In this document: one piece after another, positions 1-64,000 of the stretch
How positions within the stretch are numbered: the stretch's first letter is position 1
Layout of the letters: each line of letters opens with the position of its first letter
DNA from: Tieghemostelium lacteum
Taxonomy: Eukaryota > Evosea > Eumycetozoa > Dictyosteliales > Raperosteliaceae
Reading direction: 5' to 3'
NCBI GenBank assembly: GCA_001606155.1
Contig: LODT01000006.1
Coordinates: forward strand, 682,001 to 746,000
DNA: 64,000 nt
The notes under the pieces: generated by a model
The model's database searches: none
Seen by the model: the letters and a program-made list of their open reading frames with translations, nothing else
Told to the model about the DNA's origin: nothing
Position numbers and translations under genes: made by a program

Positions 1-1226
1 TTTCAATTTTCAATAGACTTGTTAGAGTCTTATAGATCTCTAATAGATTATCCACAAGTATCTGACTATCGATAGATACTCTATTGAGAGCATACACAGC
101 ATAGATTAGATGATTGGTTGTTTTCTTTTTAGTTTTAGACCATTGATTGAAATATTCCATTAATAGCTTATCAACAACATCAGTACCAAAATGTTTTTTT
201 AACAATGATAAATCACATAAAGCCACTCGATCCTTATCTGCAAAGTAAGGGTATGCAATAGGTGCTTGATATTTTGAAAGCATCCCAGTGGCCATTGCAT
301 TATGTTCAGGATTTGGATTCTCACTGTATTTCACCAACACTGGTAATGCCAATAGATAGTAATCTTTTAATAACTGTAATTCACTATCAGATAACTTATC
401 AAAAACCACAAAAACCAAATACTTTACAATGAGTATTAAACTCATGATTTTTTCATTTTCTAAAGGTTCCATTGAGATTATTGATAATATTACTGCAATT
501 GAATGATGTGATAACAAACTTTTAGAATTTGATATCATATCTAGTAAGATATAATAGACAAGTTCTACCTTCTCACGATTATCTTTATATATATTAATAA
601 CCTGTAATCCCGTCATTTATAGATTTGATTTAGATACTATAACTATATTAACAATATTTACTACATGATCTTACTTTTAAAAATGGTTTCATAGGTAATA
701 TAGAGTCATTATATATTAATGGACCAAGTTTAGGTTCCCTTGATTGAGGCATTGTAAATATATTTCTCAATTTCATTGATATTAGTATATTAGATATAGC
801 CTTTTCACAATTAGATTCTAATATCTTTTGAATGAAACCATTGTGATAAAAGTAACCAACACCATTAATACCCTGTGAGGATACTAATCGTAATAGTAAT
901 TCTGGTCTACTAACTGAATCATTTTCATCACTTTTAATAGAATTGCTGTTGTATTGGTACTGTATAACCCAATGTCTAAATTTTTGTATAAATAACATTA
1001 CATCCCAATGACATAGCTGAGAGGCAATATCTTGACAGTAATATAAATTCTCTTCCACAGGATTACTTTCATCCTCAACCCATAATATAAATTCACCAAT
1101 AAATAAGTGCACATGTTTAATGTTTTTAAACAATGTAGCAATAGTTTTACTCCCAGTTGGGTCTATATGTGGGAATATCTTATAGATAAAATTTAACGTT
1201 TCTTGAGAAAACGATAACAAATTCAT
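1..1226 (-). CDS. Hypothetical helical protein, 3' end cut by window edge
   Basis: Two exons are visible on the minus strand: 1226 down to 675, then 601 down to the window edge, split by an intron with a GTAAGA donor and a CAG acceptor in phase 0. The first in-frame ATG is at 1226; a GTG six bases upstream is not a likely start. The visible 184 + 200 residues are rich in Leu/Ile helices, with no signal peptide, no TM segment and no motif I recognise. It looks like a HEAT/ARM-like or similar all-helical scaffold, but that is only an impression of composition. The C-terminus lies left of the window, so length and family cannot be judged. Confidence 0.6.
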
Positions 1227-1325
1227 TCTCACAAACTAGTAAAAATGATACTTCTCAAAAATCAAAAAAAAATAAAACTATTGAATCTAACAGTTTGGTA
1301 AAAACTATTTTGACAAAGAGGTTTA

Positions 1326-3230
1326 TTATTTATGCACAATAGTGCAAGATGGAGGTAATGTACAACTTCCAAAGCTTCTGTTATAAACTGATTCTTCCCA
1401 TGGAGCTCCTACTATTGGTAAAACTAATTTACAAAGATTATTTGGAATAACACCAGGTCGCACAGTCTGTTTAAATGATTTTGAAAATTGTAGAATCTTT
1501 AAATTGGGTGGTAATGAACCTGGTTCAATTTGTGTATTAAACTGTGATCCAAAAGATAACTTTCTCAGTCCCACTGGAAATGAGCTTTTTCTAATTTCAG
1601 GCATACCTAAAATACTAACTTTGATTTTTAAGACTTTTAATGATTCTGGAAGAGATTTGGAATAGATTGTCTTCTCTGTTAGGTATGGTAGATAGAGTAC
1701 TTGTAAACTAGGTGGAAGATCATTTGGTCCTATATCCATTCGAAATAAATCACCTTTAATTTTAAGAACTCTCAATTTAGTTAGATGCTTAAATATACTT
1801 TTTTGTCTATTGATTTGAATGGACACTTCTTCAAGTGATATTGGTAATGCACTTAGTTCAATTTCATGAGGATACATTCCTTTAATTTTCAGATATTTCA
1901 ATGTGTCAGGTAACATTCTTTTTTCAATAGGGTGTTTAAATTGATTGGAAAGTTCTAACTTTTCAAGACCATACGGTAGAGTGTTTACATCGAGATTCGA
2001 ATTAAGTTTTGGAAGTATCAGTGTTTTTAAATGTGGAGGTATTACACCACATTCCAGAGGTTTTTGGTAGGAATTTAATATTAAAACTCCTAATGAATCT
2101 GGAAATGTTCCTTGCAATAGTTTATGATTAAACTCTGTCAATTTTAGATAAAATAACGTTTCAGGTAGTGTACCAGGTATTAGAGGATGATTATAGTTGT
2201 CACATTCAAAATGTGTTAAATGACTAGGTAGAAATCCCCTATCGAATGATGTTGTATTGTATGGTAGTTTCAGTCGTTTTGACATTACAGGTGGGATAAC
2301 ATGTGATTTTAGTGACCTACATCTAAACACTAGTGTTTCCAATCCACTTGGAATTGCGTATTCTGAAATGTAGTCTTCAAACCCTGTTCCAAAAGTTAAG
2401 TGTTTCAGTGACTTTGGAAGAAGATCATCTGTTATGTCCTGTGAGAAATAGAAACCAAGGTCTAGTACAGTTAAAGGTTCTTTTAGATTCCCAGACTTTA
2501 ACTCAGAGTTAAATCTACCCAATACCAATACATAAAGTGACAGTGGTATAACAAGGTCCCATTCAAATCCAGGATATTGAAAATCATAGAGTATAGATAA
2601 ATCAGTTACACTCTGAGGTAGGTCACCTGGTTCTAATCTAAACTTAAAGTTACATCCCAATACGAGTTTAGTTACATTTGGTGGGACTTTAAGTCTATCA
2701 TGAGTAAAAAGTTGTGAGTCTATTACACCTTCTCTCGCATCGTTGCTACCTAGTATAAGGGTCGTTAACCCTCTCCATATCATCAAAGGTTGCAGCTCAG
2801 TTACATTAGGTCTTTTTGAAAATGATGTAATGTGTAGTACTGATATCTCTTGTGATGTGGTATCGCCTTTTATCTCTTGCATAAAGATTTGAATTTCATT
2901 GTCTTTTAGCAAAAGTTGATGAAATTTAGAAGGTAGTTTGCCACTGTAAACTTCAATGCTATTCATTGGTTTATAACCTAAAAGTGTTCCAATTAACTCT
3001 TTTATTGGACTTACTGCTGTAGGTTGATTCTGTATCCATTGTTGTCTCTTTTGATAATTTAGGTTTCTTCTCTTTAGATACTCTACAGGAAAGTTATTAA
3101 ATTTCACATTGTCAATCAGACCATATAAGTCTCTACATGTTGACAATAAATAAAATATATTTAAATCACTTTTAATATAATAACAAATCAATTGAAATAA
3201 ATAATGTGGTAACTTTAAAAACAGTGTCAT
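1326..3230 (-). CDS. FNIP repeat-containing protein with F-box-like N-terminus
   Basis: Single exon, 634 residues, ATG at 3230. From about residue 200 to the C-terminus it is built of roughly 22-residue repeats with the pattern LPxSLxxLxFGxxFNxxIxPG, the FNIP repeat, a leucine-rich-repeat relative greatly expanded in dictyostelids. The N-terminal 60 residues (LPHYLFQLICYYIK...LLSTCRDLYGLI) resemble the degenerate F-box usual in this family. If so, the protein could be a substrate adaptor for an SCF-type ubiquitin ligase, but targets are unknown. It is divergent from receptor gene A, sharing a spacer under 300 bp. Relics of its 5' and 3' parts recur at 7828-8072 and 16893-17440, so this is the surviving copy of a duplicated gene. 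Confidence 0.85.
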   Translation of the reverse strand: MTLFLKLPHYLFQLICYYIKSDLNIFYLLSTCRDLYGLIDNVKFNNFPVEYLKRRNLNYQKRQQWIQNQPTAVSPIKELIGTLLGYKPMNSIEVYSGKLPSKFHQLLLKDNEIQIFMQEIKGDTTSQEISVLHITSFSKRPNVTELQPLMIWRGLTTLILGSNDAREGVIDSQLFTHDRLKVPPNVTKLVLGCNFKFRLEPGDLPQSVTDLSILYDFQYPGFEWDLVIPLSLYVLVLGRFNSELKSGNLKEPLTVLDLGFYFSQDITDDLLPKSLKHLTFGTGFEDYISEYAIPSGLETLVFRCRSLKSHVIPPVMSKRLKLPYNTTSFDRGFLPSHLTHFECDNYNHPLIPGTLPETLFYLKLTEFNHKLLQGTFPDSLGVLILNSYQKPLECGVIPPHLKTLILPKLNSNLDVNTLPYGLEKLELSNQFKHPIEKRMLPDTLKYLKIKGMYPHEIELSALPISLEEVSIQINRQKSIFKHLTKLRVLKIKGDLFRMDIGPNDLPPSLQVLYLPYLTEKTIYSKSLPESLKVLKIKVSILGMPEIRKSSFPVGLRKLSFGSQFNTQIEPGSLPPNLKILQFSKSFKQTVRPGVIPNNLCKLVLPIVGAPWEESVYNRSFGSCTLPPSCTIVHK

Positions 3231-3524
3231 GGTTGGGCTTCAAAAAACTTTGAAAAAAGATTAATGTAATTAAAATTTATAAACAACAGAGAAACTACCC
3301 TCAAAATGAGAAACAAGGAGTGAACCACAAATATTACTACAAATGAAATATGTTATTCAAGAATATTTATTTTATATGATTTGGAAAGATCATTGAAAAT
3401 AAAAATAAAAAAAAAAAACCCTCACATTTTCTAAATATCTCGATTTTATTATCTCGATTATAAAACAAAATTTTGGTAAAGCAAATCGAGTGATTATTAT
3501 TATAATTTGGACAAAAGTCGCACA
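3231..3524. promoter_or_regulatory. Divergent spacer with CTCGAT boxes before receptor gene A
   Basis: This spacer separates the FNIP gene (minus) from receptor A (plus). It holds two direct copies of TATCTCGATT (about 3436 and 3450) and an inverted ATCGAG (about 3484), followed by a conserved block running to the ATG. The same boxes precede receptor C; receptors B and D keep the inverted ATCGAG copy and a changed ATCTTGAT. Conservation among paralogues in otherwise diverged AT-rich DNA suggests a promoter element. Its function is inferred only. Confidence 0.4.
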
Positions 3525-6500
3525 ATGAAAATTATTTTAAGTATAACTTCACTATTATTACTTTTCTTTTTAAACAATTTTATTATTGTTTCATCTCAAA
3601 GCATCAACACTGTTATTACACAGAATGCGGGAATCATATCAATTACATTTTCTGGTGTTGATTTCACTCAAAATACTTTGGGAAATGTTTATATTGAAGG
3701 AATAACTAGCAATTCTGGTTCGAAATCTGATTGTAAATTCATTTCAACTAATAATGATTACTTTGATTTAACACCTTTGAGAAAAGATGGCTCTAATTAT
3801 TATAATAGTACAGTAAGTTTTCTCAAAAATCAATTAATATATTAGTAACTAACATTTGTGCATTTTACTCAGGATTCAAGAGGATATATATATAATTTTA
3901 ATCTTTGTGGAACACTATCAAGTATTATAACAAACCAAGTGAATCCACCTGTTAGTAATATTCAGTCCGTTCAATACGCTCGAGGATATCAAATCACAGG
4001 AAGATCATTCAGAAATACATTCACCATCAACAATATTAGTAGCATAACATTATTCTATGATTCTGAAATTGTATTGGGGACATGCCAAAGAAGGGTATAT
4101 TACAATTTAATATGTAATCCAAATATCGATATTTCCATTGGTACTGTTCAAGAAAATTCATGTGTTTATACAACCACAATTTCGAGTAAATATGCATGTT
4201 CTACTAAAATACCTGGATTCCCACTTGTTTTCCAAACTCCAACCAACAATATCATTACCTTTAATTATTCCTTAAATGAATATCCATCATCAATTATAAT
4301 TCCAAACTATAACTTATCTATCCCTCTATCTTCAATTGGTATGTAAATATAAAAATTATAATTCTTTCTAAATTCTAAATTAATAACTGTATATTTTACA
4401 AAATAGAACCAATTATCACTTTGTTTAACTTTGATAATGCATCTAGAATTCTCACAATAAGTGGCTCATTTTCAACATTACCAAACAGTTATACTTTCAA
4501 ATTGGGATCTATGGATATTTCACCAACATCTATTTCAACTAATACAATTGTACTTGATTTCTCAACTAAAGATGGAGGTGAATTAACTGTATTCTATAGA
4601 ACTACTCCTTTCAACCAAACATACATCATTCCAACACTCACTCTATCTTTTTCAATTTCCGTTAATATCAATGATAGATCTATGAATATTTCAATTCAAC
4701 AACCAGGTACCTTTGATATCAAAGGAACAGCATTCAAAGATAACAAACTAAGACAAGTCGCAAAGAACTTACAATTCAAAATTTCCTATAATGAATTAAA
4801 TGTTGGAGGAACTATTTTTATCACAAATTACGGATCCAATGGAACTACTCAATCTCCATCAAAAATTGTATATCCAATTGATGAATGGGTTAGTGGATAT
4901 TCTCAAAATCAAGATAAATTGACAATCAATTTCAATCTAAATCTTGATATTTTTCCAATCACCAGTATATATCCTGATATTTCAATCATTTCTCAAAACT
5001 CATCATCAATAACCCTGCAACTTAATTCAAATTTCTCAATGAATTTGATATTTAATGGATATTACAATTATCAACTACCATCATTAAGTATGTATAATAG
5101 AAGATAAATTAATTATATAATATTAACTATAATCTTTTTAAAAGATCCAATTATAACAAATTTTATATATTCATCAACAAATTATAGTATACTAGAAGGT
5201 ATATTCTTTATAAAATATTTAAATTACCTTAGTATTGATGTTTATACAAATGGTCGTTCTAAATCTATAAAATATGAAAAGTTGGAAGATGGAAAATTGT
5301 TTATTATTTTATACTACTTCAGTGATTCTGATGTTCAAGTGTCTCTATCTTTTGAAGAATCAACACCATCTCCTTTAATGCCATTCACAGCTCCACCCCC
5401 CACAATCGACAAAAATAATTTGCGTAGTTATTTGACAATTGATTGTAGTTATTGTTATAATTTACAACCCAAAGGAAGTGCTATTGATCCAAATCATTTT
5501 TATGAATATCGTACAGAAGGAGGTGTTTCTTCCTGGGTAGATATTCACTCTGAGAATTTAGCAATTGGTAGTTATTATCTTCAGTCCAAGTCAGGTTCTA
5601 CATCTGATACCTTTGAAATAACTAGCACATTATCATTGGAAGTTCCATTCTTCGGTAGTTATAACATTGAAGGTTATCTCTATGGTGATTTTTTAGTAAA
5701 AGAAAATTATGGATCTCAGAAATTACAAGTTCTAGCTGTTTATGATGATGGAAATCAAATAGAACTTCCAACCACATTATATAAATCCAATTATGATTAT
5801 CCAAATATAGTTTCATTCAATGAAACTGTATCTGAAATTAAACCACTTACCATTCAAGCTAATTTTAATGGAAAATCGATATTCAAACAAAGATATTACT
5901 TTGCACCTCCAATTATCAGTTCAGTATCACCAATTGCATCAATCAAAGACAGTGAAATTTCAATCTATGGTGATAGTTTTCCCAGTGGTTTTATTTCAAT
6001 TGATTTTATCAAGTTTCAATGTAATGACACTGAAGTTGTATCACCACAACTATTGATATGTACTGTTGATCTCAGTCAACTATTGCCACCACCTCCAACC
6101 AATATAAGTTCAATTACTGTGTCATCGGATGCCAGTTTATCTGCAACTAAAGAGAATGTAGTTACATTCTTACCACTTGATAAATCATGTCCATCTGAGT
6201 GTAACAAACATGGAAGTTGTAATAGTGCTCTTGAATGTGTCTGTGATGAAGGTTATGCATCTTATGATTGCTCAGTTAAAATTGATAAAAAACATCTTGG
6301 TCTTCCAACTCTTGATAAAAGTACCATTCTATTCGAAGGTGCTAAAGATAATTCATTTGAAGTCCTTCTTTCACATGTTGGTGAATTTAATGATCTCCAA
6401 TATCCTGAATCTGTCTATTACATTCCTTGGGTAGAAGGATTATCTTACAAACAATCAACCACTCAATATACTCTTGGCTTCAATACATCCTATATATTCT

Positions 6501-7204
6501 CAAATACTCAGAATATTGAAAATCAATATTCCGTTCAAGGAATAATTGAAGGAAATATCTTTGATGACCCAACATCAAGAAATTTTTATGGAAGTGAATT
6601 ACAACTCATGAAGACTTCATTCACCATAGTAATAGACACCAATTCATTAATAGCCATCCAAAATAATCATATGGAGATTATATTCCAAATCACGGCCAAA
6701 GGTAAAAATGAATTGAAAATTCAAAGTCATGATCAACACATTCTCTTCTCAAAAGGAAGTTCGTATCTGATGATGTCAGTATCAGGGAGATCAGTTGATT
6801 TATATGGAAATATTCTACCAACATATATCACCCCAAAGATCTTTGAAATGAACAGTAATATTATCAACTATGATTCAGATTCAACTTATATTGGATTGCA
6901 ATTTCCATCCAATGGTTCTAGAATTGCTCTTACCTTTTCTTCTTTTGTCAAAAAAGAAGATGAAAAATGGAAGATTATAGTTGGAGTTGTTGTTCCAGTT
7001 GTTGTAGTTGCTTCACTTGTTGGTACTTTCATTTACCTTTACAAATTCAAAAAGAACCCAAAAGTTGTTAATATGGTTGATAAACTCAAAACTATCTCCT
7101 TTTCCTCTTCTTCTTCCCTCAACCCAACCACCCCAACAAAAACTGAGACACAAACAAATAGTACTATCGAATTACAAACTATTGAACCTGTAAACCAAGA
7201 ATAA
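3525..7204 (+). CDS. ComC-like EGF/TIG single-pass membrane receptor, copy A
   Basis: Four exons, 3525-3812, 3873-4338, 4407-5087 and 5145-7204, keep frame through three short GT-AG introns and give 1164 residues. The start is the ATG at 3525 because the signal peptide (MKIILSITSLLLLFF...) begins there. Order: signal peptide (1-26); a Cys-containing domain to about 250 with the spacing of an MRH (mannose-6-phosphate receptor homology) fold; beta-rich N-glycosylated region; TIG/IPT-like domain (about 733-820, PIISSVSPIASIKDSEISI); one EGF domain (about 827-855, six Cys); a ComC-type beta-sandwich region; TM helix (about 1088-1110); Ser/Thr-rich cytoplasmic tail of about 54 residues. The EGF-to-TM architecture recalls Dictyostelium ComC and its relatives. 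Role in cell-cell signalling or adhesion is inferred. It heads a tandem array of four. Confidence 0.8.
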
Positions 7205-7206
7205 AA

Positions 7207-7527
7207 TTTTTTTTTTTGGACCTGTGTAACTAGCAATGCGCCAGTACTACGGTAAAGTCTTAATTACGTTTATTTATTGAGAGGTATTGTCTCTTTTAAA
7301 ATTGTATTGTGGTTGGTGTTAAATGGTATTTATCTTGGTTTTGATTGTTTTGTTTTTGTGATGTGAGTTTTGATTGTGAGTTGTGATTGATACATTTATG
7401 TTGTGATAGGTGGGTGTTCTTCTTCTTGTTTTTGTTTTCTTCTTATGGGGTCTTCTTGTTTTAGTTCTTGTTTGTAAGTTCTTCTTTATTTTCAGTTGTT
7501 CAAATTGGAATTTTACTATTATTATTA
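7207..7527 (-). mobile_element. Short poly(A)-tailed retroposon (SINE-like) with 15-bp target duplication
   Basis: Just past the stop of receptor A the sequence departs from its paralogues for about 320 bp and then resumes exactly where copies B, C and D continue. The 15-bp string AAACCAAGAATAAAA stands on both sides (7192-7206 and 7528-7542), a target-site duplication. The insert begins with eleven T (7207-7217), so on the minus strand it ends in poly(A). Long target duplication plus a poly(A) tail is the signature of LINE-mediated retroposition. A 71-codon minus-strand frame (7319-7534) is Lys/Thr/Arg-rich low complexity and I do not regard it as a gene. The family is not recognised. Confidence 0.7.
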
Positions 7528-7542
7528 AAACCAAGAATAAAA

Positions 7543-8314
7543 TAAAAATCGAATAAATAACCTTTCTTTGCAGACCAGTAAAGGTAAACTCACCTCCAAA
7601 TAATAAATGTATACATAATTTAATAATAATATTACCAGATCAAGGTTAAAAAAAGTTTTAAATAATTTATATCTTCAAATGAAGAGCTAATAAATTTGAA
7701 TTATTTTATTATGGGTATAGTAATATAGGTCAATTGCATCTACTGAATTTTGGTCAAATTCTAAAAAAATTAAATTAATTAAAAATACTCCCAATCATGA
7801 TAATCGTGAATGTGGCAAACTGACTCTACTGTAAACTTCAATTCTATTCATGGTTTATAACTACCTATAAGTGTTCCAATAAAATCTTTTATCGGACTTA
7901 CTGCTGTAGGTTGATTTTGTATAAATTGTTGCTTCTTTTGATAATTTAGGTTTCTTCTCTTTAGATACTCAACAAGAAAGTTATTCAATCTTAATCGAAC
8001 ATATGAATCTCTACATGTTGACAATATAAAAAATAAAATAACAAATCAATTGAACTAAATAATGTGGTATCTCTAAAACTTTGACAACAGTAGAGAAAAG
8101 AGAAACCAAACTCATAAGAGAAAAAAAGAGTGAACTATAAATATTTTATTCAACTCTTATATTCTATCATTATACAAATATTCATTTTCAAAATATCTTG
8201 ATTTTATTTTTGAAACGAAACTTCCATAAAAATTTAGTTTTGTTCACCAAACATCTTGAAAATTTTTTTCGCAAATCGAGTGATTATTATTATAATTTGG
8301 ACAAAATTCGCACA
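7543..8314. promoter_or_regulatory. Spacer between receptors A and B; 3' flank, FNIP relic and promoter
   Basis: It starts with the 3' flank shared by all four receptor copies (AAAATCGAATAAATAA followed by CTTTGCAGA), continues through unremarkable AT-rich DNA, then the FNIP relic described separately, and ends with the receptor B promoter. That promoter keeps the inverted ATCGAG box at about 8276 and the block to the ATG. No other gene is seen. Confidence 0.4.
7828..8072 (-). pseudogene. Relic of the 5' part of an FNIP gene
   Basis: On the minus strand this stretch matches the first ~290 bp of the intact FNIP gene at 2950-3230. Shared words include the segment around GGACTTACTGCTGTAGGTTG and TAGGTTTCTTCTCTTTAGAT. 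It has small indels and substitutions and no continuing open frame, and the repeat-coding body is absent. It sits divergently upstream of receptor B just as the intact FNIP gene sits upstream of receptor A, so it marks the edge of a duplicated FNIP + receptor unit. Confidence 0.7.
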
Positions 8315-11300
8315 ATGAAAATTATTTTAGGAGTAACTCTTATATTACTTTTCTTTTTAAACAATTTTATTGTTTCATCTCAAAGCATCAACACTGTTAT
8401 TACACAGAATGCAGGAATCATATCAATTACATTTTCTGGTGTTGATTTCACTCAAAATACTTTGGGAAATGTTTTTATTGTAGGAAATACTAGCAATTCT
8501 GGTTCGAATTCTGGTTCGAAATCTGATTGTAAATTCATTTCAACTAATAATGATTACTTTGATTTAACACCTTTGAGAAAAGATGGCTCTAATTATTATA
8601 ATAGTACAGTAAGTTTTCTCAAAAATCAATTAATATATTAGTAACTAACATTTGTGCATTTTACTCAGGATTCAAGAGGATTTAAATATTATCTAAATCT
8701 TTGTGGAACACTATCAAGTACTCTAACAAATCAGGTGAATCCACCAGCTAGAAATATTCAGTCCCTTCAATATGCTGTAGGAGATATTTTTATCACAGGA
8801 AGATCATTCAGAAATACATTCACCATCAACAATATTAATAGCATAACATTATTCTATGATTCTGAAATTGTATTGGGGACATGCCAAAGAAGGGTATATT
8901 ACAATTTAATTTGTGATCCAAATGTTGATATTTCCATTGGTACTGTTCAAGAAGATTATTCGAATATATGTGTTTATACCACCACAATTTGGAGTAAATA
9001 TGCATGTTCTACTAAAATACCTGGATTCCCACTTGTTTTCCAAACTCCAACCAACAATATCATTACCTTTAATTACTACTTAAATGAATTTCCATCATCA
9101 ATTAAAATTCCAAACTATAACTTATCTATCCCTCTATCTTCAATTGGTATGTAAATATAAAAATTCTTTCTGAATTCCAAATTAATAACTTTTTATTTTA
9201 CAAAATAGAACCAATTATCACTTTGTTTAACTTTGACAATGCATCTAGAATTCTCACAATAAGTGGTTCATTTTCAACATTACCAAACAGTTATACTTTC
9301 AAATTGGGATCTATGGATATTTCACCAACATCTATTTCAACTAATACAATTGTACTTGATTTCTCAACTAAAGATGGAGGTGAATTAACTGTATTCTATA
9401 GAACTACTCCTTTCAACCAAACATATACCATTCCAACACTCACTCTATCTTTTTCAATTTCCGTTAATATCAATGATAGATCTATGAATATTTCAACTCA
9501 ACTACCAGGTACCTTTGATATCAAAGGAACAGCATTCAAAGATAACAAACTAAGACAAGTCGCAAAGAACTTACAATTCAAAATTTCCTATAATGAATTA
9601 AATGTTGGAGGAACTATTTTTATCACAACTTCAGGATCCAATGGAACTACTCAATCTCCATCAAAAATTGTATATCCAATTGATGAATGGGTTAGTGGAT
9701 ATTCTCAAAATCAAGATAAATTGACAATCAATTTCAATCACAATCTTGATAATTTTCCAATCACCAGTATATATCCTGATACTTCAATCATTTCTCAAAA
9801 TTCATCATCAATAACCCTGCAACTTAATTCAAATTTCTCAATGAATTTGATATTTAATAAATATTACAACTATCAACTACCATCATTAAGTATGTATAAT
9901 AGAAGATAAATTAATTATATAATATTAACTATAATCTTTTTTAAAAGATCCAATTATAACAAATTTTATATATTCACCAACAGATTATAGTATACTAGAA
10001 GGTATATTCTTTATAAAATATTTAAATTACCTTAGTATTGATGTTTATACCAACGATAGTTCTAAACCCATATCTATGTCATATGAGTTGGTAGATGGAA
10101 AATTGTTTATTATTTTATACTACTTCAGTGATTTTGATGTTCAAGTGTCTCTATCTTTTGAAGGATCAACTCCATCTCCTTTAATTTCATTCACAGCTCC
10201 ACCCCCCAAAATCTACACTAATAATAATAAGAATTATGATAATTATTTGACAATTGATTGTAGATATTGTTATAATTTACAACCCAAAGGAAGTGCTATT
10301 GATCCAAATCATTTTTATGAATATCACACAATAGGAGATATTTCTTCCAGGGTAGTTATTCACCCCGAGAATGTAGCAATTGGTAGTTATTATCTTCAGT
10401 CCAAGTCAGGTTCTAAATCTGATAACTTTGAAATAACTGGCAAAATATCAATGGATTTTACTAGTAGTTTTAACATTCAAGGTGATCTCTCTGGTTTTTT
10501 TTTGGTAAAAGAAAACTATGGATCTCAGAAATTACAAGTTCTAGCTGTTTATGATGATGGAAATCAAATAGAACTTCCAACCACATTTTATAAATCCAAT
10601 GATTATGATTATCCAAATGTAGTTTCATTTAATGAAACTGTATCTGAAATTAAACCACTTACCATTCAAGCTAATTTTAATGGAAGATTGATATTCAAAC
10701 AAAGATATTACTTTGCACCTCCAATTATCAGTTCAGTATCACCAATTGCATCAATCAAAGACAGTGAAATTTCAATCTATGGTGATAGTTTTCCCAGTGG
10801 TTTTATTTCAATTGATTTTATCAATTTTCAATGTAATGACACTGAAGTTGTATCACCACAACTATTGATATGTACTGCTGATCTCAGTCAACTATTACCA
10901 ACACCTCCATCCAATATAAGTTCAATTACTTTGTCATCGGATGCCAGTTTATCTGCAACTAAAGAGAATGTAGTTACATTCTTACCACTTGATAAATCAT
11001 GTCCATCTGAGTGTAACAAACATGGAAGTTGTAATAGTGTTCTTGAATGTGTCTGTGATGAAGGTTATGCATCTTATGATTGCTCAGTTAAAATTGATAA
11101 AAAACATCTTGGTCTTCCAACTCTTGATAAAAGTACCATTCTATTCGAAGGTGCTAAAGATAATTCATTTGAAGTCCTTCTTTCACATGTTGGTGAATTT
11201 AATGATCTCCAATATCCTGAATCTGTCTATTACATTCCTTGGGTAGAAGGATTATCTTACAAACAATCAACCACTCAATATACTCTTGGCTTCAATACAT

Positions 11301-12010
11301 CCTATATATTCTCAAATACTCAGAATATTGAAAATCAATATTCCGTTCAAGGAATAATTGAAGGAAATATCTTTGAAGACCCAACATCAAGAAATTTTTA
11401 TGGAAGTGAATTACAACTCATGAAGACTTCATTCACCATAGCAATAGACACCAATTCATTAATAGCCATCCAAAATAATCATATGGAGATTATTTTCCAA
11501 ATCACGGCCAAAGGTAAAAATGAATTGAAAATTCAAAGTCATGATCAACACATTCTCTTCTCAAAAGGAATTTCGTATCTGATGATGTCAGTATCAGGGA
11601 GATCTGTTGATTTATATGGAAATATTCTACCAACATATATCACCCCAAATATCTTTGAAATGAACAGTAATATTATCAACTATGATTCAGATTCAACTTA
11701 TATTGGATTGCAATTTCCATCCAATGGTTCTAGAATTGCTCTCACCTTTTCTTCTTTTGTCAAAAAAGAAGATGAAAAATGGAAGATTATAGTTGGAGTT
11801 GTTGTTCCAGTTGTTGTAGTTGCTTCACTTGTTGGTACTTTCATTTACCTTTACAAATTCAAAAAGAACTCAAAAGTTGTTAATATTAAGCTCAAAACTA
11901 TCTCCTCTTCCTCTTCTTCTTCCCTCAACACAACCACCCCAACAATAACTGAGACACAAACAAATAGTACTATCGAATCACAAACTATTGAACCAGTAAA
12001 CCAAGAATAA
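8315..12010 (+). CDS. ComC-like EGF/TIG single-pass membrane receptor, copy B
   Basis: Exons 8315-8608, 8669-9146, 9209-9889 and 9948-12010 splice in the same places and phases as copy A and give 1171 residues. The ATG at 8315 starts the signal peptide (MKIILGVTLILLFFL). The domain order equals copy A: MRH-like N-terminal domain, glycosylated beta region, TIG, EGF, ComC-type region, TM, Ser/Thr-rich tail. The first two exons resemble copy D (GFKYY...NLCG; DPNVDISIG), whereas the membrane-proximal part and tail resemble copy C (IAIDTN, TPNIFEM, VVNIKLKTIS). This mosaic pattern points to exchange between copies. The frame is intact throughout, and nothing suggests it is a pseudogene. Confidence 0.8.
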
Positions 12011-13072
12011 AATAAAAATCGAATAAATAACTTTTCTTTGCAGACAATAAAGTAAACTCACCTCTAAATAATAAATAAATGATCATGGTGACCCTTTCTG
12101 AAACAACGAATTATTCTCTAATGATAGTTTAAAGCGTTTTAAAATTTTGTCAAAACCATTTAGAGCTCCCAGATTAAAACACAAAATTGTGTTTACTATA
12201 TGTGTATATCTCACAAATATTGGATATTAAAGAGAAACTGCTCCATGTAGATCTTTTCAAATGTACTAACCAGTATTAAAGCGTAATGAAGATTTAGAAA
12301 GTGATTCTGAATATGAAATCTCTGAAATTGGATATTAGTGATGATGAATCAATTACTGATGATGAATTATTTTTATAGATGAAGATGAAGAGGATGATTC
12401 ATATGCAAGTGAAGAGACATTATACCCAACTGATGATGAATTATTTTTATATATAAATAAACATTTTACAGTTTAATACATAATTTAAACAACATTCATG
12501 CATAGTTACACATCTTCAAACATATGTGATTTCCATGATTAAATTTAGTTAAAGTAATTTCTTTCTTTGAGTATACTTATATGGTCTGAGTTTTGTCATG
12601 TGGCTTTTTGAACCATCAATATAAAGTGACAGCTGTTATAATTTCTTCATTATAGATTATTTCTTCGTATAATTGTTCCAATTAAATCTATATGAGCTGA
12701 GAAAAATGCTTTAGTAACGGTGTTCAGAATATTAAATGCCTTATAATAATGATCTCGCAAAGTGCTTTCACATCCAATATTAAAGATTGTTGATATTAAT
12801 TGAAATGGCAACAGGATTTATCACAAATAATGCAATTCAATTTATTAAATTTATCTTCTACATGAGCCTCGGTTTCTTCTATTTAGGAGAGTGGGGCGTT
12901 ATTTGATCAATAAATAATTAATAAATTTTCTTTTTAAAGAACATGTTAAAAAAGTTTAAAAAAAGTGTGGAAAGAAAACGAAATCAAAAAACAAAATATC
13001 TCGATTTTATATCTCGATAATAAAACAAAATTTTGGTAAAGAATATCGAGTGATTATTATTATAATTTGACA
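12011..13072. other. Spacer between receptors B and C with decayed coding-like remnants
   Basis: The first ~60 bp are the shared receptor 3' flank. Around 12290-12470 the plus strand carries acidic coding-like stretches (EDLESDSEYEISEIG, DDESITDDELF, then DEDEEDDSYASEETLYPTDD), broken by stops and with TGATGATGAATTATTTTTATA repeated twice. Near 12550-12620 the minus strand has a short open stretch (LYIDGSKSHMTKLRPYKY) ending in a stop. These look like debris of a lost gene or DNA transposon, but I cannot assign a family. No FNIP relic is evident here, unlike the other spacers. The last ~100 bp are the receptor C promoter with two CTCGAT boxes and one ATCGAG. Confidence 0.35.
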
Positions 13073-16000
13073 ATGAAAATTATTTTAAGTATAACTCCAC
13101 TATTATTTCTTTTCTTTTTAAACAATTTTATTATTGTTTCATCTCAAAGCATCAACACTGTTATTACACAGAATGCGGGAATCATATCAATTACATTTTC
13201 TGGTGTTGATTTCACTCAAAATACTTTGGGAAATGTTTATATTGAAGGAATAACTAGCAATTCTGGTTCGAATTCTGGTTCGAAATCTGATTGTATATTC
13301 ATTTCAACTGATAATGATTACTTTGATTTAACACCTTTGAGAAAAAGTGGCTCTAATTATTATAATAGTACAGTAAGTTTTCTCAAAAATCAATTAATAT
13401 ATTAGTAACTAACATTTGTGCATTTTACTCAGGATTCAAGAGGATATATATATAATTTTAATCTTTGTGGAACACTTTCAAGTACACTAACAAATAAGGT
13501 GAATCCACCAGTTAGTAATATTCAGTCCCTTCAATATTGGAGCGCTGGAGAAGCATTTTATATCACAGGAAAATCATTCAGAAATACATTCACCATCAAC
13601 AATATTAGTAGCATAACATTATTCTATGATTCTGAAATTGTAATGGGGACATGCCAAAGAAGGGTATATTACAATTTAATATGTAATCCAAATGTCGATA
13701 TTTCCATTGGTACTGTTCAAGAAAATTCATGTGTTTATACAACCACAATTTCGAGTAAATATGCATGTTCTACTAAATTTGGATTCCCACTTGTTTTCCA
13801 AACTCCAACCAACAATATCATTACCTTTAATTATTCCTTTAATGAATATCCATCATCAATTATAATTCCAAACTATAATTTAACTATCCCTCTATCTTCA
13901 ATTGGTATGTAAATATAAAAATTCTTTCTAAATTCTAAATTAATAACTTTTTATTTTACAAAATAGAACCAATTATCACTACGTTTAACTTTGATAATGC
14001 ATCTAGAATTCTCACAATAAGTGGTTCATTTTCAACATTACCAAACAGTTATACTTTCAAATTGGGATCTATGGATATTTCACCAAAATCTATTTCAACT
14101 AATACAATTGTACTTGATTTCTCAACTAAAGATGGAGGTGAATTAACTGTATTCTATAGAACTACTCCTTTCAACCAAACATACACCATTCCAACTCTCA
14201 CTCTATCTTTTTCAATTTTCGTTTCTATCTATAATAGATATCTGCAAATTTCAACTCAACAACCAGGTACCTTTGAAATTAAAGGAACAGCATTCAAAGA
14301 TAACAAACTAAGACAAGTTAACAATAACTTACTATTCAAAATTTCTTATGATGAATTAAATGTTGGAGGAACTATATTTATCACAAATTCCGGATCCAAT
14401 GGAACTACTCAATCTCCATCAAAAATTGTCTATCCAATTGATGAATGGGTTAGTGGATATTCTCAAAATCAAGATAAATTGACAATCAATTTCAATCACA
14501 ATCTTGATACTTTCCCAATCACCAGAATATATCCTGATTATATTTCAATGATTTCTCAAAACTCATCATCAATAACCCTGCAACTTGATGCATATTTCTC
14601 AATGCATTTGATATTTAATGGATATTACAATTATCAACTACCATCATTAAGTATGTAGAATAGAAGATAAATTAATTATATAATATTAACTATAATCTTT
14701 TTTAAAAGATCCAGTTATAACAAATTTTATATATTCATCAACAAATTATAGTATTCTAGAAGGTATATTCTTTATAAATTATTTATATTACCTTAGTATT
14801 GATGTTTATACCAACGATCGTTCTAAATCTATAACTTATGAAAAGTTGGAAGATGGAAAATTGTTTATTATTTTATACTACTTCAGTGATTCTGATGTTC
14901 AAGTGTCTCTATCTTTTGAAGGATCAACTCCATCTTTAATTTCATTCACAGCTCCACCCCCCACAATCAACAAAAATAATTTGCATAGTTATTTGACAAT
15001 TGATTGTAGTTATTGTTATAATTTACAACCCAAAGGAAGTGCTATTGATCCAAATCATTTTTATGAATATCTCACAATAGGATATGTTTCTTCCTGGGTA
15101 GATATTCACTCTGAGAATTTAGCAATTGGTAGTTATTATCTTCAGTCCAAGTCAGGTTCTAAATCTGATACTGTTGAAATAACTAGCACATTATCAATGG
15201 ATATTACCAGTAGTAATAACATTGAAGGTTATATCTATGGTTATTTTTTGGTAAAAGAAAATTATGGATCTCAGAAATTACAAGTTCTAGCTGTTTATGA
15301 TGATGGAAATCAAATAGAACTTCCAACCACATTATATAAATCCAATTTTGATTATTCTCCAAATATAGCTTCATTCAATGAAACTGTATCTGAAATTAAA
15401 CCACTTACCATTCAAGCTAATTTTAATGGAAAATCGATATTCAATCAAAGATATTACTTTGCACCTCCAACTGTAAGTTCAGTATCACCAATTGCATCAA
15501 TCAAAGACAGTGAAATTTCAATCTATGGTGATAGTTTTCCCAGTGGTTCTTATTCAATTGATTTTATCAATTTTCAATGTAATGACACTGAAGTTGTATC
15601 ACCACAACTATTGATATGTACTGTTGATCTCAGTCAACTATTGCCACCACCTCCAACCAATATAAGTTCAATTACTGTGTCATCGGATTCCCGTTTATCT
15701 GCAACAGAGAATGTAGTCACATTCTTACCACTTGATAAATCATGTCCATCTGAGTGTAACAAACATGGAAGTTGTAATAGTGCTCTTGAATGTGTCTGTG
15801 ATGAAGGTTTTGCATCTTATGATTGCTCAGTTAAAATTGATAAAAAACATCTTGGTCTTCCAACTCTTGATAAAAGTACCATTTTATTCGAAGGTGCTAA
15901 AGATAATTCATTTGAAGTCCTTCTTTCACATGTTGGTGAATTTAATGATCTCCAATATCCTGAATCTGTCTATTATATTCCTTGGGTAGAAGGATTATCT

Positions 16001-16750
16001 TACAAACAATCAACCACTCAATATACTCTTGGCTTCAATACATCCTATATATTCTCAAATACTCAGAATATTATAAATCAATTTTCCGTTCAAGGAATAA
16101 TTGAAGGAAATATCTTTGATGACCCAACATCAAGAAATTTTTATGGAAGTGAATTACAACTCATGAAGACTTCATTCACCATAGCAATAGACACCAATTC
16201 ATTAATAGCCATCCAAAATAATCATATGGAGATTATATTCCAAATCACAGCCAAAGGTAAAAATGAATTGAAAATTCAAAGTCATGATCAACACATTCTC
16301 TTCTCAAAAGGAAGTTCGTATCTGATGATGTCAGTATCAGGGAGATCAGTTGATTTATATGGAAATATTCTACCAACATATATCACCCCAAATATCTTTG
16401 AAATGAACAGTAATATTATCAACTATGATTCAGATTCAACTTATATTGGATTGCAATTTCCATCCAATGGTTCTAGAATTGCTCTCACCTTTTCTTCTTT
16501 TGTCAAAAAAGAAGATGAAAAATGGAAGATTATAGTTGGAGTTGTTGTTCCAGTTGTTGTAGTTGCTTCACTTGTTGGTACTTTCATTTACCTTTACAAA
16601 TTCAAAAAGAACCCAAAAGTTGTTAATATTAAACTCAAAACTATCTCCTCTTCCTCTTCTTCCCTCAACACAACCACCCCAACAATAACTGAGACACAAA
16701 CAAATAGTACTATCGAATCACAAACTATTGAACCAGTAAATCAAGAATAA
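13073..16750 (+). CDS. ComC-like EGF/TIG single-pass membrane receptor, copy C
   Basis: Exons 13073-13372, 13433-13904, 13967-14650 and 14709-16750 give 1165 residues with the same intron phases as copies A and B. The ATG at 13073 opens the signal peptide (MKIILSITPLLFLFF). Domains as in copy A. The first two exons and promoter are nearly those of copy A (GYIYNFNLCG, NPNVDISIG, VQENSCVYTTT), while the C-terminal third matches copy B (IAIDTN, TPNIFEM, VVNIKLKTIS). The EGF reads DEGFASYDC where the other copies have DEGYASYDC. Intact frame. Confidence 0.8.
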
Positions 16751-17662
16751 AATAAAAATCGAATAAATAACCTTTCTTTGCAGACAATAAAGTAAACTCA
16801 CGTATAAATAATAAATAATAAAAAATAAATAGATAAATGAATACAAATATAAATCAATAAGCTTATCAAAATGATTTATCTATTTTGCAAAAGGTTTATT
16901 ACTTATTAACAATAGTGCAAGATGGAGGAAATGCACAACTTCCAAAACTTCTGATATTAGAGGATGATTATAGTTGTCACATTCAAAATGTTAAATTACT
17001 AGGTAGAAATCCCCTATCGAATGATGTTGTATTGTATGGTAGTTTCAGGTGGGATAACATGTGATTTTAGTGACCTACATCTAAACACTATCACTTGGAA
17101 TTGAGTATTCTGAAATGTAGTCTTCAAACCCTGTTCCAAAAGTCAAGTGTTTCAGTGAATTTGGAAGAAGATCATCTGTTATGTCCTGTGAGAAATAGAA
17201 ACCAAAGTCTAGTACAGTTAAAGGTTCTTTTAGATTCCCAGACTTTAACTCAGAGTTAAATCTACCGAACACCAATACATAAAGTGATAGTGGTATAATA
17301 AGGTCCCATTGAAATCCAGGATATTGAAAATCATAGAGTATAGATAAATCAGTTACACTCTGAGGTAGGTCACCTGGTTCTAATCTAAACTTAAAGTTAC
17401 ATCCCAATACGAGTTTAGTTACATTTGGTGGGACTTTAACTATTTATTTTCTATGATTCACATTTTAAAATATCTTGATTTTATTTTTGAAACGAATTTA
17501 AAGTTTTAAATGTGCTGGTCTATGAGAAATATTGAGTGATAACATAATACAAATGAAAAAACAAAACAACTTCCACAATAAAAAAAAATTTTTTTTTTTA
17601 ATTTTGCGGAAGATCTTCGCAAATCGAGTGATCTTTATTTTAATTTGGACAAAATTCGCAAA
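16751..17662. other. Spacer between receptors C and D; 3' flank, FNIP relic, promoter
   Basis: It begins with the receptor 3' flank shared with the other copies, then holds a decayed FNIP segment (16893-17440, listed separately), then about 220 bp of AT-rich DNA. That stretch includes homopolymer A/T runs at about 17580-17600 and the receptor D promoter with CTTGAT and ATCGAG boxes. No additional gene is seen. Confidence 0.4.
16893..17440 (-). pseudogene. Internally deleted FNIP gene relic
   Basis: The left part (16893-16955) matches the 3' end of the intact FNIP gene at 1321-1381, then jumps to sequence matching 2177-2695. About 800 bp of repeat-coding DNA is therefore missing, and everything 5' of repeat 1 is missing as well. 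A minus-strand frame from 17407 to 17081 still encodes about four FNIP-like units (FKFRLEPGDLPQSVTDLSIL) nearly identical to the intact copy but has no start of its own. It lies divergently upstream of receptor D. Its high identity to the intact gene suggests a recent duplication. Confidence 0.75.
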
Positions 17663-19504
17663 ATGAAAATTATTTTAGGAATAACTCTAATATTACTTTT
17701 CTTTTTAAACAATTTTATTATTGTTTCATCTCAAAGCATCAACACTGTTATTACACAGAATGCAGGAATCATATCAATTACATTTTCTGGTGTTGATTTC
17801 ACTCAAAATACTTTGGGAAATGTTTTTATTGTAGGAAAAACTAGCAATTCTGGTTCGAATTCTGGTTCGAAATCTGATTGTATATTCATTTCAACTAATA
17901 ATGATTACTTTGATTTAACACCTTTGAGAAAAAGTGGCTCTAGTTATTATAATAGTACAGTAAGTTTTCTCAAAATTCAATTATTATAAAAGTAACTAAC
18001 ATTTGTGCATTTTACTCAGGATTCAATAGGATTTAAATATTATTTTAATCTTTGTGGAACACTATCAAGTACTCTAACAAATACGGTGAATCCACCAGCT
18101 ATAAATATTCAGTCACTTCAATATGCTGGAGGAGATGTTTTTATCACAGGAAGATCATTCAGAAATACATTCACCATCAACAATATTAATAGCATAACAT
18201 TATTCTATGATTCTGAAATTGTATTGGGGACATGCCAAAGAAAGGTTTATTACAATTTAATTTGTGATCCAAATGTCGATATTTCCATTGGTACTGTTCA
18301 AGAAAGTTGGGATTTATGTGTTTATACCACCACAATTTCGAGTAAATATGCATGCTCTACTAAAATACCTGGATTCCCACTTGTTTTCCAAACTCCAACC
18401 AACAATATCATTACCTTTAATTATTCCTTAAATGAATTTCCATCATCAATTATAATTCCAAACTATAATTTATTCTTACCACTTGATAAATCATGTCCAT
18501 CTGGGTGTAACAAACATGGAAGTTGTAATGGTGCTCTTGAATGTGTCTGTGATGAAGGTTATGCATCTTATGATTGCTCAGTTAAAATTGATAAAAAACA
18601 TCTTGGTCTTCCAACTCTTGATAAAAGTACCATTTTATTCGAAGGTGCTAAAGATAATTCATTTGAAGTCCTTCTTTCACATGTTGGTGAATTTAATGAT
18701 CTCCAATATCCTGAATCTGTCTATTATATTCCTTGGGTAGAAGGATTATCTTACAAACAATCAACCACTCAATATACTCTTGGCTTCAATACATCCTATA
18801 TATTCTCAAATACTCAGAATATTATAAATCAATATTTCGTTCAAGGAATAATTGAAGGAAATATCAATGACGACCCAACATCAAGAAATTTTTATGGAAG
18901 TGAATTACAACTCATGAAGACTTCATTTACCATAGTAATAGACACCAATTCATTAATAGCCATCCAAAATAATCATATGGAGATTATATTCCAAATCACA
19001 GCCAAAGGTAAAAATGAATTGAAAATTCAAAGTCATGATCAACACATTCTCTTCTCAAAAGGAAGTTCGTATCTGATGATGTCAGTATCAGGGAGATCAG
19101 TTGATTTAAATGGAAAAATTCTACCAACATATATCACCCCAAAGATCTTTGAAATGAACAGTAATATTATCAACTATGATTCAGATTCAACTTATATTGG
19201 ATTGCAATTTCCATCCAATGGTTCTAAAATTGCTCTTACCTTTTCTTCTTTTGTCAAAAAAGAAGATGAAAAATGGAAGATTATAGTTGGAGTTGTTGTT
19301 CCAGTTGTTGTAGTTGCTTCACTTGTTGGTACTTTCATTTACATTTACAAATTCAAAAAGAACCCAAAAGTTGTTAATATGGTTGATAAACTCAAAACTA
19401 TCTCCTCTTCCTCTTCTTCCCTCAACACAACCCCAACAAAAACTGAGACACAAACAAATAGTACTATCGAATTACAAACTATTGAACCAGTAAATCAAGA
19501 ATAA
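17663..19504 (+). CDS. ComC-like receptor, copy D, middle region deleted
   Basis: Two exons, 17663-17959 and 18020-19504, give 593 residues. Exon 1 and the MRH-like domain match copy B. At about 18475 the sequence jumps from the end of exon 2 (NYNLF) straight to the segment coding LPLDKSCPSGCNKHG of exon 4. Introns 2 and 3, exon 3, and the TIG region are therefore gone (about 1.8 kb), while the reading frame continues without a break. The product would be signal peptide, MRH-like domain, EGF, ComC-type region, TM and tail (VVNMVDKLKTIS, as in copy A). It may be a working short receptor or a copy on the way to loss; the intact frame over ~1,000 bp after the join favours recent origin or selection. 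Confidence 0.75.
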
Positions 19505-19659
19505 AATAAAAATCGAATAAATAAACTTTCTTTGCAGAGAGTAAAGTAAACTCACCTCTTAATAATAAATAATAAATAGATAAATGAGTACAAATATAAG
19601 CTAATCAAAATAATTCCAAAAAATATGATTTTTTTTTTTTTTGATTTTTGTTTGAAAAA

Positions 19660-20493
19660 ATGGTATGTTATCAAGAGTACTTTTATAAATTTAAATTGAA
19701 TTATTGAGATTAATATGTTGATGAAATATTGGTGTATAGTCAAATGCACTACTTAGATTGAATATATGTGATAGTGTAACAGGTATATGTTATTATGAAA
19801 AGATTTGGAAATGGAGTGGAACATCTATAGCTGAAGGTATTTGCAAATTAGTATTGACATTTCATAAACTATCTAATGAGGTTGGTGATACCGGTGAGGT
19901 AAAAGGTGTACTATTTGAGGCACCAATAACCAATACCAGTGCACTTAATATATTGAATACCAGTAATAGTATCCCCATTACAGGTTCGAATAGCAATAGT
20001 ACAACTACAACAACTACATCTACATCACCAACTACAGTAACACCAACTACTACAACTACAAATGTAAGACATTCATATCATGCCAGAACACCATCAACTA
20101 CAGGATCAAGTTCAACAGCCAAAAGAATCAAACCAGTCAATCAAGCACCTCCCATCCGTCTCTCTTGCGAGAAGGATGAAAACTCAAAAGTAACTGCATC
20201 AGTATTCTTTGAACAACCTGGAATCGAAGATCAAATTAAACAATTTCTACTACAAATCCTAAAGGAATTTTCAAATCAATATCTAAAACAATTACCAGAA
20301 TTAAGACCAATTCTAAATGAAATGAGTGAATTCCCTGAAAAATGCTCTGTATGTGTAATTATAGTATATCTATAGGTATTGATTACATTTTCTAACATCA
20401 CTTTAAATTTAGACCAAACCAGATGATATAATGAATAGATTTAAAGATTTTGAAAAGATTGCTGAAAATTTAAAATCAAATTCAAAGTTATGA
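19660..20493 (+). CDS. Longin-like small protein with ATG-only first exon
   Basis: The open frame from 19740 has no usable in-frame ATG. An ATG at 19660-19662 is directly followed by a GTATGT donor, and a TATAG acceptor at 19738-19739 leads in frame into SNALLRLNICDSVTGICYYE. I therefore propose exons 19660-19662, 19740-20348 and 20413-20493 (second intron GTATGTG...TTTAG), 230 residues. An N-terminal strand-rich stretch plus helix (KLVLTFHKLSNEV), a strand (GEVKGVLFEA), a Thr/Ser-rich insert (about 75-120), then strand-strand-helix is the order of a longin/roadblock-type trafficking module. The family is not certain. It borders the receptor array but shares nothing with it. Confidence 0.6.
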
Positions 20494-20847
20494 TATAAAT
20501 AGAAATAAAAAAAATTAAAATTGTATAATAAATATATTAATAAAACTTTCTTATAACAAAAACCAGAGAGAACATCATATAAATTTAATATCCAAAATAT
20601 TTTATTGGATAAAGTAGGTAAATTAATTTATAATAAATCAGATATTATTTAATACAGATTGTATTCATTATTTGAATCTTATAAACCAAAAATTGGGTGT
20701 GATCATTCTAGATTACATAGTTCTATTCAACTTGTCCACCTCTACAAATTAGAAATTCAAATATTATCTTATTAATACTTTAAGGATTAGGATGAGAATG
20801 AACCATTATCAAATTTGTTAATTAATAGGTCTTATATTATAGAATAG

Positions 20848-20917
20848 TTAAGAATTCAATAAATTTAAAATATTGATATTCTTTTTATCTTTTTTTTGTG
20901 TAACTGGAGGTCTATGA

Positions 20918-20989
<72 letters not shown>

Positions 20990-22512
20990 AACTGTTGTTG
21001 TTGAAGTTGCTGGTAATGTTGTTGTTGTTGCTGTTGTAAAAGTGGTGATACAAGAGGTTCAACTATAGAACCAGATTCTAATTGATTAACTAGATCTAAT
21101 AAAGAGCTATTAGCATCAGTTAATTTAATGTTACTACTAATTTCCTCTTTTATGAGATTGGATAGTTGATAGAGAAGATTTGGTTGATATATTAGAGCTA
21201 TAGTTCTAATTTTCTCACATTCTGCATAGAGTGACTCGTGCTTGGATGGATAAGATTTAAGTAGACGAATAATCTTACTAAAGTCTGTTGTAAGATTTTC
21301 AGTTTTTAGAAATGGTATAACAGAGGGATCCAAAACAGTATTATAAGACATTACATGTGGTGACAAACTGATACTGTAGTGAATATTTGCTGAGTCTTGT
21401 CCAACTTCTAATTTTGAAATGTCACCACAGAGATCTGGAATTTCAATATCAGGTTCGAGTATAGATAGAGAAAGTACTGAAACCTCATTTTCAACAGTTG
21501 TAGTAATGATACCATACCAATGATCTTGTATTTGAATGAAAGCTGATTTCTTTTCACTCTTGAAACAGTGTTGTAGTACTGGACATAATGGAGGTATACT
21601 TCCACTACTAGACTCGTTTACCAAAGGTACTATTATATATCTACAAAGTGTCGGTAGATTATACAAATGTCTATTGGATATGAATCCAATGACAGACAGT
21701 GACAGTGGCGTCTGTGTCTGAATAGGACGATTGAGGAAATGAAAGAGTGTTATAGGGTTAGGGTAGAAAGTAATTGGTGAGTTTAGATGACCAAATGATA
21801 AAACTGATTTAAAAAGGTCATAGTTATTCGTAATCTTATTTATACAATTTGAAATTTCAATCTTTAGATTGAGATTCTTATGATACCTTATCAAGTTTAT
21901 AGAACCTTTAAGATAGTTATTTATACTAGTAGATTGGTATCCAATGCTATTGTTACTCTCTGGTGTAGTATGCTGATGATGCTCATTCAAACATATTGAA
22001 ATGAAATGAAACTGATGAATCATTGGAAATGTTATATTGTCTCTAATGGATTGAAGAGTCTTGTTTTGTGGGTTATTGTCAAAGGTTTGACAAGCATCTG
22101 AAAATATGAATACTTCACATGATAGTCCACTAGTCTGACCAAAATGACTATGAATCAAACCAATAGTTTTCTGTAATGCATTTTCAAGATTAGTTTTATC
22201 TTGTAATTGTATATCTAGATTGGTAAATATATTATAAAATTCTTGATAGTCTTTGGTAAAAGGTATCAGAACTTCTATATCCGATGAATAACTAATCAAA
22301 CTAATAGGATCAACCATAAAATTACTAATCTTATTCTTTAGATTCTGTATGATATAGTTTATAGTAGATTTCATTAAATCTATATATGGTATAATTAATT
22401 CATCTGGTGTACTGTTGATGGAATTTGGTTGAGATTCACTATTACTATGACTAGAACAAATGACACTTTGTGACATAGATATAGACGAATCTAATAGTAA
22501 TATAGTAGGCAT
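20848..22512 (-). CDS. ints14: Integrator complex subunit 14 (VWA9) homologue
   Basis: Single exon, 554 residues, ATG at 22512. It opens with MPTILLLDSSISMS, a von Willebrand factor A domain with the metal-site motif DxSxS at residues 8-12, as in metazoan INTS14 (which begins MPTVVVMDVSLSM). Further matching features are a VPFTxDY-like segment (LIPFTKDYQEF), a VIGFI strand, LPTLCRYIVPLV and a WYGIITT stretch before a SLSILEP segment. INTS14 forms with INTS10 and INTS13 a module of the Integrator complex that cleaves nascent RNAs and attenuates RNA polymerase II in the nucleus. The C-terminus is extended by a glutamine tract. It faces the glucose-6-phosphate epimerase gene across a 155-bp divergent spacer. 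Confidence 0.8.
20919..20989 (-). repeat. (CAA)n tract coding about 23 glutamines in INTS14
   Basis: A pure TGT/TGT plus-strand triplet array, read as CAA codons in the minus-strand INTS14 frame. It is flanked by shorter interrupted Q stretches up to about 21040. Such tracts are very common in dictyostelid proteins and vary in length between strains. It lies outside the conserved VWA and beta-barrel regions. Confidence 0.9.
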
Positions 22513-22667
22513 TCTTCAATCTTCTTCTATCACCTACACTTCTAGAATGAAAATGTTGTAAAAAATTTTTTTATTTTAGAGCAAAAGTCAAACTAATCTA
22601 ATTTTAATTCAAGTTCACATCTAATCTAATTTACAACTTTTTTTTAAAAAAGTAATCACATATAAAA

Positions 22668-23591
22668 ATGTCTTTAGAAGAATTACAAAAGAAATGGAAT
22701 TGTAAAAATGTATCAATTGTTAAAGGTGAAGGTGGATTAACAAAGGTTGTATTGACTAATAGACAAAGTAGTTTAGAGGTTTATTTGATGGGTGCCACTA
22801 TAACTGCCTATAAAGTTGGTTCTAGAGATGTTATATTCACTAGTAAACAAAGTAAATTTGAAAGTTTAAAAGCAATTAGAGGTGGAGTACCACTAATTTA
22901 CCCACAATTTGGACCTGGTAAAATGCAACAACATGGTTTTGCTAGAAATGTAGATTGGGAGGTTTTATCAACTCTTGTAAAGGAACAAGAAGATTTAGTA
23001 CAATTGAATCTGTCTATTCATGAGAGTGAATACACTCAAAAAGTCTGTGGTGATGCTGATATTAAATTCCAATGTACATTTACTATAAAATTAAATGTTG
23101 ATAGATTAGAATTACAATATGAGTCAAAGAATACAGGTCAGAAGGCATATGATTTCCAATTGGCTTTACATACTTATTACCAAATTGCAAGTATTCATAA
23201 AGCACATGTAACTGGATTAAAAGGTTTTGAATATATTGATAAAACCAGACAAATGGCATTGACTAAAGAGACTGCTGATTCTATTCAAATCACAGAAGAG
23301 ACTGACAGAGTATACAAGAACTGTACCACTAGTCCATTGGAATTAGTTGACACTGTCAATCAAACTAAAGTCATTTTACACTCACCTGATAACTCACTGA
23401 AAGATGTAGTAGTTTGGAACCCATGGATTGAAAAAGCTAAAGCAATGTCTGATTTTGGTGATCTTGAATATCTAGAAATGATCTGTATAGAATATGGTAA
23501 TATTGACAAACCAATAGTTTTACAACCAGGCCAAACATTTACAGGTAGACATACAATTCAACCAACTTCAATCCAACAATCATCATTGTAA
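22668..23591 (+). CDS. Glucose-6-phosphate 1-epimerase (aldose 1-epimerase family)
   Basis: Single exon, 307 residues, ATG at 22668. Family signatures are RGGVPLIYPQFG, HGFARN, the catalytic histidine in LALHTYY (His168) and the catalytic glutamate in MICIEYGN (Glu275). The length agrees with yeast Ymr099c-type enzymes, which interconvert alpha- and beta-D-glucose 6-phosphate in the cytosol. No signal peptide or TM is visible. It is divergent from INTS14 with only 155 bp between the start codons, so the two promoters overlap. Family assignment is firm; the exact hexose-phosphate preference is inferred. Confidence 0.9.
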   Translation: MSLEELQKKWNCKNVSIVKGEGGLTKVVLTNRQSSLEVYLMGATITAYKVGSRDVIFTSKQSKFESLKAIRGGVPLIYPQFGPGKMQQHGFARNVDWEVLSTLVKEQEDLVQLNLSIHESEYTQKVCGDADIKFQCTFTIKLNVDRLELQYESKNTGQKAYDFQLALHTYYQIASIHKAHVTGLKGFEYIDKTRQMALTKETADSIQITEETDRVYKNCTTSPLELVDTVNQTKVILHSPDNSLKDVVVWNPWIEKAKAMSDFGDLEYLEMICIEYGNIDKPIVLQPGQTFTGRHTIQPTSIQQSSL

Positions 23592-23677
23592 AACAAATCA
23601 AAGTAAAATAAAGTTTAAATTAAATGAATTATACATTTTTGAGAATTGTTTATTTTTAGTTTTTTTATTTATAGTAA

Positions 23678-25180
23678 ATGGAACACAGTCATCATGAGGA
23701 ATCAATAGATCATATATGTGAAAATTGTAGTATATTGCTTTGTAAAGAATGTTTAAAATCCCATCAAGAAAATGGACATGTAGTAGTTGATTATGTACAA
23801 TCAGTTAAAGATGGTTATAATAGAGCAATTGAAAATAATGTTATATTGGAAAATAGTATAAATGAAAAGGTTAAGAGGAAATTTCTAGTTGAAGATTCTT
23901 TTAAAAAAGTAACATCAGAGAATAATACCAATACATCAACTATTGATAGATATTTTAGAGAATTACATGATCTACTTCATGTAAAAGAAGTGGAGTTAAA
24001 AAGAGAATTGAAATCATATCAAGATGAAAACTACGAAACCTATTGCACATTGTTATCAAAACTTGATTATGAAATCAAACAATCCCAAATTATACAAAAT
24101 CATTTAAAATCTAGTCTGGATCCTCTATCACAATCAAAAGTGACAAACATGGAATTTTTAAACAATGTAAAAGAGGTACTGACACCACTCCAATCTACCC
24201 AAGGTGAAGTTGAATCACAATCATTTACACAATCTACATTTACAAATGAACCTATAGGAGATATTATAAAAGCTACAGAAAATCTATCTTTAAAAAACTC
24301 TTCAATCTATCTGAATACTGATGATTTGATAATTAGAATAACACCAAAGTCTATAGAGACCTTCGATATAGTAAACCAATATATAGAAAAAAACCAATAC
24401 GTAAAAACACCTCATCAATCAGAAGGTTATTTTTTCTACCAAAATGCTTTTATAAAGAACGATATCTATATATTCTATCAATCCAAGTATTTTCATTTCA
24501 ATACAAAAGATCCAAATTCATTCCAAGAATTTCCATTCGCCTTGAACAACACCTATAATTCACGTGCATTATCTACTATTTATGATGGAAAAGACTCAAT
24601 TTATATCCTAGGAGGTTATAGTAACCAAATTGGAATAGTTGATACAATCTATCGATTTAATATATATACAAAGTTATTTCAATTACTGGACTCTACGTTA
24701 CTTTGTAAAGGATATTGGTTGTCATTGTCATTGAATGGTAGATATATTTATATCATTGGTGGATGGGGTAGAAAACCTAATGATGTTATTATAGGTTTTC
24801 TTAATAGAATAGATCAACTAGATACTGATACTGGTGAAATTAAAAATCTAAAAACTGAGTTCCAAGGAATTCCAACAGATTCAGTAATGTGTGGATGTTA
24901 TCAGCCTTCCACTAATAAATTCTATTTCTATACCAAACACATTCATGAATTTTATGAATATGATTTACAGTTAAATGAAAGTACCAAACTTGCAAAACCA
25001 CCTACAGCCTCTACATTTTGTTGTAAATTGGCAATAAGCAAGAATACTATATACCTGATATCAGGAGGCCCAATACACATGTACAATACTCAGAAAAATG
25101 TATGGGCACAATGTAAAAATTCATTTAATTTTAATGAACATAAATTTGAAGAAGAATTTATATCACTGCAATATAATTAA
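23678..25180 (+). CDS. B-box zinc finger / coiled coil / Kelch-like protein
   Basis: Single exon, 500 residues, ATG at 23678, only 86 bp after the epimerase stop. The N-terminus is a B-box type zinc site (C-x2-C...C-x2-C...H...H: CENCSILLCKECLKSHQENGH, residues about 14-34). A helical, coiled-coil-prone segment follows to about 200. The C-terminal half holds beta-propeller blades with Kelch features (IYILGGY at about 310, IYIIGGWG at about 358, then a shorter ISGGP). This B-box/Kelch layout is a multigene family in dictyostelids. There is no RING, so ubiquitin ligase activity is not implied. Partners are unknown. Confidence 0.75.
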   Translation: MEHSHHEESIDHICENCSILLCKECLKSHQENGHVVVDYVQSVKDGYNRAIENNVILENSINEKVKRKFLVEDSFKKVTSENNTNTSTIDRYFRELHDLLHVKEVELKRELKSYQDENYETYCTLLSKLDYEIKQSQIIQNHLKSSLDPLSQSKVTNMEFLNNVKEVLTPLQSTQGEVESQSFTQSTFTNEPIGDIIKATENLSLKNSSIYLNTDDLIIRITPKSIETFDIVNQYIEKNQYVKTPHQSEGYFFYQNAFIKNDIYIFYQSKYFHFNTKDPNSFQEFPFALNNTYNSRALSTIYDGKDSIYILGGYSNQIGIVDTIYRFNIYTKLFQLLDSTLLCKGYWLSLSLNGRYIYIIGGWGRKPNDVIIGFLNRIDQLDTDTGEIKNLKTEFQGIPTDSVMCGCYQPSTNKFYFYTKHIHEFYEYDLQLNESTKLAKPPTASTFCCKLAISKNTIYLISGGPIHMYNTQKNVWAQCKNSFNFNEHKFEEEFISLQYN

Positions 25181-25302
25181 TGATACTGATAAATAAAATC
25201 AGAACCTATGTATAATACTTTAATGTTACAATTTTAATATTACAGAATATTGATATAATATAAACTACAATGGTATTTTTGTTTTTTGTTTTTTGGTAGA
25301 TT

Positions 25303-27115
25303 TTAAAATAGACCTTGTCTGGCTAGAGTATGTGACATAAATAATGCTGGTAAAATTTCTTTAATCTCACTGATATTACAGGCTTTTAAAAGGAAAGGAT
25401 GTAGAAGTAAATCAGATGCAGAAGATCTTTTGGTGGGATCTACTTGTAGACATTTATCCAAGAAATCTAGAGCTTCATCAGACCATTCAGGATATTTCTC
25501 TTTAGTGAATACTAAACCTTCAGTTGCAATGACAATCATTGCCTTTAATCTAGACTTGTGATTTGGTACTTTTTTATCCATCATCTCAGCTATACATACA
25601 CCAAAACTCCAAATATCCACAGAGAAACTATGTGGTTTACCATGAATTTGTTCAGGTGGCATCCAAAATGGACTTCCACACATGTGAATATCTTCCTTTT
25701 CCTCTGAAAAATCAATAGCCAGACCAAAATCGATAATTTTGATCTCACCTTTGGTGGATATCATAATATTTGATGATTTCAAATCTCTATGACATAGACC
25801 ATTCTTGTGAAGGTATTCTATACCTTGAAGAATCTCACGAGCTACAAAAGCAATTTTCTCTTCAGAGAATACAAAGTTACTGGTAGCCTCCCGCAGAGTA
25901 CCACCTTCCATAAACTCCATAATCAACCACAATTCATCGTTTTTCTGATAGGAACATAGGAATTTTACAATATTTGGATGATTACAGTACTTGAGGAACC
26001 CAATTTCATTGAGATTCATTCTCTTTTGTTTCAGTGTCTTGTGAGGCATCTTCTTTAGTGCCACAATTAATTTGTCGTAATTACTATGAATATTCTTATT
26101 TTTGGCTGCAAATACACTTCCAAAACCTCCTTTAGCTTCAAAGTCTAAATTCTTGTAATGCTCTTTTGGATTACCTTCATTGAGTAACTTGTCGACTGCC
26201 AATGATAAATTCTCTGGAAATTTACAATAGTTTCCAGGAGCTATAAATATTTTGTTACTATCAATTCTCTTTTTCTTGAGTCCGCTTTGACTACTACCAG
26301 CTTGATAGACACTATAAATGACATGTGAGATACTTGATGTATTTGGTGTTGTTGGTGTTGTAGTTGTGATTATACCTTGTGCTTGGTTACTACTTGAATT
26401 ACCGCTGGTGTTATCAGTATTTGTCAATAGACTACTGATATTAGTAGTGGAATTGGAATTGGGTTTTGATGATGATGAATGATGATCATCATCTTCCTCT
26501 TCAACATCTACTGATGAACTACTACTATTAGTAGCAGAGGTATTGTTATGGAGTTGTTGTGATATTAAAGTTGGTGAATTATTTGAATTCTCTTTACTAT
26601 TATTTTGATTAGATGAAACTATAACTGAAGGTATTTGATTGTCTTTAAATACCATTTGATCCATTGGTTGATCCATAAATCTATAATATACCAAATCTTT
26701 TCTTCTTAGGAAATTCAATATAGTCAATATAGTATTAAAATGTAATACTATAGTTTCATCAGGTATTTTACAATGTTCAAGCCATTTTCTATCCTCTTTT
26801 AGTAATCCTTTAAAACCTGTAACACAATAAATAGTAGGTATAGGTTCATCATCATCAGGATCTTCTAATGCATTATCTCTTCTAGGTAATAATCCTCCAC
26901 CTTTTGGTGACTATCCTTATATATTAGTACACTAATTTTTTAATTGTAATACCTTTAGTGAAATTTTCGTATCATACCTTTGGTGGTTTCTGAGGTTTGG
27001 GAGGTAAGATTACAGATCTCTTTTCACAATCTACAAGTCCATTCTGTTCTTCTTGATCTATTAATAATCCATGTTTTTTTTCTTTTTTTTTAAATAAATT
27101 GGAGAATAAATTCAT
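25303..27115 (-). CDS. PAK-family serine/threonine protein kinase
   Basis: Exon 1 is 27115-26978 (ATG at 27115, 46 codons) and exon 2 is 26910-25303, joined by a phase-0 intron with a GTATGA donor and ATAG acceptor; 581 residues. After a Pro/Lys-rich start, the region TIYCVTGFKGLLKEDRKWL followed by an FNTILTILNFLRRKD helix resembles the C-terminal half of a p21-binding (CRIB) autoinhibitory segment, but the canonical ISxPxxxxHxxH is absent. Then a poly-N/S/T linker and the kinase domain: GGFGSV loop, VALKK, HRDLKSSN, IIDFGLA, and SPFWMPPEQ where most kinases have APE. STE20/PAK type; activity is expected because the Lys, HRD Asp and DFG Asp are present. Rac/Cdc42 control is inferred and doubtful given the degenerate CRIB. 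Confidence 0.8.
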
Positions 27116-28357
27116 CGTGCGAGTAAGCTGTATCTATATTTAAAATTATTTCCGCTCTATTAATAATCAGTTTGAATCCTAAACTACATTGTCTAAAAAA
27201 TTATAGAAAAACAAAAAAAAAAAATAAAATAAAAAATTCTAATCTGAATCACAATTTCAAGGTAAGGGGTAGGTTTCGTTGTTATTCGAATACCCAATAA
27301 ATTAAAAAATAAAAATAATAATAAATTTTCTACTAAACTAAAAAATTTTGGTATAATAAACTTACAATATCTTGTGACGTTTAGTGATAGTTTTTTAAAA
27401 AACAATTAAAAATTATTTTAAAATAATAAGGTGTTATTAAATTTGATTGATAGAAGTAAAACAAAAAATTGAATTTAACAATTTCCTGATATAATCTAAA
27501 AGATTTTGTTCTCTTCACTATCTATTTTTGAAATTAAACAAAAATAAATAGTACAATTTAAATTTGTTTCAATTTATATAAAAAAAGATTAAAAAGGTGA
27601 TGTCAAATTTGAAATTAAAGAAAATATAATTTTATAAAATTCAGTTACCCTCTATCTATATTTTTCTGTTGTTTTTTTTTTGTTATCAGTGATTTAAACT
27701 AAAAAAAAAAATAAATAATAAAAAGATATACACTCTATAACACAAAACAATTATTCACACCCACATATATGCACACTAACACCCACAATAAAAATAGAAT
27801 TGGTGAAAAAAAAAAACTAACATAATTATCAATAATATTTACCACACATTCAAAGAAATCAAATCAATGTTAATATTTACATACATCAAAACAACAATAA
27901 TAAATTAATATATTATATTTCTAGAATTGAAATTGTATAAAAACTTCAAATCCATTTTAAAAAGATTTAAATTCAAAAAAATGACAAGATCAATCTACAC
28001 TTTTTTTTATTTAAATCTCAAAAAAAACCAAAAAAAATCTGAGTGATTTAAAGGTTTAATGTGATGAAGACGTGCACATTTTACAATGAGATATAAAGGT
28101 CTTATAAGACAGTACTTTGATCAAATCTTAAACTGTTTAATTGTTCAATTTTATTTTAAAATAAAAGAAATCCGATAGAGTTAAAAATACCACCAATTTT
28201 CAAATGAAATAGACTAAAGACATGTGGGAATGCTCCTCATATATTCCCATAGGAACTAAACAATACACGAAAAATAATGGAGGGTTGGGGAGTGGGGGAA
28301 CATTAGAGAAAATTCTAAATTTTTATTTTTTGATTGATAGATTATTTAAATATCCAA
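27116..28357. other. 1.2-kb AT-rich spacer between PAK-like kinase and DET1
   Basis: Long A and T homopolymers dominate (for example 27060-27090, 27660-27720, 27960-28030). No convincing exon is seen. Two local features stand out near the DET1 3' end: a TGGGAAT...ATTCCCA inverted repeat (28224-28251, 7-bp stem) and a G-rich run (28279-28298) with four runs of two to five G. The rest is presumably the kinase promoter and the DET1 3' flank. Confidence 0.4.
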
Positions 28358-31279
28358 TCAATCACCTAATAAATTGTTATTGTTATTATTAGATATTGAG
28401 GAATTTAGACTTGAGGATAATGGTGGTCCTGTTGGTTTTTTAACGGAGGAATCAGAATCATCGTCATGACCATCACCAATAAAATGAAAATTTACAGAGA
28501 CTGGTGAGAGACTGGAACTATGTTGAAGTGATATTATAAAAGGATAGTAAGGATGGAATATATAGGTTGCATATTTCTTTGATTGACGGTCTTGTTTATC
28601 CATACTACCAGTATTGAGTTTGAATTTAACTTCACCACTAACACGACTATAAAACTTGATGGGTAGTTCGACTAAGGGTTTAGGTCTCTCTGTTGACGAT
28701 ATAATCTTTTCGTCATAGGAAAAGAGGTACTTGTCAAAATAAGGTGACTCATTCCACGACTGTGGACTAAATGGGAGTGCGGATAGAATTCTCTTTACAG
28801 CTTGGGTCTCACCTCCATAACGTGCATTAACAACAGCAAGTTTCTGTTTGACCAAATGTTCACGAACATAGGAATTATTCGAGCATGTTGATCTGAATTT
28901 AATAAGACCACTCGGACAGGAACATGCTCGAAAATGTTCACAAAACTGTTCAAAAGTATTGGCAAATTCCTTATTGGAATTCTCGTAAACTCCTATAATT
29001 TCACTAGTCTCTATATTATAGACAACAAAGAAACAGATTTGGTTGCAAAAATCAGTAAATCTTCCCATCAGTCCTTCAATGGTACCAAATTTAATCAACA
29101 AGTGTTGAGCATCCAGTGACTGCATTTTCCACATTACCAGATTACTATACTGTTGAAATAGTGAATAGTAAAGACTCAATGCTTTCTTTGAGTCTTTAGA
29201 TGTATATGCCTTCTTAAATAGATAACTTAGGAATCTTTGTTTAATTCCAAATAAAATATTGTTTTGTTGTGATTGTTGTTGAGATGTGTTAGTATTGGTA
29301 CTGTTATTATTATTATTATTGTTTGATGTTGTTGTTGTTGATGGTTGCTGAGGTTGTTGTATATTAGAAGATGAAGATGATAGTGGTGGAATACTATTAC
29401 TACTACTATTACTATTAGTGCTACTATTGATATTTATATTATTGGTACTATTTGATAAATTAAAAGATTCCATTGATATTTTCATTTGATCTCTCTGTTG
29501 AGATTTCATAAGTGGAGTGATATTGGAATAGGATTTTTTGAGAGACTGTTTTTCAAAAACTTGTTGTGCAAATGGTGCCTCTTTTCGATCTTGCAGTTCA
29601 ATTTCAATTTGGTCATCATCATTACAGTAGGGTCCAACAGATTTAAGTGGTACAAAATTACTATCTTTAATCTGATAAATGTGAATAATCTGATACTGCA
29701 AAGAGAGCACAATAAATAGGTTTTTATACAAATATACTCCAGAATGATGTGCCAGATGAATGACATCCTTTTTAAAATGAATTCGGTCCCTCACCACACC
29801 ATCCTTGATACTGACGAGGTAAAATGTTATATCTTCACAATTTGGTAATTTCAATGACTGAATCTGAGGCATACTACTATTGTTACTGTGGTTGAGGTTA
29901 CTATTGTTATTGAGGTTGCTAGTGCTGGTTGTTGGACCTGAACTTGCCAATATAAAGTATCGTCCACATAGAGTAGTCAATGAAAAGTCCCTGTTGAGGT
30001 ACTCATGAAAACTAGTTGGAATGTGACTCTGGTAAATCAGTGAAAAGTAGTTTTCAAAACGTCTTTCCATCTGATCCATTTGATCACGAGTTGGTTGTGG
30101 TTGGAGATTTACAGTGGAGTTGTGAAGGTGATTGGCACCTAAAAATCTATACAATTGAATTTCTTTTAGATCTTTGGTAAAACATAAAAGCATCTCTCCA
30201 TCGGATGTAAATTTCTTAATAATACAATTAGGTATCTCAATGTTATAAACTGTCTTGTCAGGTACAATATTCAGATAGAATTTCCTAGACTGCAGTGATG
30301 AGGTATTTGGTTTTGGTCTATACATTTCCCTATTCATCAACTGTTGTGATAGTGAATGATTCTTTAATTGTTGTTGATGTTGTCTCTTTACATGTAAATA
30401 ATCTCTATCTAATTGATAATCTTGATTCACATTATTACTACTATTACTGCCATTACTAATACTATATTGAATATCTTCTTCTAATGGTCTTTTTTTACTA
30501 TTTGATGATTGTGTATTATTAGTTGTAGTTGAGGTTGTTGTATTATTGTTATCTATTATAATTGGGTTTATATTCTCTATAGTTGTTTTTTCTGTTTCTA
30601 AAATTTTAATTTTTTTGTTATTGTTGGTGATATTATTGTTATTGTGATCGTTACTATTGTCTTGAGAACATGGTGGTGAAAGTGGTGGTATTGGAACTTG
30701 AATAGAAGAAGATAAGGCTGAATTTAAATGTATAGTATTGGTATTGGTTGGTGTCTCTTGTGTATGTATAGATGAAGATGATAGTAATAGTGATATTGGT
30801 GGTTGATTGGATTGTGATCCTATACTACCAGAAGATGGTGTTGATAGTAAAGTTTCTATTATACTTATATTATTATTAGTTGTCATTTGACTATTTGAAT
30901 TACTTTCTGATTCTGTATTACTATTTACACTATTAACACTACCACTACTTGTTGTTGTAGTTGTAGTTGTATTGTTACTCTCTATACTACCACCATTACC
31001 AGTACTACTACCACTATTAGTAGGATCCAGTACCAACATACCACTATTTTGATTCATTACATTCAACAATGCCTCTCTTCTCAAAAATTGGTGATTGGAA
31101 GATGTAGACAAAAAGAGTGTAGGTGGAGAAGGTATAGAAGGTGTGCATGGTGGTGCTGGTGATCCCAATAACTGGAAACAAGGTGACAAAGGAGGTGAAA
31201 TACCTCCTCCTCCATCACCTCCACCACTATCCATTATAATTAATTTACTCTGTGAACTGTTATTACTATTTTCCAACAT
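28358..31279 (-). CDS. det1: DET1 (de-etiolated-1) homologue
   Basis: Single exon, 973 residues, ATG at 31279. Conserved DET1 blocks are RKFYLNIVPDKTVYNIEIPN, an IHFKKDVIHLAHHSGVYLY segment, IVLSLQYQIIHIYQI, GIKQRFLSYLF, LDAQHLLIKFG, FFVVYNIETSEIIGVYEN, FEQFCEHF, and a C-terminal SPYFDKYLFSYDEKIIS...LPIKF..R. DET1 works with DDB1, CUL4 and COP10/UBE2E-type partners in a nuclear E3 ligase complex controlling transcription and DNA damage responses. The first ~330 residues and a mid-protein insert (about 600-680) are N/S/T/Q-rich low complexity, making it nearly twice the usual ~550 residues. The core is complete. Confidence 0.88.
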   Translation of the reverse strand: MLENSNNSSQSKLIIMDSGGGDGGGGISPPLSPCFQLLGSPAPPCTPSIPSPPTLFLSTSSNHQFLRREALLNVMNQNSGMLVLDPTNSGSSTGNGGSIESNNTTTTTTTSSGSVNSVNSNTESESNSNSQMTTNNNISIIETLLSTPSSGSIGSQSNQPPISLLLSSSSIHTQETPTNTNTIHLNSALSSSIQVPIPPLSPPCSQDNSNDHNNNNITNNNKKIKILETEKTTIENINPIIIDNNNTTTSTTTNNTQSSNSKKRPLEEDIQYSISNGSNSSNNVNQDYQLDRDYLHVKRQHQQQLKNHSLSQQLMNREMYRPKPNTSSLQSRKFYLNIVPDKTVYNIEIPNCIIKKFTSDGEMLLCFTKDLKEIQLYRFLGANHLHNSTVNLQPQPTRDQMDQMERRFENYFSLIYQSHIPTSFHEYLNRDFSLTTLCGRYFILASSGPTTSTSNLNNNSNLNHSNNSSMPQIQSLKLPNCEDITFYLVSIKDGVVRDRIHFKKDVIHLAHHSGVYLYKNLFIVLSLQYQIIHIYQIKDSNFVPLKSVGPYCNDDDQIEIELQDRKEAPFAQQVFEKQSLKKSYSNITPLMKSQQRDQMKISMESFNLSNSTNNININSSTNSNSSSNSIPPLSSSSSNIQQPQQPSTTTTSNNNNNNNSTNTNTSQQQSQQNNILFGIKQRFLSYLFKKAYTSKDSKKALSLYYSLFQQYSNLVMWKMQSLDAQHLLIKFGTIEGLMGRFTDFCNQICFFVVYNIETSEIIGVYENSNKEFANTFEQFCEHFRACSCPSGLIKFRSTCSNNSYVREHLVKQKLAVVNARYGGETQAVKRILSALPFSPQSWNESPYFDKYLFSYDEKIISSTERPKPLVELPIKFYSRVSGEVKFKLNTGSMDKQDRQSKKYATYIFHPYYPFIISLQHSSSLSPVSVNFHFIGDGHDDDSDSSVKKPTGPPLSSSLNSSISNNNNNNLLGD

Positions 31280-32253
31280 CTCTATTATTATTATTATATA
31301 TTTATATAAAGCTTATTAATTATTTTCTTTACTTCTATCAACTGCGTAATTATTAGAGATGAGGATGTTTGTTTGTTGAGAAGGAAAAAATTTGTTTTTC
31401 TTTTGAAAATTGGGAAAAAAAAATTTAGTTTCAAACCAACCTTTTGAGAAGTTGAGTTTTTGCTATTGGTTCAATAGACGTTCTATCTATATGTAAGTGT
31501 GTGAGTGTATGTATATATATTTATAAACTCTATTCTTTGAATATTAAACTATGAGTTCTGGGTGTGTAGGTAGGTGTATATATAAAGATAACTGGTTGAA
31601 ATATATATTTTTTTCAAGATGGAAAAAACCAAAAAAAAAACTTCAAAAAAAAGAGAAGTGGATCTGGATAAAGAAGTAAGCAGGAGGTTAATCTCTATTT
31701 GTGTATGTTACTCCCTAAACCATCATGGAATTGTATAATAGATCTTACTTTTTTATCCTCTTTATTTAAATATGTATTATTACAAAAAACTTGGATTTGC
31801 AAAGTATTTTACAATACCTGACAACCTTATCCAAATCTAATAATTATTCAAAGAGTAAATACAAAAAGGTATGAAATCTCTATCAAATTCCTCTTTTTCC
31901 CTATTTATTTGAAATAATAAAATAAATAAAAAAAAAAAAAAACAAAGATAATTTTTTTATTTTGAAATTTGTTTTTTTTAACTTTTTTTTGATTGGGATA
32001 TTATAGACGTTAGTTTGGTGAGACAGCGTGAGAGATCTATATCCATCAGTTTTCATTCTCCAATTTTATGTTATTGCGACGTTGAACATTGTATTGAATT
32101 TCACATCTACACAAAAGTTTTTATTTTCCTAAATACTCCACCAAATTTAATTTCAATTTGATTCAATCAATATATTATTACTTGATTTTTGACATTTCAC
32201 CAATCCAAAATTTTTGATAAACCCATAAAAACATTAATGTAAACAAAAGGATA

Positions 32254-32273
32254 AAATAAACCATGGTTTATTT
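32254..32273. promoter_or_regulatory. Perfect 20-bp palindrome AAATAAACCATGGTTTATTT
   Basis: The sequence equals its own reverse complement. A close relative, with TT in place of the central AT, stands at 38443-38462 in the DPP3/LRAT promoter region. Two copies in 64 kb upstream of plus-strand genes suggest a dimeric factor's binding site, though this is inference. Confidence 0.35.
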
Positions 32274-32312
32274 GGGTAAGGTATTAACTCTGCTAAGTTT
32301 AACCAAATTTAG

Positions 32313-32483
32313 CTACTAATCCTACAATTTTCGATATCACTTTTTGAGTGCCAAGAAGAATTGTTACTTCGTATTATGCAAAAACTACGTGTTTGTGCAA
32401 ATTTTGTTGATCTGTCCACATTGGATTGGAATAAGGCCACTGTCTTTAATTCCTTAATAGATCAGCATTCCCTAATAAATTAA
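32313..32483 (+). pseudogene. Orphan 56-codon coding-like stretch
   Basis: The frame reads LLILQFSISLFECQEELLLR...NFVDLSTLDWNKATVFNSLI and ends in TAA. It has protein-like composition, unlike the surrounding AT-rich DNA, but no ATG. A TTTAG acceptor directly precedes it, yet the only upstream ATG with a donor (32263) would need a 32-bp intron, which is too short. It does not continue into the next gene at 32595. It is most likely a relic or a last exon of an unseen small gene. Confidence 0.3.
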
Positions 32484-32594
32484 TGAAAATTCTATTTCTC
32501 ATCTTTTGAATTTAAGATCTAAAACTTAAGTTTTTGTTTTTTTTTTTTTGTTTTAAAATAAATATTATTCTTCATATGTTCAACACATAACAGA

Positions 32595-33891
32595 ATGGAG
32601 AGTAAAGAAATTGAAGAAAGAAATGATGAAGATTGGGTCATTTGTTATGATGATGAAAAAGCTAAAAAATGTATACAACAGTATATAGATAGTAAGAAGA
32701 TAAATAAAGAACAGAGTAGAGAGATTATTACATATTTACAGAATTTGGAGTATAATGATATTGAAACCTATATAAGCGCCGATAACTTTTATTTAATAGA
32801 GGCCTTTTGTCAATTAATTGAAAATGTATGAATATTCAATTTTAATATTTAAATCAATAGTAGAGATAGTAGGACAATTATAACTTACATCTAATCATTC
32901 AGTCAACAGATACTCAATATGTTTTAGAACTTATAGAGTTTATAAATGCAGTTTCGAAGATTGAAGGAACTATGGATAAAATGGTTCAGATGGAATCATT
33001 TAAATGGTTAATACCCAATCTATTCATGTTTGAAGAAGAAAAACAATATAATATACTAAATACTCTGACATTGATATTTACCAATGTTAGAATAATACCT
33101 GAATCTGAAATGAGTATATATCTATTTAATTATCTAAATCTATTATTCATTAATATTAACTTTGGTTACATTACAGAGAAATTTGATGATTCATTTTTAG
33201 AAGGATTTATAGATATAGGGTTAAACTTTTTAAATTATTATGATACTAAATGGTTACATTATTTTTACTATACAGTTGTAAGTAATTGTTATGACTTTCA
33301 TAACAACTCTCTAGATCCAAATTCTAATTTTTAATTATTCATCTCTATAGTTGGGATACCAAAAACATATTATTTCTACAACATATTCACCATTAGTTTA
33401 TAAATTATATTCAATTAAAAAAGCACCTGAATTAGGTCCTGAATTAATATCATTATTAAATAGAGAAAGTAGGTAATTTCTAAACATATTATAAAACATA
33501 ATGAAAATTGGTGAATTAATAGGTTAATGATTTTAAAATAGAATTTGACTATCCACTAGAAGATCAATGTTTATCATTGATTAACGATTTGTTTTCATAT
33601 AGTGTTGAATTTCAAGTACCAGTTTTCTTTTTTACATTGGATATAAAAGTTCTGATTGATATAATTTTAAGAGCTATACATAATTTAGAGGAATTAGATC
33701 CACTTAGATGGCAATATTTAGAGGTATTATTTACAATACTTCAACATCCAGAATACACTGAACTTCAACATAAAATTGATGATATCAAACAGGTACTAAC
33801 TGATCTCACTTTACCAAGATCAGAAGAAAAGGATCCAAGTTCTTCTATGATTGCTAAAAGAATAATATCATATCTCAACACTTCTTTTTAG
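32595..33891 (+). CDS. Hypothetical helical protein, four exons
   Basis: Exons 32595-32825, 32903-33277, 33351-33468 and 33542-33891 give 357 residues. The first three borders use clear donors (GTATGA, GTAAGT) and TCAG/ATAG acceptors. The third donor is the weaker GTAGGT because the neighbouring AG/GTAATT does not keep frame with any acceptor. The N-terminus is acidic (MESKEIEERNDEDWVICYDD); the rest is amphipathic helices, such as QYVLELIEFINAV and FLEGFIDIGLNFLNYY, ending in ...AKRIISYLNTSF. No signal peptide or TM. It may be an ARM/HEAT-type scaffold. I do not recognise a family. Confidence 0.6.
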
Positions 33892-34038
33892 CTACAATAC
33901 CTCTTTTTCATTTCCCATATTTAAATAAAAGTTAATTTCTTTTTTTTTTAAATTCATTGGTTCAATTACCTGAAATACAGAGAATGAATTTTATAAATAG
34001 AAAATCAAAAATATCTTCAATATTTTTTTAAAAATTAG

Positions 34039-35196
34039 ATGAATATAAATAGTATTGAAGAGGTAGATGTAATTGAACAAACTGATCTAATAGAAGAACC
34101 TCTTATACAGTTAGAATCAATTTCAGGTAGATCAGGAGATTTAAATTTTTTTACACATATTGAGAATAGCTCTAGATTTTTGATTTGGCATCTTAGATTG
34201 ATTGGTATAGGATGGGGAGTGAAATGGATATCGATAGTACATGCACTGGTTGTATTGGCAATATTAGTAATTCACAATCCTCCATGGATAATTTCAATCA
34301 GTACCTATTTATTCTTAGTATTTCTTGCATCTAGATTAGAGCATCTCGAAGTTGTGCTCTATCATCTTGTACACTCTGATATATTTAACAATAGATACAG
34401 AAGTAAATATCAAAAAGTTGTAATTGTATATCTGGTTTTAACCATTTGGTGTGTTTGTATTGGAATGATACCATTTCTCATTAAATACCCTAATAGCACA
34501 ACAGATAACAAAGTTTTAAATGTTTTTGAAGGTTTATATTCATGGTTAGGGTTCTCAATAGCCATTATTACAAGATCATGTATTTTTATATTATTTTATA
34601 TCATATTGTTTCTACATTACCTCGAGAAATACTATTTTCAACAAATTATTGAAACTAGGTCACTTTTGAATACACCGTATGGACCTTTAGAAGTTATTAA
34701 TGAAGAGAAAGAAGAGACACCAACTGTAGATTCACTTATACAATTACATACAAAATTAAGGGAGTCGCTGAATAAGACAATGGTTTCTCTAAGGTTAATG
34801 TTAGTTGTCATTATGTTAGCTTTGGCAATTTTCTTTGTTTTGGCAGTTTGGGATTACTTTATACAAGATGATAGATCAGGTGCATTGAAATTTAATATTG
34901 TTTGGGTTATAGTATGCCCATTGATATTCATTATACTGTTATTACCTATCCTATTGGTAAATAATGATTGGTCTGAATTAACTATTCAAGTAAGAATCTG
35001 GATAGAATATACAATGGAAGAGAGAACTTTTCTATTAGCATATCTATCACAACAACCTATTCAATTCTCAATCTTTGGTATTGTGATAACCAAACAATTA
35101 GTAGCATCAGTTACTTTCACTTTATTGGCGACTGCTGCAACACTAGTTTTAGATCGTTTAGAAACTATTTATCCATCTCTTGCATTTTTAAATTAA
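34039..35196 (+). CDS. Seven-TM protein resembling gustatory receptor-like (GRL) proteins
   Basis: Single exon, 385 residues, ATG at 34039. No signal peptide; an acidic ~50-residue N-terminus precedes seven hydrophobic segments (about 62-82, 87-107, 126-148, 170-196, 250-272, 284-306, 347-368). Between TM4 and TM5 lies a long helical loop (VDSLIQLHTKLRESLNKTM). This arrangement (cytosolic N-terminus, seven TMs, a long helix leading into TM5) is that of insect gustatory/odorant receptors and the related GRL proteins known in protists. The final TM has ATAATLVLD instead of a classical TYhhhhhQ. Function as an ion channel or chemoreceptor is inference from topology; it could be another membrane family. 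Confidence 0.6.
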   Translation: MNINSIEEVDVIEQTDLIEEPLIQLESISGRSGDLNFFTHIENSSRFLIWHLRLIGIGWGVKWISIVHALVVLAILVIHNPPWIISISTYLFLVFLASRLEHLEVVLYHLVHSDIFNNRYRSKYQKVVIVYLVLTIWCVCIGMIPFLIKYPNSTTDNKVLNVFEGLYSWLGFSIAIITRSCIFILFYIILFLHYLEKYYFQQIIETRSLLNTPYGPLEVINEEKEETPTVDSLIQLHTKLRESLNKTMVSLRLMLVVIMLALAIFFVLAVWDYFIQDDRSGALKFNIVWVIVCPLIFIILLLPILLVNNDWSELTIQVRIWIEYTMEERTFLLAYLSQQPIQFSIFGIVITKQLVASVTFTLLATAATLVLDRLETIYPSLAFLN

Positions 35197-35294
35197 TTTA
35201 TATATAAATATTTTATGTATTATAATTATTTGTAAAGTTATTAAAACGGTGGGTTTATTCTTTAAAGACTGATTTGTGAATTTTATTATAAAAT

Positions 35295-35946
35295 TTAATT
35301 GATTTGTTCATAGGAATGCATTCTTTTGTTTTCTTGATTTGTAAATAGAGAATATAACCACACAGAAAAAATTATTTGATAAATTAAGAAATATATTGAA
35401 AGTCCAAGCGAACATTCATCAGTTGGTGCTTTCAATCCATTTTTGTTTAATGATACTGATACGTATATTATAGTAATGAACCAAAATAAAAAAGCAATTC
35501 CAACCATTCCTATACCTTTTGATAAATTAATAGTTTTAGTTAACATTGATTCAAAAAATGTTAAAAAGAGATATCCCATATGAAATGCCAATCCTATTAA
35601 TTCCAATGCCAATGTAATTTTCAATATAACTCTAATATCTTTTGTATTCTATATTTCATATAAATTAATTAATATACCTTTAAGTTCCTATTTCAATACC
35701 TTTAGAACCTACTTTTGCATTTGAAGGCCCATTAGTAAGATAATAATAAACACCATCACATTTTCTATAACTAAAGAAAAGTGAACATATAGGTGATATA
35801 ACAAAAATACAAAATAAAAATGTAAAAATAATAGTAGTTATAAATTTACACATTGTGTACCTGTCCATAAAATATATAAATATATATAAAAAGTAATTTA
35901 TAAAAAAATGTGTGAATAGACCTCTTTTTGTTTTGAATAATGACAT
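35295..35946 (-). CDS. Hypothetical four-TM membrane protein
   Basis: Exon 1 is 35946-35700 and exon 2 is 35638-35295. The donor is the AAAG/GTATTG at 35699, because the later GTATAT follows an in-frame stop. The acceptor is CAAAAG at 35639, and the frame continues as SKDIRVILKITLAL, giving 196 residues. Hydrophobic segments: CKFITTIIFTFLFCIFVI, LALELIGLAFHMGYLFLTFF, GIGMVGIAFLFWFITIIY and LSIYFLIYQIIFSVWLY. A Cys pair (SYRKC and DEC) might be linked. An internal Met at MDRYTMCKF could be the real start. No family recognised; tetraspan proteins of this size are common in amoebae. Confidence 0.6.
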
Positions 35947-36083
35947 TAATTAATTTTGTGGATGCTGATTATTTTTAGAGTGTGTGTGGTTTGTGTGGTG
36001 GAATATTTTAATTTGTGTGTACAAGTTAAGTTTTTTTTTTTAGATTAAAAGATTTCAAAAATGTATTGTTTTAATAATCAATT

Positions 36084-38360
36084 TTAAAGACCAGAGAAAT
36101 CTTTACCAAATCTACTAATCATTGATTTGATTAAACCTTGTGGAGAATCATCATACTCAACTAATTCAACTTTGTTGTTGTTTACCACTGTATTTGCTTG
36201 ACAGAATACTCTTCTGGGTTTCTTCTTTTGAATTACTATATCTCTCATAGCTAACCAGTCACCAGTTATTGGTTGAATAGTTAATCTGTCAAAGAGTTCA
36301 TTGGCAGCAGTTGCGTTACCAGTTGCTTTTAAAACTTGAATTTCATTCAAAAAGTCACCAATAGCCTTAACACCAACAGTCTTAATTAACTCTCTATTCA
36401 AGAGAATAGTTATGTCATCAGCTTTGGATCTGTCTAGTGTCAAAACACCACATTTCAAAAATATTTGTAAAATTGCAAAACGACCTTGCATGTGAGCTTG
36501 TCTCCATTTTTTATTCTCTGGAGTGTAGAATTCCAAAGCTGTAAGACCGGCTTTACACATGATTAACCAGTTGGCATAGTAGACATCGTTTGCCTTCTCG
36601 CCTTGGAAATGGAAGAATTCAAGTACCTTTTCGTCAGGTGAGAGATAGACACCTACACATTCAGCACGACATTCCTCCATTGCAGATCCAAGTGATTTGA
36701 ATCTAGAGTCGTAAGACTCACCAGGTTGGTATACCTCTTCTTTTAGATTTAGAGGTTTTCCAGTGAGAGAATTGACAGTGGTTTCAGTATTGAAATTGTA
36801 TTTACCATCTTTGTCCACTACAAATGTCTTTCCAGATCCATGACCTATAAGTTCATGTAACCCAACTTGAACTTCCATAGCATCGATAAATAATTGATTG
36901 AATATCTTTTGATCTTTATCGTGGATGAAGGTAATGTATTCATCTTTTCTAGCTGTAAGTACATTACCAAGAGAAACATTCTTGAAACCTTCATTCTGAC
37001 GAATGTCATCATAGTTACTCAAATTGATACCAGTTGGCAGACCTGTACTGGCATAAGTTAGGACTTCTAAACTTGTAAAATCAGGTTTTAGGAATTTATC
37101 TTTTTCGTAGTCTTTAGTCCAAGGAAGTTTAGACAGACAGACTTCAGCATTCTTTAACAAGACACCAAGTCTCTCAGTCATAATCTTGTTGACTACCGAT
37201 ACGAAACCTTCAAATTCACCACGAACTCCAAATGGGTCACGATAAGACTCAATGAAACCAATGTTAGTCTCTACAACAGGTTGTTGATCTTTAATCCAGA
37301 ATCTCTGTGAATCTTTATGATCATCAATGTTACCACCAGTAAAATGGTCAACATACTTTTTAAGCATGTTAGTTTGGTTTTCATTAGCTGCAAAAGGTAT
37401 GGCCTGTTGGAGATAGTTAGCAACTCTACCCATTAGAACACTCCAGTCACCATAGATAATATCAATTTGAATGTCTTCCCAGGTATGAGATTTCACTGGT
37501 CTCTCTTTAGCACTTGCAATCAGTAATCTATATTTATTAGATTCCAAACCGGCACGGAAAAGACGTGTGTTGTAACCACTAATTCCATTTTTATCCATAA
37601 ATTTTTGAACTTTTTCAATTTCAACTTTTGTGATATTTGGTGAGTAGTATGTTGAAACACCAGTACCATCTATACCCAATTCTCTTTGATTTTCATCGAG
37701 ACTGTACATTAAATCCTTACATTGGTTCCAATAGCCACTAACTTCCTGACATTGTAGAGATTCAATGAGTTTATTCAAAGATTCTTTACTAATACGTGGA
37801 ATGAACTTACTGTCACCAAATGACAAGTAATTACCCATGTTTCCATAGAAACTACTGGCATACATTAAAAGTGATGTAAACTCCTCTTTAGTAACCTGAG
37901 ATGGTACAACTCTCTTTTCAACCTTATCAACATCACCACCCTCCAAACTGAACAAACTCTGTAATAACTTAAATATCACTGGTGACTCAACTGATGTCTG
38001 ACCAAGACATACTTGTGATCCCCACCAACTTGCCAATGAAAAGTAATGTGAATATAACTTTTCTTTTTCTGTTAATTTCTCAAAAGCATCCTTTATAACT
38101 AATCGATAAATTGGTACTATATTTAAATTATCATTATATATTAGAATATTTCATTTATCATATCTCAACCACATCACTAATCAATTGCACTAACCTTCTT
38201 TTGGTACAGTATGTGATTCAATAACTTTTGAATCAACCATTGTATTAAATTTATTTTTTTGAAATATATTTGTGCTTGTTGTAGTGCTATAAAATCTTTT
38301 AGAATGGTTTAATAAAATTTTCTGTTTTAAAATTTTTGTTGATGATCTGAAAAGGAACAT
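36084..38360 (-). CDS. dpp3: Dipeptidyl peptidase III, with possible mitochondrial leader
   Basis: Exon 1 is 38360-38195 and exon 2 is 38116-36084 (GTTAGT donor, ATATAG acceptor, phase 1), 732 residues from the first ATG. The M49 metallopeptidase signature HELIGH (about 475) and second zinc site EECRAE (about 530) are intact, with YNTRLF, FWIQD-like FWIKDQQPVVE, GFIESYRDPFG, NYDDIRQ and the C-terminal VQ/CQANT. The enzyme removes dipeptides from oligopeptide N-termini, usually in the cytosol. The first 40 residues (MFLFRSSTKILKQKILLNHS, then KRFYSTTT) are basic, hydroxylated and free of acids, like a mitochondrial presequence. A second in-frame ATG at 38240 (MVDSK) would give a normal cytosolic form of 692 residues. 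Divergent from the LRAT-like gene. Confidence 0.9.
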
Positions 38361-38442
38361 CACAACATAAAAAAAATAATATATTTTATAAAATTCGTAT
38401 TTTATTGGTTTTTTAGTGGTCAAATTAATGAAATTTCCTGTA

Positions 38443-38473
38443 AAATAAACCTTGGTTTATTTTGGACATGTCC
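38443..38473. promoter_or_regulatory. Two palindromes in the DPP3/LRAT divergent promoter
   Basis: AAATAAACC-TT-GGTTTATTT (38443-38462) is a 9-bp-arm inverted repeat closely matching the palindrome at 32254. It is followed by the perfect 10-bp palindrome GGACATGTCC (38464-38473). Both lie about 50-80 bp upstream of the ATG at 38522 and about 85-110 bp upstream of DPP3's first ATG, so they could serve either gene. Factor binding is inferred. Confidence 0.4.
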
Positions 38474-38521
38474 TGCATAAAATAAATAAACTATTTTCTC
38501 ACTTTATCCTAACAACATAAA

Positions 38522-39230
38522 ATGAATATCGAAGATAACTCATTGACTATACCTCCTATTACGGAAAATAATCTCCAGAATATCAAATCACAATTCACCC
38601 AATTGAACACCCAACCTCAGTCTATTACAATGGTTAATGTAGATGATCTGTGTTTTTCCCCTTCGCTAACAGTTTTTGCTCATTGGGCCATCTACACACA
38701 ATCTCATATTACACAATTGGTTTTTACTCAAGATGAGAAAACAAAGAAACCAATTTCTGTTGTATGCCAATCTACATCAATGTTCGGTATTGACTTTTCA
38801 AAACGAAATGTGTTTACCATTGGAACAACTAGATATAATCCTTATCAAATCCTACAAATAGGAAATAGTTTGATAAAATACTTTGGTAACTAGATTATGA
38901 ATTATAAATGTATTAATCATTTAACTAATAAGTTGTTTCAAAGGTGACTATCAAAAAGTATTTTGGAATTGTAAACAATTTGTTAAGTATCTTTTAAAGA
39001 TTATTTGTGATGAAGGATTTGCATCAATTGAAACATCTTCAGATAAACTCCGTCTTCTGTTATTTGGAACTTATGATTGGCCATTTCAAAGTAAATCACA
39101 CACCAAAAAAACTAACAATTTTTTTGAAACAAAGGAATATCTTGAACTAAGTCCCATAGATCGTCAAATTTTATCATCAATTCCATCTAAACAAGATAAT
39201 GATGTTCATAGTCAATGTCTTATAATGTAG
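38522..39230 (+). CDS. LRAT/NlpC-P60-like protein with C-terminal CAAX box
   Basis: Exons 38522-38885 and 38944-39230 (GTAACT donor, AAAG acceptor, phase 1), 216 residues. A central domain shows the circularly permuted papain-like pattern of the LRAT/HRASLS family: a His followed by strand (FAHWAIY, about residue 57) and a later Cys in NCKQFVKYL (about 132), equivalent to the NCEHFV motif. Members are acyltransferases or phospholipases acting on membrane lipids. The protein ends in CLIM-stop, a farnesylation-type CAAX sequence that would tether it to membranes. No TM helix is present. The family assignment rests on the two motifs and the length between them; catalysis is unproven. Confidence 0.65.
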
Positions 39231-39438
39231 TTTCAGCCAAAAAACCTTCTTTGGGTTTGGAATTGTTAAAAAATAAAATCACTAAAAGATTTTCAAAAGA
39301 TATTTATTTTTCTTTTTGTTTTCTAGTTCTATTATGATTTATTCCTAATCCATTTAAAAAGACCTAAGGTTTGTAGTTAACTAAAATCAATAATAGTGTT
39401 ATTCCGCATAAAGTTATTATAATTATATATATTGTAAA

Positions 39439-40191
39439 TTACTTTGATATTTCATGTAAAGGAATTTCATATTTTTCAATTGAAGAAGAAGAAGAGGAGG
39501 AGGAACCTTGTTGATGCTGATTTGATTTTAATTTCTCTTTCTTTGGTATTATATGTTGACTGACATCACCTAGATACAGCCAATAGAGTATAACTAAAGT
39601 ACCAATTAACAAAAACAAAGGATCAAAGAACCATAATATAATAGTAAGTGAGAAGTAAAAGGTTCTCAAACCCCAAGTATGATGATTAGCCCCATTAACT
39701 AGATTCTTTGCACAATACTCTTTTGAACAATCTTCATCAAAGGGAGTGACATTAATGAGAAATGCTAGATGGGTGATATACCTAATCGATGTTGCAAAAT
39801 TGATAAAAGAAAACATAAAAAACAAAATCAATATAAATGATTTGTAGACTAACATTTTACTATTGTGGGCACCTATGATACGTAGACTGTCAAGTGCTGA
39901 AATGGCGTTATTAGAGACTAGTAAATTTACAATTAAAACAACTAAGGTTATAGAGGTGCTGGCAAGAAGTGTTGATGACATTACCATATTACGTAGTGTC
40001 TGTACTGCTAGTATATCTTTTTTACCATCAACCATGATGCTGACCCATCGTTTTCTGTAGATGTGATTTCTCCCAATTACCGTACTATTGGGATGATGTT
40101 TTATCTTCATTGCTAATACTATATGGTATATTATAAATACCAATACAGATATTGAAACAAATATTATATCATATAGAAGTCCTTCTAACAT
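39439..40191 (-). CDS. DUF599 family membrane protein
   Basis: Single exon, 250 residues, ATG at 40191. Four hydrophobic segments (about 5-28, 72-92, 113-135, 176-205). The motif DILAVQTLRNMVMSSTLLAS, with HTWGLRTFYFSLTIILWFF later, is diagnostic of DUF599 proteins found in plants, bacteria and protists, whose function is unknown. The C-terminus carries a Ser run and ends IPLHEISK. It is convergent with the LRAT-like gene and divergent from the QCR10-like gene. Confidence 0.8.
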   Translation of the reverse strand: MLEGLLYDIIFVSISVLVFIIYHIVLAMKIKHHPNSTVIGRNHIYRKRWVSIMVDGKKDILAVQTLRNMVMSSTLLASTSITLVVLIVNLLVSNNAISALDSLRIIGAHNSKMLVYKSFILILFFMFSFINFATSIRYITHLAFLINVTPFDEDCSKEYCAKNLVNGANHHTWGLRTFYFSLTIILWFFDPLFLLIGTLVILYWLYLGDVSQHIIPKKEKLKSNQHQQGSSSSSSSSIEKYEIPLHEISK

Positions 40192-40503
40192 GCCTACTAT
40201 TATTATTACTACTATTCATATAATTTACTATACTTTCGATACCACATAAACAAAAAAATTAAAAAAATAAATTTCATTTCTACGATGAAATTTGCTGCAA
40301 ATTTCCTTTTCAGATCTGTTCAAACAAAAAAAAAAAACCTTTTGATTTATGTATAAAATTTTACACATTTAAATAATATTGATCAAATTTAAAATTAAAG
40401 GTATAATAATAAGATCAACAATACATAATTTAATAAATATTTAGTTTTTTTTTGTATTTTTTTTTTTTTTTTTTTTCATTTTATCAAATCAACATCGACA
40501 AAA
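40192..40503. promoter_or_regulatory. Divergent promoter spacer, DUF599 and QCR10-like genes
   Basis: 312 bp of AT-rich DNA between two start codons. It holds a small inverted repeat of AAATTTCAT/ATGAAATTT type around 40270-40293 and long T runs (40446-40480) just before the plus-strand ATG, the usual dictyostelid core-promoter look. No gene is seen. Confidence 0.4.
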
Positions 40504-40830
40504 ATGTTCTTGGGAGTCACTCATTTAATCAGAACACAATTAACCTTTGCCAAAAGAACTTTATCTTTTGGATCTAACTGGGCACCAACTGCCATGATTT
40601 GGGGTACCACTGTAGGTTTATTATAGGTTTATAGGATAAATAGGTAGAACATAGAATATAACAGAGAATTAATATTTATATGATATAAATACAATAATAA
40701 TACAATTTAGGGTGTTCTTGGTGCATTATATGCTATTCAACCAAGATTTTTATTCAAACATTTACCACTTATTGGTCACAACTATTTAACTGCTAAAGAT
40801 ATCGAACAAATGAAAGCTAAAGAAAACTAA
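40504..40830 (+). CDS. Complex III subunit 10-like protein (UQCR11/QCR10 family)
   Basis: Two small exons, 40504-40611 and 40711-40830, joined in phase 0 by an intron with a GTAGGT donor and a TTTAG acceptor; 75 residues. The segment SNWAPTAMIWGTTGVLGALY aligns with the NWVPTAYTWGAVGAVGL core of human UQCR11, followed by a single TM stretch and a KHLPLIGHNY part similar to its VPYING end. UQCR11/QCR10 is a small single-TM subunit of the mitochondrial cytochrome bc1 complex. The N-terminus (THLIRTQLTFAKRTL) is basic, in keeping with mitochondrial import. The match is short, so family certainty is moderate. Confidence 0.7.
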
Positions 40831-41056
40831 ATGCAATAACAGGAAAATAGTAATTTAATATAGTATACAAACATAAATGATAAGGTTGTTATTATTATTA
40901 TAATAATCACACATGATGGATATAGGTTTTTTTATTTTATTTAATAACTTTAAACTTTTGTTGTTGTTGTTATTGTTAATATTTATTGATAATTATGTAT
41001 TAAAAAAAGAAAAGTAATAAGTAATCTTTTTTTTTTCTATTGGTGGTATTGAATAT

Positions 41057-42940
41057 TTAACTACCAAGTGAACCACAATCTAAATAGTAATCAATTCTAT
41101 CAGTATCTTCAGAATTGGAGTCAGAAGTATCTGAATCATCATCATCGTCATTTGGATTCGATTGACCACCACTATCCTTACTAGAAAGTTTTGGGGCAGA
41201 TTTCTTATCTTCATCCTCTTCTTCATTGTCAGAATTAAAGTTTTCTTCTGGAAGATCAACTGGATTGGCACTATTATCAGCTCCACTCTGTACACCAGGT
41301 GTCTCTCTTTTCTTTTGAATCAATCTTAACATACCCTTACTAGACCAGAATTGATGTTGAATTTGTTCATATTCACTATATAACATACTAAATCTAAATT
41401 AAAAAAGAGGAGTTAGTTTCTAAATTGTATGTACAGCAAAGAAGATTAAGATAAAACCTACTTATTGGTTTTTGTTGAGAAATAAGATTCACCAAAATTA
41501 GCTTTTCTCTTCAGACATGCAAATATAGTACCATGTATAGTTGCCAGAGATCTATCAATACTGGTATTATCGATTTGTGGTATCATATATTCATCAGCAC
41601 CCGAACACAAATAGTCATTGATAATTCTTATATTTTTAAAGTATTTCGTATATTTGTTTTGGTGTGGATCCAAAGTCATGTATTTTGAACGAATGGCAAA
41701 TCTCTCTTTATGTTTCATTTCATTACTAATATACATTAAAAATGGTATACAGGTTGGATGTTTCTCTACCAATCTAACTATAACTCTAGTATCCAAATGC
41801 ACTCCTTCTATAATCAATGATTCTCTTCTCTGTTCATATTGACCAATGAGTACATCCAATTTATTAAATATCATTTCATTTTGTGCTTCATATCCTTTTA
41901 ATATCTATAATTTAGAAATGGAGTAAGTAAACTGTAATCTGTGTAATAAAAACATGATATTGAAACTTACTTTATCTTTGTGGCTGAGAGATGGATCAGA
42001 AATAATCTCACCAGCATGATAGGTAGAAGCCCACAAAATTGGCGATTCAGTTCTTGAAATGAACTTTCTCAATAATTGTCTTATATTATCAGTTGAAATA
42101 ACAGCAGTAAAACCAATTCTAGATGCCAACAAAGCTGTAAGAGTTGATTTACCACAACCAGAGGTACCACCCAACAAAATGGTAAATGAATGTTTCTTTT
42201 CTTGTACCTCTGATGCCACTGGAAAATCATGAATATATTGGGGTTTAGAATACTGATAACCTGTAAGAATATGTCCTATCAGATAATAAAATGTACTTCT
42301 TTGAATGGATACACAATAAATTGATCTTTTATCCTTAATAATACTATTATTATTACTATTACTATTATTATTTAAATTACTTGTAGTATCTGTCTCTGTT
42401 GAGGATGATTGTTTTTGACTGTACATAATTTCTCTACATCTCTCAAACTGTTCAAATACTGCATTGGAGATTAATCTGGCATGAATTGATTTACATCCCA
42501 TGAACTTTAGTGTCAGATTCAAATGAAATCTAGCATATCTCTTTATATTATCATTCATATGATAATCTTGAGTTTGTTGTATTTCAAAAAACTTTATATA
42601 CTCATATATCTATAGAACATACATAAATTAATATACATTCAAATACTCTCAGAATATACAAATTTCATACCTCTTTGACTTGAGAAATATCTAAATTAGA
42701 ACTATCAAAAGAAAAACTATTATTTTGAAACCATTGTTTCTTTGGTTTTGGTATGACATTATTGTTCTTTGTAAACTCATTATCTTCCACCAAATATATA
42801 TATGATAGTATACCTTCTTTAATACAGTCTATTATAGGATTATTACTATTGTTATTATTATTATTATTAATATTATTATTATTGATAATACTGGTAGTAT
42901 TACCAAGTGGGTTACTGTTACTTGTCAATATAGACTCCAT
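41057..42940 (-). CDS. P-loop kinase of the LPA1 / 2-phosphoglycerate kinase family
   Basis: Exons 42940-42671, 42609-41971, 41904-41462 and 41393-41057 splice in frame with GTATGA, GTAAGT and GTAGGT donors; 562 residues. The kinase core has a Walker A at GGTSGCGKST, then STDNIRQLLRKF, YHAGE, and LIIEGVHLDTR, and a C-terminal KYFKNIRIINDYL with IDNTSIDRSLATIH. These are hallmarks of archaeal 2-phosphoglycerate kinases and the plant LPA1-type proteins implicated in phosphate/inositol phosphate metabolism. Poly-N occurs near the N-terminus; the last ~80 residues are acidic (EEEDEDKK, DDDDDSDTSD). Substrate is not predictable from sequence. Confidence 0.75.
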
Positions 42941-43593
42941 TGTAAACTCGTTTTTGGTGGGAGAGTGAATGATGAATGCCTATTTAACACTCCCTTTTCT
43001 ATGTTATTGAATTATAATGAATTAAAAAGGGAGAGAAAAAAATTTTTTCCTTATTATTTGAAGATTATTATTGGGTCTCTCTATGTGTAATTATATAAGC
43101 CACACATGAAAAAAAATTTTTTTTTTGTGCATTCAAAGAAAACTTCATTTTTTTGTGTTTTTAAATATCTTAGTTTTTTTTTATATTAAAATAGTTTAAT
43201 TAACAAAGAGTCATATAAATATATTAGTTTTATTAAATATATAAGTTTCTATAGTTTTAAAAATAAATTTTTTTATTAATTTCAATAAATTCTTATTTGG
43301 TGAATTTTTGGTGGTGTGTTACAATGGGTTAATGAAAATTTTTAAATAATTGTAAGACAACACAATTTAGATATTTTAAAATATTGGATATTTAAAATAC
43401 ATTTACTATTTACGAAATTCGAAAATATAGTCCCCATTTTTAAATAAATTTTACAAATTTGGAATATTAATTAAAAAAGAACCTATAACTTTTCAAATAA
43501 ACATTCAAATGAAATACTATAAATAGTTTTAGTTTTATCTGTTTTTTATTCATTAAAACATATAAACTTAACAAACAAACTAAATATAATAAA
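42941..43593. other. AT-rich spacer upstream of the HssA-like gene
   Basis: 650 bp with many A/T homopolymers. It is the promoter side of both the LPA1-like kinase (minus) and the HssA-like gene (plus). No coding potential or named motif is seen. Confidence 0.35.
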
Positions 43594-43918
43594 ATGACAA
43601 TCTTAGGTAAATATATAGAATTTAAATTTCTAATTGATCAAAATCTAATTTAAAATCAATTTAATAGCTGCTCTTGCATCATTCGGTAACGTTAAAATTT
43701 CAGGTACCTCCAATGGATCTATTGCTAGTGGTTCTGGTATGGGATCAGGTCAAGGTTCAGCATCATCTGCATGTTCCAATTATAATGGAAATGGTGGTTT
43801 ATTAGGTGGTCTTTTGGGAGGTATCTTAGGAGGAGGCAGTCATTACCAACAACCACAACAACAACAAGTTTATTACCAACAACCACAAAACCCAGTTTAC
43901 TATTACTACAATTGTTAA
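43594..43918 (+). CDS. HssA/B-like small glycine-rich protein
   Basis: Exon 1 is only 13 bp (43594-43606: ATG ACA ATC TTA G), then a 61-bp intron, then exon 2 43668-43918; 87 residues. The product MTILAALASFGNVK, then SGSGMGSGQGSASSACSNYN, GNGGLLGGLLGGILGGG and a Gln/Tyr-rich end fits the dictyostelid HssA/2C/7E family. These proteins begin MTI/MTL-, carry a Ser/Gly stretch with a Cys and a GG-rich middle, and share the early intron position. The genes are developmentally expressed in Dictyostelium; molecular function is unknown. Confidence 0.75.
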
Positions 43919-44053
43919 ATTAAACACAAATACCAATCAGTACCATTACAATCCCATTAATAAAGTTTTTCAACTGAATTAATTACTTATACTCAAATTA
44001 TCAAAAAAAAGTATTTATTTATATTTTATAGTGATTGAATTGAAAGATTTTCT

Positions 44054-44134
44054 TTTAATTTTAAGAAATCTTCCCACCTGTTTTCTGTTTTTTAATTTTC
44101 GGGTGGGAAGATTTTTTTATTTCTTAAGATTAAA
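44054..44134. repeat. Long imperfect inverted repeat with GC-rich tip
   Basis: The left arm (44054-44080) and right arm (44100-44134) pair over about 25 bp. The tip is AAATCTTCCCACC against GGTGGGAAGATTT, and the lower stem TTTAA(T/C)TTAAGAAA is interrupted by a 7-nt bulge on the right arm. Loop of 19 nt. It sits between the HssA-like gene and a secreted-protein gene, about 135 bp past the HssA-like stop. It could be a folded RNA element, a terminator-like structure or a small terminal-repeat element remnant. Confidence 0.6.
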
Positions 44135-44180
44135 TCATATAAAATAAAAGTTGCGATCGCATTGTTAATTCATAGTAAAA

Positions 44181-45005
44181 ATGAGTAAATCTATAAGTAT
44201 AGTAATAATTTTAATTATCAGTTTGATTCAACAATATAATGCACAAACTCAATATGTAGTTACAACTATGTATGATTTAGAACAAAATTCATGTGATTCT
44301 AAATATTATTATTCAGGAGTTGCAAATTTAGTTGGATCATGTTATGAAGGAACAATGGTAGTATTATACGCAAACAACAATACTTTTAGTATTATAGATT
44401 ACAAAAACCTTGATTGTACTGGTGAAGTTTTCGTAAATATAAACTATTCATTTGATACTTGTTATGTAAATATAAATTACACTCTAGTTGACAATTGGCA
44501 AATACCACAAGATCACTTAATTATTGAAAATTATAATCAACCATGTTCAGTACCTGTAGATCAAAATCCACCATCACAAGTTACATTTTATCCAATTAAT
44601 CAATGTAGAACATTATCTGATAACAATCTAGTATATGTAACTTGTAGTAGTAACATTACAACATCATATTACTATGGTCCACAAAAACCATCTACATCAG
44701 TAGGTTCAACTGGAACCTCTGGTTCTGGATCTGGGTCAGCTACTGCATCTTCTGCTGGGTCATCATCTGCTTCATCTTCCGGATCATCTCAGTCAGGGTC
44801 AGGATCAGGATGGGGATCACAATCATGGTCTATAGGATCAGAGTCAATAGAGTCTTTAAAATCAACTGGGTCTGGAACTAGTGCATCAGTATCATCATCA
44901 TCTAATGAACACCAATGTCCTGGTTACAATTACGAAAAGGTTGTAGAAGAATTCCCACCAAAACAATGTTTACCAGTTTTATCTACATATATTTACTGTA
45001 ATTAA
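44181..45005 (+). CDS. Secreted Cys- and Ser/Gly-rich protein
   Basis: Single exon, 274 residues, ATG at 44181. An N-terminal signal peptide (MSKSISIVIILIISLIQQYNA) leads into a ~150-residue Cys-containing domain with N-glycosylation sites (NYT, NIT). A Ser/Gly/Thr low-complexity stalk (about 175-245) follows, then a final segment with three Cys (ECHQCPGYN-like, KQCLPV, YCN end). No TM or GPI signal is seen, so it is probably secreted into the matrix or slime sheath. No named family recognised; similar secreted proteins are common in dictyostelids. Confidence 0.65.
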   Translation: MSKSISIVIILIISLIQQYNAQTQYVVTTMYDLEQNSCDSKYYYSGVANLVGSCYEGTMVVLYANNNTFSIIDYKNLDCTGEVFVNINYSFDTCYVNINYTLVDNWQIPQDHLIIENYNQPCSVPVDQNPPSQVTFYPINQCRTLSDNNLVYVTCSSNITTSYYYGPQKPSTSVGSTGTSGSGSGSATASSAGSSSASSSGSSQSGSGSGWGSQSWSIGSESIESLKSTGSGTSASVSSSSNEHQCPGYNYEKVVEEFPPKQCLPVLSTYIYCN

Positions 45006-45143
45006 ATGAAAAACTATTATATTAACCAAATAAGGGGTGTGTTAACTATTTTTATTTTATTGGGTGGGGGTATTACAAAAATTTGAATGTTCATCGATGA
45101 AAATAGTTTTTATGTGTGTATAAGATTTGAGATATTTTTGAAT

Positions 45144-47585
45144 TTAGACAACAACGACCGATGATGGTAAAATTGAGAATCTAAATACATCACCAACAGA
45201 TTTCAGACGAGATGTTCTTTCTAGAGCTCTTTTACCAGTTACAATTAGATCATGAAGATCATCAACCATTAATCTATTGATATTAAAGAAAGAGTGATGT
45301 CTTTCTGACATGTTAGAGTCTAAATCACCAGTATCAATGATATCAACATCTAATAGACCACCACCAGTTTCATCAGGAATAGCATGAATATTATTACCAA
45401 GATTTTGTTTTTGAGTGATTCTAAATGCCATTTTAATAGCAACATCACGATGATCAGCATACACTGTAATACGTGGACAATAAGTTCTCAATTCACTATA
45501 ATCATTTCTAAATGTATTAATTTCATAATCTGGATTCAACAAAATCAGATTGGTTAAATTGATTTTGTTTCTATGTGATTTTGATTGTTTCATTGGTGAT
45601 ATATTATTATTATTATTATTGTTATTATATATTTGAGTTGAATTTAATGATTGTGATAAACCTGCATTTCCACCTAAATTATTTAGATTCTGTGATATTG
45701 ATGGATTTGGTGAAATTGGATTAGATCTCTTTGTAAATGATTTTTTAATTTTTGAAAATGATCTCAATAGGAATCTACTACCCATTGAATGACACATGAT
45801 ATGTAGATTTCTTATACCAGCATGTGCCAATGATTCAATAAACTTTTGTAAATCTCTGTGATTATCATTATCTGATGCAATACTATGTGCACACCAATAC
45901 AATAATGGTGATGTCGATGATGGCCAATTAAAAACAAATGGCTAAATATTTAACAATAATATATTAAGGTATTAGTTATCAATCCAATATATATTAGATG
46001 AATATTTAATATTTACCTTTATATAGGAAGGGAAATGACCTAGTGCTAAAAATTGTGCAAATCTTTTTAATGCATCTTTTAGATCATGATCATATCCATG
46101 AATAAATAATATACCCTCATTTGAATCACTTGATATCCAATTATTATCTAAAATTAATTTGTGATTACGTTGATCTTTTAATATTTCAATTGTAACTTTT
46201 TTACTTTTCTGTGAATTTGTTATTATTAGAATTTGTTAAAATGTGTTTGTGGGGTTATTAATGCATTAATGAATTAGTAAATACTTACATGATTTACAGA
46301 TTTAAAACCAGATATTGCAAGTGAATCATATTTCTTATCTAATGATACTACTATAGAGGAAATTGTTTTATCTTCATCAATGTGTCTGTAGTATCTTCTA
46401 TCTAGGATATTTTTAATACACGTACAATGATCTTGAGGACATTTACAGAGATCTGGACCAGAGATCATAGAGACTTTAGGATATCCTTTAAAAAAGTTAC
46501 CAGATACACAACATTCAATAGCAGCAACACCAGTATTCAGAGGTATTCTATCTAACCATGATTTACCTCCACCATTAGTTCCATAGACTATTCTTAGATT
46601 TACCAATAGAGAACGTGTATCATTTTCAATACTTTCAAATGGTCCCAATGGGATACCGTATTCCCAATACCCTGACAATAGTTCACCTTGATAGGATGTA
46701 TCCATCCATGTACCTATACCATGTGGTCTACCATCGTATAAAGGACCTTCATAGACACATGTAGAGGCTTTATAAAATAGGTTCTTTTGTTTGATTGTAA
46801 ATCTATTGGATTCACCTTTAACCCAATTATCTTTATCTGCATTCAAAGTAATTGCACCAGTTATTGAAAATAGACATCTCATGATATAAGGGTACACAAA
46901 AAAGACTATAATTGAAAATACCAAAACTCCACTACCTAGACATACCAGTGGTATGTAATACTGTTTCTCATAATACAGGTTATATATAAAAAATAGATAT
47001 AATATTATATAACCTTCTAGAAATACTATTCTAACTATCCATGCAAATCTATTCAATATCAATCCCAATGATACTGATATAAATCCCATTAATATAAATT
47101 CTAAAATATATCCCTATTATCATTATACATTAGTTTCATCATTCCCAGCCCTCTATTACTCTATCCTAAATTCAAACTTACAGTAGTTCTCTTATAATGA
47201 TAAATTTGTAAAAATAGATAGACACCATATACAGTTAAAAAGAATATAAACCAAATGAATGAAAATCCTCTTTTTTCATTTGTAAATGTACCTCTTTGTA
47301 TTCTTGACCATTGTCTCTTTTTCATTAACCAATATGTACTATATATAGTAGAGTATTAATACATGTGTTTCCTAATCTAGTATATATTGATGAAAAAACA
47401 TACAATTCTAATTCAATACCTGAATCTATGTTTTCTAATGATTGACCTAGAGGATTAATCGATGAGGAGGAAGATGATTGTCTGTCGATATTCTCTCCCT
47501 GTTCTCTAATATTCTCTAAAATGTTTTCATATTTTAATGCTGTTGAATTGGTAGAGGTTGATAATAAATGTGTTTTTTCATCCAT
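45144..47585 (-). CDS. Membrane-anchored MORN-DUF900 alpha/beta hydrolase
   Basis: Five exons, 47585-47404, 47338-47182, 47113-46289, 46208-46017 and 45941-45144, splice in frame; 717 residues. After a Ser-rich cytosolic start there are three TM segments (FIWFIFFLTVYGVYLFL; IVRIVFLEGYIILYLFFIY; YIPLVCLGSGVLVFSIIVFF). A MORN-like stretch follows (YEGPLYDGRPHGIGTW, YQGELLSGYWEYGIPLGPF), then a DUF900 hydrolase: GILFIHGYDHDLKDALKRF, FVFNWPS, nucleophile elbow HSMGSR, LLNPDYE, YADHRDVAI, and the final VDIIDT and HSFFN, supplying likely Ser, Asp and His. A poly-N insert lies inside the hydrolase. Substrate is unknown; a membrane lipid or protein ester is a guess. Confidence 0.75.
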
Positions 47586-47827
47586 AATATTATTCTACAC
47601 CAAGTAAAGTGAAGATGATAATAAATAACAAATCTTGTAATACAAATTTAATTATATTACAAATTCTAAATATTTTAAAACTAACACACCAACAATTACT
47701 TTTAAAATTTTAAAAAATTTTTCAGTCAAAAATGCATAAACTTTTTGACTTTTGTTCTCCAATCAGTAAGAAAAAGATATCTTTGTTAAAAAAGATATTT
47801 ATTCGAATAATTTTTAAAATTTAAAAT

Positions 47828-49743
47828 TTAAATTCTAGTTAAAGTGACATGGTGTGAAATATCTTTGGATAGTTGATAAATTTCATCAAATTCACTGGTT
47901 ATAGATTGGTCATGGTCTACTACAATTATAGATTCTTTCTCTTGTAGATTTCTAATGAGGTCACATATAACAGGTTTAACTTGTTGATCTAAATGATTAG
48001 ATAACTCGTCTATGATCATTAACGAAATTCTCGAAGACGAATGATTGTATATACACTCACTAAGACTAAATGGAGAATAGACTAACTCTATACATCTTCT
48101 CTGACCACCTGACAATTGGTTATAGGATCTCTGTTGAATTTTGTTACTTTCTTGATCTAGTTCATAGATCTCTAGTGCCAGTTCATCTTCATCTACATTT
48201 AATGTTGTAAATAGTTTACCTCCTGAAAGAGTAGCTAGATATTCATTGGCATAGGACTGAATCTCCCTGACAATTCCATCGAGTGCACGTACAGCTATAC
48301 CACCATTCGTACCAAACCCTTGTTCCCAGAACTCCAATCTCTGTATCTGTCTTTCCATTTCATCATTTTCTTCTATTACCTTACTTAACATATCACCAAT
48401 CTTATTTATCTGACCTTTTCTCTGAGATATCTGATCATCAAAAGGACTATCCATATCCTTTAACTCTAACATTTGATTTTCTTTATCCATTATTGAAGTC
48501 TTTATAAAATCAATTTTAACTCTATGACTATTCATACCTTCTAATTTACTATTCTTTTGTGTAATCTCTGTTACAACCAACTTTAATTCATCATTCAACT
48601 TTTCCATCATCTCTCTATGTATATTTTGCATATTCTCTAAAACCAATTTCTCCGATTTCTCTTCTTCTTGATATTTTTTTAAAGTCACTAATAAACTATC
48701 AATTTCCAATTGTAACACTTTCATTTTTTCAAAATTTCCACCCACATCTTTTGACTTTATCTCTTGACCACACTCCACACATTTTTTCAATTTTTGATGT
48801 TCATTCAAATGTTGTAAATCCTTCTGCATGTCTTTTACTTGTCTTTCCTCATAAGAACACTTGTACTTTAATTCAATTATTCTTTCGTTTTGTTCAATAC
48901 TCTTACTTGAAAATTCCCTTGTGAGGCTTGCTTTCTTATTCTCCATATCCATCTTCTTCTTAACCAACTCTCCAATCTCCTTCGAAAGTACTTCAATATC
49001 TCTTTCATTACTAACCACTGATATACCACCGAGTTCCTTTATATCCATATCCATTGAAACTCTCAATCTATCCATTTTATCTTGTCTCACCATCAACCAT
49101 TTCTCCAATTCCTTCTGAGGATTCATAGACTCCCAAGTCTGTAACTGACTCTTCAAACTATTAATCTCCATCCTCAAATTCTCAGAAACCTGATTAACAC
49201 TCTTTAACCTCTCTTTCACTAATTTATGAGCAGGTATGCACTGTCCCAACGAAAATGATTTTGACAATAACTCTTTTCTTCTTCTGTCACTATCTGTAAT
49301 GAAATTGGATATCGAACCCTGCCCCATATATACACACATTCTAAATAACTCATAATCCATACCAACTATATTATTAATAAGCATCTGTTGATCTAGAACA
49401 CCTTGTTTCATTTGAGGTACACCAGTCAACTCAACTTTAGCACCTTGCCCTCGTTTCTTTGATCTAGTAACTGTAATCTCCATGTCATCAACCATCAAAC
49501 TGACCTTAACTCTTGTGGATTTCTGATGATCATTTATAACTTCGTCACCTTTAATACTACTTGATGAACTACTCTGTTTCTTTGGACTTGTAGACCCAAA
49601 CAAACACCAAACTAATGCCTCAAATATAGTAGACTTTCCACTACCCATCTGACCCTTAACCATCACCATTTTACCCATTTCCCCCAAATTCATTGAAAAT
49701 TGATCTTTAACCCCACAAAACCCTTGAATTTCAATTTTTTTTA
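47828..49743 (-). CDS. SbcC/Rad50-like ATPase part of a mitochondrial-type SbcDC
   Basis: About 635 residues in the frame ending at 47828. It begins without an ATG inside the SbcD frame and overlaps it, so it is probably the second half of one protein. Features: Walker A GQMGSGKST, long coiled coils interrupted by a CVEC zinc hook, ABC signature QLSGGQRRCIEL, Walker B SLMIIDELSNHLD with D-loop, and H-loop IIVVDHDQS. At only ~640 residues it is far shorter than Rad50 (~1,300) and closer to phage T4 gp46 or short SbcC. Such proteins with SbcD/gp47 process DNA ends and hairpins. Nothing in codon use suggests contamination; neighbours are amoebal genes with introns. Confidence 0.75.
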
Positions 49744-51011
49744 ATATCCACTTTTCTTCCAAGAGGTACTATACTGTCTTGCTTGATACTTGATAGAATA
49801 TCTTTTCCTAGATACACCAATTCTTTAACTCTATCATCAGTACCATCACCTTGTTCCCTAACCTTCTCTTCTACATAATGGTCTATATAATCTTCTAATT
49901 TAAAAGCTACATTTGAATGTTTATCACTTATACTCTTAATTTGTTTACCATTTTTACCTTTAATTCCTTCAGCAGTAGTAATCACAGGTATATCATCATT
50001 TAACATGATTCTACGAAGTTCAATTGAAGGGGGTAGATGTTGTAGTGACTTTATATAGTCATCTGATTTCATGTGTTGTTTAGTTGCTTTCACCTCAACA
50101 TAATCCTTTGACTTTATATCACTAATCTTTGACTTGTGAACACTTTGAAAATCTACTGGAAATGTCAATTTATGATGTTTAGGTAACTCTGTAAAATCAA
50201 TAAACTGAGGTTGAATATTCAAACTATTTACAATAGCTACACCATGTGGATCATACATTTCACCAAAATTCTGTTGATAAGGACTACCTATATACCACAC
50301 ATTGTCACCTATCATCTGTCTCTTGTGATAGTGACCTAGATAACACGATCTTATATTCTTATTTCCATAAATAGACTCTTCATCAATTTTACCACTGGAT
50401 TTATATCCTCCATTTGAAATTGCTCCTTTGACTTCTGCATGTGCAAATACAGTCCATTTACCACCATTTCTATATTCCTCTTGACTTAATCTATCAAATA
50501 GCATCGTTTGGTCCACTCTAGTCTCTCTCCATGGTAAATACGCACATTTTGAATTATGATCATAAAAAGGGTCTGTACAGACTTTAAAATGTTTATACAA
50601 CTCAAACATTTGTAATCCATGTACCTGTCCATTCAAAGTCACCTGATCATGATTACCAACTAACAGTGTAGTTCCAATAGACTGTTTATCCCATTCATTA
50701 AACTCTTGTAAAAGTAAATCTAAATGTCTTACATATAGTAGATTTCTCTGATGCCAAAAGTCACCTAAAAACACTACATCCATAGGTTTACCATTACCAT
50801 CTCTATTCTCTACTGATATTTCTCTGACTTTCTGTAACACCTGTATAGTTCTATCTAATGTCTTTGTAGATACATGTAAATCTGTAAATAATAACTTTTT
50901 CCAATCTTCTTTTTTATTCCCATCAATTTTGTTTGTATTTGTTGAATAGGATACAAAGTTATAATATCTATTATACAGTAGTTGATGATGTGGTTTGAAT
51001 GCTTTGATCAT
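49731..51011 (-). CDS. SbcD/Mre11-like (phage gp47-type) nuclease with mitochondrial-type leader
   Basis: ATG at 51011; 426 residues to the TGA at 49731. Residues 1-30 (MIKAFKPHHQLLYNRYYNFV then SYSTNTNK) are basic, hydroxylated and acid-free, like a mitochondrial presequence. The calcineurin-like phosphoesterase motifs follow in order: FTDLHV, FLGDFWHQR, LLVGNHDQ, VFAHAEV, YLGHYHKRQ, then YIGSPYQQNFGE. The last reads more like T4 gp47/SbcD than eukaryotic Mre11. In bacteria and phages this nuclease works with SbcC/gp46 on DNA ends. The frame ends in an A8 run (49735-49742), and the ATPase frame continues immediately one base out of step. The pair is therefore probably a single fused gene with an indel, or a shifted read-through. 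Confidence 0.75.
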   Translation of the reverse strand: MIKAFKPHHQLLYNRYYNFVSYSTNTNKIDGNKKEDWKKLLFTDLHVSTKTLDRTIQVLQKVREISVENRDGNGKPMDVVFLGDFWHQRNLLYVRHLDLLLQEFNEWDKQSIGTTLLVGNHDQVTLNGQVHGLQMFELYKHFKVCTDPFYDHNSKCAYLPWRETRVDQTMLFDRLSQEEYRNGGKWTVFAHAEVKGAISNGGYKSSGKIDEESIYGNKNIRSCYLGHYHKRQMIGDNVWYIGSPYQQNFGEMYDPHGVAIVNSLNIQPQFIDFTELPKHHKLTFPVDFQSVHKSKISDIKSKDYVEVKATKQHMKSDDYIKSLQHLPPSIELRRIMLNDDIPVITTAEGIKGKNGKQIKSISDKHSNVAFKLEDYIDHYVEEKVREQGDGTDDRVKELVYLGKDILSSIKQDSIVPLGRKVDIKKN

Positions 51012-51105
51012 AACAAAATTGTAAAAAATTCAGAAGTTATTAAAATTTTATTTTACAATACCAACTTCACACATTTTACAAAATTGAAATAACAATATAA
51101 ATCAA

Positions 51106-52539
51106 ATGACAACTTGTTATAAGTTACCACATTTAATAGAAATCAAAATCATAAAATTATCAATGTCACCAATATCATTTGATGCACATGTATCATTTGA
51201 TTGGAAATTTCCAAAAGAGTATCAGATAGCTCAGATGGAAGTTATTGATAAATGGGCTAAAAAAAGTTTAGGTTTTGTTTGTAAAAGATGGTTTAACATA
51301 GTTCACCAAAATATCTTTACAAAAAGTCTTGATTACTCAATTCGTGATCCCATTTTTAAACATTTGAATCAGATATTAAAAAAGGATAAAGAAATACCAA
51401 AGATAAATCAATCAACACAAACCATAGAAATTGACAATGAAATGAAAAGAATTTATTCAATTTCATTTAATTTTGATTTTGGTTCAAGTGAATATCAAGT
51501 TCGAGAACTAATTGAAAATCTCTCTGATTATCAACATTTACAACGAATTGAGTTTTCTAAAATTGATTTCCTCTACTTATTTCTTCGAATTGCAGGTGAA
51601 ATCTATCTCAATGACCGTTCTAAATTCCCATCATTAAAAACCATTACAATCGGTTTCCTAGAGAGTAGAGACGTGGGCAATGTTATGAATGAAATGATCA
51701 AATATGAATACTTGGGTATTGAAAATCTTGAAATTACTTACGCACCTGCTGATATGAGGCATTATACACTTAAATTACCAGTTCATACTTCAATTAAATC
51801 AATTTACATTGTAAAAAGTGAACTTTTAGATTGGACTATACAAAGCTTTCCCAATCTAACATTTTTGAAAATATATTTTTGTAAGATTACAATAGGGCAC
51901 TTTATTGCAATTCTTTCAACTCTCAATCGGTTACAAAATTTACAGTTGAATTTCGGACAAGATAGTAAAACGGAATGGAACATAGTATATTATAACGAGA
52001 ATCAAGATTTGGTAAATAATCTTTTAGATCTATTAAAATCGAATCAAACTATTACCTCATTGACTCTTGATGTTAACTTTCTTGATTCTGATTGTTACAT
52101 TTTTAGAATGATATATGATGAAATATTTATATACAATAAGACTATCACCAAAATAAATTTGGTACATTTCAACGCATCGCAATTGACTGATAATTTCTAT
52201 CAGTCACTATATGACTCATCAGTTACTAAACTAACAATTACAATTCGACCTGGAATGAACCAGTTTTATGAAATGATCAAGAATCCACATTGTAATATTC
52301 AGTCATTAAAAGTATATAGCCATTCTTTTCATCCAATTGAACTTCTTGAATCAATGGAATATAATCTGTCAATTAAGTATCTAACTATATTTTCACGCAG
52401 TTGGGAACCAATTCGATTGACATACAACCATTCATTACAAAGATTTATTTTTGATATGTACCATTTCAGTTATTCCTATGATAGTTCTTGTCTTGTAGAA
52501 TTCAATCAAAACTTTTTATCTTCAAAGAAAACAAATTAA
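51106..52539 (+). CDS. F-box-like / leucine-rich protein, tandem copy 1
   Basis: Single exon, 477 residues, ATG at 51106, only 94 bp from the divergent SbcD start. The N-terminus (LPHLIEIKIIKLSMSPISFD, then LGFVCKRWFNIVHQNIFTKS) is the degenerate F-box with linker typical of a large dictyostelid family. The rest is leucine-rich, repeat-like sequence (ENLEITYAP, LTFLKIYFCKI, NRLQNLQLNF, ITSLTLDVNF). It closely resembles the next gene. Possible SCF adaptor; targets unknown. Confidence 0.7.
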   Translation: MTTCYKLPHLIEIKIIKLSMSPISFDAHVSFDWKFPKEYQIAQMEVIDKWAKKSLGFVCKRWFNIVHQNIFTKSLDYSIRDPIFKHLNQILKKDKEIPKINQSTQTIEIDNEMKRIYSISFNFDFGSSEYQVRELIENLSDYQHLQRIEFSKIDFLYLFLRIAGEIYLNDRSKFPSLKTITIGFLESRDVGNVMNEMIKYEYLGIENLEITYAPADMRHYTLKLPVHTSIKSIYIVKSELLDWTIQSFPNLTFLKIYFCKITIGHFIAILSTLNRLQNLQLNFGQDSKTEWNIVYYNENQDLVNNLLDLLKSNQTITSLTLDVNFLDSDCYIFRMIYDEIFIYNKTITKINLVHFNASQLTDNFYQSLYDSSVTKLTITIRPGMNQFYEMIKNPHCNIQSLKVYSHSFHPIELLESMEYNLSIKYLTIFSRSWEPIRLTYNHSLQRFIFDMYHFSYSYDSSCLVEFNQNFLSSKKTN

Positions 52540-52653
52540 ACTTCTAAATGTAAATTATTTAAAATTTAATTCTTAATACAATGTTTATTTTTCTTTAATT
52601 GTATAATAGAATTTTTTATTTTTTGCTTTTTAAAGTTTTCCTGACAATAGATA

Positions 52654-52673
52654 TTGGGTGGATATCCGCCCAA
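52654..52673. repeat. 20-bp near-perfect GC-rich palindrome
   Basis: TTGGGTGGATATCCGCCCAA has one mismatched pair around a perfect GGATATCC core. It is conspicuous in DNA that is otherwise over 75% A+T by eye. It lies between the tandem F-box-like genes, 22 bp before the second ATG. Confidence 0.5.
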
Positions 52674-52694
52674 CATTTTGCTTGAAACTGAAAA

Positions 52695-54185
52695 ATGGAA
52701 TTACCTCATTTATTAGAATCTAAAATTATTAAATTATCAATGTCACCAATATCATTTGATCCACCTACTTCTATTGAGTATCCTAATTCTAATGTTAGAG
52801 ATCTGATTCCACTTGTAGATAAATGGGCCAAATATAGATTAGGTTTTGTTTGTAAAAGATGGTTTAATATAGTTCATCAGAATATCTTAACAATAAGCCA
52901 TTTTCATCAGAGTTATAACTTGGATATAAGATCAGGTGATAGTTTTAAATATTTAACAAAATCTTTAAAAAAGGATATGGAAATTCCAGTGATCAATCAA
53001 TCAACACAAACAATTGAAATTGATAAAAGAAAAAGGAGAGTTTATAGTTTAACAGTACAATATGGTTTAAATGATTATAGTTCATTCATTCAAGAAGTTC
53101 AAGAATTAATTGAAATACTCTCACAATACCCACATTTAAGAGAAATTTGTTTTAATGGTGAAGGAACCAAACCATTTCTTTTCCTATTTCTTCGAATTTC
53201 TGGTGAAATCTATCTCAATGATCGAACTAGATTCACATCGTTAAAAACTATTGGTATAAGTAATCATGAAATGGATGAAGACAATATACTCTATGAAATG
53301 AGTAAATATGAATTCTTAGGTGCTGAGAAACTTAGAATGCACAACTCAAATAATTATAGGAAGTTTCCTCTAAATCCTCCTCGAGAACCAGTACACTCAT
53401 CAGGAATGAAATCAATCACCAATAGATATTTTGGCTTTGTTGATTGGACAATACATAGTTTCTCAAATCTAACACATTTGAAAACACTTTGTTCAATTTC
53501 ATTAGACCAATTTATCGGCATTCTATCAACGATCAAACAACTAAAATCTCTAAAGATAGAATTCAATGAATCTAAGAGTTGTGGTTCACATTTAAGTTTT
53601 AAAAAGTGGTGCAATAATATATATTTACAAGTGAATCCAGATTTGGTATCGACTTTAATAGAATTACTGAAATCAAATCAAACTATTAAATCATTAAGTT
53701 TAACAGTATTTGGAGATGTGAACCCTCAAAGTAGTTTCACAATTTTGAAAATGATCTATAATCAAATCTTCTTCCACAACAAAATCATCACTAAATTGAA
53801 ACTAATTAATTTTATAATATCACAACTGACTGATGAATTCTTTCAATCAATACATGATTCATCAATTCGATCTCTAATTCTTTACTCTTCCTCTGGACCA
53901 GTCATTCATCAGTTTTATGAAATGATCAAGAATCCAAATTGTAAAATTCAATCACTCAAAATCAATACTAATGAATATGATCCAATCCAACTTTTTGAAT
54001 CATTTCAAAATAACCAATCAATTAAATATTTAATAATACGCAACTTAAATATTGAATTCAGAGAAAAAATAGAACAATTTACAAAAAACATCAAAACAAT
54101 ACAAAGATTTAAAATTGGATCACAAGATTACAGTTATTGCTCTGAAAGATCTTGTCTCATAGAATACAAACAAAACTTTACATAG
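52695..54185 (+). CDS. F-box-like / leucine-rich protein, tandem copy 2
   Basis: Single exon, 496 residues, ATG at 52695. It is a paralogue of the gene just upstream, with the same N-terminal LPHLLESKIIKLSMSPISFD, LGFVCKRWFNIVHQNIL, QSTQTIEID and C-terminal motif SCLIEYKQNF. Leucine-rich segments fill the middle. Divergence between the two is substantial, so the duplication is not recent. Function as ubiquitin-ligase adaptor is inferred from the F-box-like start only. Confidence 0.7.
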   Translation: MELPHLLESKIIKLSMSPISFDPPTSIEYPNSNVRDLIPLVDKWAKYRLGFVCKRWFNIVHQNILTISHFHQSYNLDIRSGDSFKYLTKSLKKDMEIPVINQSTQTIEIDKRKRRVYSLTVQYGLNDYSSFIQEVQELIEILSQYPHLREICFNGEGTKPFLFLFLRISGEIYLNDRTRFTSLKTIGISNHEMDEDNILYEMSKYEFLGAEKLRMHNSNNYRKFPLNPPREPVHSSGMKSITNRYFGFVDWTIHSFSNLTHLKTLCSISLDQFIGILSTIKQLKSLKIEFNESKSCGSHLSFKKWCNNIYLQVNPDLVSTLIELLKSNQTIKSLSLTVFGDVNPQSSFTILKMIYNQIFFHNKIITKLKLINFIISQLTDEFFQSIHDSSIRSLILYSSSGPVIHQFYEMIKNPNCKIQSLKINTNEYDPIQLFESFQNNQSIKYLIIRNLNIEFREKIEQFTKNIKTIQRFKIGSQDYSYCSERSCLIEYKQNFT

Positions 54186-54330
54186 ATAATAAAAACTATA
54201 AATTAAAAAAGAAAAAATATTTAAAATAGATGTAGATAAAAATTCAATAAAGAAAAGATTGTTGTGGAAGATGCTATGTGCCCTTCCTTTTTGTTTTTTA
54301 TTTTGAAAAATCAATTTGACCACAAACCAA

Positions 54331-54471
54331 ATGAATCTCCTGTCAGAACCAATCAAATTCAAAAATAACAAAACTCTACAAAGAGTTATTTATGATAATT
54401 CTGAATTTGGTTATTTCTCAAATGAAAGTTCTTGTCTCACAGAATACAAACAATCTTTTTTATCTAAATAG
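54331..54471 (+). pseudogene. C-terminal relic of a third F-box-like copy
   Basis: A 46-codon frame (SEPIKFKNNKTLQRVIYD, then SSCLTEYKQSFLSK and stop) matches the last ~45 residues of the two preceding paralogues (SLQRFIFD, SSCLVEFNQNF; TIQRFKIG, SCLIEYKQNF). Nothing upstream of it matches, so only the 3' end survives. Confidence 0.7.
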
Positions 54472-54553
54472 AGGATAGATTATCCGATTGATTCAAACAC
54501 CGAATCAGGTTTTTAATTTTATTAAATAGAATATATATGGGTAAATAAATAGT

Positions 54554-55958
54554 CTATAATTTTGAATTTAAAAAGTTACCTAGAGATAAATTATTTTGAT
54601 TGATATTAGATTGATTGGTATTCGCCAATTGTTGTTGTTTATATTTCTCTTGATATAGTTCGATATAGGATTTCTGAATATAGTTGTTATCTAAACCTAA
54701 TTTCTTTCCAGCTTCTTGAACAGAAGCAGAATCGTAACCTTTAATTTGAATATAGGTTTGACCGAGTTCCTCCAATTCATCGTAGGAAATGATGATTTTA
54801 CCGTCTTTAAATATGGTAGATTTTCTATGAATGATAGCTACCATCTGATAGCCTAGTGACATTAATCCACCAAGGATATTGACAGAAACCACAAAATTTA
54901 CACGAGGGCTGATTATAAATGGTCCCTCTTTGATCTCTTCACTAAACATTATACTGTATTGACCATCAGCATTTCTGACACGAATCCAGTCAGTGGAAGA
55001 TGTTTCTTTTACACCTGGAGGAATCAAATAGATGTCATAGTAACGAGCTACTTGTTGAGTTACTGGTTTGACAAGCACAGAATGAATCTGTTCAATAGTC
55101 ACTTGATTTAGACTCTTGAGGATATATATAGGGTTGAGTAAACCTGAGAATGGGTTGAACTTATTGACAATTTTAATCTCTGCCAATTGGAGGTCTGGTT
55201 CAATGAATGCTTTATACATGGGGTAAACAGTCTCGGTGATCTGTTGTATGGATTCGTGTGGTTGTTGACCAGTTCTATGAACATCACGAAATACCCTCTT
55301 TATTAAATCAAAGTGAACACCACCACTAATGGAAATCTTCAAATCCAATAGATCTCTAATCTCTTCATGTAATGCATAGATACCCTCAATCAACAATACC
55401 TTAGATTCAGGTGGTTGTACTTTTTTGTATGCATATCTACCTGATTTTGTAAAATCATACAATGGTAATTCTGTAGATCTGTTATTAACCAAATCACTTA
55501 TATTCTTTCTTAAAAGTTCAAAATCAACTAATCTATAATCATCATAATTCTCCTCAATAATTTGTCTAGAACTATCCAAATAATTATCTAATGATATTAA
55601 ACTATATATATTTACTGTTAATATCTCTCTCTCTCTAGATAATATTATAATATTAGTAGTACATACACAGTCTTCGGTAATACTGAAACAATCTTTTGAG
55701 CTAAAGATGTTTTACCAGCACCAGATGGACCTGCAACACCAACTACAGTCACCGATGAGGTGTTCTTTTTTCTAAGTAATTGGATGGCTTTAACTGATAA
55801 GAAAAAACCTTTATCAAAAGACTAATTATATGTTTTGATGTTAGCTATCGGTTATTATATTTAATCTAGATGAAGATATTTACCAATGTGTCTTGGAGTG
55901 GTTTTATTGTGAATTTATTATCAGATTTTTGATTAACCTCAATGTCTAAAGTGTTCAT
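54554..55958 (-). CDS. Uridine kinase-like / CYTH (TTM) fusion protein
   Basis: Exons 55958-55884, 55821-55667 and 55601-54554 (GTAAAT and GTATGT donors, TTAG and ATAG acceptors), 425 residues. The N-terminal kinase has the P-loop GPSGAGKT, SLDNYLD, YDFTKSGRYAY, VLLIEGIYALH and IKRVFRDVHRTGQ. The C-terminal half is a CYTH/triphosphate-tunnel domain, as in the uridine kinase-CYTH proteins of plants (TTM1/2) and Dictyostelium uridine-cytidine kinase paralogues. Plant relatives hydrolyse pyrophosphate or act at mitochondria, so nucleoside kinase activity should not be assumed. The C-terminus is Q/N-rich. Complete. Confidence 0.8.
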
Positions 55959-56569
55959 GATATCTTATCTGGTTTTTGGCAAATTTCCTGCTCTATTTGA
56001 GGGGCTTCTTGCAAAAAAAAAAGAAAAAAAGATTATTTACTCGTTTTTATCTTAAAAAATTTATTAAAAAAAAATTAAAAAACTAGTATTTAAAGAAATA
56101 ATATAAATAGAATTATTAAATTATAACTTTAAGGATATTTTGTAACTTAATTTATAATTTCATTGAAACATTACAAAAATCATTATTCTGAATTAATTAT
56201 TTTTAATTATTATTGATTTTTCATTTATCGAATAAGAGAAAATCAATGTAATAAAGTTAATATATATATATCAATTTAATCAATAATTTATCTTCTAATA
56301 AAAAAAAGAACATATTGCTCGATATTCATGATTTTAAAAAAAAACATGATTCATGACAGAGTAAAAGAAAAGCAATAGAAACTAATCACCAGGCAATATG
56401 AATTTGGATTTGAGTGCTTCTATGATAAGTCTCTTGCATTGAATTGATCATTTCACCTTAAATAAACCTGAAATTAACCAATATTGATTGAATATTTTCT
56501 TGGAAGGTTTTGAAGATATTTATTTAAAAACGTTTTTTAAAACATTTTTTAAATTTTAAATTAAATCAC
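55959..56569. other. AT-rich spacer with weak dyads
   Basis: 610 bp of AT-rich DNA upstream of the transposase relic. A TCATGAT-A-run-AACATGATTCATGA dyad lies near 56325-56360. Short coding-like stretches around 56390-56440 are closed by stops within 15 codons. It may include more of the decayed transposon, but I see no identifiable ends. Confidence 0.3.
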
Positions 56570-56910
56570 GTGCGTCCAATATCAATTAGAAAGTCAACAA
56601 GATCAGCTGCATATTCTTTCTCAAATAAAATTAAAAAGGTAACTGATATAACAGGTCTAAAGTATGGAACTATAAAATATTGGAGAAAGAAAGTAAGGGA
56701 TAACTCCTTCCATAATCAAAAGTGGGGTGGGAGAAGACACTCTCATTTAACAGACAGCCAAAGATTTGGTGCTGTGTACACAAAATTAAATTTAACCCTA
56801 TATTCACTGTTAACCAACTAAGGTTAAAACTAATATCATTTGGATTTCAGATGAACTTTATCTAAAAAAAGTTAAGGTATTATCTAAAAATCACCTTAAC
56901 TTTTTTTAGA
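56570..56910 (+). mobile_element. Tc1/mariner-like transposase remnant
   Basis: The frame at 56570-56821 lacks an ATG. It encodes a helix-turn-helix-like segment (VTDITGLKYGTIKYWRKKVR) followed by KWGGRRHSHLTDSQR, the arrangement at the N-terminal DNA-binding end of Tc1/mariner transposases (second HTH then a GRP/GGRR-like linker). In another frame, about 56822-56908 reads TNIIWISDELYLKK, resembling the strand before a catalytic D of DDE/D enzymes. Most of the catalytic domain is missing, so it is a fragment. Identity rests on motif resemblance only. Confidence 0.45.
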
Positions 56911-56917
56911 TAAAGTT
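56854..56917. repeat. Perfect 25-bp inverted repeat, 14-nt loop
   Basis: The left arm (56854-56878, AACTTTATCTAAAAAAAGTT then AAGGT) and the right arm (56893-56917) are exact reverse complements. The hairpin overlaps the end of the transposase-like remnant and stops 19 bp before the ATG at 56936, so it may lie in that gene's 5' UTR or promoter. Confidence 0.85.
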
Positions 56918-56935
56918 TTTTTACAATTTACAAAA

Positions 56936-58045
56936 ATGATTCGTCTAAACACAATTAAAAATGTTTATTTGAAATCTATTAGATTAAACTTTAGAACAAA
57001 CAATCTAAGTGAAAAAGCATTAATATTACCATCAAAAAACAATTCAAATAATTTTGAATCGAATCAAAAGAAACAACGATCTAGCAGTAGAGACAAGTCA
57101 AAGCAGGGAGAGGAAAAGCAAAATAAGAAAGAACAGGAATGGAAAAAGAGAGATATATTATTTAGTTTATCATTTTTTGGTTTATTTGGTGGTAAAAAAG
57201 AAGAAGAGAATCCATATGCTAAAGAAAGTGGTAGAGTAAAAGGAAGTAAAATTAACTCACATGAAGATGCTTTAGATTGGTATCAGAGATACTATCAACA
57301 TAGAGACCCTGACCAATTCATTCAGGGTATAATACTACTACTCGGATCAGAAAGTAAAGAGTTTATTCTATCACAATTGAGACACATTAGAGTAGATAAA
57401 GATTTTAAAACCATTTCCCATATTCAAATTATTCAGTCATTTTATTATCTACCATTAGTGGGTTTCATCTCTGAGGTATTTAGACAGAATCCTCAGAAAG
57501 TAGCTCAATGGTACCAAGAACTATCAACTAATGATCAGATTAAAACACCATGGAAGAGTACATTTGGTGAATTGGATCCAATGATGTTGCTCAATCTTGC
57601 AGTATCTATAACTAACATTCCAGAGACTAAACAAATTGAGAGACAAATTGTACTACATTCATTGCAATCATTGTCACCTAAACCAGTAACAGAAGAGGAA
57701 TTAACCGATAACCTATCTAACCTCTCAAAATGGGCAAAGAATCAGACTAGTTCCATCTCAACACTTCCACTAATACTCATTGGTGAATATTTTGCCAATG
57801 GTAATGAAGAAAATGTTAAAAAGATCTCTAATGTTTGGAAAAATGCGCTAACTGGTCTAGAAAGACTAATGGTCGAGCCTGAAAAGAATTCAAATGACAA
57901 AGTTAAAAAACAACTTGATATCCAACAAATGGAAATTCTTATTGACGAATTGAATCAAGCCATAAGATTATTGATAAAGGACAAAAAAGCTTCTGAGATA
58001 TTAAATATACAATTATCTACCTATATAAAATCTCAAAAGGCATAA
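56936..58045 (+). CDS. Hypothetical protein with mitochondrial-type leader
   Basis: Single exon, 369 residues, ATG at 56936. The start MIRLNTIKNVYLKSIRLNFR is a good candidate presequence (basic, no acids). A Lys/Glu/Gln-rich linker follows, then a hydrophobic DILFSLSFFGLFGGKK and from about residue 100 a helical domain (DALDWYQRYYQHRDPDQFI, VAQWYQELSTN, IEILIDELNQAIRLL). FtsH/i-AAA-like proteins also have an FFG... segment there, but no ATPase motif is present. No family recognised. A perfect hairpin lies immediately upstream of the start codon. Confidence 0.6.
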   Translation: MIRLNTIKNVYLKSIRLNFRTNNLSEKALILPSKNNSNNFESNQKKQRSSSRDKSKQGEEKQNKKEQEWKKRDILFSLSFFGLFGGKKEEENPYAKESGRVKGSKINSHEDALDWYQRYYQHRDPDQFIQGIILLLGSESKEFILSQLRHIRVDKDFKTISHIQIIQSFYYLPLVGFISEVFRQNPQKVAQWYQELSTNDQIKTPWKSTFGELDPMMLLNLAVSITNIPETKQIERQIVLHSLQSLSPKPVTEEELTDNLSNLSKWAKNQTSSISTLPLILIGEYFANGNEENVKKISNVWKNALTGLERLMVEPEKNSNDKVKKQLDIQQMEILIDELNQAIRLLIKDKKASEILNIQLSTYIKSQKA

Positions 58046-58188
58046 ATAAATACTACTATTCTCTGAATATTGACAGCACAGTTTTCTTTATTTTATAATA
58101 AATAATAAATAAATTCAAAAAGTAATAGAAGAGATGGTATTGTTCTTGGGAAGGTTAAATCTAAATTTTATATATAAAAAAAATGTTT

Positions 58189-60051
58189 TTAAACTTGAGA
58201 AGCTTGAGCTTTCATATCACGTTTTAGCATTTCCTTATATTTATCAATACCACCATTCCATTTGGTAATAGTTTTCTTATCGCATACCCAAATCTCTTGG
58301 GCAACTTGAGAGATGAGACGGAAGTCGTGACTAACTAAAACCATACCACCTGGGAAATCGTTAATGGCATCAGCCAAAGCATCAATACACTCCATATCCA
58401 AATGATTAGTAGGTTCATCGAGTAAGAGTAAATGTGGATTCTCTAAACCCATTAAACAAAATATCAGACGAGATTTGATACCATCAGACATACAACCAAT
58501 GAGATTGGTTTGATCTTTACCAGTGATACCATAACGACCAATTTCTCTTCTCCACTCTTCAGTATCCTTTTGTATATGAGAAAACTTTTGTTTGACAAAA
58601 TCCAATGGAGTCATATTAAGATCAAGAGCCTCAGCAGCATGTTGATGATAACGAGCAATCTTTAAATGACCATGTTTCTTAATCATACCTTTGGTTGGAG
58701 TGATTTGATCAACCATCAATTTTAATAAGGTACTTTTACCTACACCATTTGGACCTACCAAAGCAACTCTACTGTCGAGATCAATAGCTAAATCCAAGTC
58801 TCTGTAGAGTACATCTTGTTCCTTACCAGAGTAAGAAAAAGTGACGTTATCAAAATGCATAATAGGTGGTGCCAATTCATCACAAGGTGGGAAGCTGAAA
58901 TTATAACGTTTTTCTTCTACAACTTTTTCAACTAGACCTGCTTCCTCCATTTTATCAATAATTTTTTGTTTGGATTTACCTTGTCTGACCAAATTTGCGT
59001 AGGTACCGCAAGAAGCGATAAAAGACTTAATGTGAGCAATTTCCTCTTGTTGTTTGTGATAGGCTTTCATTTGGTTGACTTCAAGTTCAGCTTTGGTCTT
59101 TACAAATGTATTATAGTTACCAGTGTAGTAAACTAATTTACCAGATTTCATGTGGATAATATTTGTACAAACTGTATTTAAAAAGTCTTGACTGTGTGAG
59201 ATTACAACTAGAGAACGGTCGTAACGAGAGAGATAGTCTTCTAACCATACACAAGCACCCAAATCCAAATGGTTTGTAGGTTCATCGAGAATCAGTAGAG
59301 TGGGTTTAATAAACAATGCCTTTGCCAATGAAACTCTCATTCTCCAACCACCAGAAAGATCTTTAGTCTTCTTTAACATTGTCTCTTTAGTGAAACCTAA
59401 ACCAATGAGAATCTCAGAGGCTCTAGGTACAAATGTTGATGGGTCTAATGCATCAAGTCTCTCATAGACATCCATGAGTTCTTCTGATTCTGGACCTTCT
59501 TCAATTAAAAGTTTCTCAGAGAGTTCGTCAAGTCTCTTTACCTCCTTTTCAGCATCATCAATTACGCTTTGTAATGCTGTTCTCTCTGATGGATGTGCTT
59601 CCTCTGAGAGATGGAATATATCAATGTGTTGTGGAATTGGTAGCTCTCTAACTGCAAGACATTGGAAAAAGGTTGATTTACCACATCCATTAGATCCAAT
59701 TAAACCATATCTTCTACCAAAATTGATTTCAACGGTTGTATCACTTAATAATTCTCTACCGTGGAATGTTAATGTAACTTGTTCAATTTTAATCTAATTA
59801 TTTGAATAGATAAATTATTTCTATTAATATCATTTTTTTTTAAAATTATAATAATATTTCCGATAACATCGGAATTGAGTATATTGAGTAAATTGACTTA
59901 CATCTCTTGAAGCTTCTTTAGATGTTAAAGTACCAGTAGCTGTGAATTCATTTAATCTCATTTTTTCAAATTGAGAGTGGACACTTTCATCATCAGCTGT
60001 AGTTGTGGTAGTGGTTGTCTTCTTATTATTCTTTCTATCTTTTTTTGCCAT
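58189..60051 (-). CDS. abcF2: ABC transporter F family member 2 (ABCF2), soluble twin-ATPase
   Basis: Exon 1 is 60051-59902 (50 codons, Lys/Thr-rich) and exon 2 is 59793-58189, joined in phase 0 (GTAAGT donor, TTAG acceptor); 584 residues. Two ABC cassettes without TM segments: the first has GSNGCGKST, LSGGWRMRVSLAKAL and LLILDEPTNHLDL; the second has GPNGVGKST, MSDGIKSRLIFC (usually LSDGQ) and LLLLDEPTNHLDM. An ABCF linker with KSKQKIIDKMEEAGL lies between them, as does the family string VWLEDYL. Orthology to ABCF2 is clear from FHGRELLSD and GRYHQH-like ARYHQHAAE. ABCF2 proteins act on ribosomes or in ribosome biogenesis; no transport role is expected. Confidence 0.9.
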
Positions 60052-60276
60052 CTTTTTTAATTTGTTTATATAATTGTTATGTGTTTTTTTATTATTATTA
60101 TAATAATTATTGTTCGCAATAAATAATTAAAAAAGTGAGAAACGAGAAGCTGTTAGAGTAACACACAAAGAAAAAAAAAAAAAAAAAAAATAAATTCTCG
60201 TTTTCGTTATTTTTAAAAAAATTCAAACGACGAAAACTTTTTAGTACCGAATAAAACAATACTTTTACCTGAAAGT

Positions 60277-61662
60277 TCAAGTAGTAAAATCTTGTTTTAT
60301 TAAATCTTTATTTAACCAATCACAGTAATCCATATCTGGATCTTTAATATCCAAAAGAGTGAATCTTACATGATCTCTAAATTGAGTATCTTCTTCAAAT
60401 TTTAAAAACATGATTCCCTCCATACTGCTATAGATTGATTTTTCATTTTGTTCATTTAGTTTCTGTGGGTTGAATGTTTTTGGATTACCTAATAGTTGTA
60501 ATGATAAGTTATCAGACACTCTTACATCAAGACTATCAGTACCATCATGTATTCTAACATAAAACTGATAAGATTTACCATCACATTGCAATGATTTACC
60601 TTTAGATGCTAAACCTTTGATTTTAAATAACCTATTTGAACTATCCCAATTATCATCTTCAGATAAATCTTTTAAATATATAAATTTCTCTTCTACTTGT
60701 TGTTGAGTTTGTTTCGAAATATTGGTAAGAGTTGGACTTTTTAAAGACAACTTTAATGCCTTTGGTGCAATTTCTAATTTATTAGATGTACCATCGACAT
60801 CCATTTTATCATTTTTACTACTATTACTATTATTAATATTACTAATAATATTATTTGATATATTCAATCTAAGTGAATTGGATTTTGCCGGTAATTTTAA
60901 TTGTAGTTGTGGTGATTGTTGTTTTGTTGTTGGTGAATCTCCTAATTTTAATGCTACTCTATTGGTTGTTGTTGTTGTTGTAGTTTTAGTTGTTGATGTT
61001 ATTGTTGTTTTATTCGTACTATTACTATTACTATTACTATTATTATTTAATATATTATTTAAAAGTGAAGGTTTATGTATTTGAGATGATTTTAAATTTA
61101 CTAGTTCTGTTATATGTCCTCCTAAAATTCTCATATTACTTTCATCTAGTAAAATGATACCTCTACGTATATTTACATCTCTAATTAGAGCTTTACTTCC
61201 AGGTGCTATATTGTGGTTTAGAAATGACATAAACCTATGTTCAATAGCAACAATTTGTTTATAACCATCAGATAATAATAATCTCAATGTTCTACTATGA
61301 GAGTTATCATCTTGATATCTAAATTCCTGATCCTCACTGATATTGACAATAGATATAATCTGTACAAGATAACAACCTTTCAATTGAATCTGTCCTTTTA
61401 CAGTGTGATCTAGGATATCTCTACCCTCTATAACCTTAGGTATACATTCACATACAGACACTGATAAATCAGATATCAAAAGTTGTTTATACACTTCTTC
61501 TTGAAGGTTATCTTTTGCAGATTGTGATGATAATGCCGCTAAACTGTATATAGTCGGATAGGTATTCGTTATGAACTCAATACATTCTTTCAACCATTGT
61601 GTTTGTACTATAATATTCTGAGCTTTGAATTTATTTGATATTTCTGTTTCAAATTTATCCAT
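60277..61662 (-). CDS. rmi1: RMI1-like RecQ-mediated genome instability protein
   Basis: Single exon, 461 residues from the ATG at 61662 (a TTG two codons upstream is not a start). The helical N-terminus (WLKECIEFITNTYP, LQEEVYKQLLISDL) and following OB fold (LRLLLSDGYKQIVAIEHR, GSKALIRDVNIRRGIILL, NMRILGGHITEL) match RMI1, which joins BLM-type RecQ helicase and topoisomerase III to dissolve double Holliday junctions. After an N/T-rich middle a second OB-like domain (GKSLQCDGKSYQFYVRIHDG, SLDVRVSDNL) closes the protein, as in vertebrate RMI1. Nuclear. Confidence 0.78.
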   Translation of the reverse strand: MDKFETEISNKFKAQNIIVQTQWLKECIEFITNTYPTIYSLAALSSQSAKDNLQEEVYKQLLISDLSVSVCECIPKVIEGRDILDHTVKGQIQLKGCYLVQIISIVNISEDQEFRYQDDNSHSRTLRLLLSDGYKQIVAIEHRFMSFLNHNIAPGSKALIRDVNIRRGIILLDESNMRILGGHITELVNLKSSQIHKPSLLNNILNNNSNSNSNSTNKTTITSTTKTTTTTTTNRVALKLGDSPTTKQQSPQLQLKLPAKSNSLRLNISNNIISNINNSNSSKNDKMDVDGTSNKLEIAPKALKLSLKSPTLTNISKQTQQQVEEKFIYLKDLSEDDNWDSSNRLFKIKGLASKGKSLQCDGKSYQFYVRIHDGTDSLDVRVSDNLSLQLLGNPKTFNPQKLNEQNEKSIYSSMEGIMFLKFEEDTQFRDHVRFTLLDIKDPDMDYCDWLNKDLIKQDFTT

Positions 61663-61948
61663 CCACAAGATTTCTGAGAAATGCTTATTATTTAAGTTTT
61701 AAAAAAAAAATCTAATAAATATTGAAAAGATAGTTTACAGTTAAAGTCGAGGGGGGTGAAATACAACATTTTAGAAGAAAAGGTTATTTTGTGACTTTTT
61801 ATAGTATTTATTGAAAAAGTAAATTTTGGTTTTTGATGTTTGGGGGAATGGGTGTTATAGTTCTATTATTACTTTAATGTGTGGTGTAGATTATAATTTG
61901 TTGAAAGTGTTGTTATTATTAATAGGTTTGATGATAAAATGAATAAAT

Positions 61949-64000
61949 TTATTGTGCAACTTGTTTAGTTGCCAATTCAGTTAATTCACTATCAGATACT
62001 TTAGGTAACTTATTTATAAATGTTGAAATTTGATGTACTGGTTGTAAATTATATGGACGTAATTGATATTCTTCGACATTACTAACAATTTTGTAGAGGT
62101 CTTGTCTCTTTACAAAATTAATGAGATTATTCATTAGAGATGGTTGATCCTTCTCGATAGTTGCAATCTCTTCTTGAACTACAGTTATCCAAGGGATACA
62201 AGGGTGAGGTGACTTGGCCAAGATTTCTCTGTAAACCTTATAATTATCAGTTTTGGAAAATAGATTATCATATTCAGCCAAAACCTCTTTAGTACGAGGA
62301 CTAATCAAGTCAGGTAGAGACTGGATATAGTGTTGTTGTAGACCTTGATAGATAGAATACAGAGTCTGATAGTTATTAAGAATTCTAAGAGACTCCATAA
62401 CTTTAATGTGTTTTTCAAGCATTTTAATACGATCCTTTTTCTTGTCTGCTAAAAGTACCGTGTATACAACCCATTTAGAGACATCAGTCGAACGGTTGAG
62501 GAATGTGATTAAATTGGGAGATGTAGCCATACTGTATTGGAAATCACCAAAACTAGTGACACGAACAAGGAACTCTGGAGGTGGAATATTTCTAAATATA
62601 CGGTATTCTATCAGAGTTAGTTGTCTGGCAATTTCAAGTTCATCGATATGACTGAATTGAAGTTGAGGGGAGAAGATATTTCTAGGTACTTTAGGTTCAG
62701 GTGGATTGGTACTGTAGACTAGAGACGAAGACAACTCGTTATTACGCACCTGTTGTAAGAGGGAACGTAGTTTTTTGATATTTGCATTGCCATCTCTTGT
62801 TAGTGAACCATCGATAAAACTGTATAATGAGGCTACTAATTTGTCAGCTCCAATTCCTAATTTGAAATCCCAAGGACATTTATCAATCCAGTATTTCAGA
62901 ACTGAGCATACACGATGTCTGATAGGATCTACTACATCAGATTTATATTTACTGGCATCCGAACCAGAAGGTGCAGCTGGAACGTTATAACGTTGAATCA
63001 GTTTCTTTAATAGATTCTCACTGGTTGTAAAACTAGTGTGAGTGTATAAGAAAGCTTTGAGGAAATTTACATCATTAGCTTTATCCTTCTCAGGTGCTAG
63101 ATAATGTACCAGTTTGTTAATAGTTGCAGCTTTAATTGTAATTTTACCACTATCTCCAATTTCAGTTTTTTTGATATTTCTTGTATTGTCATCACCTTCG
63201 TCCCAGACATTGATATCCTCTTCTTCATTTTCTATTCTTCTGTAGAGGTTATCAACAAACTGAATTTCAGGGTCTGTTGATTGTTCATCTTTTGGTAAGA
63301 CATCCAAATCTGTATCGAATACATTCTTATTACGAAGACGAGGTTTGGCAAGTCTGAGTAATGAAATCAAACGACTTTCACTAGACTCTGTAAGTTGATG
63401 AATGATACCAGTCTCTTTCTGAATAGCTTGAATTGTCTTTCTGTAAGGTGTATGTTGTTCCAAATACTCCATAATCATCTCCAATACAAATTGATGACTG
63501 ATGGCATTCTTATTCTCAGTATAAGATGGTTGGGCTAATGCTTTGGCATAGGGTTTGATTCCAGTCAACATTGCAGTTCTTTCACGTAGATCTAAAATCT
63601 CTGGATGTTTCTTCATCAATGTACTCTCCCAATGATTCTTTGGTATATTTTGAATACGATTATATTCAAAATCATCTTCTTGTAATAATTCCTCTTCAAA
63701 TTCATCTTTTCCAAAGGAAAAGTAATCAATTGATGTTTCCGATCCCAATCCACCCCAGAGTATAATAGAATTACTTCCCTTTGGTCCAACATGTCCACTA
63801 TGAGAATATCTATTTTGACCTTGTGTGTTAGATCTAATTTTATAACATTTCTTTTGATCTATTATTATTCAAATAATAAATAAGAATTATTAGTAATTTG
63901 TAAATTATTATAATTTTTGTGTGTTTTTAAAATTCAAATAATACATACATAGATCAATTTCAAAAATTTCAATTTGATTAGATTTTGGATTACCACCAGT
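61949..64000 (-). CDS. Kelch-LisH-RasGEF exchange factor, 5' end cut by window edge
   Basis: Visible exons are 64000-63949 (partial) and 63858-61949, joined by an intron with a GTATGT donor and an ATAG acceptor in phase 1; about 650 residues seen. The N-terminal visible part is the end of a Kelch propeller (TGGNPKSNQIEIFEI; RYSHSGHVG, SIILWGGLGSETSIDYFSF). A LisH-like motif (FVLEMIMEYLEQH) follows, then RasGEF_N (TINKLVHYLAP) and a CDC25-type RasGEF domain (QLTLIEYRIFRNIPPPEFL, STDVSKWVVYTVL, LRILNNYQTLYSIYQGLQ, PCIPWITV). It should load GTP on a Ras protein. Several Dictyostelium Gef genes carry Kelch repeats; I do not assign one. Confidence 0.85.

Follow-up and report, generated by a model that had tools for sequence, protein, structure and literature searches.

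A fusion of an Mre11-like with a Rad50-like protein, in that order, has been described in Dictyostelium discoideum (Q8T663) and Polysphondylium pallidum (D3AVR3), for which a viral origin, or a source in the viral gene pool, was proposed (Yoshida, Claverie and Ogata, 2011; PMC3175470). As far as its main text goes, that paper names no phage closely related to the dictyostelid fusion and does not mention targeting; a word search of this text found "targeting" nowhere and "mitochondri" once, in a statement on octocorals. Among the publications listed in a search for Q8T663, it alone contains this accession, and no report on the localization of the dictyostelid fusion was found in the open-licence literature (article texts, exclusive of supplements). 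Other fused proteins with a patchy distribution in eukaryotes are Mimivirus R555 and the Mre11/Rad50 fusions of algae, mosses and diatoms. In phage T4, the RecA-type recombinase of recombination-dependent replication is fed by gp47 and gp46, a short pair of Mre11/Rad50 type (PMC3175470). This pair offers a mechanistic model for the dictyostelid SbcDC, although the two T4 proteins are encoded by separate genes. The SbcD and SbcC proteins of E. coli resemble the protein described here in fold, motifs and matching structures, but they too have separate genes, SbcC is longer, and both are distant in the trees presented below. A precedent for phage-type parts in D. discoideum mitochondria is the T7 gp4-like helicase-primase Twm1 (PMC6299598).

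The gene analyzed here occupies positions 47828-51011 on the minus strand of a 64,000-nucleotide stretch of the Tieghemostelium lacteum genome (the window), and all features given below are on this strand. Its context is nuclear, on a contig of 1.03 Mb, with a GC content of 0.326 as compared to 0.291 in the 64-kb window. An SbcD/Mre11-like ORF of 426 amino acids (51011-49731; ATG start, TGA stop) is followed by an SbcC/Rad50-like ORF (49762-47828), which has 644 codons from a mechanical TTG start and its first ATG at codon 24. The initial annotation had described the two modules as fused back to back; both are real and in the order SbcD-SbcC, but in the T. lacteum assembly they do not form one ORF, since they lie in different frames with an overlap of 32 nucleotides. 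In this respect the T. lacteum copy, as assembled, differs from the fusion described in 2011. A survey of other dictyostelids, which had also been suggested, recovered an orthologue in ten further records, in all of which the halves share one frame and form one protein, and eight of which are 39-43% identical to the T. lacteum SbcC half. The presence of these orthologues argues that the gene is in use. Judged by sequence, the locus is a single-copy dictyostelid orthologue of a phage-type SbcDC, that is, a predicted Mre11-like nuclease joined to a Rad50-like ATPase with a short coiled coil. Species and architecture lead us to equate Q8T663 with P0080 in our data set. The initial annotation suggested a poorly described system; the fusion itself is not new, having been reported in 2011 together with the proposal of a viral origin (PMC3175470). 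Two leads are new, namely the virus contigs that encode this fused protein and a possible function in mitochondria.

The SbcD ORF matched phrog_100 in the PHROGs database ("SbcD-like", E 2.9e-34), while no match was obtained in Pfam up to E = 1. It contains both the nuclease fold and a capping domain. The phosphoesterase (nuclease) domain spans approximately residues 37-290 (50142-50903; end estimated) and carries all five motifs intact, DLH (44-46), GDF (83-85), GNHD (119-122), HAE (191-193) and GHYH (226-229). The eight metal-site residues checked, D44, H46, D84, N120, H121, H191, H227 and H229, are invariant wherever present in a 79-row alignment. The capping domain was placed at about residues 291-337 (50001-50141; bounds estimated), where alignments with the SbcD proteins of S. 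aureus and E. coli reach residue 336-342. Two helices of the model, at residues 372-387 and 392-408, form a C-terminal pair (372-408; 49788-49898), and the alignments with three E. coli SbcCD entries extend to residue 413-414; the modeled pair may correspond to the helix-loop-helix through which Mre11 binds the coiled coil of Rad50. The score to the curated SbcD family TIGR00619 of NCBIfam was 21.3 bits, below the cut-off of 77.65, which places the SbcD half outside this bacterial subfamily, although it may work in a similar way.

The SbcC ORF matched phrog_77 ("SbcC-like", E 1.6e-58) and the Pfam family AAA_23 (E 6.9e-21), and scored 55.1 bits to the curated SbcC family TIGR00618 of NCBIfam, below the cut-off of 478.5. 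Its AlphaFold2 model (mean pLDDT 86.9) matches Rad50/SMC heads. All elements of an SMC-type head were found, with Walker A, GQMGSGKS, at residues 37-44 (49631-49654), a Q-loop, the ABC signature LSGGQ at residues 550-554 (48101-48115), Walker B, LMIIDE, at residues 581-586 (48005-48022), the D-loop HLD at residues 590-592 and the His switch VVDHD at residues 614-618 (47909-47923). Modeled helices at residues 172-325 and 337-482 form an antiparallel coiled coil (48317-49249), which carries a CxxC zinc hook, CVEC, at residues 328-331 (48770-48781), with both cysteines invariant in a 44-row alignment. The initial annotation was thus correct that all nuclease and ATPase motifs are in place, from the metal-site residues to the His switch, and the zinc hook is intact as well.

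We compared the two halves to virus sequences in IMG/VR. Eight of 46 virus loci (L009-L016) aligned with almost the entire SbcD half, at identities of 33-37% (E 2e-83 to 1e-66), with identical match figures for L014 and L015; the SbcC half matched 12 virus loci at 22-35% identity. The fused SbcDC ORF is complete in seven of the eight loci and runs off its contig in L013. When the L009 protein was compared to the T. lacteum genome, the sole match was the SbcDC locus, at 45% identity over L009 residues 14-316 and 32% over residues 362-982. The virus proteins resemble the dictyostelid ones in full-length homology, in having both halves in one ORF and in the zinc hook, but are encoded in a PolA-UvsX-SbcDC replication module, and their N-terminal tails are poorer in serine and threonine and lack the R-x-[FY]-S motif discussed below. 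PolA, two further ORFs and UvsX precede the gene in the same order in L009, taken as the reference, and in all six other fused loci that were compared. In L017-L019, separate SbcD and SbcC genes occupy the slot after UvsX.

Searches elsewhere recovered more distant sequences or none. Two short patterns matched 15 stretches in 84,980 bacterial and archaeal species genomes, none of which encodes a relative. Matches were obtained in 152 plasmid records, none spanning 80% of the query, and the 20 listed matched the SbcC part, at 21.6-21.9% identity. Among the matches listed for cultured phages, identities were 22-28%, and the annotated ones have SbcD and SbcC as separate features. The kin in cultured phages are distant, so the close kin found are metagenomic virus contigs. 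Their viral status rests on the IMG/VR classification and the replication module; phrog_2, which we take to be the terminase large subunit, was present in three of six virus records, yet also in 11 of 14 control genomes, and PF03237 was detected in none of the six.

Phylogenetic analyses of both halves included 79 rows, of which 66 were search matches (P0079-P0086 and P0097-P0154 out of 112, with P0128 taken from residue 986, while P0035 and P0155-P0199 were left out), complemented with six virus-locus proteins, the T. lacteum locus, five named pairs of SbcD and SbcC, and Mre11/Rad50 from the T. lacteum genome. The virus-type and eukaryotic fused proteins were joined in the SbcD tree (358 columns; support 98/99) as well as in the SbcC tree (623 columns; support 100/100), and each T. 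lacteum half falls within the clade of the virus-type fused SbcDC (L009-L016). T4, cyanophage S-SSM4, E. coli SbcCD and the genome's own Mre11/Rad50 were placed outside the fused clade in both trees, on outside branches that are very long and with a single bacterium sampled. The names Trebouxia and Closterium led us to take the proteins P0134-P0154 for the Mimivirus/algal type (with R555 outside the set); they formed a separate clade (99/96 and 100/98). Of the 40 phage-type rows, six come from virus contigs and are the only ones that a source lists as viral; among the other 34 proteins, at least three match virus loci (P0098, P0099 and P0101 to L010, L016 and L012, respectively). In a 39-row tree with the nearest outgroup, from which 12 phage-type rows, four dictyostelid rows and all distant groups were removed and to which L017-L019 were added, the eukaryotes were not nested within the phage-type rows but sister to them (87/81), with the eukaryotic group itself at only 87/85. 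With this topology, it is the breadth of the virus side and its synteny that speak for the direction of transfer. Grouping of both halves with eukaryotic Mre11/Rad50 had been named among the outcomes that would refute the initial proposal; neither half is placed with the Mre11/Rad50 of the same genome, and both join fused proteins encoded by virus contigs, so that a phage-like source is supported. The viral origin proposed in 2011 thus gains a specific, checkable donor family, represented by close relatives in viruses that carry this fusion and agree in gene order.

The N-terminal extension of the SbcD half, residues 1-36 (50904-51011), is basic with no acidic residue before position 30, and residues 1-28 have low confidence in the model. 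It was proposed to be an organelle-targeting presequence. The orthologues are also extended at the N-terminus, with letters that differ from T. lacteum, and the eukaryotic tails are mostly rich in serine and threonine with few acidic residues. The motif R-x-[FY]-S, which was chosen after the sequences had been seen, occurs in six of ten eukaryotic extensions, as compared to 0.27 expected from shuffled sequences, and in none of 39 phage-type ones (0.05 expected). Three of these six eukaryotic proteins are from close Dictyostelium species. The count omits P0079 and P0128, which lack an N-terminus, as well as P0132, and for P0100 it covers the 50 residues directly ahead of the core. The motif is missing from the N-termini of T. 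lacteum SbcD, P0084, P0085 and P0110. A looser motif, R-x-[FYL]-[SAT], was found in seven of ten eukaryotic proteins (1.04 expected), but also above chance in the phage-type proteins (5 of 39; 1.66 expected). The proposal is consistent with the presequence-like N-termini of the orthologues, less so with the T. lacteum tail itself, which remains a candidate presequence. These features make mitochondrial targeting of the dictyostelid SbcDC plausible.

A canonical Mre11 and a Rad50-like gene are located elsewhere in the T. lacteum genome. The Mre11 DNA-binding domain PF04152 has one match in the genome, on C23, and is absent from the SbcD half; together with the trees of both halves, this distinguishes SbcDC from the canonical eukaryotic Mre11/Rad50. 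The genome also encodes a RecA of bacterial type (431 bits to PF00154). The separate Mre11 and Rad50-like genes and this RecA make a division of labor possible. Similarity between the genome's PolA genes and the virus PolA is weak (32% over 234 residues, E 2e-10, and 27%, E 2.3e-8). Transfer of the whole virus module is unsupported, given the weak PolA kinship and the bacterial type of the RecA.

The architecture, the conserved active sites and the full-length kinship with the fused SbcDC of virus contigs are apparent from the predicted protein. The explanation that we favor, and hold to be somewhat better than an even bet as a whole, is that of a phage-type SbcDC of virus-family origin that works in the mitochondrial matrix of dictyostelids and whose ORF is split by the assembly in T. 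lacteum. A dictyostelid ancestor would have gained the already fused gene from a virus family with a PolA-UvsX-SbcDC module, the N-terminus would have been turned into a mitochondrial presequence, and the protein would now be active in the matrix. There, two SbcDC copies may bind DNA ends or hairpins, with the ATPase heads clamping the duplex and the SbcD part cutting hairpins or blocked ends and resecting them to 3' tails. The next step, recombination-dependent mtDNA repair or replication, could then fall to the bacterial-type RecA, whose gene lies elsewhere in the genome. The likeliest role of SbcDC would be to process ends or hairpins in mtDNA repair that depends on recombination.

The split ORF could be read in other ways. 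An intron between the two ORFs was rejected, since the residues in both frames align with those of the orthologues without gaps across the frame change, which leaves no room for one. The frame changes once, at a run of eight A (49735-49742), where the orthologues have no insertion, and this single change would also fit a decaying pseudogene or two separate genes. We consider either improbable. Apart from the change, both frames stay open, over 426 and 644 codons, and retain all motifs that were checked; the first 23 codons of the SbcC ORF include no ATG, which makes a separate SbcC gene unlikely; and the break falls on an A8 run, a length found only twice in 26 ORFs (34,980 nucleotides), counting the one at the frame change by its position. 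A shift at a homopolymer between intact halves would also suit ribosomal or transcriptional slippage that yields SbcD alone and SbcDC in a ratio, but the seven other dictyostelid proteins aligned at this point show no break, although gene models may hide one, and no such case is known in dictyostelids; this reading has a very small probability. An assembly error at the A8 run is the likeliest cause of the split. That the whole gene is contaminating bacterial or phage DNA, as a protein of prokaryote type might suggest, is refuted by the orthologues in ten other dictyostelid records, and the gene is AT-rich and inside a 1.03 Mb contig; its probability is negligible.

Origin and location have their rivals as well. 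The protein shares its fold with Mre11 and Rad50 and could stem from the host's own genes or from ancient vertical inheritance of a bacterial SbcCD, which is scarcely credible given that both half-trees, with very long outside branches and one bacterium sampled, place the host's Mre11/Rad50 and E. coli SbcCD outside and join the protein to virus-type fused ones. The sister relationship with the nearest outgroup would also fit acquisition of the fused gene by the virus family from an amoeba. We regard this direction as highly unlikely, as phage-type sequences span a much wider range (40 rows as compared to one narrow eukaryotic group), and the virus loci hold the gene in a replication module, with unfused forms in the same slot of related loci. 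The same phage-type SbcDC might have a nuclear or cytosolic function, such as on extrachromosomal palindromic rDNA or incoming DNA, its extension being only a basic tail. Many phage-type relatives have basic N-termini, the T. lacteum tail lacks the cleavage-like motif, and palindromic rDNA elements are present in D. discoideum (PMC6759168). The composition of the eukaryotic tails and their R-x-[FY]-S count speak against this location, as do the separate Mre11 and Rad50-like genes already there, and we consider it unlikely, albeit with a real chance of being correct.

If the favored matrix location is correct, SbcDC would be a recombination nuclease that joins the phage-type components already known from organelle replication. 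The processing of broken DNA ends in mitochondria is poorly settled in most eukaryotes. The virus-type SbcDC is kept across dictyostelids, a lineage with a model in which genes can be tagged and knocked out, which would make the question directly testable. We tentatively suggest, with a probability that falls short of even, that eukaryotic organelles have taken up ready-made fused SbcDC proteins of viruses on more than one occasion. A phage family with the UvsX module would have supplied amoebae (the dictyostelids and perhaps the organism from which P0110 derives), and algae would have obtained theirs independently, through the Mimivirus/algal type of fusion. If so, RecA-coupled phage-style end processing would be a general, overlooked part of organelle-DNA maintenance. 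In the Mimivirus/algal-type fusions (n = 12), the first 40 residues contain no or one acidic residue in seven proteins (P0134, P0137 and P0151-P0155) and two to six in four, while one has no extension.

The SbcDC locus of T. lacteum is located on the minus strand of a 1.03 Mb contig, C4, in a genome of 23.3 Mb (43 contigs); the window spans C4:682001-746000. The gene is AT-rich, with a GC content of 0.326 as compared to 0.291 for the window. The initial annotation described a single fused gene; the two modules are indeed adjacent, but in the present assembly the SbcD-like ORF (51011-49731, 426 aa) and the SbcC-like ORF (49762-47828, 644 codons) are in different frames with an overlap of 32 nt, and the frame switches on an A8 run (49735-49742). 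The first ATG of the SbcC-like ORF occurs only at codon 24, within the head domain. An intron between the halves was ruled out because 7 aligned orthologues cross the junction without extra residues, and a homopolymer assembly error is the most likely cause of the frame change. Across the 26 ORFs with 200 aa or more (34,980 nt), A8 was counted twice, the junction run being included by position. With a virus protein as the query, this locus was the sole match in the genome, and SbcDC is thus single-copy at the sensitivity of that search.

Orthologues were recovered in the survey of other dictyostelids that had been proposed. A search with the SbcC half identified 8 dictyostelid proteins of 997-1115 aa with 39-43% identity, from D. 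purpureum (partial), D. discoideum, D. dimigraforme, A. subglobosum, C. fasciculata, H. album, P. violaceum (a model with its C-terminus cut) and the EukProt entry P0084, and a profile search, in which the 7992 candidates with most shared words were scored, added D. firmibasis and P0128 (EukProt). P0084 and P0128 were assigned to the dictyostelids by their position in the trees. The 1906 aa gene model of P0128, in which BRCA2-like domains (PF09169, PF09103) are merged with SbcDC, probably represents two adjacent genes fused by the gene predictor. The profile search also gave 34 proteins of similar length with 28-36% identity to C. fasciculata, as well as P0110, a fused SbcDC of 1120 aa (38% identity) with an acid-free, arginine-rich N-terminus of 65 residues. 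This protein is sister to the dictyostelid proteins in the trees and comes perhaps from another amoeba; its longest contig has 3540 bases. Below P0110, the scores fell abruptly (E about 1e-89 or weaker) to Mre11-Rad50 fusions of a second, Mimivirus/algal type, with the algae Trebouxia and Closterium among its sources. Among 12 inspected members of this type, seven (P0134, P0137, P0151-P0155) carry at most one acidic residue within their first 40 positions, and these acid-poor starts resemble organelle presequences; the count is 2-6 in P0135, P0138, P0141 and P0144, and P0143 lacks an extension.

Trees of 79 rows were inferred for each half (SbcD, 358 columns; SbcC, 623 columns), including 40 phage-type rows, of which only the 6 virus-contig proteins are source-classed as viral. 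The phage-type and eukaryotic rows were united with support values of 98/99 (SbcD) and 100/100 (SbcC), and the dictyostelids plus P0110 with 99/98 and 100/100. T4, cyanophage S-SSM4, two herelleviruses, E. coli and the genome's own Mre11 (C23:1565990, with a PF04152 domain) and Rad50-like protein (near C23:739650, so named on the basis of an AAA_23 match together with its N-terminus and its size) fell outside this group in both trees, the exact placement of these rows being unsure, with several very long branches flagged by the tree program. Neither half grouped with the Mre11/Rad50 of the same genome, in agreement with the phage-like source suggested initially. The kinship of the dictyostelid and virus-type proteins is firm, while a nesting of the eukaryotic proteins inside the phage-type clade is not. 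The phage-type rows flank the eukaryotes on both sides in the 79-row trees with weak support, and a branch that sets all of them apart from the other rows appeared in 12% and 6% of the bootstrap trees; in a 39-row tree with the nearest outgroup (virus loci L017-L019), they formed one group (87/81) and the eukaryotes plus P0110 another (87/85).

A search of IMG/VR yielded 46 loci with relatives of the SbcD half; eight of them (L009-L016) share 33-37% identity with it over almost the entire length (E 2e-83 to 1e-66). Of these eight, seven contain a complete fused ORF, with L013 truncated by the contig end; six of these ORFs are 973-1008 aa, and the mechanical ORF of L016 begins further upstream. 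In all six loci compared with the reference L009 (L010-L014 and L016; L015 duplicates the match of L014), SbcDC is preceded, in the same order, by relatives of PolA, two more ORFs and UvsX. L009 matched DNA_pol_A (2.4e-61), UvsX-like phrog_97 (8.3e-56) and Holliday junction resolvase phrog_1770 (1.2e-31). Where these loci hold the fusion, separate SbcD and SbcC ORFs follow UvsX in L017:7971-11074, L018:7983-10930 and L019:7998-11582, with a 4-base overlap in the first two and a 0.5 kb gap in the third, possibly the state preceding the fusion. Because the virus side is broad, keeps the gene in a replication module and includes unfused forms, we infer a viral source for the dictyostelid SbcDC, and consider the proposed origin very probable. 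Plasmids of 80-145 kb, with Acinetobacter as the source of 19 of the 20 records listed, encode an SbcC-like AAA ATPase that shares about 22% identity with the virus protein; they are perhaps phage-plasmids.

The system is less novel than first supposed, since a 2011 paper (PMC3175470) already describes the Mre11/Rad50 fusion of D. discoideum and P. pallidum, sets it apart from canonical Mre11/Rad50, notes that separate genes coexist with it and proposes a viral source. New here, with no earlier report found in a search of the open-licence literature, are the close virus family with the fusion already in place and its common gene order, the unfused SbcD/SbcC in the equivalent position, the grouping with P0110 and the pattern of presequence-like N-termini.

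In the eukaryotic proteins counted, 36-65 residues precede the conserved core (more in P0100, whose model is doubtful), and the first acidic residue in the SbcD extension of T. lacteum is not before position 30. The motif R-x-[FY]-S, which we take to resemble a processing-peptidase site, was chosen after inspection of the sequences and occurs in 6 of 10 eukaryotic extensions (0.27 expected from shuffles), with D. discoideum, D. dimigraforme and D. firmibasis being closely related, versus none of 39 phage-type rows (0.05 expected). When relaxed to R-x-[FYL]-[SAT], the motif was found in 7 of 10 eukaryotes (1.04 expected) and also in 5 of the 39 phage-type rows (1.66 expected), and so discriminates less well. 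The N-termini of P0084, P0085, P0110 and the T. lacteum protein lack R-x-[FY]-S. Judged from sequence, the N-terminal pattern moderately favours mitochondrial import, and a mitochondrial location appears reasonably likely.

By analogy with SbcCD, MR and T4 gp46/47, SbcDC would act as an ATP-gated nuclease on DNA ends and hairpins and may tether DNA by its zinc hook. RecA is mitochondrial in D. discoideum, and the nuclear genome of T. lacteum carries, at C30:1018999-1019781, a RecA gene of bacterial type (PF00154, 431 bits); its product, if mitochondrial, is a likely partner. According to the 2011 paper (PMC3175470), T4 gp46/47 contribute to the formation of the 3' single-stranded ends that recombination-dependent replication uses together with UvsX. 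Because the T4 pair works with UvsX, the virus kin lie downstream of UvsX and the genome has a bacterial-type RecA, the best reading is that SbcDC may serve recombination-dependent mtDNA repair or replication, a precise role to which we give an even chance.

Next to the SbcDC gene, two plus-strand ORFs of 477 and 496 aa (51106-52539 and 52695-54185) have closely similar starts (IIKLSMSPISFD) and appear to belong to a local gene family. Further along the plus strand, a 369 aa ORF (56936-58045) with a basic, acid-free stretch of 25 residues at its start is a candidate for another mitochondrial protein.
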